From Halomicronema sp. CCY15110 (GTDB lineage Bacteria; Cyanobacteriota; Cyanobacteriia; Phormidesmidales; Phormidesmidaceae), in NCBI RefSeq assembly GCF_016888165.1, contig NZ_JACSWC010000441.1:1-63014 (forward strand): a stretch of DNA of 63,014 nt, in the 5' to 3' direction. Position numbers and translations under genes: made by a program. This document shows, piece after piece, positions 1 to 63,014 of this stretch (within the stretch, counting starts at the first letter, position 1; each line of letters opens with the position of its first letter). The notes under the pieces were generated by a model, which did no database searches, was not told the DNA's origin, and was given only the letters and a program-made list of their open reading frames with translations.

Positions 1-68
1 TTGAGGCCATCTTTCAGGGATGGTCACTAGCCCAGGAGGGATTTATGTGTACTTAGTAGCCTTACCAA

Positions 69-139
69 GGAGAGGTTTATCAAGGCTGCCGGTTCCTCTC
101 CTGGCGTGGGCGTAGCCTGCCCGGAGGGCTTAGGAGAGG
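69..139. repeat. GGAGAGG word in alternating orientation, 3' of the GGDEF/EAL gene
   Basis: The 7-base word GGAGAGG occurs at 69-75 and 133-139, and its complement CCTCTCC lies between them at 95-101. The middle copy can pair with either flank, so two mutually exclusive hairpins are possible just downstream of the large signalling gene, which ends at 228 on the minus strand. There is no T-tract, so I do not call a terminator. The rest of 1-227 shows no gene I can support. Confidence 0.35.
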
Positions 140-227
140 TTCTACAACAGCCCATAAAACTGCCGCAACAGATCGCTGCAACCTTTCCCCGACAAGCGAT
201 GCACCAACTTGTGTATAAGGGATGACC

Positions 228-3200
228 TTAAAAAGGAGGTCGCCGCAGGAGAGCTGTGGCCCCTTGCGTGGCGAGGGCTGGCGCAAAGTAATAGCCCTGG
301 CCAAATTGACATTTGTTTTTCTGCAAGTACACCAGAACATCGTGATTTTCGATGCCTTCGGCAATGACTACTAAATTGAGATTAAGGGCCAGGTTAATGA
401 TCGCTTTCACAATTTCATAATCACGCGGATTAGACTGGCGAGCATTAAGATTCAAGATGAACGATTTATCGATCTTTAAAATATCGACCGGAAATTGGTG
501 CAAATAGCTGAGGGATGAATAGCCGGTACCAAAATCATCCATGCAGACGGCAATATCGCGCGCCCGAAATTCATTCAGGGTTTGCACCGCGAGGGCGCTA
601 TTGGTAATTAAGACACTCTCGGTAATCTCGAGCTTGAGCGATCGCCCGGCCAAATTTGCGGCAGCTAGGGCATGGTCAATTTGCTGGATGAGATCGGGTT
701 GCGAAAATTGCCGCCCCGACAAATTGACACTCATCGTTATGTCTTGAAACTCTGGCTCCATCTGCTGCCACCGACGGAGCTGTTGGCAAGCCTGATTCAA
801 AACCCACAGGTCAATAGCGGCGATGAGTCCGGTATCTTCGGCAACTTCGACAAAGGCTCCTGGATAGAGGAGCCCTCGGGTGGGATGCTGCCACCGCACC
901 AATGCTTCGAACCCCACAATGCGCCCCGTTGAGAGGGCGACAATCGGTTGAAAATGGAGCCGAAATTCTTCACGGTTAATCGCATGGCGCAGATCATGTT
1001 CCAGCGTCATCTGCTCTAGGGCGATCGCATGCATGGAGGCATCAAACACCACATATTCGTGGCTGCCTTTCTTCGCTTCATACATGGCAATATCGGCATT
1101 TTGCACGATTTGCTCCGGCGCAGTATGGTAATTGCTGCTAAACGTGATGCCAATACTGGCGCGAATAAAGATTTCGCGATCGTCGAGAAAAATCGGTAAT
1201 TCCAACACATTGTGAATGCGCCGAGCCACCTCAATGGCAAACTGCGGCTCCGCGAGATCTTCGAGTAACACCACAAATTCATCGCCCCCTAACCGGGCCG
1301 CAATGTCGATGTCTCGCAAACAATTGGTGAGCCGTTCTGCTACTAGCTGTAATAGCTGATCGCCCACGGCATGGCCGAGACTGTCATTGATGACCTTGAA
1401 GCGATCGAGGTCAAGAAATAGGACGGCAAACTCGGTGGAGGCGTGGGTTGGCGGCACCTCGACGGGGTCGCGCTGGTGGCGCTGATAGCGCCGCAGGGCC
1501 AGTTGCAGCCGCTCTAAAAATAGAGCGCGGTTGGGCAGGCCAGTGAGGGCATCGTGCAGGGCATCATGTCGCAACTGATCTTCGAGTCGCTGCCGTTGCT
1601 GCAACTCGGCTTGGGCCTGTTGATACAGCTCCGCCTGCTGAATGGCGATCGCCAACTGGTCGGCCACTTGTTTAATCAGCGCACATTCCTGGTCAGTCCA
1701 TTGTCGCGCCACGGGATGATGTATGCAGAGGAGACCCTTGAACTGATTTTGGTCACGAATCGCCACCGTCAACATGGCCCCGATGTCGAGTTGTGACAAA
1801 ATATCCACAACTGCGGTGAGGCGAGGATCCTGCGTGACGTCATGACTGGCCACTGGAGCCGCTTGCGAGGAGACTGCCGCGATGAGGAGACAGTCCTGCC
1901 CGCTCACTTGCTGCCCCTGCAACGAAGCTAGGCCGGGTTGCGCAGACGATGCCCAATATTCCAAAGTATCGTCGTCTGTCATGCGCAGTGAAATCGCACA
2001 ACGCCCCGCTTGAAACACGGTTAACAGAGTTTGAGTCGTCTGCTCCAAAATTTCCTGCAAGTCCAGGCTGTCGCGAATGCTGTTAACAATTTCATTCAGC
2101 AGTTGCTCTTGCTGGGCAATTCGTTGCGAGGTAGCGAGCAGCTGAGCTTGCTGGACCGCAATTTCGACTTGCTCACATAATTGCTTCACAAACTCGACTT
2201 CGTCGGGTTGCCAATGCCGAGGACTACGGCATTGGTGAATGCACAACAAGCCCCACAGCTGCTCATTCACCACGAGGGGCAGCACCAGATTCGCCTGGAT
2301 CTGATAATGCTGCAAGAACTCGCGATAGCAGGGCAAAACATCGGCGGTGCTGACATCGGTAATTTGGCTGATGTGTCCCTGGCGATAAGACTCTGTCCAC
2401 TTATCGGCAAAACAGGGATCGCGCAGCGTTTCGCCTAATACCGAGATCCACTCGGTACCGACCGACTCCACGGTGATATCGCCACTCCAATCGGGGGCGA
2501 ACTGATAAATGAGGACGCGATCGGTGTGCAGAAATTCGCGAATCCGTATCACCGCTGTCTGCAAAATGGTGTCGAGATCGAGGCTGTGGCGAATGTTTGC
2601 GGTCAGCTCGCGCAGCAGTCGCTCGCGCTCAGCCTGCTGGCGTAGTCGGTCTTGCGCAGTGACGAGATCGGTAATGTCGGTGGCCACTAATCCCAAAAGT
2701 TGGGGCTGATCGGGCCGTGACAATACGGGAAACAGCACGGACTGTAAGATGCGCTCTTGGCCGTCTTTTTGTAGGCGGTCTTCGATCACTAGGGGTTGCT
2801 GGGTCGCGACCAATTGCTGAACCCGTGACATGAAGAGAGCAGCTACTTCATGAGAATGCAGGTCAGAAAAGTAGTGTCCTTCAATCGCAGTGGCGGGTTT
2901 GCCTAAAAATTCAGCCGTGATGGCGTTGACTTTGTGATAGCGCCCGGTTTCGTCATACAGTTCGATGATGGCGGGGGAATTGTGCATCAGGGCATGGAGA
3001 ATTTCATGGGCTTCGACGAGCTCCAGTGCCGATTGCTTGCGATCGCTAATATCCTCATTCACCCCAATGACCCGCACCACCTGTCCGTTAGCATCGCGAA
3101 CAAAGTAGCCGTGGGCCTCAATATGGCGGATCTCGCCAGTGGGGTGAATAATGCGAAACTCCGAATGAAAACCCGGTTGTTCTGACTGCTGCGCTGCAAT

Positions 3201-6200
3201 TTCGCCTTGGACGATGGCCAGATCGTCAGGATGCACCATGGCGTACCAGTCTTGATGGCGACCCGAATGCTCGGCGACGGTGATGCCGTAAATCTCGTAC
3301 ATCTGCTCATCCCAAAAGGTGCGATCGCTGGCGATGTCCCATTCCCAAATCCCGAGGTGAGCGGCTTCAGTCGCGAGGGTGAGGCGCTGGGTCGTCTCCT
3401 GCAAGATGATTTCTTTTTGGTGGCGATCGCTAATATCGCGATTCACACCAATCATGCGAATGGGCTGCCCCGCCGCATCGCGCAAAATCTGCGCATAGGT
3501 CTCGAGATATCGCACTGCCCCATCAGCCCGGATAATCCGAAACTCGACACTGTAAATGGCATCCCTCTGTAGTGCAGCCTTTGACGTGGCCAGCAAGCCG
3601 GGCCAATCATCGGGGTGGACTAAGCGCTGCCAGGCTTCGTAGGTGCCCTCAAACTCACCAGGAGACAGGCCGTGAATCGTATGCTGCCGCTCATCCCACG
3701 TCAGGGTTTGGGTGACCATATCCCAGTCCCAAATGCCGAGTTGTGCGGCTTCGCTGGCGATCGCGAGGCGCTGCGACGTTTCCCGCATGGCCTGCTCGCC
3801 CACGGCGCGTTCCGTCACGTCGAGATTGATGCCGATCATCTTCTGCACTTGCCCGCGGGCATCGCGAATGATGATGGCGTGGTCTTCGACGTAGCGCACC
3901 TCACCATTGGGGCGAATAATCCGATAGTGCTTGTGCATTTCGGTGGCATCGCCACGCAGGTCAGCCAATTCGCGGTCTAAAACGTGCACGTCCTCAGGAT
4001 GAATACTCGCCGCCCAATCGTCGTAAGCAATGTCTTTGGCGATGGGTTCCCGGCCATAAATTTCTGACATGCGGGCGTCAAACCACAGCGTATTAGTATC
4101 AGGGGCGAACTCCCAAATGCCAATGCGGCCCGACTGGGTAGCCAGGCGCAAGCGACTCGACAGTTGCCGAATGCTGTGTTCGCTGGCTTTGCGATCGCTA
4201 ATATCCCGATTTAAGCCAATGAGTCGTTGTACCGCGCCATCCAGATTGCGCACCACTGTCAGATGCGCTTCGAGATTGCGAATTTCGCCGTCGGCTTGTC
4301 TAATCCGAAATTCTAGTTGGAGCTGATTCTCGCCCTGATGCAATGCTGTTTCCAAGGCCTCCATCTGATGGCTATCTTCAGGATGTAGATACGTGCTCAG
4401 CCAAGTTTCAAAGTTGGGCGGCTCTAGGTCGGCAGTTAGGCCATGGATTTGCCGCACTCGTTCGTCCCACACACACTGACCCGTGGTGTAGTCCAGTTCC
4501 CAAACGCCCAGCGCGGCAGATGTGGTGGCGAGCGCCAGACGCTGCGAGAGGTCGCGAATTTCCCGCTCGGCCTGTTTGCGCTCAGTAATGTCTTCGCCAA
4601 TGCAAGTGAAATTAATGACCTCATCCTGGTCATTGTGCTGCACAGTATTATTCCAGGCGATGAGGCGGCGATCGCCCGTTCGCGTGACGATTTCATTTTC
4701 GTAATAAGTCGGAAAATCTGCTTGATTGATGGTCTGATTAAAAATCGCTTGTAACTCTGACCGGATTTCTATCGGCAAAAACATCGTGAACCAGTTTTGG
4801 CCGATCACCTCATCGCGCTGCCAACCCGTCAGGGATAGCACATAGTCATTGGCGAATAAAATATTGCCCTGCGAGTCGGTCATGATGGCGACCATCGCCA
4901 GCGTTTCCAACACATTGCGAAACCGCTGTTCAGAGCGTTGCAAGTCCTGCTCAGCCTGTTTGCGATCGGTGATGTCGCGCCCCACGGCGACGATCGTCGT
5001 CACCTGTCCGGCCTTATCCAACACGGCTTGGTTCGACCAAGACAACCACCGCCAGCCCTGGTTAGTGAGGGTGCGTTGCTCTAAGCGACTCTTGTGGGGC
5101 GGTTGCCACAGGGCGTCCCACTGTTGCTGGACGGCGGCGTGATCATCGGGATGGCCAGGGGGACGAAAGTCCGTCTCAATCAACTCCGCCAGCGTTTTGT
5201 CGAAGAGTTGACAGTAGGACGGACTGGCAAACAGTAACGTGCGATCAGGCGCGAGTTGCAGAATGAAATCAGTTTGGTTTTCGACCAACAGCCGATAGTG
5301 TTGTTCGCTCTCGGCCAAGTTGGCAACGGCATCCCGCAATTGGGTGACATCGCGCTGAACGCCAAAGATCCCAGTGATGCGCCCGGCATCGTCATACAGA
5401 CACAGATAGTCCCCTTCAATCCAGATGGGGGTACCGTCAACCCGCCGCTCATGGGTGTCGATATGGAGACGACCCTCGTCAAATAACTGTCGAAAAATGG
5501 CGCGACCCGTGGGGCGATCGTGGGCAAAGAAGTCGTTGGGGGTCCACCCCAGAATGTGATCAATTTGGCTCAGCCCATATTGCTGGCAGAAGGCTTGATT
5601 AGCTTTTGTAATGTGCTGGTGAGCCAAGATGTAATCGAGGACGGCATTGATGTCGACGCTGTCGTGCCATGCAATCGGCTCGTCCAGCATCATGAAAAAG
5701 AAGCCGTCTAGCGATTGCATGAAAAAAAGATTGAGCTGTTGCTCGCGATCGCGCAGGGTTTGCTCGGCCTGCTTATAGTCGGTAATGTTGCGGCCACTCG
5801 CCTGAATCTCGATCAGCTGCCCTTGCGCATCAAAAAAGGCCTGATTCACCCACTGGTGCCATGCCCTCTGGCCGGTGGCCCCGATCACCATATGCTCATG
5901 GGTCACGATGGGGCGATCGCTCGAAAGCTGCTGCAATTCGACGATTTGTTGCCTCACCTGCGCCTGATGCTCAGGGGGCACGAGGTCAATAAAGTTACTC
6001 CCCATTAACTCAGCGGACGAGCGCTGAAAAAAGCGACAATACGCTTCGTTGACAAAGGTCAGCGTGCCGTCTGACGTTAATCGACAAATCAGTTCCGTTT
6101 GGGTATCGATGACGTGGCGATATCGTTGCTCACTCAGTCGCAATGCCTGATTCATTTGTTCTAAGGCTTGCACATAGTGATTAACCTGGGCGGTGAGTTC

Positions 6201-7091
6201 TTGTTGGCGTTGTTCCGCAATTTTGCGCTCGGTAATGTCTTGTTTAATGGCAATGAAATGAGTGATTTCTGCGGCCTGGTTATATACCGGCGTGATGGTC
6301 ATGGCTTCGACATAGTGGGTCTGATCTTTGCGACGGTTAATGATTTCGCCGCGCCACACCTCTCCCGCCGTAATGATTTGCCAAAGCTGTCGAAAGAAGG
6401 CTGGATCCTGTTGCCCAGAATTGACCAACTCACGCGGATTACACCCGATCGCCTCATCCAGGCTATAGCCCGTGAGTTGAGTAAACGCGGGATTCGCCCA
6501 TTCAATCGTGCCGTGGCGATCGGTAATGACAACGGCATCGGCACAGGCGCTCAGCGCGACACTTTGTAAGTGCAGTTGGGCAGCGGTATCCGCGAGCGCA
6601 TAACAGGCATTCTCGGGCGGTAGCGAAGGGGCGATCGCCGCCGCCAACTGTAATCCCTGAAAGATGTTTGGCTGACTTTCTTGCAACATTAATAAATGGA
6701 TATCCTCCCCCACATTCGCAATTACTGAAAAATGTAATGATTGCGGTTGCCCATGGTCATTCTGCAAGGTCAGAAGTCCATGGCAAGATGCCTGAATGGG
6801 GGGCATTAACGCATCACTGTTTGGTGTTTCAGCGGTGACTAAAAGTTGCTGGAGCGATCGCTCCAGCAACTTTTGTGGGCCAACACCGAATAAGTCGCAC
6901 GCTTGTTGATTAGCGGCCAAAAATCGACCCTGTGGATTAATCAGGAGTCCGGCAACCGACAACTCATCAAATAGCTGACCCAGATGTTCACGCGATAAAG
7001 TCAGGCTCAAAGGCAAGAAAAACGAGGACTTTCCTGCGGATAACCAAGAGCGCTCATCAACGGGTTGAGACTCACGATTGAGATTAGACAT
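228..7091 (-). CDS. Giant multi-PAS/GAF diguanylate cyclase-phosphodiesterase with cyanobacteriochrome-like GAF
   Basis: 2287 residues and no obvious membrane segment, so probably a soluble cyclic-di-GMP enzyme. In order I see about eleven PAS units (about residues 35-1500), many ending in the PAC-type D-I-(T/S)-(E/D)-R element, then GAF1 (about 1495-1660), GAF2 (about 1690-1845), GGDEF (motif 1935-1939) and EAL (E2062-L2064). The GGDEF is intact and is preceded five residues upstream by an RxxD inhibitory-site pattern (RDID). The EAL domain keeps EALVRW, an EITES block, DDFGTGYSS and DILKIDKSF, so both activities look possible. GAF1 carries a DPCF motif (Cys1560) and a second cysteine at 1588, as in DXCF cyanobacteriochromes. 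PAS7-PAS10 resemble each other closely and look like internal duplications. The gene is divergent from the glutamate dehydrogenase family gene. The enzyme domains are certain; the sensed signal is inferred. Confidence 0.95.
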   Translation of the reverse strand: MSNLNRESQPVDERSWLSAGKSSFFLPLSLTLSREHLGQLFDELSVAGLLINPQGRFLAANQQACDLFGVGPQKLLERSLQQLLVTAETPNSDALMPPIQASCHGLLTLQNDHGQPQSLHFSVIANVGEDIHLLMLQESQPNIFQGLQLAAAIAPSLPPENACYALADTAAQLHLQSVALSACADAVVITDRHGTIEWANPAFTQLTGYSLDEAIGCNPRELVNSGQQDPAFFRQLWQIITAGEVWRGEIINRRKDQTHYVEAMTITPVYNQAAEITHFIAIKQDITERKIAEQRQQELTAQVNHYVQALEQMNQALRLSEQRYRHVIDTQTELICRLTSDGTLTFVNEAYCRFFQRSSAELMGSNFIDLVPPEHQAQVRQQIVELQQLSSDRPIVTHEHMVIGATGQRAWHQWVNQAFFDAQGQLIEIQASGRNITDYKQAEQTLRDREQQLNLFFMQSLDGFFFMMLDEPIAWHDSVDINAVLDYILAHQHITKANQAFCQQYGLSQIDHILGWTPNDFFAHDRPTGRAIFRQLFDEGRLHIDTHERRVDGTPIWIEGDYLCLYDDAGRITGIFGVQRDVTQLRDAVANLAESEQHYRLLVENQTDFILQLAPDRTLLFASPSYCQLFDKTLAELIETDFRPPGHPDDHAAVQQQWDALWQPPHKSRLEQRTLTNQGWRWLSWSNQAVLDKAGQVTTIVAVGRDITDRKQAEQDLQRSEQRFRNVLETLAMVAIMTDSQGNILFANDYVLSLTGWQRDEVIGQNWFTMFLPIEIRSELQAIFNQTINQADFPTYYENEIVTRTGDRRLIAWNNTVQHNDQDEVINFTCIGEDITERKQAEREIRDLSQRLALATTSAALGVWELDYTTGQCVWDERVRQIHGLTADLEPPNFETWLSTYLHPEDSHQMEALETALHQGENQLQLEFRIRQADGEIRNLEAHLTVVRNLDGAVQRLIGLNRDISDRKASEHSIRQLSSRLRLATQSGRIGIWEFAPDTNTLWFDARMSEIYGREPIAKDIAYDDWAASIHPEDVHVLDRELADLRGDATEMHKHYRIIRPNGEVRYVEDHAIIIRDARGQVQKMIGINLDVTERAVGEQAMRETSQRLAIASEAAQLGIWDWDMVTQTLTWDERQHTIHGLSPGEFEGTYEAWQRLVHPDDWPGLLATSKAALQRDAIYSVEFRIIRADGAVRYLETYAQILRDAAGQPIRMIGVNRDISDRHQKEIILQETTQRLTLATEAAHLGIWEWDIASDRTFWDEQMYEIYGITVAEHSGRHQDWYAMVHPDDLAIVQGEIAAQQSEQPGFHSEFRIIHPTGEIRHIEAHGYFVRDANGQVVRVIGVNEDISDRKQSALELVEAHEILHALMHNSPAIIELYDETGRYHKVNAITAEFLGKPATAIEGHYFSDLHSHEVAALFMSRVQQLVATQQPLVIEDRLQKDGQERILQSVLFPVLSRPDQPQLLGLVATDITDLVTAQDRLRQQAERERLLRELTANIRHSLDLDTILQTAVIRIREFLHTDRVLIYQFAPDWSGDITVESVGTEWISVLGETLRDPCFADKWTESYRQGHISQITDVSTADVLPCYREFLQHYQIQANLVLPLVVNEQLWGLLCIHQCRSPRHWQPDEVEFVKQLCEQVEIAVQQAQLLATSQRIAQQEQLLNEIVNSIRDSLDLQEILEQTTQTLLTVFQAGRCAISLRMTDDDTLEYWASSAQPGLASLQGQQVSGQDCLLIAAVSSQAAPVASHDVTQDPRLTAVVDILSQLDIGAMLTVAIRDQNQFKGLLCIHHPVARQWTDQECALIKQVADQLAIAIQQAELYQQAQAELQQRQRLEDQLRHDALHDALTGLPNRALFLERLQLALRRYQRHQRDPVEVPPTHASTEFAVLFLDLDRFKVINDSLGHAVGDQLLQLVAERLTNCLRDIDIAARLGGDEFVVLLEDLAEPQFAIEVARRIHNVLELPIFLDDREIFIRASIGITFSSNYHTAPEQIVQNADIAMYEAKKGSHEYVVFDASMHAIALEQMTLEHDLRHAINREEFRLHFQPIVALSTGRIVGFEALVRWQHPTRGLLYPGAFVEVAEDTGLIAAIDLWVLNQACQQLRRWQQMEPEFQDITMSVNLSGRQFSQPDLIQQIDHALAAANLAGRSLKLEITESVLITNSALAVQTLNEFRARDIAVCMDDFGTGYSSLSYLHQFPVDILKIDKSFILNLNARQSNPRDYEIVKAIINLALNLNLVVIAEGIENHDVLVYLQKNKCQFGQGYYFAPALATQGATALLRRPPF

Positions 7092-7383
7092 GAGGGCCTA
7101 TAGGGTTTACTCAACATCCGAAATACTACGGATGTGGTAACCAAGCTTGCTAATGTATTTAGCCGCTTAGCGTAGCTAGTATGCCCAGATTGTAGAGCTC
7201 TGGCCGACTCAGGGGCGACAGCCTTTAAGTTTTGTAGACTCCAGTGACAATTCATCTGGATACATTCAAATGCCCTGACTGTAGACGGGACAATGACATT
7301 ATCCAATCACAATTTATTCAGCCACATCATGGCTCCTACATCGTTGCCACTAGGGGTCATCGTTGGCGATGAAAAGAGGTATC
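7092..7383. other. Divergent intergenic region
   Basis: This 292-bp spacer must hold the promoters of the cyclic-di-GMP gene (minus) and the dehydrogenase (plus). I see no convincing -35/-10 pair, no RNA gene and no repeat in it. Confidence 0.5.
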
Positions 7384-8670
7384 ATGACAGCTTCATTATT
7401 GTCGGATGCAAATCGGCGACTGGCGCGGGCGCTGAAACATGTGCAGATTTCCGAGGATGCCAGCGAGCGGTTGCAGTTTCCCAAAGCCAGTCTCAAGGTT
7501 TCGATTCCTGTGCGGATGGATGACGGCTCGCTGCGGGTGTTTGAGGGCTATCGGGTGCGCTATGACGATACGCGGGGGCCGACCAAAGGGGGCATCCGCT
7601 TTCACCCCAAGGTCAGCATGGATGAGGTGCAGTCCCTCGCGTTTTGGATGACCTTCAAATGCGCGGCGGTCAATCTGCCCTTTGGTGGGGCAAAAGGTGG
7701 GATTACGCTCAATCCCAAGGAACTTTCGAAGTTTGAGTTGGAACGACTCAGCCGGGGCTATGTGGATGCGATCGCCGATTTCATTGGCCCGGATATCGAC
7801 ATTCCGGCACCGGATGTCTACACCAACCCGATGATTATGGGCTGGATGATGGATCAGTACAGCATCATTCGTCGCCAATTATGCCCAGCGGTGATCACGG
7901 GCAAGCCGTTGGGCATGGGCGGCAGTCAGGGGCGCGATCGGGCCACTGGCACTGGGGCGTTTTATGTGCTCCAGGCGATGTTGTCCAAGTTTGACCGGAT
8001 CCCCGCCGAAACCACCGTCGCGGTGCAGGGGTTTGGCAATGCGGGCAGCGTGATTGCGCGGTTACTCTTTGATGCAGGCTATAAGGTGGTCGCCGTCAGC
8101 GACTCGCGCGGGGGGGTGTATTGCGATCGCGGCCTCGATATTCCCAGTTTGCAACAGTTCAAAGCCTCGACCCGCAGCCTACAAGCGGTGTATTGCGAAG
8201 GTACGGTGTGTAATTTAGTCGATGGTCAAGAAACTATCACCAATGAAGATCTCCTCACGCTGGATGTGGATATTTTGATTCCCGCTGCGTTGGAAAACCA
8301 AATCACCGCCGACAATGCCCCCCTGGTGCAGGCCAAATATATCTTTGAAGTGGCGAACGGGCCGATTACCTCAGAGGGCGATCGCATTCTCGAAGACAAA
8401 GGGGTATATGTGTTTCCCGACATTTTGGTGAATGCGGGAGGCGTTATCGTCAGCTACTACGAGTGGGTGCAAAATCGCAGTGGCTTGTACTGGACTGAAG
8501 CCGAGGTCAGCGATCGGCTCAAAACTAAAATAATTGAGGAAGCGGAAAAAATCTGGCGCATTGCCCAAAACCTCGCCATTCCCCCGCGCACCGCCGCCTA
8601 TGTCCACGCCCTCGAAAGGTTAGAGGAAGCCCACAGCGCCCGTGGCACCCGCGACTACTACGTCAGCTAA
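7384..8670 (+). CDS. gdhA: Glu/Leu/Phe/Val dehydrogenase family, probably glutamate dehydrogenase
   Basis: About 428 residues from the chosen start. Enzymes of this family interconvert glutamate and 2-oxoglutarate plus ammonium with NAD(P)(H). The N-terminal dimerisation/substrate domain has a glycine-rich KGGIRFHP stretch and the catalytic-lysine block GGAKGGI. The C-terminal Rossmann domain starts near VAVQGFGNAGS, and the ANGP motif follows. I chose ATG 7384 because AAGAGG lies just upstream. A longer frame from TTG 7363 would place that ribosome site inside the gene. The gene stands alone, divergent from the cyclic-di-GMP gene. Glutamate rather than leucine or valine as substrate is inferred from family frequency in cyanobacteria. 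Confidence 0.9.
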   Translation: MTASLLSDANRRLARALKHVQISEDASERLQFPKASLKVSIPVRMDDGSLRVFEGYRVRYDDTRGPTKGGIRFHPKVSMDEVQSLAFWMTFKCAAVNLPFGGAKGGITLNPKELSKFELERLSRGYVDAIADFIGPDIDIPAPDVYTNPMIMGWMMDQYSIIRRQLCPAVITGKPLGMGGSQGRDRATGTGAFYVLQAMLSKFDRIPAETTVAVQGFGNAGSVIARLLFDAGYKVVAVSDSRGGVYCDRGLDIPSLQQFKASTRSLQAVYCEGTVCNLVDGQETITNEDLLTLDVDILIPAALENQITADNAPLVQAKYIFEVANGPITSEGDRILEDKGVYVFPDILVNAGGVIVSYYEWVQNRSGLYWTEAEVSDRLKTKIIEEAEKIWRIAQNLAIPPRTAAYVHALERLEEAHSARGTRDYYVS

Positions 8671-8856
8671 CCCCGACTTCCAGCCCCCGGCGGCGTCGAG
8701 ACACGTAGCTGCTGAGCGTGCTTGTTGGAGCCCCCGCCCCCTTGCCAAGGGTATTCAGGGGGCTCAGTAGCCGCGTGACGCGAAACCAGTCCCCAGCAGC
8801 CAGGGGGCGGAATACCCCTTACAATCAAGAGCGATCGACCTATCCCTCCATCGCCC

Positions 8857-9957
8857 ATGACCTCTTTGCGTACGCCCCTTTACGACCTTTCCGCCAATCT
8901 CAAAGCCCGCTTCACCGAATTTGCCGGCTGGGAAATGCCCGTGCAGTACAGCGGTATTAAACAAGAGCATCAGGCCGTGCGCACAGCGGCGGGTCTGTTC
9001 GACATATCGCACATGGGCAAGTTCTTTTTGCGGGGGCAGGGCGTGCTGGCCGCCTTGCAAACGCTAGTGCCGTCCGACCTCAGCCGCCTGACGCCGGGGG
9101 AAGCCCAATATACCGTGCTGCTGAATCCCCAAGGGGGCATCATTGACGACCTGATCATCTACTCTCAGGGCACCGAGTTGGATGGCCGCGAGCGGGTCGC
9201 CATCATTGTGAATGCGGCCACCACCGACAAAGACAAAGCTTGGATGACGGAGCATTTGTCAGCTGATATCGCGTTTGAGGATGTGTCGCGCGATCGCGCC
9301 CTCATCGCTGTCCAAGGCCCGGAAGCGGTGGCCCAATTGCAGCGCCTCACCGCCGAAGATCTCGACAAAGTCGGTCGGTTTGGCCACATCGAAGGCACCG
9401 TGTTGGGCCAACCCGCGTTTCTGGCCCGCACTGGCTACACCGGCGAAGACGGCTTTGAAGTAATGATGAGCGCCGACGGTGGGCAAGCACTCTGGCAAAC
9501 CCTCGTCGAAAATGGCGTCATGCCTTGCGGTCTCGGCGCTCGCGACACCCTGCGCCTCGAAGCCGCCATGGCCTTGTATGGTCAAGACATCACTGACGAC
9601 ACCACCCCGCTAGAAGCGGGACTGAAGTGGCTCGTTCACCTAGATGGGGCGGGCGAGTTTATCGGTCGTCAAGTGCTAGAGCAGCAAAGTACGGACGGCG
9701 TGGCGCGGCGCTTAGTGGGGCTACAGATGGAGGGGCGCAACATCGCCCGTCACGATTATCCCGTTATGCAGGATGGGGCAGCCGTGGGCATTGTCACCAG
9801 TGGTACCTTGTCACCAACGTTGGGCTACCCCATCGCCTTAGCCTACGTCCCCGCTAACCTGGGCAAAGTGGGACAATCCCTAGCGGTCGAAATTCGCGGC
9901 AAGACGTTTCCCGCTCAAGTCGTGAAAAAACCTTTTTATAAACGCAAAACGTCATGA
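8857..9957 (+). CDS. gcvT: Aminomethyltransferase, T-protein of the glycine cleavage system
   Basis: 366 residues, the usual length. It transfers the methylene group from aminomethyl-lipoyl H-protein to tetrahydrofolate and releases ammonia, in photorespiratory glycine breakdown. The N-terminus has the family signature around FAGWEMPVQY and DISHMGKF. The folate-domain motif GYTGEDGFE and the block RDTLRLEAAMALYGQD follow, and a C-terminal barrel domain ends the protein. ATG 8857 is the natural start, although no clear Shine-Dalgarno site precedes it. A TACAAT hexamer at 8820-8825 could be its -10 box. gcvH follows 80 bp downstream on the same strand, but gcvP is not in the window. Confidence 0.96.
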   Translation: MTSLRTPLYDLSANLKARFTEFAGWEMPVQYSGIKQEHQAVRTAAGLFDISHMGKFFLRGQGVLAALQTLVPSDLSRLTPGEAQYTVLLNPQGGIIDDLIIYSQGTELDGRERVAIIVNAATTDKDKAWMTEHLSADIAFEDVSRDRALIAVQGPEAVAQLQRLTAEDLDKVGRFGHIEGTVLGQPAFLARTGYTGEDGFEVMMSADGGQALWQTLVENGVMPCGLGARDTLRLEAAMALYGQDITDDTTPLEAGLKWLVHLDGAGEFIGRQVLEQQSTDGVARRLVGLQMEGRNIARHDYPVMQDGAAVGIVTSGTLSPTLGYPIALAYVPANLGKVGQSLAVEIRGKTFPAQVVKKPFYKRKTS

Positions 9958-9958
9958 G

Positions 9959-9987
9959 TTGACACAACTGGGGTTGATAAATACGCT
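9959..9987 (+). promoter_or_regulatory. Candidate sigma-70-type promoter for gcvH
   Basis: A perfect TTGACA (9959-9964) begins just after the gcvT stop codon. It is followed 17 bases later by TACGCT (9982-9987), a weak -10. This would give gcvH its own transcript with a leader of about 45 bases. The -35 is strong and the -10 poor, so this is tentative. Confidence 0.4.
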
Positions 9988-10037
9988 AACAGGCGTGCGA
10001 CACTGGCAACAGCGCGTGATTACAAGAGAGAACGGTC

Positions 10038-10433
10038 ATGGCCCTTGAGTTTCCCGATGATTTGAAGTACCTGGACACCCACGAATATGCGCGGGTTGAT
10101 GAAGATGACGCGATCGTGACGATCGGGATTTCCGCCTTTGCCTTAGATCAGCTGGGCGACATCGTCTTTTTAGAATTGCCGGACGTGGGTGATACCGTCG
10201 AAAAAGGCGAAACCTTTGGCACGGTGGAGTCAGTGAAAGCGGTGGAAGATTTGAAATCCCCGGTAAATGGCGATGTGCTGGAGCGGAATGAAGCGATCGT
10301 GGATTCCCCTGAGCAGATTGTGGATGACCCCTACGGCGATGCCTGGCTGATCAAAATCAAAGCCGAAAATCTGGAAGATCTAGACGATGCCATGTCGGCC
10401 GATGAGTATCGCGATCAAGTTGAAGGGAGCTAG
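10038..10433 (+). CDS. gcvH: Glycine cleavage system H-protein
   Basis: 131 residues, typical length. This is the lipoylated shuttle protein that carries the aminomethyl intermediate between P-, T- and L-proteins. The lipoyl-lysine motif ESVKAV places the modified lysine at K67, and the family start around [10 protein letters not shown] is clear. A GAGAG ribosome site precedes ATG 10038. It lies downstream of gcvT and may also use its own promoter at 9959. No gcvP follows, so the decarboxylase subunit must be encoded elsewhere. Confidence 0.97.
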
Positions 10434-10796
10434 CTCAGGCGTGACTAGGCAGTCGGGTGACTGAGTGGCAGAATGGTCAAGGCCCTGGGAGCAATTTAGA
10501 CTCGACTGCCTAGTCCTGCGGTGAATCCAGTTGGCTGTAGGAGCTAGAACCACGCTTCTGCAGTGTGCTGCCCTGGTGTCACCCATCGCCTGACCAGAAA
10601 AATCCAAGGGGCAGCGTGGACCGCGTTTGAAGCCTGAAATAAGGCGATCGCGAGGGTGACGCTGCGTTCACCGAGCCGATGAATCCAGTCGGTGCTCGAT
10701 TAACACAGATCACCAGCCCAACCCCCGTCCCTCAAAACCGATTGCCGTTGAAGCAGGCCCGATATCGCTTGCCAGCAGGACAACATTGCAAGTGCC
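10434..10796. other. Intergenic region 3' of gcvH
   Basis: This 363-bp spacer separates two converging genes. It holds the 13-bp inverted repeat listed separately and no credible reading frame. A tRNA-like look around 10470-10490 does not extend to a cloverleaf. Confidence 0.5.
10443..10515. repeat. 13-bp inverted repeat downstream of gcvH
   Basis: GACTAGGCAGTCG begins at 10443 and its exact reverse complement ends at 10515, about 47 bases apart. The match extends to 16 bp with one mismatch. It starts ten bases after the gcvH stop codon. It could be a long-stem 3' structure of the gcvH mRNA or the ends of a tiny mobile element. No T-tract follows. Confidence 0.6.
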
Positions 10797-11927
10797 TTAG
10801 TCGTCAAACCAGATGGCCCGCCAAGCATGTTCTGCCTCTGCCCGGGCTTGCTCTTGCCGCAGCGTGCGATACCGACGACCGAGACGTTTGAGCTTATACA
10901 GGGTCTCCTGCAAGCGCCCGCGCCACAACGCGGCCTGGGCATCGGCAAATTCCACATCTGCTAAGCGCAAATTAATCGCCACCAGGTGAGTCATCTCATG
11001 CTCGGGCTCTTCGTCACTCTCAAAGGCGTCGTCGTCATCAAGCACTTCGTCGTCATCGTCTTGAAGGTCATCACGGCGATCGGCCATCTCAACTAGCACA
11101 CTGACTAAATTAGGTTGACTTGGCCCTGGACTATCACCGTCCGCTTCAGTCGCCGCGGCAATCACCATGTCTGGCAGATCTGGCAAAACATTCGCCTGCT
11201 TGAGTAAGTGATTGGCCAAGCTCGAAAGGGTTCGCAAAATTGCCCGCAGATGACGTTCTAAGAGCACATGGCGTTTGGCGAGGCTGATCGGGGTGAGGGG
11301 CTCGGCTTCCAGAATCGAAAATAGGGACAGTGATGTACTCAGCCGCTGTAGCATCACCGCCGCTTCTTCAGAAGCAGCATCAAAATCAGACTGTTCTGCC
11401 GCCGCTGCAGACGAGCCCGGCGTCGAGGCAGCCTGTGCAGCCGCTGGCTCTGAAACCATCGACGATGAGTCAGCAGACTCTACGGTCGATGTCTCTGCGG
11501 GGGGCGGCAAGTCAGCCAGTGGAGAGGACTCATCAGGCGATGCCGTTTGCGGATCATCGTCATCGTCGTCATCGGTGTTTGAGGCAAAGGCTCCGTATTT
11601 GGCAACTACCGCTTCTTCGAGTTGTGCCGCCAAGTCAGCGAGATTGCTGACTTGGCCTAGTTGAGCAATTTGGTCTTGTCCTTGGGCCGCCAGCTGACGT
11701 AAACCGGTTTGTAGCTGCTCGCGCTGTGCCACCGTGAGCGCAATAAACTCTTCTGGATATGCCTGCGTACATAGGTGGTACGCGGCCAGAATTAACTGGC
11801 GTTTGACGGCTTGACCAATGATCCCTAAATAGCTTTGGTAAACCGTTTGTAGAGCTTGATCAAGATCTTGGGTGGAAGCGTCTAATTTGGCGAGGTCTGT
11901 CGCAATTTGGTCAAGGCTTCTGGCCAT
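10797..11927 (-). CDS. Conserved-looking acidic protein of unknown function
   Basis: 376 residues; I do not recognise the family. The first 110 residues look mostly helical with regular hydrophobic spacing. A low-complexity section rich in Ser, Ala, Pro and acids follows and includes a run of seven aspartates. A second helical segment (about residues 190-260) comes next, then another acidic stretch with several Asp/Glu runs, and a basic helical C-terminus ending in WRAIWFDD. There is no signal peptide or membrane segment. The architecture of structured ends and acidic linkers suggests a scaffold or nucleic-acid-mimicking role, but that is only inference. ATG 11927 is the only sensible start. 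Confidence 0.7.
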   Translation of the reverse strand: MARSLDQIATDLAKLDASTQDLDQALQTVYQSYLGIIGQAVKRQLILAAYHLCTQAYPEEFIALTVAQREQLQTGLRQLAAQGQDQIAQLGQVSNLADLAAQLEEAVVAKYGAFASNTDDDDDDDPQTASPDESSPLADLPPPAETSTVESADSSSMVSEPAAAQAASTPGSSAAAAEQSDFDAASEEAAVMLQRLSTSLSLFSILEAEPLTPISLAKRHVLLERHLRAILRTLSSLANHLLKQANVLPDLPDMVIAAATEADGDSPGPSQPNLVSVLVEMADRRDDLQDDDDEVLDDDDAFESDEEPEHEMTHLVAINLRLADVEFADAQAALWRGRLQETLYKLKRLGRRYRTLRQEQARAEAEHAWRAIWFDD

Positions 11928-12255
11928 GAGGTTTCAATCACAATAGCGGCAGATGTTCGCAACTTGAATCAGGAGCAGTTGCCAGCATCTTGAGTTAGAT
12001 ACAACTTCAGCGACCAATTCAACCGTGAACAGGCGAACCGGAAAACGAGCTGCAAGATATTCGTCCGAAAGTCATTATGCAACCCCGACGTTGAACGGCG
12101 GATCTTGATGACCTCATATTGCCTCAGGTTCCCCTGTCAATGGGCACGGGTGCTTGGCCTGTTTGAACCTAGCCAACGTAATGTCATAAAAAAGCCAGGT
12201 CAGCAATTAACAACTTACCTGGCTCGCTATAACTTCACAACCACACCCAAGGGCG
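11928..12255. other. Intergenic region between tsf and the acidic-protein gene
   Basis: Apart from the tsf terminator at 12188-12224, this 328-bp spacer contains no gene I can support. It presumably also holds the promoter of the acidic-protein gene. Confidence 0.5.
12188..12224 (-). terminator. Rho-independent terminator of rpsB-tsf
   Basis: Read on the minus strand, AGCCAGGT pairs with ACCTGGCT (12193-12200 and 12217-12224) around a 16-base loop, and a run of T follows directly (A-run 12188-12193 on plus). It lies about 30 bases past the tsf stop codon. Confidence 0.75.
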
Positions 12256-12915
12256 TCACTTGCCGCCAGTTTGGGCAGCAACTTCGGCAGCGAAATCGAC
12301 CTCTTCTTTCTCGATGCCTTCACCCAGAACAAACCGCGCAAAGCGTCGAATCCGAATGTTTTCCCCGAGCTGGGCAACTGTCTTTTTCACCAACTCATCT
12401 ACAGTGATGTTTTGATCTTTGATGAACGGCTGATCCACTAGAGACAGTTCTTTCAGTCGCTTATCAATTCGGCCTTGAACAATTTTCTCGCGAATATTTT
12501 CTGGCTTTTCCGCCAAATCTTCGCGGCCCATTTCAATGGCCTTCTCTTTCTCAATCCACTCTTGGGGAATTTCATCAACTTTGACGTATTCCACGTTTGG
12601 ACAAGCAGCAATCTGCATCGCCACATCTTGGGCCAAACTTTTGAAGTCGTCACCTTTGGCAACGAAGTCAGTCTCGCAGTTGACCTCCACTAAGACACCA
12701 ATGCGAGCACCCACGTGGATGTAGCTATGAACGAGGCCTTCGGCGGCAACCCGACCTTCTTTCTTGGCCGCAGAAGAGATGCCCTTTTGGCGCAGCCATT
12801 CCACGGCTTTTTCTAAGTCGCCTTCAGTCTCTTTCAGCGCTTTCTTACAATCCATCATGCCTGCGCCGGTTTTTCCGCGCAGTTCTTTCACCAACTTTGC
12901 AGGAATTTCTGCCAT
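12256..12915 (-). CDS. tsf: Translation elongation factor Ts
   Basis: 219 residues. It is the guanine nucleotide exchange factor for EF-Tu. The UBA-like N-terminus contains the signature [12 protein letters not shown], and the exchange-domain motif ETDFVAK is present. The length matches the short cyanobacterial form, which lacks part of the longer core seen in E. coli. GAGGGTAAC directly before ATG 12915 is a good ribosome site. It follows rpsB by about 60 bp on the same strand, the classic bacterial arrangement, and ends at a clear hairpin terminator. Confidence 0.98.
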
Positions 12916-12974
12916 GTTACCCTCGTTGCTTACTTAGTTGCTTCATGAATGATCGTGTAACGCGATCGCTGGAT

Positions 12975-13763
12975 TTATTCTTCAGAATCATCCTGGCTAT
13001 CAGCAGACGGAATCTCGTCTTCGCCGTCGAAATCGGCTTCTGCCCCGTCATAGTCGTCGTAGATTGCGCCCGAATCGACTCTGCCGTGGGCTCCTTCGTA
13101 AATGGCATCGGCCAAGCGACCCACAATTAGCTTAATCGAGCGAATGGCATCATCGTTGGCTGGAATCGGAATATCTACGTCGTCTGGATCACAATTCGTA
13201 TCCAGCAATGACACGATGGGGATATCAAGCTTCTTACATTCCTGAACGGCGTTGTACTCCCGTCGCGTGTCGATGATCAGCGCGACATCGGGGGGACGAC
13301 GCATCGTTTTCAGACCGCCCAGATACTTTTGCAGCTTTTCTAGTTCACGACGCAGCACTGCCGCCTCTTTTTTCGGGCGGAGGGCCAGTGCGCCCGTTTC
13401 TTGCATTTTTTCCAATTCTTTGAGGCGATCGCACCGGGTTTTAATCGTTTCCCAGTTGGTCAACATGCCCCCCAGCCAGCGCTGGTTAACATAGTTAGCA
13501 CCACAGCGCGTCGCTTCCTGCGCGATGATGCCAGCAGACTGACGCTTTGTGCCGATGAATAAAAACTTTTGGCCCTTGGCCGCGGCCTCACGCACGTAGA
13601 CAAACGCCTCGTCCATGAGCTGAGCGGTTTGCACCAAATCGATGATGTGAACCCCATTACGAGACGTAAAGATGTACTGAGACATCTTGGGATTCCAGCG
13701 TCGGGTCTGGTGACCAAAGTGAACCCCAGACTCTAATAACTGGGGCAAAGATACTACAGGCAT
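12975..13763 (-). CDS. rpsB: 30S ribosomal protein S2
   Basis: 262 residues. The family start [19 protein letters not shown] is present, as are the later [12 protein letters not shown] and [10 protein letters not shown] blocks. The last 30 residues form a strongly acidic tail, as often seen in cyanobacterial S2. AAAGGAGT lies 8 bases before ATG 13763. It is the first gene of the rpsB-tsf operon. Confidence 0.98.
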
Positions 13764-14059
13764 ATTTTTTTGACTCCTTTCGGGTTTAACCTCCGCCCGA
13801 CAGTCTTCGTTAAGACACCCAAAAAGTCGAGCGTGCGATTTTAGACAACTTTACAAAGGTAACATGGGAAGGGCTTGTCTGTAGCAATGAGGGCAATTAT
13901 TTGGGAGCGGCGTAACAAAGTCCACAAGTGAGTACCCCAGAGCGAAAATTCAGCTGCACAATAGGGAAACCTATGGGTGATCAAAAATGGTCAAGGGCAT
14001 CGGCCACTGCGTCGGCAATGTCCCTCGTGAGATATTTGTAAATCTACGGAAAGCGTCCT
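13764..14059. other. Divergent spacer between rpsB and pilT
   Basis: A 296-bp region that must hold the rpsB promoter and leader (minus) and the pilT promoter (plus). I see no clear hexamers beyond A/T-rich stretches near 13835-13860 and no RNA gene. Confidence 0.4.
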
Positions 14060-15274
14060 ATGTCTGCCGAATCTCAACGTCCACCTGCGGTGCCCTCGCG
14101 GATGCCGCCCCCGCCCCCGCCCAGTCGGGCAGCAGCCGGTAGACCCCCCGCGCCGCCAAGTGCGGCGGCACCTCGCCGCAGTGCGCCGCCCCCACCCACG
14201 ACTCCTGCTAAATCGACGCTGTCGCTGGAGCAAATTTGCCGCGAAGCCTTTGATAAGGGATTTTCGGATATTCACTTGGGGGTTGGAGAAGTGCCCCGTT
14301 TTCGCGATCGCGGTCAGATTGCCACCTCCGATTATCCCGTTATCGATGAACCGACGTTTTACGGCTGGCTCGCCGAAGTGCTCAAGCCAGAAGAAATTCA
14401 ACAGTTCAAGCAGACCTTGGACTTTGACGGCGCGGGCCAGTTTGATTTCTCCCGCATTCGGATCAATATCTTTGATACGTTAACCGGGCCATCGCTCGTT
14501 ATTCGTTTGATTCCCAACAAGATCTTGAGCATGGAGCAGCTCAATCTGCCCAGCGTGTTTCGAGATATTTGCCATTACCACAAGGGCCTGGTGTTGGTAA
14601 CTGGCCCCACTGGGTCGGGTAAATCCACCACGATGGCGGCGATGATTGACTACATCAACAAGGAGATGACGAAAAACATCATCACCATTGAGGATCCGGT
14701 CGAATTTGTGCATCAAAGTCGCAAATCGCTGATCAAGCACCGCGAAGTGGGCCGCCACACCCTGGAATTTAAAAATGCGTTGAAAGCCTCCCTGCGGGAA
14801 GACCCAGACATCATCCTCGTGGGTGAAATGCGGGATAAAGAAACCGTCAACACGGCGATGAAAGCCGCCCAAACCGGACACTTGGTAGTGGGGACGCTGC
14901 ACACCAACAGTGCGGTCAAAACCGTCGAGCGGATTCTGAACCTGTATGAACCCGACCAACAAACCCCCGTGCGGATTTCGCTAGCGGAATCGCTCGTGGC
15001 GGTGATTGCCCAGGGGCTGTGCCGCACCACCGACGGCAAACGTGCTGCCTTCCACGACATTCTGATCAACACTGACGCCATTAAGGACTACATCATCCGG
15101 GGGGACTTGGATGAAATTGAAGCCCTGATGCCGAAGTGCGGCTTTGACGGCATGTGTACCATGAACCAGTCCTTGTATGCGCTCTATGAAACGGGGCGAA
15201 TTACTGAGGAAACGGCGCTGGAAATGTCCCCCCGACAAAATGAAATGGCGCAGATGCTCAGAGGTCGGGTTTAG
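14060..15274 (+). CDS. pilT: PilT-family type IV pilus retraction ATPase with proline-rich N-terminus
   Basis: 404 residues; PilT hexamers disassemble type IV pili for twitching motility and DNA uptake. Residues 9-50 form a Pro/Ala-rich extension absent from ordinary PilT (about 350 residues). The family core then starts near residue 55 (SDIHLGVGEVPRF). The Walker A motif GPTGSGKST is at 182-190, followed by the acidic box ITIEDPVEFVH, the Walker B block DPDIILVGEMRD and the His-box TGHLVVGTLHTNSA. It is followed after only 12 bp by a KaiB-like gene, so the two are probably co-transcribed. Cyanobacteria usually carry more than one PilT paralogue. The extension suggests the secondary copy, which I cannot confirm. 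Confidence 0.93.
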   Translation: MSAESQRPPAVPSRMPPPPPPSRAAAGRPPAPPSAAAPRRSAPPPPTTPAKSTLSLEQICREAFDKGFSDIHLGVGEVPRFRDRGQIATSDYPVIDEPTFYGWLAEVLKPEEIQQFKQTLDFDGAGQFDFSRIRINIFDTLTGPSLVIRLIPNKILSMEQLNLPSVFRDICHYHKGLVLVTGPTGSGKSTTMAAMIDYINKEMTKNIITIEDPVEFVHQSRKSLIKHREVGRHTLEFKNALKASLREDPDIILVGEMRDKETVNTAMKAAQTGHLVVGTLHTNSAVKTVERILNLYEPDQQTPVRISLAESLVAVIAQGLCRTTDGKRAAFHDILINTDAIKDYIIRGDLDEIEALMPKCGFDGMCTMNQSLYALYETGRITEETALEMSPRQNEMAQMLRGRV

Positions 15275-15286
15275 AGTTCTGTACTG

Positions 15287-16033
15287 ATGTCGAGTTCGAT
15301 TCATTCACTACCTCCTCCGGCGTTCAAAGGCATTGCGGTCTTTACGCCGGGGGGGGATGTAGTTTATTGCCGCGATTATGAGAAACGAGTGCAGTGGCAC
15401 CTGAATCTTTGTGGCGCTTTACAAGAGCAGCTAGGATTGCCGGAGTCGCCGCACTTTCTGGTGCCGGCATTTACCGCGACGGTGGATTGCTGGCAAAATA
15501 CCGCCACGGCAACGACTCATATTGCCGCTGAGGCTTATCCCTTTGTCTATCATTATCAGGGACTCTTGAATGCCATTTTTGACTTGGGCAATCTAGAGTG
15601 GACGCGCCTGCGCTTTGACCCCGATGGTCTCGATTTATCGGTGTTAGAAACTTATCGATCGCGCTTTCCGCAACTTTGGGAAAACCATAATTTAGTGCTG
15701 GATCTATCGGCATCACCTGCCCTGACGGATCAACCGACAGGCACCGCTGAACTCCCCAATGAGACGACCGGAACCGTCTTAAAGCTATTTGTGTCTGGTT
15801 ATTCCGCCGCGACTGAGCAAATTCTCACCACGTTACAGAGAGTGTTAGAAGGGGGCCGCCGCCAACCGTATACCCTGCAAATGATCGACGTTTCCAAGCA
15901 TCCTGAACAGGCGGAAGCTGATCAAGTAACAGCGACACCCACATTGGTGCGGGCTGCGCCGTTACCCATGCGGCGCTTGGTTGGCGAGTTGGATAATCCG
16001 CGGGCGATTTTGACGCTATTGAGGGATCCCTAA
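15287..16033 (+). CDS. Protein with unknown N-terminal domain and C-terminal KaiB-like domain
   Basis: 248 residues. Residues 163-245 resemble the clock protein KaiB in a thioredoxin-like arrangement. They open with a beta strand (LKLFVSG), then a helix, then YTLQMIDVSKHPEQAE, the hallmark ATPTL (216-220) and a PLPMRRLVGEL block, which parallels the P-x-P-x-RR-x-x-GDL segment of KaiB. Residues 14-140 form a separate domain starting GIAVFTPGGDVVYC, loosely reminiscent of longin/roadblock-type folds, which I cannot assign. A short acidic linker joins the two. Its placement 12 bp after pilT suggests a role tied to pilus function, regulation or timing. The KaiB resemblance is by eye; the function is unknown. 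Confidence 0.8.
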   Translation: MSSSIHSLPPPAFKGIAVFTPGGDVVYCRDYEKRVQWHLNLCGALQEQLGLPESPHFLVPAFTATVDCWQNTATATTHIAAEAYPFVYHYQGLLNAIFDLGNLEWTRLRFDPDGLDLSVLETYRSRFPQLWENHNLVLDLSASPALTDQPTGTAELPNETTGTVLKLFVSGYSAATEQILTTLQRVLEGGRRQPYTLQMIDVSKHPEQAEADQVTATPTLVRAAPLPMRRLVGELDNPRAILTLLRDP

Positions 16034-16237
16034 CGTCTTGTCGTCAAGGCAGCAGCGTCTCACTCCACCGCTGCCCATGATGCGATCGCTACCAAGATGG
16101 CGGTTTGGGGGCATCGCGAACCAAAACAAAGACCCAGGGGTGACCTGGGCCGGAGTGCTAGCTATAGAGCAATGGAATCGGCTGACTGATCGAAACTTTT
16201 GAGTGATGAGGTGGCTCTTCAACAACGAGGGGAGATG

Positions 16238-16636
16238 TTAGGCCACGCTGGAAAAAGCGGGTAAGGGGCAAGTATTAGGCATAGGCGGAATTGGACAGGC
16301 ATTGGTCGTGACTGGAGGCGTCTTGATGACCTCTCGGATAACCGGTGCTTCGTAATACTGGCACCCATGGCAGGGGCCGCAAGGGTTCATGGCGCAGCGT
16401 AGATAGGGCGATCGTGCATTCATCTCACAGCTAAAATCGCCAATGACGTAACCAATGCCCTCGACATAGTTCAGGTCGCGATCGCGCTGAATGGCTGCTT
16501 TCAAACCACCCCGAGCTGCTGCTTCCATGGCCCGCCCGAATTCCGCCTGCACCTGTCCACGCGAGCGCAGACTAATCCACGTCGAGATTAAGGCAGGCAC
16601 TAAACTGAGACCAAAAATCAACAAAACTATGAGCAT
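16238..16636 (-). CDS. DUF6464-type small membrane-anchored protein
   Basis: 132 residues. A single N-terminal hydrophobic helix (about residues 2-20) is followed by a basic, Ala-rich amphipathic segment and then a Cys-containing core. That core reads NARSPYLRCAMNPCGPC followed by HGCQYYE, a cysteine pattern that could bind metal. I recognise this as the cyanobacterial DUF6464 family, from memory of the NARSPY-x-RCAxNP signature. A Pro/Cys-rich tail ends the protein. It is a single gene, convergent with the KaiB-like gene and downstream of no obvious partner. Function unknown. Confidence 0.65.
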   Translation of the reverse strand: MLIVLLIFGLSLVPALISTWISLRSRGQVQAEFGRAMEAAARGGLKAAIQRDRDLNYVEGIGYVIGDFSCEMNARSPYLRCAMNPCGPCHGCQYYEAPVIREVIKTPPVTTNACPIPPMPNTCPLPAFSSVA

Positions 16637-16808
16637 AAGGGTTCTAACAGACTCGTCTCGGACATCGATTAACCAAATCCTATCGTGATGTTGAGAGCGA
16701 ACGGTCTCAGCTTTATGTATTTGTAGTAATCCTTATGACTTGTTGTAAAGTTGTGAAAACTTGGCGGCAGAAAAGCCCCGACATCAAGGGTTTTCCCGTT
16801 GATTGGAG

Positions 16809-18617
16809 TTAGCTATCTGCGGCCTCGGACTTGGGCTTAGGTCGATAGGTCGAAGCCACATGCAATTCTTTGAGCTGCTGGGCATCCACGGTCGAAGGAG
16901 CCTCGGTGAGCAAGCATCGGGCCTGTTGGGTTTTTGGAAACGCGATCGCATCCCGAATGGACTCTTCGCCCGCCATCAGCATCACCAGGCGATCCAAGCC
17001 ATAGGCGATGCCGCCGTGGGGTGGCGTGCCATATTCAAACGCTTCCAGCAAAAAGCCAAATTTTTCTTGGGCTTCTTCAGTAGAGAGGCCAATGGTTTCA
17101 AACACCTGGCGCTGCACCTCGGGTTGATAAATACGCAAGCTGCCGCCGCCGATTTCATAACCATTCAGCACCAGATCGTAGGCTTGGGCGAGGGCCGTTT
17201 TTAGATCGCCGATATCGCTGGGTCGAGGAGCCGTAAACGGATGATGCAAGGCTTCTAGCCGCTGTTCGTCGGCATTCCACTCAAACATGGGGAAATCGGT
17301 CACCCACAGCAAGTTGAGTTGGTCGGCGGGAATCAGGTTCATTTCTTTAGCGATCGCCTGCCGCACCCGATCCAAAGTGGGATTCACAATGTCATCGGGG
17401 CCAGCCCCAAACAAAAGTAGGGTGCCGGGTTGAGCACCAGTACGGCTTAGCAGTTCCTGCTTTTGCTCGGCGCTGAGGTTATCTTTAATGGCACCAATGG
17501 TGTCAATTTCGCCACTCTCCCGTACGCGGATATAGGCCAAGCCCTTGGCTCCTGCTTCTGCTGCGACTTTGAAAAGATCGCCGCCAGGTTTAATGCGCAC
17601 ATTTGAGATGACATCGTTGCCGTTAGGAATGGGCAACACTTTGACCATGCCGCCAGATTTCACCGCTCCCGAAAAGACCTTGAAACCAGAATTGGCCACT
17701 AGGTCAGACACCTCCACCAGTTCCAGGCCGTAGCGGGTGTCGGGTTTGTCGGTGCCATACCGATCCATGGCTTCTGCATAGGTCAGTCTAGGAAATGGAC
17801 GAGGCACGTCAATCCCTTGCACCGTTTGGAAAATGTGACCCACCAGCCGTTCGTTCAGGTCGAGAATTTCGTCCTGGGTGAGAAAGCTCATCTCCATGTC
17901 GAGTTGAGTGAATTCGGGCTGGCGATCGGCCCGCAAGTCTTCGTCGCGGAAACACCGGGCAATCTGGTAATAGCGATCGACCCCCGACACCATCAAAATT
18001 TGCTTAAACAACTGCGGTGACTGGGGCAGGGCAAACCATTCACCCTCATTGACCCGCGACGGCAGGATGAAGTCGCGCGCCCCCTCAGGCGTCGATCGCG
18101 TCAAAATCGGCGTCTCCACCTCCATGAAGTGCTCGGCGTCTTCTAAAAAGCGACGAATCGCTTTGACGACGGCATGGCGAGTTTGTAGATTTTGGGCCAT
18201 GCGCTCGCGACGTAAATCGAGATACCGATACCGTAGGCGCAGTTCTTCCCTAACTGACTCAGCTTCCGCTGTAGACACTTGGAAGGGCAATTGCTTGCGC
18301 ACAGCATTCAGCAATTCAATCTCATCAGCGTAGATTTCAATTTCGCCAGTGGGCAGCTTGGGGTTGACGGCCCCGTCTTGACGCTGGCTGACTTTGCCAG
18401 TGATGCGCACGACATATTCGTTCCGCAGGTCATTAGCGGTTTCAAAAGACCCTGGTGTACGCTCGGGGTCGCTTACGATTTGGACAATACCCGTGCGATC
18501 GCGTAAATCCACGAAAATCACGCCCCCATGATCACGACGGCGATCGACCCAACCAAACAGGGTGACAGTTTCGCCGGTATGGGAGGCTCGCAGGTGGCCG
18601 CAGTAATGGGTACGCAT
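16809..18617 (-). CDS. aspS: Aspartyl-tRNA synthetase
   Basis: 602 residues from the chosen start. It is a class II synthetase that charges tRNA-Asp (or also tRNA-Asn if non-discriminating). The N-terminal OB-fold anticodon domain starts MRTHYCGHL and includes [20 protein letters not shown]. The class II motif 2 region ([20 protein letters not shown]) and motif 3 ([13 protein letters not shown]) are intact, and the bacterial GAD insertion lies between them. The frame stays open to 18668, but the extra 17 residues do not resemble the family, so I use ATG 18617. Confidence 0.97.
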
Positions 18618-18741
18618 GATGTGCTTAGTGCTGGTTGAACGCAACAGATAATTACAAAACCTACCCATTATCTAGGATCATGCCACCTGTCGCACCCTCT
18701 GGCGCAGATTTTGTCGTCGCGGGACGAGGTATGCCCTAAGC

Positions 18742-18773
18742 AGAGAAGAGCGGTCGATCAACGCGACTTCTCT
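18742..18773. repeat. Inverted repeat between aspS and the deaminase gene
   Basis: AGAGAAG (18742-18748) pairs with CTTCTCT (18767-18773), and an inner GTCG/CGAC extends the stem past a short bulge. It lies just 3' of the deaminase gene on the minus strand and upstream of aspS. There is no T-tract, so it may act as an mRNA 3' stabiliser rather than a terminator. Confidence 0.4.
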
Positions 18774-18794
18774 CCTCCGTGGTGACAGGTGCTA

Positions 18795-19856
18795 CTAATG
18801 CACCGCTGGTTCGTCTACTTCTTCTAGCAGGCTAGTGAGTTGTTGTCGCCGCAGCATCGATTCGATGACGGAACCAGGCTGGCGCTCGTGAGGCCAGGCA
18901 AAGGCATGGCGAAAAGCGGCTGCTTGGCAGGCTTGTAACTCATCGAAACCGATGATGTCTTGAGTTAGCAAATTTTCATACTCAAAGGGCAAACGCACAT
19001 TGTGCAATCCTGCGTTGTCGGTGCAGATGGCAATATCAACGCCAGCATCAAAGCAGCGATCGAAGACCACTTTTAACTGTCGCAAGTCATCTAATGTGCC
19101 GGTTTTGAGATAAGTGGTCGGGCACACTTCCAGGCATTGCCCTCGCGCTGCGACCTCTCGCAACAAGTCGGGACGCTGGAGGGGAATCTGAATGCCGTGA
19201 CCGATGCGCATGAGGTAAGGCAGTAGCTCCGGATGACAGCCATCTTGGGTTTCAAACACGTGGCCTGTAGTGCTGATGCCTAAGTCCCGAGCGTGGGCGT
19301 ACAGCGCAATATATTCGTCCATGCGCTCCCCATACTTGGCATCGCCTCCGGCCAAATCTACGGCACAAACATACTGGGGATATTGAGCCGCCAGTTCCAC
19401 AATTGCCTGGTTTACCTCATAGGGCAACTTGGAATGCATACAGAGAATCTGCTTCGTCACGATCGGATATTCCGATTGCTGACTGGTTTGCCCTACCACC
19501 TCAATAATTTCTGCCATCTTGTCGATGCGTTCATGCTGGGGCAAATGCTCAGGGGTTCTGAGATAGGGGGTATATCTCAACTCTAAGTAAGCCAGGTTTT
19601 CAAAGATGTAAGCGCCCCGAATCAATCGATACACAAAATAGGGCAATGCCTCGTGGGTCTGAACACTTTCCACCAGAGTATGCAGCTCTAAATACTCAGC
19701 GAGGGTGTTACGAGGGCGGGTGTAGAACGATTCAAAATCGGGATAATCCGCGAAGCGATCGGACACATCCGGGCGATTGCGCTCAAAATAGCGCCACAAG
19801 ACTCTAGGTACAACAGAACCGCCCAAATGACGGTGTAATTCAGCATACAAACTCAT
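18795..19856 (-). CDS. Adenosine deaminase family protein with Asp-to-Asn change at the active site
   Basis: 353 residues. Members hydrolytically deaminate adenosine, adenine or related compounds with one zinc. Metal and catalytic positions are recognisable: H8 and H10 (HRHLGG), the H199/E202 pair, H220 (RIGHG) and D280. The EVCPTTYLKTG block is also clear. The usual Asp-Asp pair is TDN here (D280, N281), so the substrate-contacting second aspartate is Asn. The protein may therefore have altered substrate choice or low classical activity. It is divergent from purA, which fits purine interconversion. ATG 19856 starts directly at the family's N-terminus. Confidence 0.85.
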   Translation of the reverse strand: MSLYAELHRHLGGSVVPRVLWRYFERNRPDVSDRFADYPDFESFYTRPRNTLAEYLELHTLVESVQTHEALPYFVYRLIRGAYIFENLAYLELRYTPYLRTPEHLPQHERIDKMAEIIEVVGQTSQQSEYPIVTKQILCMHSKLPYEVNQAIVELAAQYPQYVCAVDLAGGDAKYGERMDEYIALYAHARDLGISTTGHVFETQDGCHPELLPYLMRIGHGIQIPLQRPDLLREVAARGQCLEVCPTTYLKTGTLDDLRQLKVVFDRCFDAGVDIAICTDNAGLHNVRLPFEYENLLTQDIIGFDELQACQAAAFRHAFAWPHERQPGSVIESMLRRQQLTSLLEEVDEPAVH

Positions 19857-20160
19857 GAAAACCCCTGGAATGAAATGAATAAAAGCGTAAAGAACTGTAA
19901 AACATCTTGGAAGTTATCTACCGTTTTAGCGCAAACAACGCATTACCGTTTTAAACTCATACGTTTAGCTTGAATTTTGTCAATTCACCTCAGGTTGAAG
20001 CCGCAGGGCGGAAATCCTGTTGGTGTACAGTCAGCAACGACTAAATCGCGGATTGACTGACACAGCAATGATCTAACTTGAGCTGAAAAAATGAAATCTT
20101 GACAGGCTTGCAAAAATTTGCGGATAATGATCATTTGTGTGAACAGAAGACCTTAAGACA
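19857..20160. other. Divergent spacer between deaminase gene and purA
   Basis: A 304-bp A/T-rich spacer. It holds the strong purA promoter listed separately; I see nothing else certain, and no obvious operator shared by the two genes. Confidence 0.5.
20099..20128 (+). promoter_or_regulatory. Sigma-70-type promoter of purA
   Basis: A perfect TTGACA (20099-20104), an 18-base spacer and GATAAT (20123-20128) lie about 30 bases before the purA TTG start. This is the best -35/-10 pair I see in the window. The expected transcript start near 20135 would leave a leader of only about 25 bases. Confidence 0.75.
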
Positions 20161-21498
20161 TTGGCAAACGTCGTAGTAATTGGTGCCCAGTGGGGCGACG
20201 AAGGGAAAGGGAAAGTCACTGACCTCTTGAGCCGATCGGCTCACGTAGTCGTCCGTTATCAGGGCGGCGTAAATGCAGGTCATACGGTCGTTGTTCAAGG
20301 TCAGATTTTTAAGCTGCACTTGATTCCTTCGGGCATTTTGTATCCCGATACCGAGTGTGTCATTGGTAGTGGCACTGTCGTTGATCCGCGCGAAATTATT
20401 AAAGAATTGGACATGCTGGAGGGGTTCGGCATTTCGACCCAAAAGTTATTCATTTCTGAAGCAGCGCATGTGACGATGCCGTATCACCGTTTGTTAGACC
20501 AAGCCTCGGAAGAGCGGCGCGGCAGCAAAAAAATCGGTACGACCCGTCGCGGCATTGGCCCGACCTATGCCGATAAGTCTGAGCGGGTCGGCATCCGCAT
20601 GATTGACCTTGTGGGTATGGACGGGCTCGATGAGCAAATTGAGTGGACGATCCAATACAAGAATGTTGTCCTCGAAAAGCTGTATGGCCTAGAACCGCTT
20701 GATCCGAAGGCGGTCATCGAAGAGTACAAGGGCTATGCTGATCGGCTGCGTCCCCATGTGGTCGATGGCTCTTTGTTGATTGATCAAGCGATTCGCGATC
20801 GCAAAAACATTCTCTTTGAAGGGGCGCAAGGTACGCTACTTGACCTTGATCATGGCACGTATCCCTACGTCACTTCTTCTAATCCCGTGGCCGGGGGAGC
20901 CTGCATTGGCTCTGGCGTCGGGCCGACCATGATCGATCGCGTGATTGGCGTTGCCAAAGCCTACACGACCCGCGTGGGTGAAGGGCCGTTTCCGACCGAA
21001 TTGATCGGCGGCCTAGGCGATAAGCTCTGCGAGTTGGGGGCGGAGTTTGGCACTACGACCGGACGGCGGCGACGCTGTGGCTGGTTTGATGCCGTGATTG
21101 GTCGCTATGCCGTGCGCATTAACGGGATTGACTGCTTAGCGATCACGAAGCTCGATGTGCTGGATGAGTTAGACGAAATCCAAGTTTGCACGGCGTACAA
21201 AATCGATGGGGAAATTCATAAAGAATTACCCAGTAGTGGACGGTTGTTTGCGCAGTGCGAACCGATATACACTACTCTTCCGGGTTGGCGGCAATCCACC
21301 GCTGCTTGTCGATTGCTCGAAGACCTGCCGCCCCAGGCGCTGGACTATCTCAAGTTTTTGGCTGAGTTAATGGAAGTCCCTATCGCGATTGTGTCGCTGG
21401 GGGCCAGTCGTGACCAGACCATCATCGTGGAAGACCCCATCCACGGCCCCAAAAGAGCTCTGCTTTATGAAAATGGTAGTGCCTCTCAAGTAGCTTGA
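20161..21498 (+). CDS. purA: Adenylosuccinate synthetase
   Basis: 445 residues. It makes adenylosuccinate from IMP, aspartate and GTP, the first committed step to AMP. The N-terminal GTP-binding motif [11 protein letters not shown], the catalytic-region NAGHTV, the IMP-site block [11 protein letters not shown] and the C-terminal [10 protein letters not shown] are all intact. Translation starts at TTG 20161: family homology begins at once ([10 protein letters not shown]) and no ATG is available upstream in frame. A canonical promoter precedes it. Divergent from the deaminase gene. Confidence 0.98.
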
Positions 21499-21553
21499 TT
21501 GTTCGTTTGTTTGTTTGCCCACAGAAATCCTGTTGAAGTTGTAAGTAAGTCCT

Positions 21554-22180
21554 ATGAAACTGTCAATTGAGTGTCAGAAACGCGATGCTAGCGTTAATCC
21601 CAGAGCCTTGCGCCGCGAGGGACAAATTCCCGCTGTTCTTTATGGACATGACGGCGATACTGCGGTTTCTCTCACTGTCGATCAGCGCTCAGCAGAGCGC
21701 TTGGTGCGCAGCGCTTCGGTCAACAACACACTGATTAACGTCACTGTGCCCGAAATGCCTTGGAACGGTCAGGCATTGTTGCGCGAAGTGCAGACTCATC
21801 CTTGGAAAGACATGCTCTACCATTTGAGCTTCTTTTCCATCGCGAGTCAGTCCAGTGTAGATGTGGTGGTGCGGGTTAACTACACAGGTACGGCCACGGG
21901 AGTTAAGGATGAAGGGGGCACACTGGACATCATGGTGTCTGAGTTAGCGATTCGCTGTGCGCCTGGTGCCATTCCGGAAACTCTGGATATCGATGTTTCT
22001 GGTCTAGCGGTGGGTGAGAACCTTCACATTAGTGACCTGAAACTACCGGCAGGGGTTGAGGCGATCGCGGAAACCGACCAGACTCTGGTGAATGTAGCCG
22101 CGCCGAGAACGGTCACGAGTGATGACTCTGCGGCAACTGCGGTCAGCCCCGTCACCGCTACTGAACCCGCCGCAGAGTAA
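21554..22180 (+). CDS. rplY: 50S ribosomal protein L25 (CTC/TL5 type)
   Basis: 208 residues. It binds 5S rRNA. The N-terminal L25 core includes RALRREGQIPAVLYG, and a C-terminal beta-barrel TL5/CTC domain follows (about residues 95-185). A Thr/Ala-rich tail ends the protein. It is 55 bp downstream of purA on the same strand, so it may be co-transcribed, and a strong terminator closes it at 22199-22227. Confidence 0.95.
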   Translation: MKLSIECQKRDASVNPRALRREGQIPAVLYGHDGDTAVSLTVDQRSAERLVRSASVNNTLINVTVPEMPWNGQALLREVQTHPWKDMLYHLSFFSIASQSSVDVVVRVNYTGTATGVKDEGGTLDIMVSELAIRCAPGAIPETLDIDVSGLAVGENLHISDLKLPAGVEAIAETDQTLVNVAAPRTVTSDDSAATAVSPVTATEPAAE

Positions 22181-22198
22181 TTTTGATTGATTACGACG

Positions 22199-22227
22199 AA
22201 ACCAGGGATGTTTATCCCTGGTTTTTT
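22199..22227 (+). terminator. Rho-independent terminator of rplY
   Basis: A perfect stem of about 11 bp (AAACCAGGGAT with ATCCCTGGTTT), a GTTT loop and a trailing T-run, 20 bases after the rplY stop codon. Confidence 0.92.
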
Positions 22228-22249
22228 ATTGCCAAAAGATTAGGTATTT

Positions 22250-23794
22250 ATGGCTGACTCATCTTTGCCCCCGCTGATTGCACAAATGCTCCAACCGGAG
22301 TTTTATCCCCATGCGGTGAAGCCCCCCATTCGGTTAATGCAAACTCACGTGTCTTATGTGTTGCTGACTGGGGACTTTGCGTACAAAGTGAAAAAGCCAT
22401 TGGATTTTGGCTTCCTCAACTATTCGACCTTGGAGAAGCGACAACATTTTTGTGCGGAAGAACTCCGGCTGAATCAGCGAGCGGCGGCCCCTATATATCT
22501 AGAAGCGTTGCCGATCGCGCAGCAGGGCGATCGCTACGCCTTGGGAACTGCTGGAGCGGGCGAAATCGTGGAATATACCGTCAAGATGCGGCAGTTTCCG
22601 CAATCGACGCTGCTGAGTCACCTTTTTGAGCAAGGGAAACTGTCTGAGGACTTGTTGCGGCAGCTCGCCGAGGTGATCGCCGACTTTCACCTCAAAGCCG
22701 AAACCAGTGACTACATTCGCAACTTTGGCACCGTTGAGAATGTTCGCCAGTCGATCGACGAAAACTATGAGCAGACGGTCGGTTTCATTGGTGGCCCGCA
22801 AACTCAACAACAGTTTGACGACACGAAAGTCTACACCGACGAGTTTTTTGCGACGCAATCAGCGCTGCTGCAACAGCGGCTGGATCAGGGCAAGATTCGG
22901 GCCTGCCACGGTGACTTACACCTCAACAATATTTGCTACTGGCAAGACGAACTCCTCCTGTTTGACTGCATCGAGTTCAACGAGCCGTTCCGGTTTGTGG
23001 ATGTCATGTTTGACATCGCTTACATCATCATGGATTTGACGGTGCAAGGACGGCAGGATTTAGCGGCCATCTTTTTAAGCCACTATGTTGAATGCACCGG
23101 CGATTGGGAAGGACTGCAAGTGTTGCCGCTGTACGTCAGCCGCCAATCCTACGTGCGGGCCAAGGTCACCTCGTTTTTGTTGGGCGATCCCTCAATTGAT
23201 GAGGCCACCAAACAAGCGGCCTCGGACAAGGCGGCGAAGTATTACACGCTGGCCTGGTCTTATGTGCAGCCCCAAGCCGGTCGGTTACTGGTAATGTCAG
23301 GGCTGTCTGGGGCGGGCAAAAGCACTATCGCTCAAGCATTGAGCCGTCAGCTCGGAGGCATTTACATTCGCTCGGATGCCGTCCGCAAGCACCTGGCCGG
23401 AGTGCCTCTGCGGGAGCGGGGCGACGACAGTCTCTACACGCCGGAGATGTCTCAAAAAACCTACGCCCGGCTGACCGCACTCGGAGGCTTGCTGGCGAGT
23501 TTGGGCTATACCGTGATTTTGGATGCGAAGTTCGATCGCGTCGCCACTCGACAACTGGCGATCGCCCAAGCTCAGACCCACAACGTTCCTCTAACCCTGG
23601 TTCACTGTGACGCGCCGACAAAGGTGTTAGAGCAGCGGGTGCGCGATCGCCAGGGCGATATTGCCGATGCGACCGTTGCTGTCCTCGCCAACCAACAGTT
23701 AGAGCCATTCACCGCTGAAGAGCAGCCGTATGTGAAACGGGTTGATACCACTCAACCGTTGCCTGCTCAATTGGCGACTATAGTAGAGGCGTAA
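22250..23794 (+). CDS. Fusion of aminoglycoside-phosphotransferase-like and P-loop kinase domains
   Basis: 514 residues in two halves. The N-terminal half (about 1-330) is a protein-kinase-like APH fold. It has the catalytic loop CHGDLHLNN and a following LLFDCIEFNEPFR segment supplying the metal-binding Asp. The C-terminal half (about 345-510) is a small-molecule P-loop kinase with Walker A GLSGAGKST near residue 350 and conserved IRSDAVRKHLAG and RVRDRQGD blocks, like gluconate or adenylyl-sulfate kinases. Known as bifunctional APH/ATP-binding proteins; substrates are not established. It starts 23 bp after the rplY terminator and therefore needs its own promoter. Confidence 0.9.
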   Translation: MADSSLPPLIAQMLQPEFYPHAVKPPIRLMQTHVSYVLLTGDFAYKVKKPLDFGFLNYSTLEKRQHFCAEELRLNQRAAAPIYLEALPIAQQGDRYALGTAGAGEIVEYTVKMRQFPQSTLLSHLFEQGKLSEDLLRQLAEVIADFHLKAETSDYIRNFGTVENVRQSIDENYEQTVGFIGGPQTQQQFDDTKVYTDEFFATQSALLQQRLDQGKIRACHGDLHLNNICYWQDELLLFDCIEFNEPFRFVDVMFDIAYIIMDLTVQGRQDLAAIFLSHYVECTGDWEGLQVLPLYVSRQSYVRAKVTSFLLGDPSIDEATKQAASDKAAKYYTLAWSYVQPQAGRLLVMSGLSGAGKSTIAQALSRQLGGIYIRSDAVRKHLAGVPLRERGDDSLYTPEMSQKTYARLTALGGLLASLGYTVILDAKFDRVATRQLAIAQAQTHNVPLTLVHCDAPTKVLEQRVRDRQGDIADATVAVLANQQLEPFTAEEQPYVKRVDTTQPLPAQLATIVEA

Positions 23795-23867
23795 ATGAGT
23801 TGAACGGTCTGCTGCCACCGGCATGGAGTCGGGCCGTTCGGCAAGTCTGTCGATCTGCGGGTCAATT

Positions 23868-24164
23868 GTGACTGACAAAATCTTTCCCGTTGCGTTGAAA
23901 CTGTGGCTGGTATTTTTGCTCGCCTTTTTGTTGTTGGGCTACGAAATTGTCCCCAGCATCATCTTTGGGGCGATCGCGGGGTTGGCCGGGGGAACGGTGT
24001 CGGCCTGGTGGCAAACTCCCGGTGGCGAGCCTGCCCCCCCCACAGCTGAACCCAATGCCCTCAACAAACTGGGCGAAAAACTCAATCCTGGACAGGTCCA
24101 AAATCGCCTGCCATTTTTGAAGCTCTTTACCCGCCGCGATCGCCGCTATCCTGGTCCGCGCTAA
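23868..24164 (+). CDS. Small membrane protein of unknown function
   Basis: About 98 residues from GTG 23868 (the frame is open back to 23823). Two close hydrophobic segments (about residues 6-25 and 28-45 from this start) contain glycine-rich IIFGAIAGLAGG. A Pro-rich, then basic cytoplasmic tail ends RRDRRYPGPR. I do not recognise a family with confidence; similar short proteins are common in cyanobacteria. It sits between the kinase fusion and a GNAT gene on the same strand, with short gaps, so co-transcription is likely. Start choice is uncertain. Confidence 0.6.
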   Translation: MTDKIFPVALKLWLVFLLAFLLLGYEIVPSIIFGAIAGLAGGTVSAWWQTPGGEPAPPTAEPNALNKLGEKLNPGQVQNRLPFLKLFTRRDRRYPGPR

Positions 24165-24176
24165 TTTATCGCTGCT

Positions 24177-24665
24177 ATGACGTTCGAGATTCGCGAAATT
24201 CAGCCATCGGATGATGCTGCCATTGCCGCCATCATTCGCCAAGTTTTGACGGAGTTTGGGGCTAATCGTCCCGGCTTTGCCTGGGCTGATCCCGAACTCG
24301 ACCATTTGTCTAATGCTTATGTGGGCGATCGCGCTCTGTACTACGTCGTGACTCACGCCAATCAGGTGATTGGCGGTGCCGGGATCGCGCCGTTCCCCTG
24401 TGAACAGGCACACCTGTGCGAGCTGCAAAAAATGTATCTCTTGCCCGGATTTCGCGGACAAGGCATTGGACGACACCTGATGCAGCGATTACTCGATGCA
24501 GCTATCACCTTGCGATATCGCGGCTGCTACTTAGAAACTTTTGACGCCATGCACAGCGCGATCGCCCTGTATCAAAAATCGGGCTTTGAGCCCGTCAAAA
24601 CGCCCCTGGGCGACTCCGGCCACAATAGTTGCAATCGGTTCTTTGTGCGTTGGTTTGAGGCGTGA
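24177..24665 (+). CDS. GNAT family N-acetyltransferase
   Basis: 162 residues. It has the GNAT fold with the acetyl-CoA pyrophosphate-binding motif LPGFRGQGIGRHLM (R/Q-x-x-G-x-G/A) in the centre and a terminal YQKSGFEPV segment typical of the family. The substrate cannot be told. It starts 12 bp after the small membrane protein gene, in line with a short operon beginning at 22250, and converges on larB. Confidence 0.88.
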   Translation: MTFEIREIQPSDDAAIAAIIRQVLTEFGANRPGFAWADPELDHLSNAYVGDRALYYVVTHANQVIGGAGIAPFPCEQAHLCELQKMYLLPGFRGQGIGRHLMQRLLDAAITLRYRGCYLETFDAMHSAIALYQKSGFEPVKTPLGDSGHNSCNRFFVRWFEA

Positions 24666-24698
24666 GACTGTGCTGCATGTTTCAGCCGAATCGGTTCT

Positions 24699-25487
24699 CT
24701 AGAAGCGATCGCCTTTTTCCTGAAGGCGTTGAGCAGTCCGCAAAATCTGTCCTGCCAGCATCGCTGCTCCAAAGCCGTTATCGATATTCACCACGCCGAT
24801 CCCCGTGGCACAAGAGTTGAGCATGGTGAGCAATGCCGACACCCCGCCGAAATTGGCACCATAGCCCACACTGGTCGGCACCGCCACAATGGGCACATCC
24901 GAGAAGCCCGCCACCACGCTAGGCAATGCCCCTTCCATACCCGCCACCACAATCAGCACATCGGCTTGGGCCACCATATCGCGATGGCGCAACAAGCGGT
25001 GAATGCCGGCGACCCCCACATCCCACAGCCGCAGCACGTTAAACCCGGAGAGTTCTGCGGTGATTGCCGCCTCTTCCGCCACGGGCAAATCCGCCGTGCC
25101 CGCCGTCAAAATGCCCATGATGCCGGGATGCTGCGGTTGACGATTCATGGGCACTAGCGCACAAATTCTGGCGGTTTCAAAATACATGACCTCTGGTAGC
25201 AGCCCCCGAATTTGTTGCGCTATATCGGAGTCGATGCGGGTGGCCATGACCACGGGGGTGCGATCGCGCATCGCTCGCATAATCGCCACAATCTGTTCGA
25301 CTGTTTTCCCCGGTCCCCAAATCACCTCGGGAAAGCCCGTGCGCAGCGATCGATGATGATCCACCTTGGCAAACTCATCAATCGGCTCAAACTCTAAATA
25401 TTTGAGCTTTTCAAACGCCGACTGCGGGCTCACTTGCCCCTGAGCGATCGCCTCTAATAACTGCCGCAACGCCTCTGGCTGTGTCAC
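24699..25487 (-). CDS. larB: LarB/CpmA: pyridinium-3,5-biscarboxylate mononucleotide synthase family
   Basis: 262 residues. LarB carboxylates and hydrolyses nicotinate adenine dinucleotide to start nickel-pincer cofactor synthesis. The cyanobacterial homologue is also known as CpmA, identified as a circadian phase modifier in Synechococcus elongatus. The N-terminal helical part reads KLKYLEFEPIDEFAKVDHHR and is followed by a PurE-like domain (about residues 120-255) with TAGTADLPVAEEAA and PTSVGYGANFGGVSALL. No larC or larE is in the window, so the cofactor route cannot be inferred from context. ATG 25487 is the natural start. It is a single gene. Confidence 0.92.
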   Translation of the reverse strand: MTQPEALRQLLEAIAQGQVSPQSAFEKLKYLEFEPIDEFAKVDHHRSLRTGFPEVIWGPGKTVEQIVAIMRAMRDRTPVVMATRIDSDIAQQIRGLLPEVMYFETARICALVPMNRQPQHPGIMGILTAGTADLPVAEEAAITAELSGFNVLRLWDVGVAGIHRLLRHRDMVAQADVLIVVAGMEGALPSVVAGFSDVPIVAVPTSVGYGANFGGVSALLTMLNSCATGIGVVNIDNGFGAAMLAGQILRTAQRLQEKGDRF

Positions 25488-25678
25488 TCAAGATTCCTAA
25501 CTGCAACCTGTCTAGCGTATCGCGATGGCGTGGGTTACGGGCTGTCCCCGATGGGCGTGGGCAAAGAGGTCGTGATCGGCAAAACACCCTGAAGTGTGCC
25601 AGAAAGATTGAACGCATGTATCATTCCATTTGCAGGGCCGCCTATCTGCCACAGGCAATTGCAGTGCGTTGAGGGTGG

Positions 25679-26818
25679 GTGAGCGATCGCCGTTTTCAGC
25701 TTTTCCCGCGCAGCATGGTTTTAGAACTGCTTACTCGCATTTTGGTATGGGCGGCCATGGGGCTGTTCATCTGGTACGTGCTGCTGAAATTTATCCCCCG
25801 CAACTTTTTGACGTGGTTTGGGGGAGCCATTATTTTGACGTTGTTTGTGCTGTCATTCATTGACCCCAACGACGACACCATTGGTTCGATTTGGCAAATT
25901 ATTTCGCTGCCGTTGACGCCACTCGGGGCGACCTTGGGGCTGCTGATTTTAGCCCTCGCCGACAAGAAAATAAAAAGTCGATATGTCTGGGTGGCCTTGG
26001 TTATCTTGCTGGTAACCAGTGTGCCGCTCTTTGCCCGTACCATCGTGAACCAGGCCGAACAAGCGGTGCAAGAAGCCTACCGGGTGCAACAGGGCATTTG
26101 CGAAGATGTCTGCCCGACGGGCATTCCCACGACGATTCCCCTGGGTCAAGTCGTCGTTGAGGTCGTGATCGCGGACAATGTAGACTTAATCGCGCCCTTA
26201 GAGACCTTTCCTAATCAGATTGATAGCGAGGTTGCACTTGACCCTATCTTAGTGACTCGCCTGGCCAGTGCCGCCCGGTTAGAGGGGCGCTTGCGAGCCC
26301 AGGGCAGCACGCCGCTGGTGTATGTAACCGCTGGCCCCTTGTACGGCTCCGCAGAAGAAAAAGCCGCCAAAGAAAATACATTACGCCAAATCCTCATCAA
26401 TGGCGGGGTGCCAGCCGCCAGTATCTCGGTGGGTGATGCTGGCATGAATATTCATGGTGCCATGCGCGACGTGAGAGGCTTGTTAGAAGAGCGGGGGACT
26501 TTACCCGATCCAGATTTGCCCCAGCGCGATACCCAGCGGGTGGCGTTAGTCGCTCCCGCTCTGTCGATGCGCCGCGCCGCCCTCACGTTCGAAAAAGAGA
26601 GGCTACAAGTGATTGCTTGGCCGACCAATCTATATGGCAGCAGCAGCCCCACTGGCGATACCCTCGCACAACTATCAGACTTGGTTCCCAGTGTCGAAGC
26701 TCTACGCCTCACCAGTCGCTATTGGAACGAAGTGCTGACGTCGTTTTACTACTTTTTGCGGGGCTGGCTACCCGGCTTCAACGTGCGGTGGAATGAGGTA
26801 GTCGAGTTAGTGCCTTAA
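25679..26818 (+). CDS. YdcF/DUF218-like membrane protein
   Basis: 379 residues from GTG 25679. The N-terminal 120 residues carry about four hydrophobic segments. The remainder is a soluble domain resembling the YdcF/ElyC (DUF218) fold, with an RLASAARLEGRL helix, a VYVTAGP strand, GGVPAASI and a late VALVAPALSMRRAALTFE block that parallels the 'VTs..H..RA' segment. The match is divergent. A pair of cysteines (ICEDVC) follows the last helix and may form a disulfide. Envelope-related function is inferred from ElyC relatives. Confidence 0.6.
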   Translation: MSDRRFQLFPRSMVLELLTRILVWAAMGLFIWYVLLKFIPRNFLTWFGGAIILTLFVLSFIDPNDDTIGSIWQIISLPLTPLGATLGLLILALADKKIKSRYVWVALVILLVTSVPLFARTIVNQAEQAVQEAYRVQQGICEDVCPTGIPTTIPLGQVVVEVVIADNVDLIAPLETFPNQIDSEVALDPILVTRLASAARLEGRLRAQGSTPLVYVTAGPLYGSAEEKAAKENTLRQILINGGVPAASISVGDAGMNIHGAMRDVRGLLEERGTLPDPDLPQRDTQRVALVAPALSMRRAALTFEKERLQVIAWPTNLYGSSSPTGDTLAQLSDLVPSVEALRLTSRYWNEVLTSFYYFLRGWLPGFNVRWNEVVELVP

Positions 26819-26997
26819 GCAACCCCTTAAGGGAAAAGCGGTAAATAACCTGCTACGCGAAGGCTCTGGATGAAGAGATGAGTTGTTGGGAGGATGGAGA
26901 CTGGCGCAGGGGAGCCGCTATGCTAATGGCGAGCGCGTGGCTAGAAACGATCACCCCACACCCTTCATCCTCATCGGATAAACCAGAGTTGTGAGGG

Positions 26998-28338
26998 TTA
27001 TTCGTCAGGCGATCGCCCCACCTGCTGCGGCGTTGTTGGCATGGAGCGATCGCTTTGGATGGTCGGCGCTAGAGATTCAACCGCTTGAATAAACTGGGGA
27101 TCCTGTTCAGACGCCAAGCGAGTCAGATCACGGAAGAGGTCACGTTCTTCGCTGTTGCTCAACTGCACTTCAATATCGGGCGTAATGCCCTTTTGGCTGA
27201 TATCCGTGCCATTGGGCGTGTAGTAATGGGCGATCGTCACTGCCAGACCGGAACCATCCGATAGACCATAGAGCGACTGCACCAGTGCTTTGCCATAGGT
27301 CGTCGTGCCGACCACCGTTGCCCGGTTATTATCTTGCAAAGCCCCCGTCAAAATTTCGCTAGAACTGGCAGAGCGGTTATTCACCAACACTGCCATCGGC
27401 AAATCCGTCAACGCGGAACGATTGGCCGTAATCTCGGAGGGGTCGCCGTTGCGGTCAAGGGTGCGGACAATGGGGCCTCGCTGGAGCCACAGGCGGCTAA
27501 TTTCAATGCTGGCCGAAAGTAGCCCGCCGGGATTGCCCCGCAAGTCTAAGACAAACGCCTCGGCCTGTTGATCAGACAGCGTTTCGATCGCTTCCACCAT
27601 TTGTTCGGTCGCGTGACCACTAAATTCATCTAACCGAATGTAGCCAATGCGGTAGCCATTGACTTGCTTGAGGTCGTGGGCAACCGTCGGTAATTCCAAG
27701 CGGGCTCGCGTCAAAATCACCGATTGGGGATCGCTGCTATTGCGGGAATAGGTCACCGTTACTTGGGAGTTTTCATCCCCCCGCAACAGTTGTGCCACGC
27801 CGCTGGCACTGAGCCGATCCACTGATTGTCCATCCACTAGCAAAATGCGATCGCCCACGCGCAATCCCCGTTCGGCTGCGGGTGAATCGTCCAGCACCGT
27901 GGTCACTACAATGGTGCGGGTCTGCGCATCACGCTGCACCTGTAACCCGACGCCCGAGACCTCGCCAGCGGTTTGGTCCGAAATTTCCGCATACTCGCGA
28001 GGATCCAAGAACCGCGTGTAGGGATCGTCCAAACGGCGCAACTCATCGCGCAAAGCATCATAGGCAGCTTCTGTAGACGTGTAATCGCGATCGAGCAAGC
28101 GCTGCCGGACGGCCAACCAATCCGTTTGATTAAAAGTGGAATCGACGTATTCCTGATGAACTAGCTGCCATGCTTCATCCAGCACCGCTTTGGGACTGTC
28201 TTCGGCCAGTTCTGCGGCCTCAGCCACCGCTTGAAACGTAGGTGCCACAGTGGATAAAGCTGTCAGTAGCGACGTGGCGATCGCTCCCTTAGCAACAGTC
28301 ATCAGCGAAGAAACTCGTCGGTTCACAGCGCGGGTCAT
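26998..28338 (-). CDS. C-terminal processing peptidase, S41 family (CtpB/CtpC-like)
   Basis: 446 residues. This exported protease belongs to the family that matures photosystem II D1 and other thylakoid or periplasmic proteins. An N-terminal signal peptide ends near residue 40. A PDZ domain (about 125-215) precedes the S41 core with FVLDLRGNPGGLL. The predicted Ser-Lys dyad is S325 (RSASSSEI) and K350 (TTYGKALVQ), 25 residues apart as in known Ctp enzymes. A disordered tail ends the protein. The sequence looks unlike the canonical D1-processing CtpA, so CtpB or CtpC is more likely; this is judged by eye. Confidence 0.9.
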   Translation of the reverse strand: MTRAVNRRVSSLMTVAKGAIATSLLTALSTVAPTFQAVAEAAELAEDSPKAVLDEAWQLVHQEYVDSTFNQTDWLAVRQRLLDRDYTSTEAAYDALRDELRRLDDPYTRFLDPREYAEISDQTAGEVSGVGLQVQRDAQTRTIVVTTVLDDSPAAERGLRVGDRILLVDGQSVDRLSASGVAQLLRGDENSQVTVTYSRNSSDPQSVILTRARLELPTVAHDLKQVNGYRIGYIRLDEFSGHATEQMVEAIETLSDQQAEAFVLDLRGNPGGLLSASIEISRLWLQRGPIVRTLDRNGDPSEITANRSALTDLPMAVLVNNRSASSSEILTGALQDNNRATVVGTTTYGKALVQSLYGLSDGSGLAVTIAHYYTPNGTDISQKGITPDIEVQLSNSEERDLFRDLTRLASEQDPQFIQAVESLAPTIQSDRSMPTTPQQVGRSPDE

Positions 28339-28917
28339 AGGTATAAATGGCGAAATTAAAAATTTAGAGAGTGATTAGCAGCGGCGGTATCAGCGCCCAA
28401 GCACTTAACCAGCTTGTCAGGGCTGATCAAACTGTCCAAAACTGTTGAAAGTTAGTCTAGCCAAAAAAGCTAGGCAACGGTGACCCGGTGTTCCAATTCT
28501 TAGACTGTATTCATTATTTATTTTTGAGAGAGTTGCGGCGGGGCGCTAGGCCACCCTGCTGCACTGCTGAAGTTGCGATGTGAAGCGCGATCGCCCCAGC
28601 GCAAATATCGCACTTTGTCAGCTCTCGTCCGCTTCACAGGCCAAGTAGTTGACGGTATCTGTTTAGCGTTCCGTAAGATCCCCCGCTGTCGCCGCCCCCT
28701 TAGAAAGGGGGCTCGTAAGTCATGGGTTAGAAGTCCCCCTTTTCAAGGGGGATAGAGGGGGATCGGCGGTAGCTTGACGCTAAACACATACAGTTGACGT
28801 CAACTACTTGGCCTGTGCCCGATTGTTTTAGGGACATGCTCGCAACTTGAATCTGTCCCGCCTACCCACCACCTCACCAACCCATCAACACCGGGATCTT
28901 ATTTTCTCGCCGATCCC
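28339..28917. other. Intergenic region carrying a MITE-like element
   Basis: This 579-bp spacer between the ctp and EamA genes holds the 183-bp inverted-repeat element described separately. The remainder shows no gene or RNA I can support. Confidence 0.5.
28635..28817. mobile_element. 183-bp MITE-like element with 19-bp perfect terminal inverted repeats
   Basis: CACAGGCCAAGTAGTTGAC at 28635-28653 is repeated exactly in inverted orientation at 28799-28817. A second inner pair (TGTTTAGCG with CGCTAAACA) extends the symmetry. The middle contains C-run/G-run hairpins, CCCCCT..AGGGGG and CCCCCTTTTCAAGGGGG. There is no coding frame and no clear target-site duplication. The layout is that of a non-autonomous miniature transposable element, or of a large folded intergenic repeat. 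Confidence 0.75.
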
Positions 28918-29934
28918 TTAACTGTTGGATTCAACGGGCGGTTTATTAATGAGTTGCCACTTACCCAACACCCACTGGGTCAAGGTTTCGCGCTGATTAA
29001 TCAAATAAATGCTGACAATCGTTAGCGACACCCCAAAGGTTTGAATCGAACTCAGCACCTCGCCCAAAAAAAGATTGCCAAACAAGAGGGCAAACACGGG
29101 TGTCAGGAAGGTGAGAGCGCTGAGACTGGTGAGGTTGCCGCGAGACGCCAACCAGAAAAACACCCCGTAGGCGAGGGCACTGCCCAAAATAGTGGAGTAG
29201 GCGATCGCGCCCCAACCCGTCAGGCTGATGCCCACCCAAGGTTGCTGCTCGCCCACCAGGGATAGGGCAGCTAGCGGGAGTCCTCCCAGCACCATGTGCC
29301 ACCCCGTCGCGACCACTGGATCGGCTTCTTGCGAGACATAGCGAATCAAAATGGTGCCCACCGCCATCGATAGCGCGGCCATCAGCATTAACCATTCGCC
29401 CTGGTCAAAGAGTAACCGCAGCAGCATCAGGCCATCGGCGGGCAACTCCGACAACGTAAAATTGCCTTGAAAAACACTAATCAGCCACTCGTCGGGCAGT
29501 CCGAGCAAGGTGATCCCAGCCAGCCCGATCGCCAGCCCTAGCCAGCCCAAAGCGCCGACCTGCTCTTGGAATAGCCATCGCGCCATTAACGCTACCGCCA
29601 GGGGCTGCGAATCAATCATCACCGACCCCAATCCTGCGCCAGTCCGGACCAAGCCCTGGGCTAGAAATCCTTGAAACAGGGCTCCATCCACCAGACCGAA
29701 CAAGGCAATCCAAAACCATCCCCGCCCACTGACTTGAAAACTCCGGCCCATCAGCAGCGCGAAGATCAGCACCAGCACCCCAGCGGGTAACAGTCGCATC
29801 GTCGCTAAAAAGAAAGGAGCCGTGTCGGGGATCACTCCCTTCATCGCCACCATCGCCGTGCCCCACAGAAAAAAGGGCGAAACGATGATCGGCAGCCGCA
29901 AGAGAGGCTTAGTCGTCGATAGGTTTAAGGCCAT
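28918..29934 (-). CDS. EamA/DMT family transporter
   Basis: 338 residues with about ten hydrophobic helices in two repeated halves, each an EamA domain. The first repeat starts FFLWGTAMVAMKGVIP, the usual EamA opening, and the second includes AIAYSTILGSALAYGVFFWLA. Such proteins export metabolites or amino acids across the inner membrane; the substrate is unknown. A long loop after the fourth or fifth helix (QGNFTLSELPADG) is larger than usual. Single gene, divergent from sppA. Confidence 0.88.
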   Translation of the reverse strand: MALNLSTTKPLLRLPIIVSPFFLWGTAMVAMKGVIPDTAPFFLATMRLLPAGVLVLIFALLMGRSFQVSGRGWFWIALFGLVDGALFQGFLAQGLVRTGAGLGSVMIDSQPLAVALMARWLFQEQVGALGWLGLAIGLAGITLLGLPDEWLISVFQGNFTLSELPADGLMLLRLLFDQGEWLMLMAALSMAVGTILIRYVSQEADPVVATGWHMVLGGLPLAALSLVGEQQPWVGISLTGWGAIAYSTILGSALAYGVFFWLASRGNLTSLSALTFLTPVFALLFGNLFLGEVLSSIQTFGVSLTIVSIYLINQRETLTQWVLGKWQLINKPPVESNS

Positions 29935-30162
29935 GGGCGGAGTGAGCGATCGCCAAACTGTTGAACAAACGTTACTTCAATATAAAGAAACTTGAAGTCC
30001 CTAGCCAGCGCCCCCATTCTCCCGGCGTTGCTCAGAGGGTTCAGTCAGGCGGGTACAATGGGCGATAAACGTTTGTTATTAAGCAAGCTATCCGTTACCA
30101 ACGGTGGCTTCAGTTTTGGCAAATACTGCAAACTCATCACCTTCACTTAGCCTGCCCCATCT

Positions 30163-31014
30163 ATGATTTGGCCATTTAAATCTCGTGCTCAACAGTCGAT
30201 CGCCCGCATTGAAGTCAGTGGCGCGATCGCTGGCACCACTCGCAAAAATGTTTTAGAAGCGCTGGAGCAAGTCATCGAAAAGAAGTTTCCGGCTGTGTTG
30301 CTGCGAATTGATAGCCCGGGGGGAACGGTCGGCGACTCTCAAGAAATCTATAACGCCTTGCTGCGGCTCCAAGACAAGGAAATTCCTGTCGTGGCCAGCT
30401 TCGGCAATATCTCGGCTTCGGGCGGTGTCTACATCGGCATGGGCGCAAAGCACATCGTCTCTAACCCCGGTACGATTACCGGCAGCATTGGCGTCATTCT
30501 GCGCGGCAATAACCTGGAACGGCTACTAGACCGGGTGGGCGTTTCTTTCAAAGTCATTAAATCCGGACCATACAAGGACATTCTGGCTTTTGATCGTGAA
30601 CTTACCGATGCTGAGCAGTCAATTTTGCAAGAACTAATTGATATCAGCTACGGTCAATTTGTCAAAACCGTGGCCCAGGCCAGGGGCTTGGCAGAAGAAG
30701 TGGTGCGCGAATTTGCCGATGGCCGCATCTTTACCGGCGAACAAGCGCTGGAGCTAGGCGTGGTTGATCGGTTGGGGACTGAAGAGGACGCGCGCCGCTG
30801 GGCCGCTGAACTGGCGGGCTTAGACCCTGACAAAGCCCCTGTGAAAAAGATTGAAGCGAAAAAGACGGGGCTGCAAAAGTTTTTGCCGGGTCGGAGTCAG
30901 TCGATGTTGACGCAACTCTTTCCAGAAGCCTCAACTAACTTGCAAACGGTCACCAATTGGCTAGAGTTTGAAATCTCGACCTCGGGTTTGCCCTTGTGGC
31001 TTTATCGTCCCTAG
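30163..31014 (+). CDS. sppA: Signal peptide peptidase SppA, short S49 form
   Basis: 283 residues. It degrades cleaved signal peptides in the membrane. The S49 core includes LRIDSPGGTVGDSQE, the nucleophile S86 in SASGGVY and the general base K138 in SGPYKDI. The 52-residue Ser-Lys spacing equals that of Bacillus SppA. There is no N-terminal membrane helix; the protein starts MIWPFKSRAQQ, so it may be peripheral. The short C-terminal extension ends in a hydrophobic PLWLYRP. Single gene with its own upstream region. Confidence 0.92.
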   Translation: MIWPFKSRAQQSIARIEVSGAIAGTTRKNVLEALEQVIEKKFPAVLLRIDSPGGTVGDSQEIYNALLRLQDKEIPVVASFGNISASGGVYIGMGAKHIVSNPGTITGSIGVILRGNNLERLLDRVGVSFKVIKSGPYKDILAFDRELTDAEQSILQELIDISYGQFVKTVAQARGLAEEVVREFADGRIFTGEQALELGVVDRLGTEEDARRWAAELAGLDPDKAPVKKIEAKKTGLQKFLPGRSQSMLTQLFPEASTNLQTVTNWLEFEISTSGLPLWLYRP

Positions 31015-31447
31015 TGTTCTGTCAGTGTTTGATTTCAGGGTGATCACGCTCGCCAATATCCTTGCCCTGCGGGCAGGCACGGCCTACGACAAACTCAGGA
31101 TGAGCGAGAACTGGGCGTTCGGGCTGAGCTGGTCATTCACGCAGTGGCTCCCTCCAGGAGCAAGCCCTAAGTTTTAGGCTTGACGCTGCACGAGTGTGGG
31201 TTGCCAAGAGCGATCGCGAGTTGCCCAGGCAGCCCAGGTGAACATCAATCGCCCTCTCAACCAGTTTCGTTGGGATGCTGGGTCGTCCCCAAGCCCCCTC
31301 AAATTCTGGACAACGTGTTCCTGAGTCCAGCCAATACGATTTGCTGCGGTAGAGACTGCTAGGATTGACGCTAATTAATTCCGTGTTTGATATTTCAAAA
31401 ATAAAGAGTACTTAATATTCTGGTAAGGCATGTTGGAGGAAATAAAT
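31015..31447. other. Intergenic repeat-like region before aroH
   Basis: This 433-bp spacer contains a segment (about 31055-31145, with CGACAAACTCAGGATGAGCG) resembling a widespread interspersed bacterial repeat. Two adjacent small hairpins follow at 31146-31160 (GCTCC/GGAGC) and 31161-31180 (AAGCC and TAA against TTA and GGCTT). No gene is evident. An A/T-rich stretch near 31385-31425 may be the aroH promoter. Confidence 0.4.
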
Positions 31448-31849
31448 GTGGGTTGGCGAATTCAAGGGATCCGGGGTGCCATCACTGTGTCTCAAAACTC
31501 GGCTGAAGCGATCGCCGATGCGACCCATGAGCTATTAGACGCGATTGAATCGCAAAATCGCCTCAGCCCTGAATATTTGATTAGCGTCACGTTTTCCGTC
31601 ACTCAAGATTTAGACGCTTTGTTTCCGGCAGCGGCGGCTCGCCAGCGTCCCGGTTGGGATGCCGTCCCCCTGCTAGACGTGCAGCATATGCACGTAGCGG
31701 GTAGCTTGCCGCGCTGCATTCGCGTGTTGATGCATGCACAGGTGCCAGTCCTGCATGAGCCAGTCGGGCATGTGTATCTGCGAGAAGCCAGAAACCTACG
31801 TCCTGATCTTGATGATCGGCCCGTTTCGGTACCTTCACGGCGTGAGTAG
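31448..31849 (+). CDS. aroH: Chorismate mutase, AroH class
   Basis: 133 residues from GTG 31448. It converts chorismate to prephenate for phenylalanine and tyrosine synthesis. The family start GWRIQGIRGAITV and the later blocks SVTFSVTQDLDA, VPLLDVQHMHV, PRCIRVLMH and HVYLREA are all present. The frame extends up to ATG 31430, but that would place the strong GGAGGA ribosome site (31435-31440) inside the gene. GGAGGA sits 7 bases before GTG, and relatives begin at this point, so I use GTG. Confidence 0.95.
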   Translation: MGWRIQGIRGAITVSQNSAEAIADATHELLDAIESQNRLSPEYLISVTFSVTQDLDALFPAAAARQRPGWDAVPLLDVQHMHVAGSLPRCIRVLMHAQVPVLHEPVGHVYLREARNLRPDLDDRPVSVPSRRE

Positions 31850-32379
31850 GGACAAGCCGCCGAGCCATTTTGAGGCACTTTTGCCCTCACGTCCTGGCCA
31901 ACTCTGAACGACTTTCTGGCAACTTCAACCGGGAGCAAAGACAAGAATATCGAGTATGTAACAAGGCAATAGGCTTAGCTGGGTCGTGGCAAAGCCTTTA
32001 AGAGCAATGCTTTATCGGCCTTTTACCGTTGGCCTTCCTGCTCGTAGGGAAGATGCCGACCTTCGGCGAATTCATGAATTCGACCATCTGAGATGTGCCG
32101 ACGCGGCAGAAAAGTGATGCCGCGATCGCAGTGATGGCGGGCCGACTAGAAATTGGTTGAAGCCGTTTGCAGACCAGCGATACAGAGAGTAGCAAACAAG
32201 TTTTAGACCCGAAGGCCAATGTTTTCGGGTATAATCGTAACTCTTGCGAGAGATTAGTCTCCCGCTAACCTCGTCTGCTTAGAAGTGAGACAACTTTATG
32301 GGTCTCAACCCATTTTGCTCGGTCCCTTGCGAACTGAGGAGAAAACTCATCACGGAGAAAACGGTAGGTAAACATTAGC
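31850..32379. other. Long 5' region of rpsA
   Basis: A 530-bp spacer. Its 3' part holds the -10 box and hairpin leader described separately; 31850-32200 contains no gene I can support. Confidence 0.5.
32230..32307 (+). promoter_or_regulatory. rpsA -10 box and structured leader
   Basis: A perfect TATAAT at 32230-32235 lies 145 bases before the rpsA start. No good -35 precedes it. The resulting leader can fold: GAGA/TCTC near 32257-32272, and TGAGAC (32286-32291) with GTCTCA (32302-32307). S1 autoregulates its own translation in E. coli, so a structured leader is plausible here; that link is inference. Confidence 0.55.
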
Positions 32380-33363
32380 ATGGTCAATCAGGTAGAGCAG
32401 GAAAAGGGCCCAGATATTGGGTTTACCCACGAAGATTTCGCAGCACTGTTAGATAAGTACGACTATCACTTTAATCCCGGTGATACCGTTGCTGGCACAG
32501 TTTTCAGCTTAGAGCCCCGAGGCGCACTCATTGATATCGGTGCTAAAACTGCCGCCTACATTCCCATCCAGGAAATGTCCATCAACCGTGTGGAAGGCCC
32601 GGAAGAGGTTCTGCAATCCGACGAAACCCGTGAGTTCTTTATTCTCACCGATGAGAACGAAGATGGTCAGCTCACGCTGTCAATTCGCCGCATTGAGTAC
32701 ATGCGTGCTTGGGAGCGAGTGCGCCAGTTGCAACAAGAAGACGCGACCGTTCGTTCCGAAGTGTTCGCGACCAACCGTGGCGGTGCATTGGTACGCATTG
32801 AGGGACTGCGCGGCTTTATTCCCGGTTCTCACATCAGCACCCGGAAGCCGAAGGAAGACTTGGTGGCCGAAGAGCTGCCCCTGAAGTTTTTGGAAGTGGA
32901 CGAAGAGCGTAATCGCCTCGTTCTCAGCCATCGTCGTGCCTTAGTTGAGCGCAAGATGAACGGTTTGGAAGTGGGCGAAGTCGTACTCGGTACGGTGCGC
33001 GGCTTGAAACCCTACGGTGCCTTTATTGACATCGGAGGCGTCAGCGGTCTGCTGCACATTTCTGAGATTTCCCATGACCACATTGATACCCCTCACAGCG
33101 TCTTCAACGTGAATGATGAAATCAAAGTCATGATTATTGACCTTGACGCCGAGCGCGGTCGGATTTCGCTGTCGACTAAGCAGCTAGAGCCGGAACCGGG
33201 CGATATGGTCAAAAACCCCGACTTGGTCTTCGACAAAGCGGAAGAAATGGCTGAAAAGTATCGCGAAGCGATGGCGAAAAAAGCCGAAGAGGAAGCCGCT
33301 CAATCAGCTGGTGACGACACTAGCGAGTATGTTGACGATGATTTCTCTGATTCTGAAGAATAG
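32380..33363 (+). CDS. rpsA: 30S ribosomal protein S1
   Basis: 327 residues with three S1 RNA-binding domains (about residues 31-100, 115-183 and 195-267). This is the short cyanobacterial/plastid form, against six domains in E. coli. The third repeat (GTVRGLKPYGAFIDIGGVSGLLHISEIS, abbreviated here to its ends) is the most canonical. The C-terminus is acidic. A hairpin terminator follows at 33391-33421. The AGGAG at 32337-32341 lies too far from the ATG to serve it, so the ribosome site is weak. Confidence 0.97.
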   Translation: MVNQVEQEKGPDIGFTHEDFAALLDKYDYHFNPGDTVAGTVFSLEPRGALIDIGAKTAAYIPIQEMSINRVEGPEEVLQSDETREFFILTDENEDGQLTLSIRRIEYMRAWERVRQLQQEDATVRSEVFATNRGGALVRIEGLRGFIPGSHISTRKPKEDLVAEELPLKFLEVDEERNRLVLSHRRALVERKMNGLEVGEVVLGTVRGLKPYGAFIDIGGVSGLLHISEISHDHIDTPHSVFNVNDEIKVMIIDLDAERGRISLSTKQLEPEPGDMVKNPDLVFDKAEEMAEKYREAMAKKAEEEAAQSAGDDTSEYVDDDFSDSEE

Positions 33364-33390
33364 GTTCATCTGAATCAGGTGGAAGTTCGA

Positions 33391-33421
33391 GGGCTGTAGC
33401 GATGAGCTACGGCCCTTTTTT
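33391..33421 (+). terminator. Rho-independent terminator of rpsA
   Basis: A ten-base-pair stem, GGGCTGTAGC with GCTACGGCCC (one G-T pair), a GATGA loop and a run of six T, 28 bases after the stop codon. Confidence 0.92.
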
Positions 33422-33462
33422 GATGGCCCTTTAGGATTGGATGGCATGCTTTTGGAGATGAA

Positions 33463-34203
33463 ATGGCTGGTTTGACCGTGTGCTGTGGCGATCAGCAATT
33501 CCAAAATATTTCGGCCATTTTGTGGGACAAGGATGGCACCTTGGCCGATTCGCACGGCTTTCTAAAAGAACTGGCGAAGCGACGATCGCACCACCTAAAC
33601 CAACAGCTTCCTGGTATTTACGATGATCTGATGGCGGCTTTTGGCTGTGCGGCGGATCGTTATGATCCCGCTGGACTGATGGCGGTCGGCACTCGCTATG
33701 AAAACGAAATTGCGGCGGCTGCTTATGTAGCGGCTCAGGGCCATGCGTGGGCTGCCTCGCTGCAACGGGTGCAGTCGAGTTTTGCGGAGAGCGATCGCCA
33801 CGTTACCCGCAAAGCTGAGTGGACGCCACCGTTCGAGGGCATTCCGGCACTACTACAGCAGGCACAACGACAAGGACTCTTGATGGCGGTCTTGTCAGGA
33901 GACACCACTGCGAACATTCAAGATTTTCTGGACTGTTACAATCTGGCGGCCACAATCGCGTGGAGCGCAGGGAGTGAAGCGCCGCCCGTGAAACCCGATC
34001 CACAAGTGGTGTGGACTGCCTCCGAGCGGCTAGGCGTCTCCCCCGACGCCTGTTTGGTCATTGGCGACTCAGCCTTAGATCAACAGTTGGCTCACAATGG
34101 CCAATGCGCCGGATTTGTCAGCGTTACCTGGGGGGGCAGTCCCGCGATCGCGGACGCGGACGCCGTCTTGACGACTCCCCAGGCGTTACAGTTGCTGCCC
34201 TAA
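33463..34203 (+). CDS. HAD family hydrolase
   Basis: 246 residues. The phosphatase nucleophile motif is DKDGT (D22, D24). Motif II (AVLSGDTT) and a late VIGDSALD block giving the metal aspartate are in place. A helical cap lies between them (about 35-110), so this is a subclass I HAD. The substrate is unknown. GGAG sits 6 bases before ATG 33463. It begins 40 bp after the rpsA terminator and runs towards the DUF1802 gene. Confidence 0.88.
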   Translation: MAGLTVCCGDQQFQNISAILWDKDGTLADSHGFLKELAKRRSHHLNQQLPGIYDDLMAAFGCAADRYDPAGLMAVGTRYENEIAAAAYVAAQGHAWAASLQRVQSSFAESDRHVTRKAEWTPPFEGIPALLQQAQRQGLLMAVLSGDTTANIQDFLDCYNLAATIAWSAGSEAPPVKPDPQVVWTASERLGVSPDACLVIGDSALDQQLAHNGQCAGFVSVTWGGSPAIADADAVLTTPQALQLLP

Positions 34204-34263
34204 CTGAAACCATCGCGCTAATCTTGAGGCAATGACACTGGCGTCACGGCAGGAGGCACCATT

Positions 34264-34857
34264 TTGAGCAAAATTACCTGGGCCTTGAAAGAATGGGCCG
34301 TCGCAGTGGAAGCTCTGTTAGCGAGAGAGTTAATCGTCCTGATTCGCAAGGGCGGCATCCGGGAGGCGCAGCCCGTGTTCGAAGTACCGAGCGATCGCAC
34401 CATCCTATTTCCCACCTACGAGCATCAGGCCACTGAGGCCCTGCGAGCCCCCTGGCATTCCCGAGTCAAGTTGCAGACGGTACCCCAAGTGGGCGATGAG
34501 CTGACTTTGCCGGGTTGGGTGGAAATTAGCCATCAACTGGCGTTGACGGGGCCAGACATCGTTCAACGACTCCATCCCTTTCACATTTGGACGGATGATT
34601 GGCTGAGCGATCGCTTGGCCTGGAAACCGGAACGCCCAGCCTACGCCCTCTGCTTGCGAGTGCATCGCTTTGCCACGCCGCTCACCCTGACCGATGAACA
34701 ACGTTATGGCGGCTGCCGCTCCTGGGTGCAGTTGCCAACGCTGGCGACCTTGCCTGCCAGCACCCCGGTCTTGACGGTGGCGGCTTATCAGCAGCGGATA
34801 AATGAGTTGATCACGGCGATCGCGCCCGTTACGGTGTCGGCGGTTTCTCCGCCGTGA
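34264..34857 (+). CDS. DUF1802 family protein
   Basis: 197 residues from TTG 34264. It opens with ITWALKEWAVAVEALL and LIVLIRKGGIREAQ and has FPTYEHQ, the pattern I associate with DUF1802, a family of unknown function common in cyanobacteria. A GGAGG lies about 10 bases before the TTG. There is no membrane segment. Its last 29 bases overlap the 3' end of the converging acyltransferase gene. Confidence 0.8.
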   Translation: MSKITWALKEWAVAVEALLARELIVLIRKGGIREAQPVFEVPSDRTILFPTYEHQATEALRAPWHSRVKLQTVPQVGDELTLPGWVEISHQLALTGPDIVQRLHPFHIWTDDWLSDRLAWKPERPAYALCLRVHRFATPLTLTDEQRYGGCRSWVQLPTLATLPASTPVLTVAAYQQRINELITAIAPVTVSAVSPP

Positions 34858-36238
34858 TGAGGACTTGCACCGCAGTTTGCAAATCGTTGGTGAGGCCAGC
34901 GATCGCTTGGCGGCGGTTGGCCTTGTAAGCTGGCCAGCGATCGCTCACCGACAACGGTTCCCCAACTGAGAGATAAGCGAGTTGATCGCCCAAAGTTGGA
35001 CGCGGAAACGGATTGTCGCCTTTAATGCGAGCAATGGTATCGCGCAGCAGTAGCAGCGTTTCCGCAAAGCGCTCGACCGAGGGTTTGGCCTGGACATATT
35101 CGCCCGTGACCGCGACAAAGCTCTCCACCAGGCGCATATGCCACATTCTCAACGTGGCTTCTTCGGCGATGCGATCGGCCAGCCCCCGCTCGACGGGCGA
35201 CAGGACCTTATCCGGGCGCAAATCTTCTCGATAAATCCAGTCCCAACCGGCTTGCTCAATTTTGCGGCAGCGGTCAATGACGGAGCCCTGGGCGGGAATT
35301 TGAAAAAACGACTCAGCCGTTTGTAGGGCGGCATTGAGTAAGCGATTTAACCGCTCCGCCAGCTCATTGGCCGATTGATTAAGGGTCGTTTCGGCAGGCA
35401 TAAACGACGCTTCAAAGAAATCGCTGTAGTAGGATTCCATCATTTCGAGTAGCCGCCAGCCGAGGTTGACCAAACGGGGATAGAGGGCTTGGGCGATCGC
35501 CTCTGGCTCAGCGGGCAAGCTCGATGCCGTGGTTGACGCTGTGATTCCCACTTCGGTCTCTAGCTGGGCCAGCAGAGCCGCAAGGGGTTGCCAGGGAGCA
35601 TCCTGGTAAAAATATTGAATGCCCAAGGGAACAATGAAGACCGCTTCCGAGCGCTGGGCTTTTTGCACATCATCCACACACCAAAAACCCAGTTGAGCGA
35701 TCCCCGGCTCAAACGGACTGACGATTTCACTATGACCGTTGTTGGCCCCTTCGGGCGCTGCCGCCATCGGGAACTGTCCATTGGCAAATAAGTTACGGGC
35801 TGATTTGAGCCCCTGGCGGTCGACCTTGCCCCGCTGAATGGAGGTGCCGCCTAATCGCGAATACAAACTCCCGATCCAGTCGCCCGCCCAGAGGGGAATG
35901 CCGCGATCGTAGATGAAGTGAACGTGGGGCGTTTGGGGCAGGGGGCGGCCCAGTTCTTGGGCAATTTGGGGGAGCTGGTTCCACAGCAGGTTCATCAGAC
36001 AGTAGGCGTCGTCGGGGCTGGGGTGACGAAACGCGATGAGAAATCGGGCTTCTTGCGCCGCAAATTGGTGAAAGAGGTCAACCAGTACTTCCGCCCCTTG
36101 AAGGTTGAGCGCTTTGACGCTACTTTTCCAGCGCATCCAGACTGGCAGCGCCGTTTTCATCAGCCACAGTACTTTGGGATCAAAATTGGGAGGCAGAAAA
36201 TCCAGCGGGGGCTGAGCGGAGTGAACTGTTTGGGTCAT
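34829..36238 (-). CDS. PlsC-like 1-acyl-sn-glycerol-3-phosphate acyltransferase family protein
   Basis: 469 residues, about twice the length of classic PlsC. The acyltransferase motif H-x4-D (HPSPDD) is near residue 74. A substrate-binding arginine region (YSRLGGTSIQRGKVDR) and the PEG block (AAPEGANNGHSE) follow. A long helical C-terminal extension (about 240-465) of unknown role makes up half the protein. It may acylate a lipid other than lysophosphatidate. There is no strong membrane helix beyond a short one near the N-terminus. It overlaps DUF1802 tail to tail. Confidence 0.78.
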   Translation of the reverse strand: MTQTVHSAQPPLDFLPPNFDPKVLWLMKTALPVWMRWKSSVKALNLQGAEVLVDLFHQFAAQEARFLIAFRHPSPDDAYCLMNLLWNQLPQIAQELGRPLPQTPHVHFIYDRGIPLWAGDWIGSLYSRLGGTSIQRGKVDRQGLKSARNLFANGQFPMAAAPEGANNGHSEIVSPFEPGIAQLGFWCVDDVQKAQRSEAVFIVPLGIQYFYQDAPWQPLAALLAQLETEVGITASTTASSLPAEPEAIAQALYPRLVNLGWRLLEMMESYYSDFFEASFMPAETTLNQSANELAERLNRLLNAALQTAESFFQIPAQGSVIDRCRKIEQAGWDWIYREDLRPDKVLSPVERGLADRIAEEATLRMWHMRLVESFVAVTGEYVQAKPSVERFAETLLLLRDTIARIKGDNPFPRPTLGDQLAYLSVGEPLSVSDRWPAYKANRRQAIAGLTNDLQTAVQVLITAEKPPTP

Positions 36239-36383
36239 GTTCTGGTCACGCGGAATTAGGTTGGAGTTGAACGGCGGCAGCGGGCTTGTCCGCTAGTGTA
36301 AGGGAGGCGATCGCTTGGTGCGACTCCATGTAACAGACTGTGGATTGAAACCAGAAACCAGAAACAAGGTGAAGGGTACCCGT

Positions 36384-37502
36384 TTACTCCGCGCCGAGTT
36401 GATACTGTTGCGTGCCCGGTATGCTGCTAATGAGCCCCATGAGTTCTAGCTGTGTCAGGGCGCTGAGAATATCGCCTGTGGACAGTTCATTGACCTGCTG
36501 AACGATCGCATCCAGTGATCGCGGTTCGGCAGTCACCGCTTGAAACACGGTCAATAAGAGCGGCGGTAAATCAGGCGGCGGGGCCGGAGCGATCGGCAGC
36601 GACGGCTCCACAGGAATTTCTCCTAACGCTTGCACCAGCGTATCTTCGCGCAAAATCATCTGCGCCCCCTGACTCAAAATGTCTAAACAGCCGTGGCCGC
36701 GAATGTTGTCGAGGGAACCCGGGAGGGCAAACACGTCGCGACCGTAATCGTTCGCTAACTTGGCGGTAATCAGTGCCCCAGATTTGCGCGGGGCTTCCGT
36801 GACTAAGGTGGCCCGGCTCAACCCGGCAATAATGCGGTTGCGCTGGGGAAAATGCGCTTTTTCAGGTTGGGTGCCGGGGGGATATTCACTCAGCAGCAGC
36901 CCTGATTGACCAATCGCTCGATATAAATCTCGATTGCGGTAGGGATAAAACACGTCAACCCCCGTGCCCAAAACGGCAATGGTTTCACCCTGAGCTTCCA
37001 GGCAGCTTTCATGGGCGATGCGGTCAATACCATCGGCCAGGCCAGAGATGATCAAAAACCCGGCGCGACACAAGGTTTTCGTGAGACGGCGAGTCCACCG
37101 TTTGCCATACTCTGAAGGGCTGCGAGTGCCTACAATGCCCACCGCTGGCCGTTGCTGACAGGCTGACAGTAAGGCTAAATCACCCTGGTAGTAAAGAATT
37201 GGCGGCGGATCCGGAATTTCGTATAGCAGAGCGGGGTAAGCGGCGTCGGCAGGCGTGATGAAGTTTTCGGTGGCGGGGCTGGTAGTCTCCAGATCGATTT
37301 GCGGGCGGTGTTCGGCGATCGCCCACGCCAGCTTGAGGCCAATGCCCTCCACCGCCAAGAGCTCATCCGGCGGGGCTTCCCACGCCAATGCCAAGGAGCC
37401 GAAATGTTGCGCCAGGCGCTTTTGTAAAATTGGCCCTAAGCCGTGAATTTGGCTCCAGGCAAACCACAGTATGCTTTCCTGCGACGATTTTTCCTGCGAC
37501 AA
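36384..37502 (-). CDS. dprA: DNA-processing protein DprA
   Basis: About 372 residues from TTG 37502. DprA loads RecA on incoming single-stranded DNA during natural transformation. A helix-hairpin-helix-like N-terminus (IHGLGPILQKRLAQ) precedes the Rossmann-like core. That core has VGIVGTRSPSEYGKR, SGLADGIDRIAHE, TIAVLGTGVDVFYP, FPQRNRIIAGLS and DVFALPGS. A winged-helix C-terminus follows. The frame stays open to 37601, but those 33 residues are low-complexity and unlike the family. A GGGGG stretch lies 7 bases before the TTG. The transformation role fits with pilT in the window, although the two are far apart. Confidence 0.93.
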   Translation of the reverse strand: MSQEKSSQESILWFAWSQIHGLGPILQKRLAQHFGSLALAWEAPPDELLAVEGIGLKLAWAIAEHRPQIDLETTSPATENFITPADAAYPALLYEIPDPPPILYYQGDLALLSACQQRPAVGIVGTRSPSEYGKRWTRRLTKTLCRAGFLIISGLADGIDRIAHESCLEAQGETIAVLGTGVDVFYPYRNRDLYRAIGQSGLLLSEYPPGTQPEKAHFPQRNRIIAGLSRATLVTEAPRKSGALITAKLANDYGRDVFALPGSLDNIRGHGCLDILSQGAQMILREDTLVQALGEIPVEPSLPIAPAPPPDLPPLLLTVFQAVTAEPRSLDAIVQQVNELSTGDILSALTQLELMGLISSIPGTQQYQLGAE

Positions 37503-37776
37503 TGCGATGCCCCCGATGTCGGTTTCAACCCTGGGGTTAGAATGCCCGAGATGCGGGCCACGAGTACCACGCGATCGCCTCAGGTAGGTCGGCGGCATCA
37601 TGCCGCGTCAGGTCAACCTTCAGCCCAGCGGCTTCATTGCCTAGGGCGCGTCATTATTTAGCCGTCAAATCCTTTTGGCAAAAGGGCAACTGTCCCTCGC
37701 TGGCTCGCTGGTGGAGTGAATGCGCGCGCGCGACCGCTTGCTCCCAAAGGTTGCTGAAATTGACTGATGACGCCTT

Positions 37777-38469
37777 TTAGGAAGGGCTGGTCGTCGGCTG
37801 TTGGCGCTGCTGTTCCAGGTAGGCGAAGACGCTTTTGTCACCAATATCATCAGGACAAGGCTGCACCGATTTCCGTAAGGCAAATAGCAGAAAGTTAGCG
37901 GCCCAAAGCGCGAGTAATCCGGCTTCCCACTGGATGGGCAAAAACTGAAATAGATGCCCGAGGAGCAAGAGGGGAACCAGCGGCGTCATCACTTTGGTCT
38001 CAATCCGGTTAAAGCAGAACGCCTCTTTAAAATAAATTCCGTTCAATGCGGCAAAGGTAAAGCCAATGCCCCAAATCGTGGCGGGATAGTCGAACACGGT
38101 CTGGGCAAAGGGCTCGGGCGAGAAGTGAGCGATCGCTAAAGACGCCACCCCACCAATCAACCAAAACGCCTGCAACAGCCGATGCAGGGGACGCAAGTAA
38201 ATATGGATCTTGAATAGGCTGTAGCCCAAAGCCAACCAAAATAGGGTGTAGAGTCCGCTGATACTTTGTACGACCCAGTCCACATCGCCGCGCCAGAGAA
38301 TACCTGCCGTGCCCAGGGCAAAGCTGCCCGCCGCGATCGCGAGGCCAGCACGATATTGGATCACTTCTTTGCGATCGCTCGCATCAACCGTGAAGGTGCC
38401 AAATTGCCCTTCGTAAATTACGGGTTCTAAGGTTGGTTCCGTGTTAGTCGTCATGCCCAGTGCCATCAA
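37777..38469 (-). CDS. DUF2301 family membrane protein
   Basis: 230 residues with about six hydrophobic helices. An N-terminal soluble 45 residues leads into the first helix. The segment DYPATIWGIGFTFAALNGIYFKEAFCFNR contains the GIYFKEAFCF signature I associate with DUF2301, an integral membrane family without a known role. The start is probably the ATG of MTTNTEP (about 38454), since a second methionine follows the first by five residues. It lies downstream of crtR on the same strand and is separated from it by an inverted repeat. Confidence 0.72.
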   Translation of the reverse strand: MMALGMTTNTEPTLEPVIYEGQFGTFTVDASDRKEVIQYRAGLAIAAGSFALGTAGILWRGDVDWVVQSISGLYTLFWLALGYSLFKIHIYLRPLHRLLQAFWLIGGVASLAIAHFSPEPFAQTVFDYPATIWGIGFTFAALNGIYFKEAFCFNRIETKVMTPLVPLLLLGHLFQFLPIQWEAGLLALWAANFLLFALRKSVQPCPDDIGDKSVFAYLEQQRQQPTTSPS

Positions 38470-38519
38470 CTCAAAAGTGTCAGTCCGCTGACCAAGTCTT
38501 GCAGGACTACTGCTCTCTA

Positions 38520-38582
38520 TCCTAACGGCTGACTCCCCAGGGACTCGTAAAGTCGACTAAATTCCCCCTCAGCCGATTAGGA
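38520..38582. repeat. Inverted repeat / long hairpin at the 3' end of crtR
   Basis: TCCTAACGGCTGA (38520-38532) pairs with TCAGCCGATTAGGA (38569-38582) with one bulged base. Inner GGGACTCG and CGACT segments allow further pairing. The right arm covers the last codons and stop of crtR. There is no T-tract, so RNA processing or stabilisation is as likely as termination. Confidence 0.6.
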
Positions 38583-39494
38583 ATCCGGTTCTTGAGTTGA
38601 CTTATGGGAATGGAAGCGAATGCCGAGCACGACGTCATACAAAAAACCAAAAAAGTCTTTTGTGCCGTTGAGGATGCCGAGCGACTGAGGTGATCCTTTG
38701 GAATCAAGCAGCGGCTTCATGACCTCATAAGCTGGCTTGTAGCGATACCAGGGAATCGACGGCCACAGGTGATGAATCAGATGGTAGTTTTGGCCCATGA
38801 TGAGGAGATTTAAAATGCCACTGGGATAAACACGGGCGTTTTTCCAGCGATCGCGCTCCTCAAAAGGCCGATGGGGCAAATAGTCAAAAAAGAGGCCCAG
38901 CGCAATGCCCACCACCAATGCGGGCGAAAACCAGTAATTGAAAATGTAGCCCAGAAAATCTAACTGAACGGCGGTAAACACCAGGAGTCCCACCGCCAAG
39001 CGACCCAGGAACCATTCCAGCAGCTCCCACTTGCGCCAAAGCCGCCGTTGAAAAAAATAAATTTCGTGATAAAAAAAGCGCGCCGCAATCAACCACAATG
39101 GCCCGCCCGTGGAGACGAAATGATCGGGGTCATTTTGGGGATCGTTGACGTGGGCGTGATGCTGCAAATGCACCCGCGTAAATACAGGAAAGGAGAACCC
39201 AAGAATCAACGCGCTGCCATGGCCCAACACCGCATTCACCACACGATTACGATGTGCAGCGTTGTGTGAAGCGTCATGGATAACGGTGCCCGCCAAATGC
39301 AGTGCCAGCACATTCATTAAAAACACGCACCAGCCAAACCATCCCCAGAGAAAGTAGCCCATGGTTGAAGTCGCAATCAAGACTACTGAGGTCAGTAGCA
39401 TTAATAAGTTAGGACTCAAGCCATCGTCTGCCTTGAGATAGCTAGAGGGCACAGTTTTGGGAACTGTCAGGGGCAGACCACCAGCCACCGACAT
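38577..39494 (-). CDS. crtR: Beta-carotene hydroxylase CrtR
   Basis: 305 residues. It is a di-iron membrane hydroxylase of the fatty-acid-desaturase superfamily that makes zeaxanthin from beta-carotene. Three His boxes are intact: HDASH (73-77), HLQHH (109-113) and HLIHH (238-242). Four hydrophobic helices surround them. I chose ATG 39494 because AAAGGAG lies 8 bases upstream; a TTG two codons earlier would be only 2 bases from that site. A TATACT hexamer (39524-39529, minus strand) could be the -10 box. Confidence 0.95.
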   Translation of the reverse strand: MSVAGGLPLTVPKTVPSSYLKADDGLSPNLLMLLTSVVLIATSTMGYFLWGWFGWCVFLMNVLALHLAGTVIHDASHNAAHRNRVVNAVLGHGSALILGFSFPVFTRVHLQHHAHVNDPQNDPDHFVSTGGPLWLIAARFFYHEIYFFQRRLWRKWELLEWFLGRLAVGLLVFTAVQLDFLGYIFNYWFSPALVVGIALGLFFDYLPHRPFEERDRWKNARVYPSGILNLLIMGQNYHLIHHLWPSIPWYRYKPAYEVMKPLLDSKGSPQSLGILNGTKDFFGFLYDVVLGIRFHSHKSTQEPDS

Positions 39495-40059
39495 ACGCAA
39501 AGCTCCTTTAATCTAACTTCGGTAGTATACGGTACTTAGGGGCAACAATAAAGTTTTGTGACATCGTCTCATTTAGTCTCTCAACGCCTTTGGGAGCTTT
39601 CGACTAGCCGATCTCGACGTTCTGCTAAGGGGGCTTCACGGTGAGGGCGCAACTCATGGGGACGAGAAATCGTGGCCCCACAAGGAGCCATAATGCGCCT
39701 ACTCCAACGGTAACCGAGACTGCTACGTTTCAACGGCCCCGATCTGGATCTCAGGCAGCGGTATCTACCACAAAATCTGGATTGGGCGAGCTGCCGATCT
39801 CGTGAGGGTGGTGTACAGACTGGGTACGTCACCAGGGCGGGCGACCCCGAATTTTTTGACGCCAATATTTTGACCCCTGCTGAGGCGGCCCGCCTGAGCA
39901 GTTGGTGGACCAGGGGGATTGCCAGGCGTTGACACCAGGAAGCGGAGTTAACGTGCTACTATCCCGTAGGCTTATATGTAGAGAACTGCTACGAAGCGAT
40001 TAGATTTCACGGCGCTCTCAGGTTCGTAATTTCACTTCATTCCTTTCCGTAGAACGGCT
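39495..40059. other. Intergenic region between crtR and pyk, possible gene remnant
   Basis: This 565-bp spacer contains the crtR promoter region (39500-39560) and a 72-codon open frame on plus (39714-39932). Its C-terminal residues (PEFFDANILTPAEAARLSSWW) look protein-like, but it has no start or recognisable family. It may be a degraded gene. Nothing else is evident. Confidence 0.35.
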
Positions 40060-41841
40060 ATGCAACTTCGAAATGCTTTGCGACGCACCAAGATTGTGGC
40101 AACGATCGGCCCTGCCACTCAAAAGCCCGAAGTATTGCGATCGCTGATCGAAGCTGGGGCTACAACCCTACGGCTCAACTTTTCCCACGGCACCCACGAA
40201 GATCACCAGCGCAGCGTCAAGCTAATCCGCCAAGTCTCGTTTGAGCTCAATCAGCCCGTCGGCATTTTGCAAGATTTGCAAGGCCCCAAGATTCGCCTGG
40301 GGCGCTTTGAAGATGGTTCGATTCATCTCAATAAGGGCGATGAATTTACGCTGACCAGTCGGGCGGTGCCGGGCTCGTCTCGCATGAGTTCTGTGACCTA
40401 CGAACCGCTGGCCCGAGAAGTGCCCAATAGGGCCACGATTTTGCTGGACGATGGCAAAGTCGAAATGGTCGTGGAGTCGGTGGAGCCGGAAAAAGGCGAT
40501 CTACATTGCCGCGTAGTGGTGGGCGGTGTCTTGTCGAATAACAAAGGGGTGAACTTTCCCGGCGTTTACCTCTCCATTAAGGCGCTGACGGAAAAAGATA
40601 AGAAGGATCTCGTCTTTGGCCTAGACCAAGGGGTGGACTGGGTTGCCCTGAGTTTTGTCCGCAATCCCCAAGACGTTTTGGAGATCAAGGAACTGATTGC
40701 GAATGCGGGGAAGCGCGTGCCCGTGATCGTCAAGATTGAAAAACACGAAGCGATCGAGCAAATGGACGCCATTCTGTCCCTCTCGGACGGGGTGATGGTG
40801 GCGCGGGGCGACTTGGGAGTAGAGCTGCCGCCAGAAGAAGTGCCGATTTTGCAGAAGCGGCTCATTAGCACGTCTAATCGTTTAGGCATTCCAGTCATTA
40901 CCGCGACCCAGATGCTCGACAGTATGGTCAATAATCCGCGACCCACGCGAGCCGAAGTGTCGGACATTGCTAATGCGATTTTGGACGGCACTGACGCCGT
41001 CATGCTGTCCAACGAGACGGCAGTGGGCAAATATCCCGTTGAGGCGGTGAAGACGATGGCCCAGGTGGCGCTGCGCACGGAGCAGGAGAATTTTGGCCAC
41101 GAAGCCCAAGAGATGGTGGGCTCGCCGCGATCGATTCCGAATGCCATCAGTCAAGCAGTGGCGCGCATTTCATCCCAGCTCAATTCGGCCGCGATTATGA
41201 CGCTAACGAAGTCGGGGGCGACGGCGCGCAACGTCTCCAAGTTTCGGCCCAAGACGCCAATTTTGGCGGTGACGCCCCATGTGGATGTTTCTCGCCAGTT
41301 GCAGTTGGTCTGGGGCGTGCGCCCTTTGATTGTGCTGGATTTGCCCTCAGCGAGCCAAACCTTTCAGGCGGCGATGAATGTGGCCCAGGAAAAGGGCTTT
41401 TTGCGAGAGGGTGACCTGGTGGTGATGACGGCGGGGACCTTGCAGGGGGTCTCGGGCTCGACGGACTTAATCAAGGTCGATATTGTCACGGCAGTGCTGG
41501 GCAATGGCGTGGGCATTGGCGAGGGGTCGGTGAGTGGTCGGGCGCGGGTAGCCCACTCGGGACTGGATGTGACGGATTTCAACCCAGGAGAAATTTTGGT
41601 GGTGCGCGACACGAGCGCTGATTTTGTGGAAGCGATTCGGCAAGCGGGCGGCATCGTGACAGAAGATAGCAACCCGACAGGTCATGCGGCGGTACTAGGG
41701 CTACGCTTGGGTATTCCCGTCATTGTGGGCGTTAAAGGAGCCACAGAGGTAATCCGCGACGGCACGATTTTGACGCTAGACACTCGCCGAGGACTCGTTT
41801 ATTCCGGAGCGTTAGGGTCTATTAAAGCAGGCGCAAACTGA
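40060..41841 (+). CDS. pyk: Pyruvate kinase with C-terminal phosphohistidine-type domain
   Basis: 593 residues, about 120 longer than E. coli PykF. The core (about 1-475) makes pyruvate and ATP. It has the start RRTKIVATIGPA, the catalytic block VIVKIEKHEAIEQMD, MVARGDLGVELP and TATQMLDSM. The extra C-terminus (about 485-590) is a PEP-utilising-enzyme swivelling domain with TGHAAVLG (H542). This arrangement is usual for cyanobacterial and Bacillus-type enzymes. The domain probably does not transfer phosphate, but the His is kept. Single gene. Confidence 0.97.
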   Translation: MQLRNALRRTKIVATIGPATQKPEVLRSLIEAGATTLRLNFSHGTHEDHQRSVKLIRQVSFELNQPVGILQDLQGPKIRLGRFEDGSIHLNKGDEFTLTSRAVPGSSRMSSVTYEPLAREVPNRATILLDDGKVEMVVESVEPEKGDLHCRVVVGGVLSNNKGVNFPGVYLSIKALTEKDKKDLVFGLDQGVDWVALSFVRNPQDVLEIKELIANAGKRVPVIVKIEKHEAIEQMDAILSLSDGVMVARGDLGVELPPEEVPILQKRLISTSNRLGIPVITATQMLDSMVNNPRPTRAEVSDIANAILDGTDAVMLSNETAVGKYPVEAVKTMAQVALRTEQENFGHEAQEMVGSPRSIPNAISQAVARISSQLNSAAIMTLTKSGATARNVSKFRPKTPILAVTPHVDVSRQLQLVWGVRPLIVLDLPSASQTFQAAMNVAQEKGFLREGDLVVMTAGTLQGVSGSTDLIKVDIVTAVLGNGVGIGEGSVSGRARVAHSGLDVTDFNPGEILVVRDTSADFVEAIRQAGGIVTEDSNPTGHAAVLGLRLGIPVIVGVKGATEVIRDGTILTLDTRRGLVYSGALGSIKAGAN

Positions 41842-41945
41842 CCGAGTCTAGCCACGATTGACCTTTGGGGTTTGTAAGTTTCACACAATAGATTCAAGCA
41901 TGCTGGGGTGTGCTCGCTCCAGCAAATCGGTGGTTTTAACTGACG

Positions 41946-41988
41946 AAGCACGAGGGGGTACAGCGATTGCGCTTACTCCTTCGTGCTT
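41946..41988. repeat. Hairpin between pyk and the PEP-CTERM gene
   Basis: AAGCACGA (41946-41953) pairs with TCGTGCTT (41981-41988) around a 27-base loop between two converging genes. It could serve as a weak shared terminator; the T-rich bases on either side are few. Confidence 0.4.
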
Positions 41989-42020
41989 TGTTCAATCAGC
42001 GATGTCTTTGCGCAGCGACT

Positions 42021-42677
42021 TTAACCTTGTGCGGCTTGACGCTTACGAGCGATTCCTGCTGCGCCCACTGTGCCAATCGCCGCCAGGCCAAGCAGGGAGA
42101 ACGGCTCGGGGACTGCAGTCACGTGAACATCATCGATATTGGCCCCGAGGGTATCGTATTTACCCATAAGTTCAAACTGTAGGCGGGTGGTATCTGAAGT
42201 CGCAGTAATAGTGTCGCTAAACAGTTGCCAACCACCATTGCTGTTGCCAGCATCCATCTCTTTCCACATGTCGCCAAAGGTGACCTTGAACAAGTTGTCA
42301 CCATTGACGTTGTTACGCGGCCCAAAGGCAAAAGACAGCTTGTACTTTTTGCCAACTGTGGTCATGATGTCCTGGAAAAAGCCCATAGATTCACCGGCTT
42401 TAGCTGTATAACGATGGCTGTCGATTTCGGCAAATTGATTGCCTTCGTAAGCTGTGCCAGAAACGTTGTTACGAATCTCAATGGTGCTGTCTTCGTTAAG
42501 CAGTTTCCAACCTTCAACATCAGTATCTTCATCGAACCAAGACCAGGTGCCAGGTGCCAGGTTGGGATTTTCAAACCCCCCATTGGTGACGAGGTTGTCA
42601 GCAGCGGCGGTGGAAGCAACGGAGCAAATAGCGACAGTCGTACAGAGTAGACCGGAGAGTTTCGCAAAGGTTTTCAT
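42021..42677 (-). CDS. Exported PEP-CTERM sorting-signal protein
   Basis: 218 residues. A signal peptide (about 1-26, ending near TAAADN) leads into a carbohydrate-binding-like beta domain that opens LVTNGGFENP, as in many DUF642-like or lectin-type exported proteins. The C-terminus has the sorting signal: VPEP, a hydrophobic helix (FSLLGLAAIGTVGAAGI) and a basic end (ARKRQ). Such proteins are processed by an exosortase and often occur with exopolysaccharide systems. No exosortase is in the window. Single gene. Confidence 0.88.
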   Translation of the reverse strand: MKTFAKLSGLLCTTVAICSVASTAAADNLVTNGGFENPNLAPGTWSWFDEDTDVEGWKLLNEDSTIEIRNNVSGTAYEGNQFAEIDSHRYTAKAGESMGFFQDIMTTVGKKYKLSFAFGPRNNVNGDNLFKVTFGDMWKEMDAGNSNGGWQLFSDTITATSDTTRLQFELMGKYDTLGANIDDVHVTAVPEPFSLLGLAAIGTVGAAGIARKRQAAQG

Positions 42678-42911
42678 GAGAAATACTTAGATAACGTGTA
42701 TTTTGTCTTGGTAGATCTATCGCTACCCTTCAGCAAAATCGTATTCTCACGGAATGGTACTTACCAGGTCTTGAGCGTTGCCTTGATAGACTCCTTACAC
42801 AAACCTTCGAGCGCTACATGGCAAGTTGACGTTGGTAATCATTTTTACTGAATCAGTCCGTGTTCTTTGAAAACAACGATGAACTGGGACAATTTCTAAC
42901 ACTCGGTAGGT

Positions 42912-43700
42912 ATGGTGATGGTTCCCTATCTTGCTCGGATTGATATTTATCCGCTGAAGTCGTTTGATGGCGTGGCGGTAGACACGATCGCGGTGCTGGC
43001 GAGTGGGGCATTGCAGAGCGATCGCATTTTCACGCTGATGGATACCTCGGGCAAATTCGTTAACGGCAAGCGGTTTGCCAGCATTCATCGAGTGCGATCG
43101 CAGTTCTCAGGCGATCTCAGCCAGATTTCGGTTTGGGTCAATGAGCCCACATCCGCTGCCACCTTTCATCTCCGAGAGCAAACCGCTGACTTCGAAGCGT
43201 GGTGTAGCGATTATTTGGGGCAACCGGTGACCTTGCAATACAACGGTGATATGGGCTTTCCAGACGACACCGATTCCCCAGGGCCGACGGTGGTTAGTAC
43301 AGCGACGCTGCAAACTGTGGCTGACTGGTACGGTCTGAGCTTGGCCGAAACGCGGCGACGCTTTCGCTCGAACCTGGAGATCGGTGGCGTGCCTGCCTTT
43401 TGGGAAGATCGGCTATTTTCCGAATCGGGGGAGCCCGTGCCGTTTCAGATTGGTGCGGTCACGTTTTGGGGGATCAATCCCTGTCAGCGCTGCGTTGTGC
43501 CGACGCGCGATCCGCAAACTGGCGATGTCACCCAGCGCTTTCAAAAAATCTTTAATGCCCAGCGGGCCGCGACGTTGCCCGCAGCGGTGGCGCGATCGCG
43601 CTTTAACCATTTCTATCGCCTCGCCGTCAATACCCGCCGGTCGCCCAATTCAGTGTTACAACCGTTAAAAGTAGGTGACTCGGTCACGCTCATAGAATAG
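42912..43700 (+). CDS. MOSC domain-containing protein (YcbX-like)
   Basis: 262 residues. An N-terminal MOSC beta-barrel (YLARIDIYPLKSFDGVAV) is followed by the MOSC core. The molybdenum-cofactor-linked cysteine block NPCQRCVVPTRDP is intact, with C-terminal RFNHFYRLAVN. MOSC proteins handle molybdenum cofactor sulfur or reduce N-hydroxylated compounds, often with a ferredoxin domain, which is absent here. The start could be ATG 42912 or the ATG two codons later. It is followed by the phosphatase-like gene after 9 bp, suggesting co-transcription. Confidence 0.9.
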   Translation: MVMVPYLARIDIYPLKSFDGVAVDTIAVLASGALQSDRIFTLMDTSGKFVNGKRFASIHRVRSQFSGDLSQISVWVNEPTSAATFHLREQTADFEAWCSDYLGQPVTLQYNGDMGFPDDTDSPGPTVVSTATLQTVADWYGLSLAETRRRFRSNLEIGGVPAFWEDRLFSESGEPVPFQIGAVTFWGINPCQRCVVPTRDPQTGDVTQRFQKIFNAQRAATLPAAVARSRFNHFYRLAVNTRRSPNSVLQPLKVGDSVTLIE

Positions 43701-43709
43701 CGCTCCCTT

Positions 43710-44147
43710 ATGCTGACGGATATTTACAACTATTTGCCCATTTCCGATCGCTTGGCGACCGCTGGACAACCAACGGCTGACCAGTTTGCCGCGATCGCCC
43801 AGGCCGACTTTGCCGTCGTGATCAATCTGGCCATGCCCACCTCGACCAATGCCCTGCCGGATGAGCAGGCCGTGGTGGAAGCGCAGGGGATGACGTATTG
43901 CCCGATTCCGGTGGAGTGGGAGCACCCGACTTTACGGGACTTTCAGCAATTTGCCACCGTGATGTCCCAGTATGGCGAGCAAAAAGTGTTCGTCCACTGT
44001 GCGATGAATATGCGGGTTTCCGCCTTTGTGTATCTGTATCGTCGGCTCAGAGGGGTGTCTCAAGCGGCGGCAGCGGCTGATTTAGCCAAGATTTGGCAAC
44101 CGAATGCCACTTGGCAACACTTCATGGAGGCGGTGTTGGGAGAATGA
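43710..44147 (+). CDS. Protein-tyrosine-phosphatase-like protein with shortened P-loop
   Basis: 145 residues. The fold pattern resembles the small dual-specificity phosphatase/DUF442 group: YNYLPISDRLATAGQPT at the start, FAVVINLAMP in the middle and a FVHCAMNMRVSAF loop. The loop reads H96-C97-x4-R102, one residue shorter than the classical HCx5R, so true phosphatase activity is doubtful. I recall relatives with the same loop, so it is probably not a sequence error. It likely forms an operon with the MOSC gene upstream. Confidence 0.75.
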   Translation: MLTDIYNYLPISDRLATAGQPTADQFAAIAQADFAVVINLAMPTSTNALPDEQAVVEAQGMTYCPIPVEWEHPTLRDFQQFATVMSQYGEQKVFVHCAMNMRVSAFVYLYRRLRGVSQAAAAADLAKIWQPNATWQHFMEAVLGE

Positions 44148-44415
44148 ACTGGATGGCGATCGCTCCATCCTTCCCCCTCATGTCCTCGGACTGAGCTGTG
44201 AACCAGGCAGGAACTTTTGGGGAGGACAGAGCGTCAGCGCTGGTAACTCCAAAACGGCAAACTTTGCGGGCTGGCGTGGCCCATGACTGCAACGTTGCTT
44301 TTAGCCTGCCATTTTTTAGCCACGACAACTATATCTAGCGTGATGAAAAATTAGGGTTGCATTTGTGGAAAATCCGCATATCCTTGTGGGGAAGGGAAAC
44401 TGTGGGGAAAAACGC

Positions 44416-46356
44416 ATGCAACCCCGGAACCGACAAAATCCTAAATCTAGATTTGGCACCTGGGCCTTATCCGCCACCGCAATCGCGGGGATGATGAGTC
44501 CAATGGCGATCGTGGCCCCGGCCAGAGCGATCGTCCTCAACGACTGGATGTTTGATCCGGCGAGTCAAGCGGTTAGCCTGACGTTACCGAATGGTGTGAC
44601 GCCTGACTTCTTTTTGCTCGCTGAGCCAGCGCGTATTGTTTTGGAGATTCCCAACACCACCTTGGGCAGCGTCACCGCTTCCGAGCAATATAGCGGTGCG
44701 GTGCGCAACATTCGGCTGACGGAGGTGGCGGGAGGCTCGCGCCTCGTCCTCGAATTGGCTCCCAACACCCGCCTCGATCCGCGCCATGCGGAGTTGATGG
44801 CAACAGACTTAGGCAACGGCCAAACGGAGTGGGTGCTGCAACCGCTGCTGCAAGATACACCAACGGCACCGATTGCGGTGACGCCTGGGGGAGGCAACGC
44901 GGTTCCCTCTGAACCATCTGATGGAACTGCTTCAGAGTCCGCATCCCCAGCCACGAGGGTGGCGGAACCCGCGCCTGCGATCGCAGAAACGCCAGCACCT
45001 GACGCAATGACCGAGGCCCCAGAGGCGACATCCCCTGAACTGGCCGCAGCAACCGCCAGTGATGAAGGGGCGACTGAAGCGGGAGCGATCGCGGCTGAAG
45101 CCGAGACTGCTGCGATCGAGCTACCGGTGACGCCGATTCCCGAGTCGTCCGCCGAGCCCGTCGCCGCCCCCCAACTCGCAACCCCGTCGCTGCCAGATAT
45201 TGCCACGTCGGCAACGACTGGAGCGGTGCAAGCTTTGCCGACCGGTCCCGATCCGCTGGCTGGTGCGAGTACGGATGCAGCGGTCTTGGCGGGAGCTATC
45301 AACGACGACCTGAGTGACCAGCCCCCCGCAGAACTGCCCCTAAATCCCGTTGCGACGGGACCGTCATCGACCGTCTCAGTACCGTCGTTGGCAGAGGCCG
45401 ACAGCACGCCTGCTCCCGCCGTTGCGGTGCCACCGTTGGCCACGGTGCCCGCCGCGCCGACCAGCGTCGCCCCCCAGCCGAATCCACCGTCACCGTCATC
45501 CACTGCCAGCGCGGCGAATCAAGTGCGTCCCCCCGGTAGCGCCAGTGCTCCGGCTGCGCCCCCAGTGGTGACAAACCCGCCTGCCAGTCGCCCGAGTGTG
45601 GCCCCGCCACCGACGGCCGCTCCTGTAGCCACCGTAGGCGGCATTGCGCCTGATCAAGTGCGTCCGCCGAGCTCGCCTAGTCGCCCCACTGAGTCTTCGT
45701 CTGTGGCGACTACCTTGCCGCCGGAATCAACCATTCGCCCGCCTGTCGCCACCGCGACTGGCCCGGAAGCCTTACCTGCGGAATCATCTATCCGCCCCCC
45801 CGTTACGCCGACGGCTCGTGCTGAGGGGTTACCTGCGGCATCAACCGTCCGCCCCCCGGTAGCCACCGCTACTTCCAGTGAGACGCTGCCGGTGGAATCA
45901 TCCATTCGCCCGCCAGGCGTAGAAACCGCGCGCGCTGAGGGGTTGCCAGTGGAATCGACCATCCGCCCACCCGTCGCGGAGACGGCTCGCCGGGAGGTTC
46001 CAGAGGTGGTGGCCGCCAACTCGCTAGCCATGCCGACGCTGCCCACCCCGCCAGATCATTGGCGCGAGCCGGGGAATCGCGCGATCGCCCCCAGTGACGT
46101 CAGGCCGCCAACGGGAGCAGTGGCCCCGTCAGCACCATCAGTGCCGTCTAATGTTGCGCCTCGGTCTGAAAGGGTGACGACAGCAGCGATCGCGGCTCCA
46201 CCTTTTTTGACTCCTGACGAAGCGGCGTCTGAAGCAGCCACTGAAGCCCTGCAGGAGCGTGAACTACCGTCCATTCCGCCGCCACCGTCCATTCCTCAGG
46301 GTAGCGGCCCGCTGCCTTTTGGAGAGCCATTGCCGCCATCACCATCTCGGCCTTAG
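44416..46356 (+). CDS. AMIN-domain envelope protein with long Pro/Ala-rich repeat region
   Basis: About 646 residues from ATG 44416. An N-terminal signal peptide ends near PARA. The AMIN domain (about residues 40-130) then reads IVLNDWMFDPASQAVSLTLP and LLAEPARIVLEIPNT. AMIN domains target periplasmic proteins to peptidoglycan or the septum. The remainder is a low-complexity Ala/Pro/Thr/Glu-rich stretch. It includes five tandem 19-residue repeats (45715-45999) of the type LP-x-ES-x-IRPPV. No amidase or pilus-secretin domain follows, so this is a stand-alone AMIN protein. The longer frame from 44365 adds 17 residues before the signal peptide and is less likely. Confidence 0.88.
   Translation: MQPRNRQNPKSRFGTWALSATAIAGMMSPMAIVAPARAIVLNDWMFDPASQAVSLTLPNGVTPDFFLLAEPARIVLEIPNTTLGSVTASEQYSGAVRNIRLTEVAGGSRLVLELAPNTRLDPRHAELMATDLGNGQTEWVLQPLLQDTPTAPIAVTPGGGNAVPSEPSDGTASESASPATRVAEPAPAIAETPAPDAMTEAPEATSPELAAATASDEGATEAGAIAAEAETAAIELPVTPIPESSAEPVAAPQLATPSLPDIATSATTGAVQALPTGPDPLAGASTDAAVLAGAINDDLSDQPPAELPLNPVATGPSSTVSVPSLAEADSTPAPAVAVPPLATVPAAPTSVAPQPNPPSPSSTASAANQVRPPGSASAPAAPPVVTNPPASRPSVAPPPTAAPVATVGGIAPDQVRPPSSPSRPTESSSVATTLPPESTIRPPVATATGPEALPAESSIRPPVTPTARAEGLPAASTVRPPVATATSSETLPVESSIRPPGVETARAEGLPVESTIRPPVAETARREVPEVVAANSLAMPTLPTPPDHWREPGNRAIAPSDVRPPTGAVAPSAPSVPSNVAPRSERVTTAAIAAPPFLTPDEAASEAATEALQERELPSIPPPPSIPQGSGPLPFGEPLPPSPSRP
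45715..45999 (+). repeat. Five tandem 57-bp coding repeats in the AMIN gene
   Basis: Five in-frame 19-residue units follow one another without gaps. Each begins with Leu-Pro and contains E/A-S-(T/S)-(I/V)-RPP. The third position and the last seven residues vary, so they are diverged duplicates. Confidence 0.9.
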
Positions 46357-46535
46357 GTAATGTGTCCTTCGCAAGGGCAACTGTTGAAGGTTACTCGCAA
46401 TTTTCGCGATGAATTCAGGGTGCCTAAAACCCATCAAACCAGGGCCTATTCGCCTGGATGGGGGGCAAGCCCAAACGGACGTGTCAGAGTCTGCCGACGA
46501 GTGATTGCTCCTCACAGTCTCAGGATGAATCCTGC

Positions 46536-48677
46536 TTAATCAGACTGCGGTACTGCACTGCGATTTATCGGGGCCCGGGGCGGCTGCTTGGGCTGACGAC
46601 TACTCAACGGTTCGTCCTCTGGGAGAAGCTGAGGGTGAATCTTGATGCGTTGGCTTGGCGGCGGCGTCCCCATGCCGTAGGTAAGATGGTAGCTCTGAGC
46701 CATCATCCAAAAGAACAGACTTGGGCTGACTTGTTCTAGCCATTGTTCATTGCCGCTGAGCCAGGTGGGAAACCAGCTAAACAGCCACAGAATGAAGGTT
46801 TGCCAGGTGTAGTTGAGATAGCTGGCCATCCAGCGCAGAAGATCATTAGCACCTGCAAGTTGCCAAATCCACCACAGCAGTGCCGGGTTTTTGGTGGCGG
46901 CGGTGAGGGCCATGCGGTTGAATTCGCTCCAGGTGGCGCGATCTTTGATGAAGCGATCGGCAACTTCAGCGTCCTCTCCTGCCAAAATCCCAAAAAAGGT
47001 ATTGAGCATGGAATTAATGCGGGCGGGTGGAATCGCTTCCCCCGTCGGCACCATCATGCCTTTGGAAAAGAGCCAGGTAATCGCGACATTGCTTTGAAAG
47101 GCGCGAATTTGGTTTAGATGCTGAGCTTTGAGCAGATCGTGCCGCAGGGCTAGGTCGAGGAGGTGGGTCAGTCGGGGCAGATTTCTAATCAGCGACCCAA
47201 AGCCGGTGAACACGAGTGGCGACTGTAGCGAGGCGGCATCGCCGATCGCCACTAACCGATCAAACGCGACGGTGCGATCGTCCTTACCTTGGGCAAAGTA
47301 ACCGGGAATGTAGCCAAAGGTGGGCTTGCGCCAAGTGAGTTTGTCCAGACTGCACCGCCGATATTCCGGCAGGATATGGAAAAAGTCTTCGTACATCGTC
47401 AGCAGTGAGCCGGGGTTCTCAGAGTTGACTTGGTGATAGTGGAACAGATAAATCGTCACCTCATCACCCTGGGCCGGGAATAGCTCCCAAATCAATTGCC
47501 GCCCGCGCGAAATATCACCGTGGCTAAACAAAACATCCCCGTAGGTGGAATCCCAGACGGCAGGGGCAAAGCCGCCGGAAATACAGGCCCCCACAGTGGG
47601 ACAGACGCTATCAAAGGCGCGACCATGATTGAGCTGCCAGGCGATGGGCGATGCCGTGCCCATGGCATCGATGAGCAAGCGCCCCTGGATCGTTCTCGCC
47701 TCCCCCGTCGAGCGGTGCCGAGTTTCGACGGCGACGGCCTGCTCGCTGACGTGCGCCTGTTCAAAGTCCGTTTCATCCCAGATGGTGCCTCCCGCCGCGA
47801 GCAGCTTTTCGCCGCAGCGTTTCAGCAGCGCTTCCGAATTGAGGGCAATGTTGAGCACCGTCGGCGTATGCAACACGGGTGATTTCGCCACTGTCGGGTT
47901 ATTCGCGTCAAAAAACTTGTTGAACCCGTCTTCGTATTCACGGGCAATGAGCGCTTCGAACTCCTCTTCCGTAAAGAGTCCGAGATCAATTAGACTCTGA
48001 AATTCTTGCCGAGAAATATTCCACTCGCGATTCATGCGGCCAAAGGGCAATCGCTCGATCAGCAACACCCGATAACCCAGATTCGCCATGACGGCAGCAT
48101 GAATGACGCCCAGAGCGCCGCCGACATAGATCAGGTCAAACGATTCCGCGTCACCAGCGGACGCTGCTTCGAGTTCGGCACTGCGGAAAATTACTTGTTT
48201 CGGCGTTTTGGGCGATCGCACGCTGTCGCGCCACCGTTGTTCCCACCAATAGACCCGTTGCAAATCAGCTTCGCCATTGGGCATCCGCTGGAAATATTGA
48301 ACTGTTTTTGGGAAATGGGGCGTCAACGCTGCGAAGATCGTCTCCTCAGCGGGGTTGAAGGGGGGCAACTCGGGATAAGTCGGCGGAAAAGCGATGCGGA
48401 TCGATCGCTCTAATTGCTTGAGCAGGGACGCTTCTTGCGGGATCGCGCGATCGCCCCAACGAAAGACCTTCAGATAGGTGGTGCGCTGCAATGACCACAC
48501 AAACACGGACAGAGCCGAGGGCAGAGCGGCGGGATCAGCCTGAGAACCAAACTCAAGCCGCACCCCGTCAACGGTCGCGATCGCCGTCCCTCGGGAGGAT
48601 TGCCATTGTTCCTGTAGCCAGGCCCGTACCGACAGCGTATCGGGGGTGGGCACCTCTAAATAAAGCAGTTCTTTCAT
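46536..48677 (-). CDS. cruA: Lycopene cyclase, CruA type
   Basis: 713 residues. This FAD-dependent family includes CruA and CruP of cyanobacteria and plants. CruA cyclises lycopene ends. The FAD-binding segment reads IYVGGALGVIHAAVMANLGYRVLLIERLPFGR, in which the dinucleotide-binding strand-turn-helix is clear, and it runs directly into NREWNISRQEF, the family signature. A later AIGDAASLQSPLVFTGFGS gives the second flavin site. The N-terminal 190 residues are the usual CruA/P extension. I chose CruA over CruP by the GGALGVIHAA pattern, from memory. No CrtL-type cyclase is in the window. Confidence 0.82.
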   Translation of the reverse strand: MKELLYLEVPTPDTLSVRAWLQEQWQSSRGTAIATVDGVRLEFGSQADPAALPSALSVFVWSLQRTTYLKVFRWGDRAIPQEASLLKQLERSIRIAFPPTYPELPPFNPAEETIFAALTPHFPKTVQYFQRMPNGEADLQRVYWWEQRWRDSVRSPKTPKQVIFRSAELEAASAGDAESFDLIYVGGALGVIHAAVMANLGYRVLLIERLPFGRMNREWNISRQEFQSLIDLGLFTEEEFEALIAREYEDGFNKFFDANNPTVAKSPVLHTPTVLNIALNSEALLKRCGEKLLAAGGTIWDETDFEQAHVSEQAVAVETRHRSTGEARTIQGRLLIDAMGTASPIAWQLNHGRAFDSVCPTVGACISGGFAPAVWDSTYGDVLFSHGDISRGRQLIWELFPAQGDEVTIYLFHYHQVNSENPGSLLTMYEDFFHILPEYRRCSLDKLTWRKPTFGYIPGYFAQGKDDRTVAFDRLVAIGDAASLQSPLVFTGFGSLIRNLPRLTHLLDLALRHDLLKAQHLNQIRAFQSNVAITWLFSKGMMVPTGEAIPPARINSMLNTFFGILAGEDAEVADRFIKDRATWSEFNRMALTAATKNPALLWWIWQLAGANDLLRWMASYLNYTWQTFILWLFSWFPTWLSGNEQWLEQVSPSLFFWMMAQSYHLTYGMGTPPPSQRIKIHPQLLPEDEPLSSRQPKQPPRAPINRSAVPQSD

Positions 48678-49013
48678 CAGGACAGATTCAGTCGGGCGTT
48701 TTTTAAGATCAGGCGGATGTAAAGGAATAGAAACAGGTGACTTCCCTAAAGGCCATCACAGTCGTTCTAGGATATTGTGATGTCTCTTACATTAAACCTT
48801 AAGGGTTCCTCTCTCAGGGGGCTTTCGCGGGGACGCCTCGGCAATCTTCAGCAACCTCAATTTTCGAGGCGACGGCAACTGCACAAAGTCTCTGCCTGTC
48901 GCGCCCCTTGGGGAACGAGGCTCTGGCGTAATAATTCAATGCCAACAATGCTGAGCATTTAGTGTGAACATCGCGCATTCCGTTGGGGGCTCACTACTGA
49001 TGACACCCACCGA
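48678..49013. other. Intergenic region between cruA and the aldo/keto reductase
   Basis: This 336-bp spacer has a 61-codon open frame, which I regard as chance. A short palindromic GCCCCTTGGGG and a run of mixed repeats are visible near 48900-48920. I see no gene. Confidence 0.4.
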
Positions 49014-50198
49014 CTAAGAACTGGATAGCCGCTGGATGGCTTTGCCCTGGAGTCGTTGGTGGGTCTCGGCTAAGAAAGCCGGAATTTTTTCGGCGTGGGG
49101 ACTTTGGGCGATCGCACCCCGCAGATCGACCTCATCAAGCTTGTCTGCCTGGTTGCCAGGAAACCAGTGCCCACCGTTGCCCAACAGGTTGTATCGCGCT
49201 TCGGCATATTCCTGCAGGTCAAAGGCTTCGAGCAGATTGCGCAGCCAGAGAATGATCGGAATGTTGATGTTCCCTGGCGTTTGCTCAGGGCTGGGGAGTC
49301 CCAACTTCCAGGTGCGCAACCAGTCGGCCCCCAGTGCGTCAATGGCAGCTTGTTCTAACCGCTGCAAGATCGGGGGCAAGATGGTATCTGCATCCGCTAG
49401 CAGGGGCAGCACTTTCAGATGTTCGTCAAAATCGGTGGGTTGGGCGGCCCCCAAACTCAGGGTGTGGACTTGGGGATGGCTGAGGCAAAACAAATCGTTG
49501 AACACGATGGGACTCAGCGGCGCGCACAAATCCACCAGCTTTGGGGGCGGATTGTACAGATGCCCCCCTTTATCTGTCGGGCTGATGATGAAAACGCCCA
49601 TGTCTTGCTGCGTGGCGGCGGCGATCGCGGGCCAATTGTCCTGATTGATGTAGTACCAGTGCAGGTTCACATAGTCGAACTCGCCCGTGTTGATGGCATC
49701 GACAATCACCTGAGTGGGGCCGTGGGTCGAAAAGCCAATGTGGCGAATGCGGCCTTGCTTTTGCAGCTGGCGAGCTTCGTCCAGACAGCCACCGGGGCGA
49801 ATGGCCCATGCCAACGTCTCAGGGGTATTGATGCCGTGGATGCCCAGTAGGTCAATGTAGTCCAACTGCAAATTCTGCAATGACTGTTTCAGGGTCATGC
49901 GGAACTCTTTGGCATCGGGCTTGGGCGATACCTTGGTTTGCACGATGAGTTGCTCGCGGGGGAAGGTCGGCAAAACTTTGCCCAACTGCACTTCCGAGGT
50001 GCCATAACCGCGCGCCGTTTCAATATGGTTGATGCCGATGGCCAGCGATCGCTGAATGGTGGCTGCCAAGTTTTCTTGATTCTTGCGGGGAATTTGCGAC
50101 TCCGGCACATCGTTCCAGGCGTGTTGGTAGCGCATTCCTCCACAAGAAAATACCGGCATCTGGAGTTCCGTGCGGCCAAAGCGTCGATATTGCATCAT
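49014..50198 (-). CDS. Aldo/keto reductase family protein
   Basis: 394 residues. It is an NADPH-dependent reductase fold; the start RRFGRTELQMPVFSCGGM is typical. The active-site Tyr lies in ARGYGTSEVQLG, Lys in VQTKVSP and His in LLGIHGINT. The usual catalytic Asp position (normally 'DTA') is Glu (HIETA). A C-terminal extension (about 290-394) with HWFPGNQAD follows the barrel, as in the larger AKR proteins of cyanobacteria. Substrate unknown. The second ATG (MQYRRF) is an equally good start. Confidence 0.9.
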   Translation of the reverse strand: MMQYRRFGRTELQMPVFSCGGMRYQHAWNDVPESQIPRKNQENLAATIQRSLAIGINHIETARGYGTSEVQLGKVLPTFPREQLIVQTKVSPKPDAKEFRMTLKQSLQNLQLDYIDLLGIHGINTPETLAWAIRPGGCLDEARQLQKQGRIRHIGFSTHGPTQVIVDAINTGEFDYVNLHWYYINQDNWPAIAAATQQDMGVFIISPTDKGGHLYNPPPKLVDLCAPLSPIVFNDLFCLSHPQVHTLSLGAAQPTDFDEHLKVLPLLADADTILPPILQRLEQAAIDALGADWLRTWKLGLPSPEQTPGNINIPIILWLRNLLEAFDLQEYAEARYNLLGNGGHWFPGNQADKLDEVDLRGAIAQSPHAEKIPAFLAETHQRLQGKAIQRLSSS

Positions 50199-50315
50199 TC
50201 TGGAGAAATCAAGTGATCGGGTAAATTGATTGAATTTATCGTAACGAGATTCACGATGGCGGGTGAGGGCAAACAGTCAACCCAGTCGTCCTCACCCACT
50301 AATCGAGCACGCTAG

Positions 50316-51023
50316 CTACAGGCTACGTACCGAAGCTTGGCCGTCTTTGACTTCGCCGACCAGCACTTCCGTTGCGACGCCGACAAACAGACCGTTCTCC
50401 AACACACCCGGAATGTTGTTGATGTGGGCTTCCATCTCCGCCGGATTGGCGATCGCGTCAAATTTGGCATCCAACACCATGTTGCCCTGATCCGTAATCA
50501 CGGGGCCATCCTTCTTGACGCCCATGCGCAGGTCTACCGATGCGCCCAACGCAGTCAAGGCGCGGGTCACAGGGGCGACCGCCATCGGCAGCACCTCGAC
50601 GGGCAACGCAAAAGTCGATCCCAACTTTTCCACCAATTTGGAGCTATCCACCACCACGATGAATTGTTCGGCCAAGCCATCCACAATTTTTTCGCGGGTG
50701 TGCGCCGCCCCGCCGCCCTTGATCAGGTTGAACTGGGGATCGACTTCATCCGCTCCGTCGATCGCAATATCAATCTTGTCCACCTCGTCCAGCGTCGTCA
50801 GCGGAATGCCATACTTTTTTGCTAACACCGACGCCTGAAACGAAGTCGGCACACCTTTAATATTTTTGAGGTCTCCAGACGCGAGGCGATCGCCCAAAAA
50901 CTGAATCGCAAAGGCCGTGGTTGACCCTGTGCCCAAGCCCACCACCGTATCTGATTTCACTTTGGCGGCAGCGGCTCTGCCCACCTCTTGCTTCATCAAC
51001 TTAACCGGATCCATCTCTGCCAT
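50316..51023 (-). CDS. rpiA: Ribose-5-phosphate isomerase A
   Basis: 235 residues from ATG 51023. It interconverts ribose and ribulose 5-phosphate in the Calvin and pentose phosphate pathways. Signature blocks [19 protein letters not shown] and [11 protein letters not shown] are intact. GGGAG lies 7 bases before this ATG. The frame is open to 51062 but that adds 13 residues unlike the family. The nuiA-like gene lies upstream on the same strand, separated by an 8-bp tandem repeat. Confidence 0.96.
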
Positions 51024-51101
51024 CAGTGATCTCCCAACTGGAATTGCGTGCGCTAATAGCATGACCCAAAGTGGGCACCGTTTCTAGCCCCCGTGTTCAG
51101 T

Positions 51102-51141
51102 CACCCTCACACCCTCACACCCTCACACCCTCGCACCCTGC
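51102..51141. repeat. Five tandem copies of the octamer CACCCTCA
   Basis: Three exact CACCCTCA units are followed by CACCCTCG and CACCCTGC, filling most of the gap between the nuiA-like gene and rpiA. This is a short simple-sequence repeat of the kind that varies in copy number between strains. Confidence 0.9.
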
Positions 51142-51152
51142 CACTCTCGGGC

Positions 51153-51545
51153 TCACGTCTCCACACTCTGCGTCTGCAACGCCACATAGCCCGCCGCCGT
51201 CTCCCCAACGACCACAATATTCACCGTGACCTCGCCCACCCGAAACACCCGCCAGCGATCACCCGTTGTTTCCAAGAACTCAAACAAATCCCGATGGCGT
51301 TGAGCGATCGCCTTGCCCGCTTCGCCATAGCCCTGACAGCGGCGCTGCACTTGCGCCATCAAAGTGGGTAAGGCGATTTCTGCCACTGGCGTTTGAGTCG
51401 GGCGTCGCAAAACCTGCAACAGCTCGGCTGGGTCGCCCGTCGTCAGCGTCCAAGTGGGCACTGTCCACGGGGCTTCAGTTTCGCTCGGTAGCCACAGCCC
51501 ATCAATGTGCTGTTTGAGTTGAGAAATCAGTTGGTTGCCAGTCAT
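51153..51545 (-). CDS. Nuclease A inhibitor family protein (NuiA-like)
   Basis: 130 residues from ATG 51545 (the frame is open to 51605). NuiA of Anabaena tightly binds and blocks the secreted nuclease NucA. The match is visible along the chain. The start LISQLKQHIDGLWLPSETEAPW parallels 'LKQASDGLLFMSESEYPF'. The end reads WRVFRVGEVTVNIVVVGET, then AAGYVALQTQSVET, close to the NuiA 'VYRLGEVELDVYVIGETPAGNLAG' end. No nuclease gene lies nearby. The function as inhibitor is inferred from the family. Confidence 0.85.
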   Translation of the reverse strand: MTGNQLISQLKQHIDGLWLPSETEAPWTVPTWTLTTGDPAELLQVLRRPTQTPVAEIALPTLMAQVQRRCQGYGEAGKAIAQRHRDLFEFLETTGDRWRVFRVGEVTVNIVVVGETAAGYVALQTQSVET

Positions 51546-51664
51546 GTCCCAGGTTTGCGTGATCGTCGCTCGCTCGCTGATTGTTGATCTTAGAAGACTT
51601 GCCACCGTGCATTTAGCCGGGGGGGCATGGTGTAGCGAGCTGTCGTCAGCCTAGCGGCTGCCGT

Positions 51665-52678
51665 TCACGAACTGGCAGGTTCGGCGGGTTTCGGTTGCCG
51701 TTGCAGATAGCGCTCACCCAATAAAATCAGCAATCCACTCAAGCCCGCCGCCGCGAGACTGCCCATGCCTTGGCCGAACCAGATTAAGCCCGCAACGATC
51801 GCGGTATAGCCGAGATACGTGCCCGCGACCTGGCGATGACTCCAGCCTGATTGCTGCAAGCGTTGGTACAGGTGGGTGCGGTGGGCCTGAAAGATATTTT
51901 CGCCCTTGAGTAAACGACGGCTTAGGGTGTAAACCGCATCGGCGGTGAGGGGTAAGGTAATGGCGATCGCTGACCAACTTCGTGTGGGATCAGCCGTGGG
52001 GGCAATCAGCGCGATCGCCACACAGGCCCCCAACACCGTACTACCCACGTCCCCCATAAAGATTTTGGCGGGCGACCAGTTCCACCTGAGAAAGCCCAAC
52101 AATGCCGCCACCATCAGCCACCACAGCGGTTGTTGCAAATACACCGCCAGAAATGCCAACTGGGCAGCGGTGACACTCGCCACCAAGCCATCCAACCCAT
52201 CCATAAAGTTGTAGAAATTGACCAACGCCGTAAAGCCAATGAGGGTGATGCTGCCCAGCAAAATTCCCGGCAGTGGCGTCAGGGAAAAGTCCGGTGGGGG
52301 CAGGGGGCCAAAACAGAGGAGGGCGATCGCCGCTGATCCTAATTGCACCGCGTAACGAATTTTCGCCGACAGGTTGTAGCGATCATCCACCAGCCCGACG
52401 ATCGCCAGTGGCAGCATGACCGCCGCCACTGCTAGCGGTGGGGGGCTTAACGGGGCAAATAGCAGCGGCCACAGCAGATGTCCCAACCAAGCCAGAAGCA
52501 TGCTACCGAGGAAGGCGACACAGAAACCCAAGCCCCCCCCGCGTGGCGTCGGTTGCGTGTGGGAACTGCGATCGTTGGGCACATCTAACCAGTTCTGACG
52601 AAAGCGCTGGCGCAACCATCCGGTCAACGCCCAGGCGGCGCTGCCACTAACACCGATAGATAGCAAGATCCCGATCAT
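51665..52678 (-). CDS. MraY/WecA-like undecaprenyl-phosphate sugar-1-phosphate transferase
   Basis: 337 residues with about ten membrane helices. It moves a sugar-1-phosphate from a UDP-sugar to a polyprenyl phosphate to start glycan synthesis. The opening motif DVPNDRSSHTQPTPRGGG with the catalytic Asp-rich region, VDDRYNLSAK, FYNFMDGLDG, FMGDVGS and the C-terminal histidine segment (HRTHLYQRL) are intact. The start overlaps the end of the upstream epimerase gene by 4 nt (ATGA), so translation is coupled. Together with the GT4 gene it forms a glycan cassette. Confidence 0.9.
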   Translation of the reverse strand: MIGILLSIGVSGSAAWALTGWLRQRFRQNWLDVPNDRSSHTQPTPRGGGLGFCVAFLGSMLLAWLGHLLWPLLFAPLSPPPLAVAAVMLPLAIVGLVDDRYNLSAKIRYAVQLGSAAIALLCFGPLPPPDFSLTPLPGILLGSITLIGFTALVNFYNFMDGLDGLVASVTAAQLAFLAVYLQQPLWWLMVAALLGFLRWNWSPAKIFMGDVGSTVLGACVAIALIAPTADPTRSWSAIAITLPLTADAVYTLSRRLLKGENIFQAHRTHLYQRLQQSGWSHRQVAGTYLGYTAIVAGLIWFGQGMGSLAAAGLSGLLILLGERYLQRQPKPAEPASS

Positions 52679-53589
52679 GTTTTGCCTGACGGTTTGATGA
52701 GTCCTGAGGCTCGCAGCAATTCGACTTCTTCGGTCAGACCCGCTTCGAGCGATCGCGGCTGATAGCCAAAGGCTGCGGTCGCTGCGTCATGGGAATAGGC
52801 CTTATCTTCCTGCAAGCGCAAAATTTGTTCGCGTCGCACGGGCGATCGCCGCCCCAGTACCGATTCCAGTAGGGTGGCTGACCATACGCCCAGATTGTAG
52901 GGAATTTTGAGCGGGCGCACGGGCTTCTGCAAAAGTTTTTCGACGAGGGCTAGTAATTCCAAAAAGCTAACGACGCTACCGCCGCTGAGATCGTACCCTC
53001 CGGTGATGTCTGGATTTAAGTAAGCGGTTAGCAGGGCTTGGGCCAAATCACCGGCATGGACGGGTTGCAATAAGCTCTGTCCCGACCCGAAGACCGGAAA
53101 GCCCCCGTAGCGATCGCAAAACCGAATGAGCTTATGCAAGTTTTTGTCTCGGGGGGAGCCATAAATCATGGTGGGGCGGAACAAACAATAGGCCCCGCCA
53201 TACCGCTGCAAACCCGCTTCCGCTTCGCGATATTCCTGGGAATATTGGTTGTAGCGAGAGTACACGCCCGTCGTCCCAATGATGATGAGGCGCGGGGTCA
53301 ACTGAGCGCGCTGCAAACTGGCTAACAGGGTCGGCACCTGCCGCAGTTGCACCAAATGCATGACGGTTTCCGGTTGATATTGGATAAGGGCGGCGTCCCA
53401 ACTGCTCGCGATCGCGGTATCCCCCATCACAAACGTGAGCTGCGGGTGCAACGCCCGCAATTGTTCATGGCCGTCAGCTGACCGAGTCACACAGACGATC
53501 GCTTGCTCCGGCACTTCGCGACCCAGAGCCTGCACCAGCAATTGCCCCATGAAGCCAGTGCCCCCCGTCAGCAGCAGCGGCGTCTTCAT
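52675..53589 (-). CDS. NAD-dependent epimerase/dehydratase
   Basis: 304 residues. An extended short-chain dehydrogenase fold starts LLTGGTGFMGQLLVQAL (Gly-rich NAD motif). The Tyr-based catalytic region is less classic: the usual YxxxK around the middle reads YREAEAGLQRYGG with no clear Lys, so activity is uncertain. Later blocks (FRPTMIYGSPRD and VHAGDLAQALL) are typical. It is the middle gene of the three-gene cassette and shares 4-nt overlaps with both neighbours, implying one coupled transcript. Confidence 0.85.
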   Translation of the reverse strand: MKTPLLLTGGTGFMGQLLVQALGREVPEQAIVCVTRSADGHEQLRALHPQLTFVMGDTAIASSWDAALIQYQPETVMHLVQLRQVPTLLASLQRAQLTPRLIIIGTTGVYSRYNQYSQEYREAEAGLQRYGGAYCLFRPTMIYGSPRDKNLHKLIRFCDRYGGFPVFGSGQSLLQPVHAGDLAQALLTAYLNPDITGGYDLSGGSVVSFLELLALVEKLLQKPVRPLKIPYNLGVWSATLLESVLGRRSPVRREQILRLQEDKAYSHDAATAAFGYQPRSLEAGLTEEVELLRASGLIKPSGKT

Positions 53590-54695
53590 GAAGTGGCCCC
53601 ACTGCCTGACAATACAGATTCATAAACTTGATACGTTTCGGTATACATCCGCTCAAACGTAAATTGTGTTTGATATCGCTGGCGACCAGCCGCCCCCATG
53701 TCTTGCCGTAACGAGGCAGCTTGCATGAGCTGCTGCAACCGCTGCCGCAGCATTGTCTCATCCTCAGGGGGAATGCAAAACCCCGTCACCCCATCCAGTA
53801 CCGCTTCGGCAACGCCGCCCACTTGGGTGGCGACTACTGGCAGCCCCGCCCGCATGGCTTCGATGATGGTGCGAGGAAAGCCTTCCCAATGAGAAATGAG
53901 CACGAAAATCTGAGATTCGGCGAGACAGGCGGCAATATCGGCGCGAAAGCCGAGAAATTTCACCTGCGATGTCAGCCCTAAGTCCGCTACGAGCGCTTGC
54001 ATCGTCGGCAACGTGGGGCCATCCCCAATTAGGTTGAGTTGGAGACCGGGAACCCCAACCAGTGCCCGAATCAGGGTGCCATGATCTTTTTGCTGATCAA
54101 ACCGGGCCACCATCGTCATCACGACCGGTTCACTGCGACTGGGCTCAGCCCGGTACTGATTCGCCACTTGGGGCATGCCGTTATGCACGGTGATCAGGCG
54201 GTGGGCACTCATGCCGCACTGGAGGCCGAGTTGGCGATCGTATTCAGAGACGCAAATGATTTTGGCGGCCCAGGGTTCTGCCAATCGCTCAATGGCCCGA
54301 TAGAGTTGTCGCCGTCGAGCCGGCACACCGGGGGTAAACGCCCAGCCATGGGCGGTGAACAGGCAGGGCACCCGGTTGAATCGACTGGCGAGGCGGCCCA
54401 GTAGCCCCGCCTTGCTAGAGTGGGTGCTCACCAGATCCGGCTGGAAGGTGCGCATAATCTGCCGCAGCGTCCAGAGGGTTTGGACATCAGGCAACGGATT
54501 GATGGCTCGACCAAAGTGAGCAATGGACGTTTGTGGAATCCCCCGCTCGATCAACGTTTGGGTATAGTCGCCCGCTTGTCCGGTCACGACTAAGACTTGG
54601 TGGCGATCGCGTATCAAGGCTTGCGCCAGATCCCGCACATGCACCTGAGCCCCGCCCACGGTATCGGCGCGGGTAATCACAAACAAAATTCTCAC
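53586..54695 (-). CDS. Glycosyltransferase family 4
   Basis: 369 residues from GTG 54695. It is a retaining GT-B enzyme that adds a sugar from an NDP-sugar. The N-terminal Rossmann half opens MRILFVITRADTVGGAQVHV (first residue encoded GTG). The donor half has FLGFRADIAACLAESQIFV, then SHWEGFPRTIIEAMRAGLPV with the E-x7-E motif. The frame continues to 54911, but those 72 residues are not family-like, so I reject them. No Shine-Dalgarno precedes the GTG. It is the first gene of the cassette with the epimerase and sugar-phosphate transferase, probably for exopolysaccharide or lipid-linked glycan. Confidence 0.88.
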   Translation of the reverse strand: MRILFVITRADTVGGAQVHVRDLAQALIRDRHQVLVVTGQAGDYTQTLIERGIPQTSIAHFGRAINPLPDVQTLWTLRQIMRTFQPDLVSTHSSKAGLLGRLASRFNRVPCLFTAHGWAFTPGVPARRRQLYRAIERLAEPWAAKIICVSEYDRQLGLQCGMSAHRLITVHNGMPQVANQYRAEPSRSEPVVMTMVARFDQQKDHGTLIRALVGVPGLQLNLIGDGPTLPTMQALVADLGLTSQVKFLGFRADIAACLAESQIFVLISHWEGFPRTIIEAMRAGLPVVATQVGGVAEAVLDGVTGFCIPPEDETMLRQRLQQLMQAASLRQDMGAAGRQRYQTQFTFERMYTETYQVYESVLSGSGATS

Positions 54696-54952
54696 AATTA
54701 ATCGAGCACGTTCAATAACTAATATCGATGGTAAGCGGGCGGCGGCGGCCAAAGTACAGCTAATTTTGCCATGCCCACTAGGGTTTTCCCCGTTTAGCTC
54801 AGAGATCAGTCTAGACACGGTCGCACAGTTCAGTGGCTGAGTCAGGCCCCAGCCAGTCAGCGACATGCTGACTGCGACGATTCGTTGACCTGAATATTGC
54901 GATCGCCCCACATAATGCAGTACATATGCAGCATCTAGCGAGTGGTGAGTCC

Positions 54953-55624
54953 GTGACGATTTTGGCCGTAGTCAATCAAAAAGGGGGATGTGCCAAGAGC
55001 ACCACTTCAGTGCATTTGGCCTATTGGCTCCAGCGTCAGGGGCACACCGTCTGCGTGATTGATGCCGATGCCCAGCGATCGTCTTCGATCTGGCTTAAGG
55101 GACTGATCGACGTTCAGATTCCCTATCAGGTCGTCCAATCATCGCAAGCATTGCGCCAGCAGGTACCCAACCTTGCCCCGCAATATGACTACTGCATTAT
55201 CGATGGGCCAGCGGGCTTGTCCGATGCCACTAAAGCGATCCTGGCCTGTGCCGATCTGGCGATTATTCCTTGCCAGCCCACGGGCGTCGATTTGCGCAGC
55301 GCGGCAGATGCCATTCGTCTCGCCTGGAAAATTCGTAAAGCCCGCCAAGGTCTCCCTGACGCCCGGGTGTTGCTATCGCGAGCGGTGAAGGGTACTCGCC
55401 TCAAGGAGGAAGCGATCGCCATTCTCAAAAAAGCCAAAGTGCCAACCTTTGAAACCATCATTCACCAGCGCCAAGTCGTAGCTGATACCTTTGGGCAACG
55501 GGCCACAGTCTTTGATTTGGCCGGGAAATCAGCGATCGAAGCCTCCACTGAATTCGAGCAATTGGGCCAAGAAATCACCCGCTGGCGATCGCCCACACAG
55601 CCCCCGGCATCAACCCGTGACTAA
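54953..55624 (+). CDS. Orphan ParA/MinD-type ATPase
   Basis: 223 residues from GTG 54953 (an ATG nine codons upstream is an equally possible start). It has the deviant Walker A motif KGGCAKST with the signature lysine, a CVIDADAQRS Walker A' segment and a YCIIDGPAG Walker B. The length is typical of small ParA. No ParB or parS-like array is near, so it may position a cargo other than a plasmid or chromosome, as small ParA proteins position carboxysomes or chemoreceptors. It is divergent from the GT4 gene. Confidence 0.9.
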   Translation: MTILAVVNQKGGCAKSTTSVHLAYWLQRQGHTVCVIDADAQRSSSIWLKGLIDVQIPYQVVQSSQALRQQVPNLAPQYDYCIIDGPAGLSDATKAILACADLAIIPCQPTGVDLRSAADAIRLAWKIRKARQGLPDARVLLSRAVKGTRLKEEAIAILKKAKVPTFETIIHQRQVVADTFGQRATVFDLAGKSAIEASTEFEQLGQEITRWRSPTQPPASTRD

Positions 55625-56020
55625 AGCAGGCCCTCGGTTTCCTGGGAATGTAGAGAAACCCTAAAAAATCCGATGGCGTCCCCTAGAATTCTTATGCTGG
55701 TGAATATATCGCTGCTCCTTAGTCACTTGAGTTTCTTGAAGATATGGGATGACGCAGGGCACGAACTTATGTGCGATCAGCCGCCCAAGTGATCCATCAA
55801 TCTGGACTGCAGCTTCGCTCAGCCCTCGTCTCGACACTGTCAAAAGCCCTGTGAGTAGAACCATGGCGCAAGCAGCGGTACTTGAAAAGCGGCGGCACTC
55901 GAAAAGTGCTACTAGAAACCGTTTATGGCGACTACCGATGACATGTTCTCCGCTAATATCAAATCGACTAACGCTCAAATTCAATCCATTTGTCAATCAT
56001 TACACTTCTTATAAAGCATC
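55625..56020. other. Intergenic region between parA and the YggT-like gene
   Basis: A 396-bp spacer. A minus-strand frame of 111 codons (55661-55996) is open but has no recognisable family, start site or partner. I regard it as chance or as a decayed gene. Confidence 0.35.
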
Positions 56021-56455
56021 ATGAATCAGCCCCCCAATGGTCCCCAAAACTCTGCTGAACGCGAACAACGACAAAAACTGCAACAAGAACGTGAAGCGCT
56101 ACACCTGCAGCAAGAAAAGCAGCGATTAAAAGCCGCTAATCGCTATCGCACCCTAGCTTGGATCCGTAACTCGATTGCTTTGCTCGTTGGAGCGCTAGAA
56201 ATTTTGTTGGCGATTCGCTTTTTACTGCGAATATCGCTCGCCAATTTGGACAATATGTTCGCTAGCTTCATGATGAATTTGTCGGCTCCGTTCATGAGAC
56301 CTTTTTCCACCTTGTTTATCAGTCCCACAAACTCGGATGCCTCACGCATTTTTGACTTAAACATCCTGGTAGCGATGGCCGTTTATGGCTTACTTGGTGG
56401 GTTAGCGATCGCCTTAGTTAACTATTTCCAAGGCCCCGCCCCCACCCACAGATGA
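56021..56455 (+). CDS. YggT-like membrane protein
   Basis: 144 residues. A charged, Gln-rich coiled-coil N-terminus (about 10-45) precedes two membrane helices, LLVGALEILLAIRFLLRI and the pair around LVAMAVYGLLGGLAIALVNY. The stretch between them with PFMRPFSTLFISP matches the YggT family, small membrane proteins linked to osmotic response and to chloroplast/cell division homologues. This copy carries one YggT unit where many have two. Starts at ATG 56021. The last gene before the AT-rich island. Confidence 0.65.
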   Translation: MNQPPNGPQNSAEREQRQKLQQEREALHLQQEKQRLKAANRYRTLAWIRNSIALLVGALEILLAIRFLLRISLANLDNMFASFMMNLSAPFMRPFSTLFISPTNSDASRIFDLNILVAMAVYGLLGGLAIALVNYFQGPAPTHR

Positions 56456-56751
56456 CGTAGAGGCAGAGCATATAGCTATCGTCTGCCAAGCAAACTAAAC
56501 ATCATGCTTGGTAATATCGGATACTTGGTCAATCATTCAAATACGTCCTTACACGGCTAGGACCCACCACTTACTCTGGTGTTGTTCCTAGCCTGGGATT
56601 TACTATTCTTAACAAAAATTGCTCTACATTCGCACCTCGACCGAGCAGAAAACGTTGTGGGATTTGAATCGCCTGGGATACGATAGAAGCTAAATCCCTG
56701 TGGCAATCTCTTCACTCGAAATGCAATCGTCCCGAGATTGTTCCCGCTTAT

Positions 56752-56799
56752 AAGACTACGCTTGACATCTTTTACATAAAGGATGCCAAGCGTAGTCTT
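56752..56799. terminator. 18-bp hairpin, terminator or small RNA element
   Basis: AAGACTACGCTTG (56752-56764) pairs perfectly with CAAGCGTAGTCTT (56787-56799). An inner CATC/GATG extends the stem past one mismatch, leaving a 12-base loop. A TTTCTT tail follows on plus and A/T-rich bases precede it. It is about 300 bp from any gene, so it is either a far-downstream terminator, the end of an unannotated RNA, or an element end. Confidence 0.65.
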
Positions 56800-56836
56800 T
56801 CTTGTGCGAGCAGCAGCCCAATTTTTTGGAGAAACT

Positions 56837-56946
56837 CTATAGCGTTTCCCGCTGGGTGAGGTACTAATTTAGAGCTGAAACTCAAGCGTGAAAAGGACTT
56901 CAAGACTTGAACTGTACCTCACAGACTCAGGAACCGCTGTATCTAC
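56837..56946. mobile_element. MITE-like inverted repeat of about 110 bp
   Basis: TGAGGTAC at 56857-56864 and GTACCTCA at 56914-56921 are exact inverse copies. The outer arms (TATAGCG-TTTCC and GGAACCGCTGTA) also match with small indels, giving imperfect terminal repeats of about 27 bp. It has no coding capacity. The form resembles repeats I associate with filamentous cyanobacterial genomes, which cannot be confirmed here. Confidence 0.5.
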
Positions 56947-57054
56947 GTTTAGAATGTCTAGAGCGACACATATTTCCTTAACGCCAAAGCTTACTAAAGG
57001 TCGTAGTTTCTACAAAACCGAGATTCCAACTAATAATATGTAGAGGCAATAGGA

Positions 57055-58008
57055 ATGACCAAAATCACCATCTCTGTGTGTACATATAACGGCGAGTCAC
57101 GTTTGCCAAAGGTTTTCGAGTGTTTAGCAAAACAAACGGATGTAACACCAGAAGACTGGGAAATCTTAATAGTTGATAATGCAAGTAAAGACAGTACTCC
57201 TAAGGTCGTGCAAGAGCACCAGTTAGCCTTTCAGGGAATTTGCAATGTGAGATATGTGGCCGAACAAAAACAAGGGCTTGCTTTTGCGAGAACAAGAGCT
57301 TTAAAGGAAGCTGTTGCAGATTTAGTGGCTTTTGTAGATGACGATAACTTATTGTTCCCGAATTGGGTTAATAGAGCTATTTCGTTTGCGGAAACACATC
57401 CTCAGGTCGGGGCTTTCGGAGGTCAAATTCACGGAAAATTTGGGGCATCGCCGCCATCATACTTAAATAAAGTCAAACACTTGTTAGCAGTCGTCGAAAA
57501 AGGACGGAAGCCCTTTCAATATTTACCAGAAAGACGAATGTTACCACCCGGTGCAGGCTTAGTAGTGAAAAAAGAAATATGGCTGAAGCATGTGCCAGAT
57601 CGTCTTTCTTTGTCTGGAAGGATAGGAGCCTCATTAATTGGCGGGGAAGATCTTGAAGCCATCGTCCATATTCAAAAGATCGGCTGGGAAATTTGGTACA
57701 ACCCAGAAATGGAAATGGACCACGACATTCCAAGTACGCGACTTGAAGAAGAATACTTATTAAAAATTGCATGGGGTACTGGACTCTGTAGGCATCATAT
57801 CCGAGTTGCCCGTTACACTTTATGGCAGAACATTCTGCTCACACCTCTGCATATTCTGTACGACTTATATAAACTAACTAGTTATGCACTACCTTTCCCA
57901 AAAAAGAAAAATGAAGAACAGATCTCTAAAAAAATAGAGTTGACTTATAGGTTAGGCACATTTATTAGCCCTTTTAGCATGTTGAAAGCACGATTAGTAA
58001 ACAGATAA
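57055..58008 (+). CDS. Glycosyltransferase family 2, HpsE-like
   Basis: 317 residues. It is a GT-A enzyme: ISVCTYNGESRLPKVFECL at the start, nucleotide-binding IVDNASKDST, the metal motif FVDDDNLLFPNW and an acceptor block GGEDLEAIVHIQKIG. A C-terminal amphipathic segment (about 255-300) may touch the membrane. The CTYNGE-RLP opening and the 'GLAFAR..AL' helix resemble HpsE of the hormogonium polysaccharide cluster. The gene is visibly AT-rich, with A/T-ending codons, unlike its surroundings, so it was probably acquired by transfer. It converges on the next glycosyltransferase with a 14-bp gap. Confidence 0.82.
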   Translation: MTKITISVCTYNGESRLPKVFECLAKQTDVTPEDWEILIVDNASKDSTPKVVQEHQLAFQGICNVRYVAEQKQGLAFARTRALKEAVADLVAFVDDDNLLFPNWVNRAISFAETHPQVGAFGGQIHGKFGASPPSYLNKVKHLLAVVEKGRKPFQYLPERRMLPPGAGLVVKKEIWLKHVPDRLSLSGRIGASLIGGEDLEAIVHIQKIGWEIWYNPEMEMDHDIPSTRLEEEYLLKIAWGTGLCRHHIRVARYTLWQNILLTPLHILYDLYKLTSYALPFPKKKNEEQISKKIELTYRLGTFISPFSMLKARLVNR

Positions 58009-58022
58009 TTTAGGAAATAAAG

Positions 58023-58814
58023 CTAGACGCGATTCAATTTTTCGGGTATAGCATAGAGCCCAAATTCTTGCCTTGCAGATGGCAGCAAAGGCCGAATTTT
58101 CCTCAGTTGCTTGACATGAAATAGAAATTTTCCTTGATGCGATCCATTGATTTTTGAAAAATCATTTTGGTATATATTTTCACCATTCCCGATAACATAA
58201 ATAACTCCTGGAAATGGTAACACTTCTAGGTTTTTACCTTTATCTTTAAAGAAGTCCTTGATATTCCCGTGATTGAAACCACTGTAAAAGTAAATCAGCT
58301 CATCTGAGAATTTTTCCTTGCTTTCAGGCAAGGGCCATAGCTCAAACTTCAAGATATTACAAGAACCACAAAGTTGATTAAACCTCAATCTTTCATGACG
58401 CATTACAAGATCATTTTCCTTGTAAATATATCCATTTTTGAGAATCCAGCCGTTTGCATCTGTGTGGTTATTCACAAAAGCTGTAATGCGATTACTGACA
58501 CAATCATCAGCATCAACAATCATGACATGATCTACAGAAAATTTTTGTGAGTACACTAGGCCTAAAATCGTTTTTTTGCTTTTGTCAAATGATTTTTCTT
58601 CGTAAGTTTTGGGAATTTTTAGGCTGACTTCTAGATATTCAATCTGAGGGTGAGAATACGGAATTTCTGGCTTTTTGTTGCAAACCACTAGCACCTTAAA
58701 GTGAGGGTCTGTCTGATTGCAAATTGAGCGCAGACATCTTTCTAAAAGCTGACAGGTTAAAGGCCAAGAACTGGAGGATTCTTTACTTTTTAGGGGAACA
58801 ATGAATAAAAGCAT
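58023..58814 (-). CDS. Probable GT-A glycosyltransferase in AT-rich island
   Basis: 263 residues. The start LLFIVPLKSKESSSSWPLTCQLLERCLRSI, the FKVLVVCNKKPE strand and the metal-binding VDADDCVSNRI (about residues 100-110) resemble family 2-like glycosyltransferases. The C-terminal half is not recognisable, with many Lys/Asn/Phe residues and a cysteine pair (LCGSC). Codon use is strongly AT-biased, like the HpsE-like gene. It may modify the same polysaccharide. No membrane helix is seen. Confidence 0.7.
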   Translation of the reverse strand: MLLFIVPLKSKESSSSWPLTCQLLERCLRSICNQTDPHFKVLVVCNKKPEIPYSHPQIEYLEVSLKIPKTYEEKSFDKSKKTILGLVYSQKFSVDHVMIVDADDCVSNRITAFVNNHTDANGWILKNGYIYKENDLVMRHERLRFNQLCGSCNILKFELWPLPESKEKFSDELIYFYSGFNHGNIKDFFKDKGKNLEVLPFPGVIYVIGNGENIYQNDFSKINGSHQGKFLFHVKQLRKIRPLLPSARQEFGLYAIPEKLNRV

Positions 58815-59641
58815 CTGGGCTTGGGAAATAAGTTACAAGAATTTAGACTCACGCTGAGTTTGTGTGAAATTATGTCATCTTACAACTCAAAAGTAGGATT
58901 ACAAGAGTTTGTCTAAACTGTGACCCACATTAAGTCAATGGGAAGGAAACTGCTGGAATTTAAAGTCATGCAACTGACACCTTCATTTAGAGTTCAAATT
59001 AGAGTCAAGTATCAGATGAAACCATCTTAAGTGATTCTTTATTACTTTGGATCCTCTATCAAACAAAAGTAATGCTCGGTAAGTGTTAATGGCGAACAGA
59101 TCTTCCCTGAGATGCACAGTGTTCTCTTGCCTGTGAGGTGTACAGCTGAGTGTCAGTATGAGGAGATCACTTGATTGTTGTTGCCCCATAGCCACACAAA
59201 AATGTATGAGGTGCAGTAGATAATCTGATTGTCTTGATTTCTCTTATAGAGAAGAAGAGGGCTGATTGAATGGGCAATATGAGTTGGCGACGACAGCAAT
59301 TTGGCGTGAACCTTCTCTATTTTTAGATAAGTCATCAAGAAAAATCAGTCTCAAAGGCACGTGGCTGAAACTACGACTCTGCCATGATGAACTGTGTTTT
59401 TTCATTACGTATGGACTTACTATGACCACTGCTTGGTAAGCAGAGAAAGTTGTATCTTCTCAAATATGACATGGCCCTGTCGCCACAAGAGCCAAACCTG
59501 CAAAGACCCGGGCGAATAGTGTTTATTGCCGATTATCGGCAATCGGCTTCAGAGATAACGCGATGGGCCTTCTTCATGACTTGGCAGCTTGATTGATGAC
59601 CGTTGAATTCCGTGACCACATAATACCGCTCACGCCCCCTA
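58815..59641. other. Gene-poor AT-rich stretch, probably decayed DNA
   Basis: In this 827-bp stretch there are only short overlapping minus-strand frames (58983-59195, 59153-59338 and 59244-59429). They touch one another in different frames, as expected from a gene broken by frameshifts, but I cannot name a family. I see no terminal inverted repeats or intact transposase. The stretch lacks HIP1 sites. Confidence 0.45.
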
Positions 59642-61147
59642 TCAAACGGCAGTAGCTGGGCCAAAATATTCAGGGACAAAACTGCCATGTAAGCCATAGG
59701 GGACATGGTGCTGGAGCTTCAGCCGCGCGATCGGGCCAGGACGAATATCTCGCGCATCCAAAATAATTAGGTCAGAACAGCGCCTTGCTGCGTTGTAGGT
59801 CAATACCAGCAGCCAGCCATCATCTTCCGCTTGACCTTGGGGTCGAGACACAAAGACAGGTTCGCTCATAAAGCCTCGCGGGGCTTCACTCCATAGTTGT
59901 TCTTCACCAGTCACTAAATCGTGCTTGAGTAAGGCTTGGAGGGGCGCATTGCCCTGCGGACTATGGGTTGCACCGATGTACAAATAGCGATACGACTGGC
60001 CAACGCGGTCCGGGTGCAGTGCTGGAAATTCACATCCGCGATTGATCAAACAGGTCGCCTCACTTGTTTCAGCCGTTAGATCCAACTCAAAGCGCCACAG
60101 CTGGCCTTCCGGCACTTGGGAAAAATCGACATCCTTGAACGTCATCCCTTCATCTAGCGTGGGAAAATCCTGATAGACAATCGAATCCACAAACACCTTG
60201 CCGTCCTGTTCAAACGCATTGGCATGGTGAAAGACAAAGCCCGCCGGGGCTTCAATGGACTTGAGCGGCGCATCGCCGTGACGGGGAATCAAAATAATGT
60301 TGGTTTTAGCTTTGGGATTAAATTCCACACATTCGCCCGCCCCCTTGCGCCCCAAGATGAATGGAAAAGGATTGAAGCTCACCGGGTTCTGGAAAAAGAT
60401 GACGTAGTTCGGCGTAATCATGCAGTCGTGCATAAACGCAAAGCCGGGAATGCTGCGCTGATAAGACTTCACGCGATCGCCCGACGGGGCAAACTCATGG
60501 ATACGAATCGTGCTGGACAGCCCGGTCTTAATCGAAAAGTTCACCAGTCGCGGGGCTTGGCCTTGAGGTGGATTGCCGGGATCGATTTTTGGGTGAGCCG
60601 CAAACGCATCACCGGGTTCCAGTAATCCATCTAAATCGTCAAGTCCCAGAGTCTCTAAAGTGGCCGGGTCGAGGCGATGGGGCTCAGCTGCTTCCCAGAG
60701 CGCTAATAATTTGCCGCCCCAGTAAATCACATGGGTATTGGCAATGTTTTTGAGCCTGAGATCAAATAGATTCGCTAACCAGCCACCGGGCTTTTGGGTG
60801 CCAAACACGCCGCGATACAGCGGCTTACCTGCGGACTGCTCCGCGACATAGCCCTCGGTCCGCACAAAACGGTTGCGATAATACGCTCGCCCCTCTTTGA
60901 CGGCGATGCTGCTGATCATGCCGTCGCCATCAAAGGGATGTTTGAGGCGATGACCGTGGATATCGAGCAGTCCCGGCCCGTTACGAAAGAGAGTACCTTC
61001 GAGGTCAGCAGGAATAGTGCCCTCAATGTCGTCAATCCAGTAGGCAAATTCTTCGGGCTGGGATCGATAGCCGCTGCGCCAGTCATCCATATCAAAGGAA
61101 AGAACGGCGTTGGCATCGGCATTTTGAGGCGAAGGCAAAGTTTGCAT
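59642..61147 (-). CDS. Carotenoid cleavage oxygenase (RPE65/CCD family)
   Basis: 501 residues from ATG 61147 (the frame is open to 61195). It cleaves carotenoids or apocarotenoids with a non-heme Fe(II) held by four histidines. Candidate His residues are in NTHVIYWGG, FMHDCMIT, FHHANAFE and the C-terminal LHGSFVP. The family block GTLFRNGPGLLDIHG and the core HPFDGDGM are present. The length equals that of the cyanobacterial Diox/ACO type. It follows the folate/biopterin-family transporter gene on the same strand after a 137-bp gap. Along with crtR and cruA it shows carotenoid metabolism, though the genes are unlinked. Confidence 0.94.
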   Translation of the reverse strand: MQTLPSPQNADANAVLSFDMDDWRSGYRSQPEEFAYWIDDIEGTIPADLEGTLFRNGPGLLDIHGHRLKHPFDGDGMISSIAVKEGRAYYRNRFVRTEGYVAEQSAGKPLYRGVFGTQKPGGWLANLFDLRLKNIANTHVIYWGGKLLALWEAAEPHRLDPATLETLGLDDLDGLLEPGDAFAAHPKIDPGNPPQGQAPRLVNFSIKTGLSSTIRIHEFAPSGDRVKSYQRSIPGFAFMHDCMITPNYVIFFQNPVSFNPFPFILGRKGAGECVEFNPKAKTNIILIPRHGDAPLKSIEAPAGFVFHHANAFEQDGKVFVDSIVYQDFPTLDEGMTFKDVDFSQVPEGQLWRFELDLTAETSEATCLINRGCEFPALHPDRVGQSYRYLYIGATHSPQGNAPLQALLKHDLVTGEEQLWSEAPRGFMSEPVFVSRPQGQAEDDGWLLVLTYNAARRCSDLIILDARDIRPGPIARLKLQHHVPYGLHGSFVPEYFGPATAV

Positions 61148-61284
61148 GGTTGATTCAATAGTGATGGATAGCAGAAGAGATAAGGGAATGGGCAAAGTCG
61201 GCAGGGCGTCGAGTTGAAACCGCGATCGCCAAACTGACGTAATAACTATTTAGCGGGGCTCAGCAGTTAAGGCGATCGCTCACC

Positions 61285-62712
61285 TCACGGTTCTGGCTCC
61301 ACTGCGCCAATGGGCATAGTCACAGGTGAGCCGACCTCGGTTTCTGAAGTAGACACCTCGGCCTGAATGGTTTTCAAGGATGTGCTAGAGGCGATCGTGC
61401 CCTCGCCTTGGGACGACGTCGTGGGCAATAAAAACAGCAGCGGCAGGGGCAGCAGTGTAGACAGGTTTGTCAACGTCACCAGCAGCCATAAATTATCAAA
61501 GTTGGTTTCAGTCACTCCCAGCCAATGCGTCAAAACAGCGCCAAACTCATGGGAGAGCAGCCCCGCCAAATTGACGATGGACATCAGCAGGGCGAACAGG
61601 GTCGCCTCCACTCCTGGCGGACAGATGCGGGCCGAGAGTACTAGCACGGGCATAAACGAAATTTCGCCCATGACCGTCAAAATCAAACTGTCGCCCAGGC
61701 TAAACCACTCGTCGCCAATGCCGAGTGCCCGATTGGCATGGGTCACCAGCAGCAACATGGTAAAACCTAGGAGGGTTGACAGCATCGTTGACCAGGCAAA
61801 AATAATGCGGAAGGGAACGGCTTTCAAAAAGCGCTGAAAGATCCAGACGCCCAACAAAGCCGCGATACTTGTTACCAGGCGCACCCGCCCTAAAAACTCT
61901 GGCTGAAAGCCTAAGTCATTGGTGGTGAAAAAGAAGAAGGCCGAATCAGCCGTCGGCGTGGCTTGCCAGAGAAATAGAAAGAGGGCTGGCATCCAAATCA
62001 CTTTTTGGCTAATCGCCCCCTTAAGTTGCTTGATTTGCCCGCCAATTACCTGCCAGGTCGAGGTTTCCGTGACCGGATCTTCCGCAATCCACCAGGCCAC
62101 TAGGGAAACGATCAGGGGAAACGTGGCCGTGACGCCAAACACCGATCGCGTCCCCACATATTCCAGCAGCAGGCCCCCTAGATAAGCGGTGATGATGCCG
62201 CCCAAAGCCGACGATCCCCAGGCCAGCGATTGCAAAGTCCCGGCATCACTCTGCGACTCCCAGCGAGCGCGCTCCACTACCAGGGAATCCACAATCACGT
62301 CGCCCACTGCCACCGACAGGGAACTCAGGGTAATGGCGGCGATCGCCATCCCAGCGCTGTTTACGACCGTGGCCATAGCGAGCCAAGAGGCCGTCCCCAG
62401 TAACCCCGACAGGATGAGGTAAGGTCGCCGCCGATAGCCCAAAATCGGAAACCCATCGGACATAAACCCCAGCAAAGGCTTAATCGTCCAGGGGGCCGCT
62501 GCAATCCCGGTCAAGGCAGCTACTTCGGTGGGAGTCAGCCCCAAATCATCCTTTAGAAAAAAGCTCACCGCCAGTCGCGCTAAGCCCAAAATGCCCTGGA
62601 CGAAATACACCAGCAAAATCGCGGTGAGTTCTAAAGAAGCCTCCTGGCCAAACAACACACGCCGTTCAATGAACTGCTGGAGGCTGCTTTTTTGGATGGA
62701 AGAGTCGGTCAT
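61285..62712 (-). CDS. Folate/biopterin transporter family (BT1/MFS-like) protein
   Basis: 475 residues with about twelve membrane helices. Family motifs ILGLARLAVSFFLKDDLGLTP, PWTIKPLLGFMSDGFPILGYRRRPY and ARWESQSDAGTLQSLAW are clear. Cyanobacterial members have been shown to transport folates in plant and Synechocystis work. A hydrophilic Thr/Ser/Glu-rich tail (about 430-475) ends the protein. ATG 62712 starts the gene. The carotenoid oxygenase follows on the same strand. Confidence 0.9.
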   Translation of the reverse strand: MTDSSIQKSSLQQFIERRVLFGQEASLELTAILLVYFVQGILGLARLAVSFFLKDDLGLTPTEVAALTGIAAAPWTIKPLLGFMSDGFPILGYRRRPYLILSGLLGTASWLAMATVVNSAGMAIAAITLSSLSVAVGDVIVDSLVVERARWESQSDAGTLQSLAWGSSALGGIITAYLGGLLLEYVGTRSVFGVTATFPLIVSLVAWWIAEDPVTETSTWQVIGGQIKQLKGAISQKVIWMPALFLFLWQATPTADSAFFFFTTNDLGFQPEFLGRVRLVTSIAALLGVWIFQRFLKAVPFRIIFAWSTMLSTLLGFTMLLLVTHANRALGIGDEWFSLGDSLILTVMGEISFMPVLVLSARICPPGVEATLFALLMSIVNLAGLLSHEFGAVLTHWLGVTETNFDNLWLLVTLTNLSTLLPLPLLFLLPTTSSQGEGTIASSTSLKTIQAEVSTSETEVGSPVTMPIGAVEPEP

Positions 62713-63014
62713 ATAAGTTTCTCAGCGATCGCAGATCACGTCATCGTCATCTGCGTTGCCAATATTGCGTTTTATTAACCTTCTCCATGATAAACACTTC
62801 GCACCCAATGGGCAGTGACGATGGCATGGTATTCCCGCGGCGGTGAGCCCTGGCAGCCTCAGCAGAGCTCATTGACCTCAGAAAACAAACAACAGGGCCG
62901 TTGTAAGTAGCTAGACCTAATTAAACGGTACCCTGGTGGCTGATTTCGACTCCGCTCAATCAGCAAAATTGCTTGCCAGGTAAGGCGTTGAGGGCTGAGC
63001 GAAGTCGAAGCCCG
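62713..63014. other. Intergenic region with inverted repeat at the window edge
   Basis: This 302-bp stretch lies upstream of the transporter gene. It ends with an inverted repeat listed separately. I see no gene. Confidence 0.45.
62945..63009. repeat. 14-bp inverted repeat of a widespread interspersed type
   Basis: TTCGACTCCGCTCA (62945-62958) matches the reverse complement of TGAGCGAAGTCGAA (62996-63009) at 13 of 14 positions. An extra GGGCT/AGCCC pair flanks the right arm. The word TTCGAC-T-(C/T)-CGCTCA is common in bacterial intergenic repeats, from general knowledge. Confidence 0.6.

Follow-up and report, generated by a model that had tools for sequence, protein, structure and literature searches.

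The window analyzed here, a 63,014-nucleotide stretch of DNA from the cyanobacterium Halomicronema sp. CCY15110, encodes a 2287-aa protein whose first GAF domain (GAF1) can almost certainly be assigned to the DXCF cyanobacteriochromes, within the lineage of SesB (Tlr1999). An earlier note on this DNA had proposed a bilin-binding DXCF GAF within a giant cyclic-di-GMP enzyme, and this interpretation is supported by sequence motifs, membership in the SesB clade, the fold and the bilin genes of the same genome. The complete reading that we favor, in which a SesB-lineage GAF1 carries a bilin at Cys1588, undergoes a photocycle involving Cys1560 and controls the GGDEF and EAL domains together with cues from the PAS array, has in our estimate a probability of roughly 0.7.

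The domain layout of the protein is summarized in Table 1. The cut-off of TIGR00229 (PAS S-box) was passed by 11 stretches, in agreement with the eleven PAS units counted in the earlier note. The two further stretches that had been likened to this family, ANLVLPLV (residues 1600–1607) and LWGLLCIHQC (residues 1612–1621), are both found in GAF1. GAF2 sits between the presumed light-sensing GAF1 and the GGDEF domain. The divergent neighbors of the gene (7363-10433, + strand) comprise a gene for a Glu/Leu/Phe/Val dehydrogenase and then the glycine cleavage genes gcvT and gcvH; farther along, at 10797-11927 (− strand), lies an acidic protein of 376 aa with no Pfam match at 1e-5.

Table 1. Features of the giant ORF, with positions in the window
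Feature	Residues	Position	Strand	Basis or remark
Whole ORF: PAS array - GAF1 - GAF2 - GGDEF - EAL	2287 aa	228..7091	-	
PAS array, N-terminal (outer limits approximate)	1-1475	2667..7091	-	Pfam, TIGR00229
GAF1, probable DXCF cyanobacteriochrome GAF	1504-1645	2157..2582	-	Pfam, PDB sequence matches, trees, fold
DPCF motif, second Cys = Cys1560	1558-1561	2409..2420	-	sequence, alignment
Canonical bilin-type Cys1588, then Tyr1589	1588-1589	2325..2330	-	sequence, alignment
PCYREFL	1587-1593	2313-2333	-	sequence
GAF2, without canonical Cys	1675-1817	1641..2069	-	Pfam, alignment
GGDEF domain; RDID (RxxD) and GGDEF present	1843-2008	1068..1565	-	Pfam, alignment
EAL domain; all seven inspected EAL motifs present	2032-2270	282..998	-	Pfam, alignment

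Within GAF1, Cys1560 of DPCF and Cys1588 of PCYREFL are exactly 28 residues apart, as had been claimed. The same spacing, attributed to TePixJ and Tlr0924, was recovered from the corresponding ORFs of an anchor genome (G064), both of which have a cysteine 28 residues past that of DPCF. In the alignment, Cys1588 coincides with C522 of TePixJ, the canonical GAF cysteine, to which ring A is attached. For the TePixJ pocket, the roles of D492, C494, H498, W499, C522, H523, Q526 and N535 come from PMC6955287, in which R507 figures only as a crystal contact. Eight of the 12 pocket positions considered are identical in GAF1 (D492, C494, F495, W499, Y503, C522, N535 and the His of HQC); at the remaining four, H498 is replaced by Lys, R507 by His, H523 by Tyr and Q526 by Phe. 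At those four positions SesB shares only the Tyr, and the residue equivalent to W1565 is Tyr in SesB.

Sequence searches matched GAF1 to 104 distinct PDB sequences at E 0.1 or better. Among the best 60 of these, 6oap ranks first (1.2e-45), followed by miRFP670nano (1.4e-36), a related variant and 3vv4 (3.1e-33), with phytochromes lower. We take 3vv4 to be TePixJ; for 4fof and 4glq, PixJ appears in the entry titles. An AlphaFold model of GAF1, based on 76 aligned domains (pLDDT 89.5, pTM 0.86), was most similar to 6oaq (Z 26.7, rmsd 1.4, 173 aligned residues) and 6oap (Z 26.2, 172 aligned), both from a dual sensor histidine kinase whose Pg state absorbs green light. TePixJ 4glq gave Z 22.3 and rmsd 2.0 over 149 aligned residues, and several bacteriophytochromes scored equally high or higher (Z 22–23.4). 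Judging by the model, GAF1 has the fold of a bilin sensor. Because bacteriophytochromes score like TePixJ, the fold by itself can neither pick the subfamily nor prove bilin binding, and the structural similarity was not accepted as demonstrating a DXCF sensor.

The subfamily was addressed by phylogeny. The starting alignment had 136 rows, consisting of stretches that scored 60 bits or more and had fewer than 25 gaps, six outgroup GAFs and eight PDB stretches; the rows of a first tree were hand-picked from these. In this 72-domain tree, which lacked SesB and from which the motif columns were excluded, GAF1 belonged to an 11-row clade with support of 96/92, made up of eight rows with both cysteines and three same-genus rows with neither. 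For a second tree of 73 rows, SesA, SesB and SesC were added, and two long outgroup rows, which had joined inside the red/green group in the first tree, were removed. Here, again with the motif columns excluded, GAF1 and SesB/Tlr1999 fell into the same 11-row clade (97/94, with the bootstrap not fully settled). Deep branches of this tree are poorly resolved, and Cys-less GAFs lie inside the broader cyanobacteriochrome group. Forcing the seven same-genus rows of the 72-row tree together with ten Cys-less GAFs cost 52 log units and was rejected (p-AU 0.0009), the groups having been chosen post hoc, after inspection of the tree. A placement of GAF1 with non-chromophore GAFs, named in the earlier note as the result that would count against a bilin sensor, was thus looked for and not found; GAF1 falls with the DXCF domain of SesB.

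The anchor genome was found with TePixJ as the query, and its matching stretch is 100% identical over all 145 residues of the 3vv4 segment that was used. Its best match to GAF1 is an 806-aa GAF-GGDEF-EAL ORF (47% identical, E 2.1e-55). The names SesA, SesB, SesC and Tlr1612 for loci of this genome are our own assignment, based on the identity to 3vv4, domain order, residue numbering, the degenerate GGDEF of SesB and gene order. The published numbering, C499/C527 and C494/C522, fits if translation begins at an upstream Val codon. With these names, GAF1 is 47% identical to SesB, 43% to SesC, 42% to Tlr0924 (SesA) and 33% to TePixJ, so that, at the sequence level, SesB appears as the closest characterized relative found, rather than TePixJ or Tlr0924. 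A 2012 paper on Tlr1999 reportedly describes, going by its title, blue and teal light sensing with a thiol-based photocycle. The 806-aa ORF fits SesB/Tlr1999 because its GSDEF without RxxD matches the description in PMC5871770, which presents SesB as the only GGDEF protein of its organism without the residues for synthesis. According to the same paper and to PMC9090330, SesB is a phosphodiesterase upregulated by teal light, and SesC acts as a diguanylate cyclase in blue and as a phosphodiesterase in green light.

Several known systems come close to the window protein. SesB of Thermosynechococcus resembles it in the combination of DxCF with PCYR(D/E), in the 28-residue spacing, in belonging to the same clade and in its GGDEF-EAL output. 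However, SesB is only 806 aa from stop to stop, with a single GAF and, by Pfam at 1e-5, no PAS. Its degenerate GGDEF reads GSDEF and lacks RxxD, both motifs being retained in the window protein. Nor does any counterpart of GAF2 separate the sensor of SesB from its GGDEF. SesC/Tlr0911, a bifunctional diguanylate cyclase/phosphodiesterase, likewise combines a PAS array, a DXCF GAF, GGDEF and EAL, but it is a 1257-aa ORF with up to five PAS stretches and a Cys-His pair, and it lies outside the GAF1 clade. SesA/Tlr0924, a blue-activated diguanylate cyclase, shares DPCF, the 28-residue spacing and the Cys-Tyr pair; it differs in its CBS-PAS-GAF-GGDEF arrangement, in which no EAL was found, and also lies outside the clade. 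TePixJ (blue/green; PDB 3vv4, 4glq and 4fof) has DPCF, the W499 equivalent, the same spacing and the same fold, but carries Cys-His and is a chemotaxis-type protein going by its PDB name. Membership in the Tlr1612 family was considered and rejected, as the score against NCBIfam NF053781 (Tlr1612 family phosphodiesterase) was 962.4 bits, below the curated cut-off of 1600. The Tlr1612-type protein of the anchor genome has one Pfam GAF (318-457), and its aligned stretch (L197) has neither DXCF nor the canonical Cys. The combination of a PAS array and a DXCF GAF with GGDEF-EAL is thus already known from SesC, and the sensor lineage from SesB; what the window protein, as predicted from its sequence, combines with a SesB-type sensor is a more extended PAS array, an additional GAF and a motif-intact GGDEF.

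The Tyr following Cys1588 had been pointed out as a departure from the usual His. This does not hold for the relevant part of the family, where Tyr is a common state shared with both SesB (PCYRDLL) and SesA (DCYRELL). Among two-Cys stretches sampled mostly around GAF1 (n=83), the residue after the canonical Cys is Tyr in 44, His in 36 and Leu in 3; in a sample around TePixJ (n=47), it is Tyr in 5 and His in 42, so the share of each varies with the region of the family that is sampled. Two same-genus orthologues (G002 and G003) have His. Since SesB and SesA, both published photoreceptors, carry Tyr, this residue is normal in the GAF1 lineage, and we rejected Tyr1589 as an argument against bilin binding. 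We also discarded miRFP670nano as a natural Cys-Tyr example: its Tyr is an engineered H87Y, obtained by directed evolution of the NpR3784 domain, and stacks on the bilin. All that follows from it is that a Tyr at this place is compatible with covalent attachment.

The same substitution bears on the most serious alternative, namely that a bilin is bound at Cys1588 but no lasting bond between Cys1560 and C10, or no isomerization, follows, resulting in another photocycle (for example, blue/orange or with mixed pigment), or that the enzymes are controlled unlike those of SesB. The position of TePixJ H523, occupied by Tyr in GAF1, is the one that contacts the bilin by stacking in the engineered domain, and the color to which DXCF members shift from blue is, according to PMC5240096, green, teal, yellow or orange. 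However, the Cys-Tyr pair is common to GAF1 and SesB. Moreover, GAF1 lies in the clade of SesB, for which the title mentioned above speaks of blue and teal sensing through a thiol-based photocycle. We therefore consider such a deviation unlikely, though well worth keeping in mind, and prefer a SesB-type photocycle.

We next consider how the two cysteines are distributed. Loci were fetched for 30 of the 55 GAF matches in the genome itself, for the best 30 from genomes of relatives and for 63 named loci; the named-genome sample was partly collected with a DPCF-containing peptide pattern and is accordingly biased towards DXCF. Among 206 distinct GAF stretches from these loci, gapped ones included, 83 have both cysteines, 96 neither, 23 only the canonical and 4 only the DXCF cysteine. 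Dropping 33 gapped rows leaves 173, with corresponding counts of 83, 66, 20 and 4. Among all the Cys column pairs that were compared, this one showed the strongest association (1.3e-24 in a one-sided Fisher test, against 2e-7 for the next pair; uncorrected for kinship). The genome itself, with 23 stretches, gave 9 with both, 9 with neither, 2 with only the canonical and 3 with only the DXCF cysteine (Fisher 0.012). A phylogenetic test of coupled change, in which 3.0 of 5 pairs changed the same way and none oppositely (median p 0.25), was set aside as the independent changes were too few.

Same-genus relatives provide a closer view. The nearest orthologue (G001; 2296 aa, 79.9% identical over 2292 positions) retains DPCF and PCY. 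The versions in G002 and G003 (1825 and 1837 aa) have three Pfam GAF stretches; one GAF has DPCF and PCH (L125 and L126), and the tandem GAF directly following it has lost both cysteines. Both are also lost in G005 (L127), where the PAS array and the GAF-EAL part are in different frames, the change lying near the PAS/GAF junction, and the EAL motif DDFGTG reads DGFGTG. This copy is probably decaying or partly misread, as the frame change may be a sequencing or assembly error; its double loss is consequently weakened as clean evidence of paired selection. G004, the fifth genome from the genus, yielded nothing better than a match at 2.6e-43. From these sequences it appears that, within the genus, the cysteine pair is kept or lost together, that not all copies have retained light sensing and that the gene can persist after its light sensor is gone. 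Outside the genus, a Pfam scan of seven ORFs revealed PAS-GAF-GAF-GGDEF-EAL in two (L041 and L042, with the EAL match partial, at the locus end) and histidine kinase parts in five. In L041 and L042, too, a second, Cys-poor GAF follows the DXCF GAF, and the output is GGDEF-EAL.

These relatives raise the question of whether GAF1 itself might be a structural or dimerizing GAF that has lost bilin binding, its cysteines being leftovers. Relatives without the cysteines do occur in the genus, in G005 and as the second GAF of G002 and G003, and the equivalents of R507 and H498 are changed in GAF1. On the other hand, both cysteines as well as D1558, F1561, W1565, Y1569 and N1601 are kept both here and in the 2296-aa orthologue. 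Moreover, the loci from relatives (n=47) keep or lose the pair as a unit, with 30 stretches having both cysteines, 17 neither and none a single one. A relic of this kind is therefore improbable. Least credible of all is that the pair forms a metal site or a redox site. A GAF pocket with two conserved thiols would in principle be compatible with this, but the cysteines lie exactly where crystal structures of TePixJ show its two thioether bonds to the bilin, and GAF1 groups with SesB in the tree.

The bilin sensor that we favor would act on output domains whose motifs are in place. The motifs of a diguanylate cyclase, the GGDEF active site and the RxxD inhibitory site, were both found: RDIDIAARLGGDEF. 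The EAL catalytic set (EAL, N, E, DD, K, E and Q) is complete in an alignment with SesB, SesC, Tlr1612 and the closest PDB chains, 5m3c and 4rnh. Because the GGDEF domain keeps active- and inhibitory-site motifs and the EAL motifs are intact, it is plausible that the protein both makes and breaks cyclic-di-GMP. As for chromophore supply, the same genome has one match to the bilin reductase family PF05996 (Fe_bilin_red) and two to heme oxygenase (PF01126). Of the 23 usable fetched stretches among its 55 GAF matches, 7, including that of the window, have [D/E]-x-C-F and the canonical Cys, so that domains of the DXCF type are no rarity in this genome. The other six (L002, L003, L004, L006, L008 and L017) carry Cys-His, bringing the candidate DXCF-type light sensors to at least seven.

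Collectively, these observations suggest how the protein might work. Ring A of a phycocyanobilin-derived bilin is most likely bound by Cys1588, the best-founded step. Going by the lineage, and with less certainty, Cys1560 would add reversibly to C10 and favor isomerization to phycoviolobilin, and GAF1 would absorb blue light in its dark state and teal to green light as the photoproduct. The light signal may then leave GAF1 along its long C-terminal helix, enter GAF2 and shift the GGDEF/EAL balance. By analogy with SesB and SesC, teal or green light would probably raise phosphodiesterase output, and blue light would allow synthesis. Additional cues may reach this output by way of the PAS array. 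Going further, we tentatively suggest, as a possibility that is more likely wrong than right, that up to 11 PAS inputs and a SesB-type switch act on a two-way output, and that the genus repeatedly loses the light input through both cysteines while the rest is kept or duplicated. Equally tentative is the nature of that two-way output, with a GGDEF domain still synthesizing under its feedback site and an EAL domain degrading.

If the main reading is correct, the window protein should combine light with further inputs in setting the level of cyclic-di-GMP, which governs whether cells clump or move. The light-to-cyclic-di-GMP system of Thermosynechococcus would thereby extend to a different cyanobacterial lineage. 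The comparisons also show that a Tyr next to the canonical Cys is nothing unusual among the closer relatives of GAF1. The predictions are specific: a blue/teal spectrum for a 180-residue fragment and control of the enzymes for an 800-residue fragment. Moreover, if the reading is true, the Cys-less copies of the same genus would provide a natural and directly comparable set of light-gated and light-blind forms.
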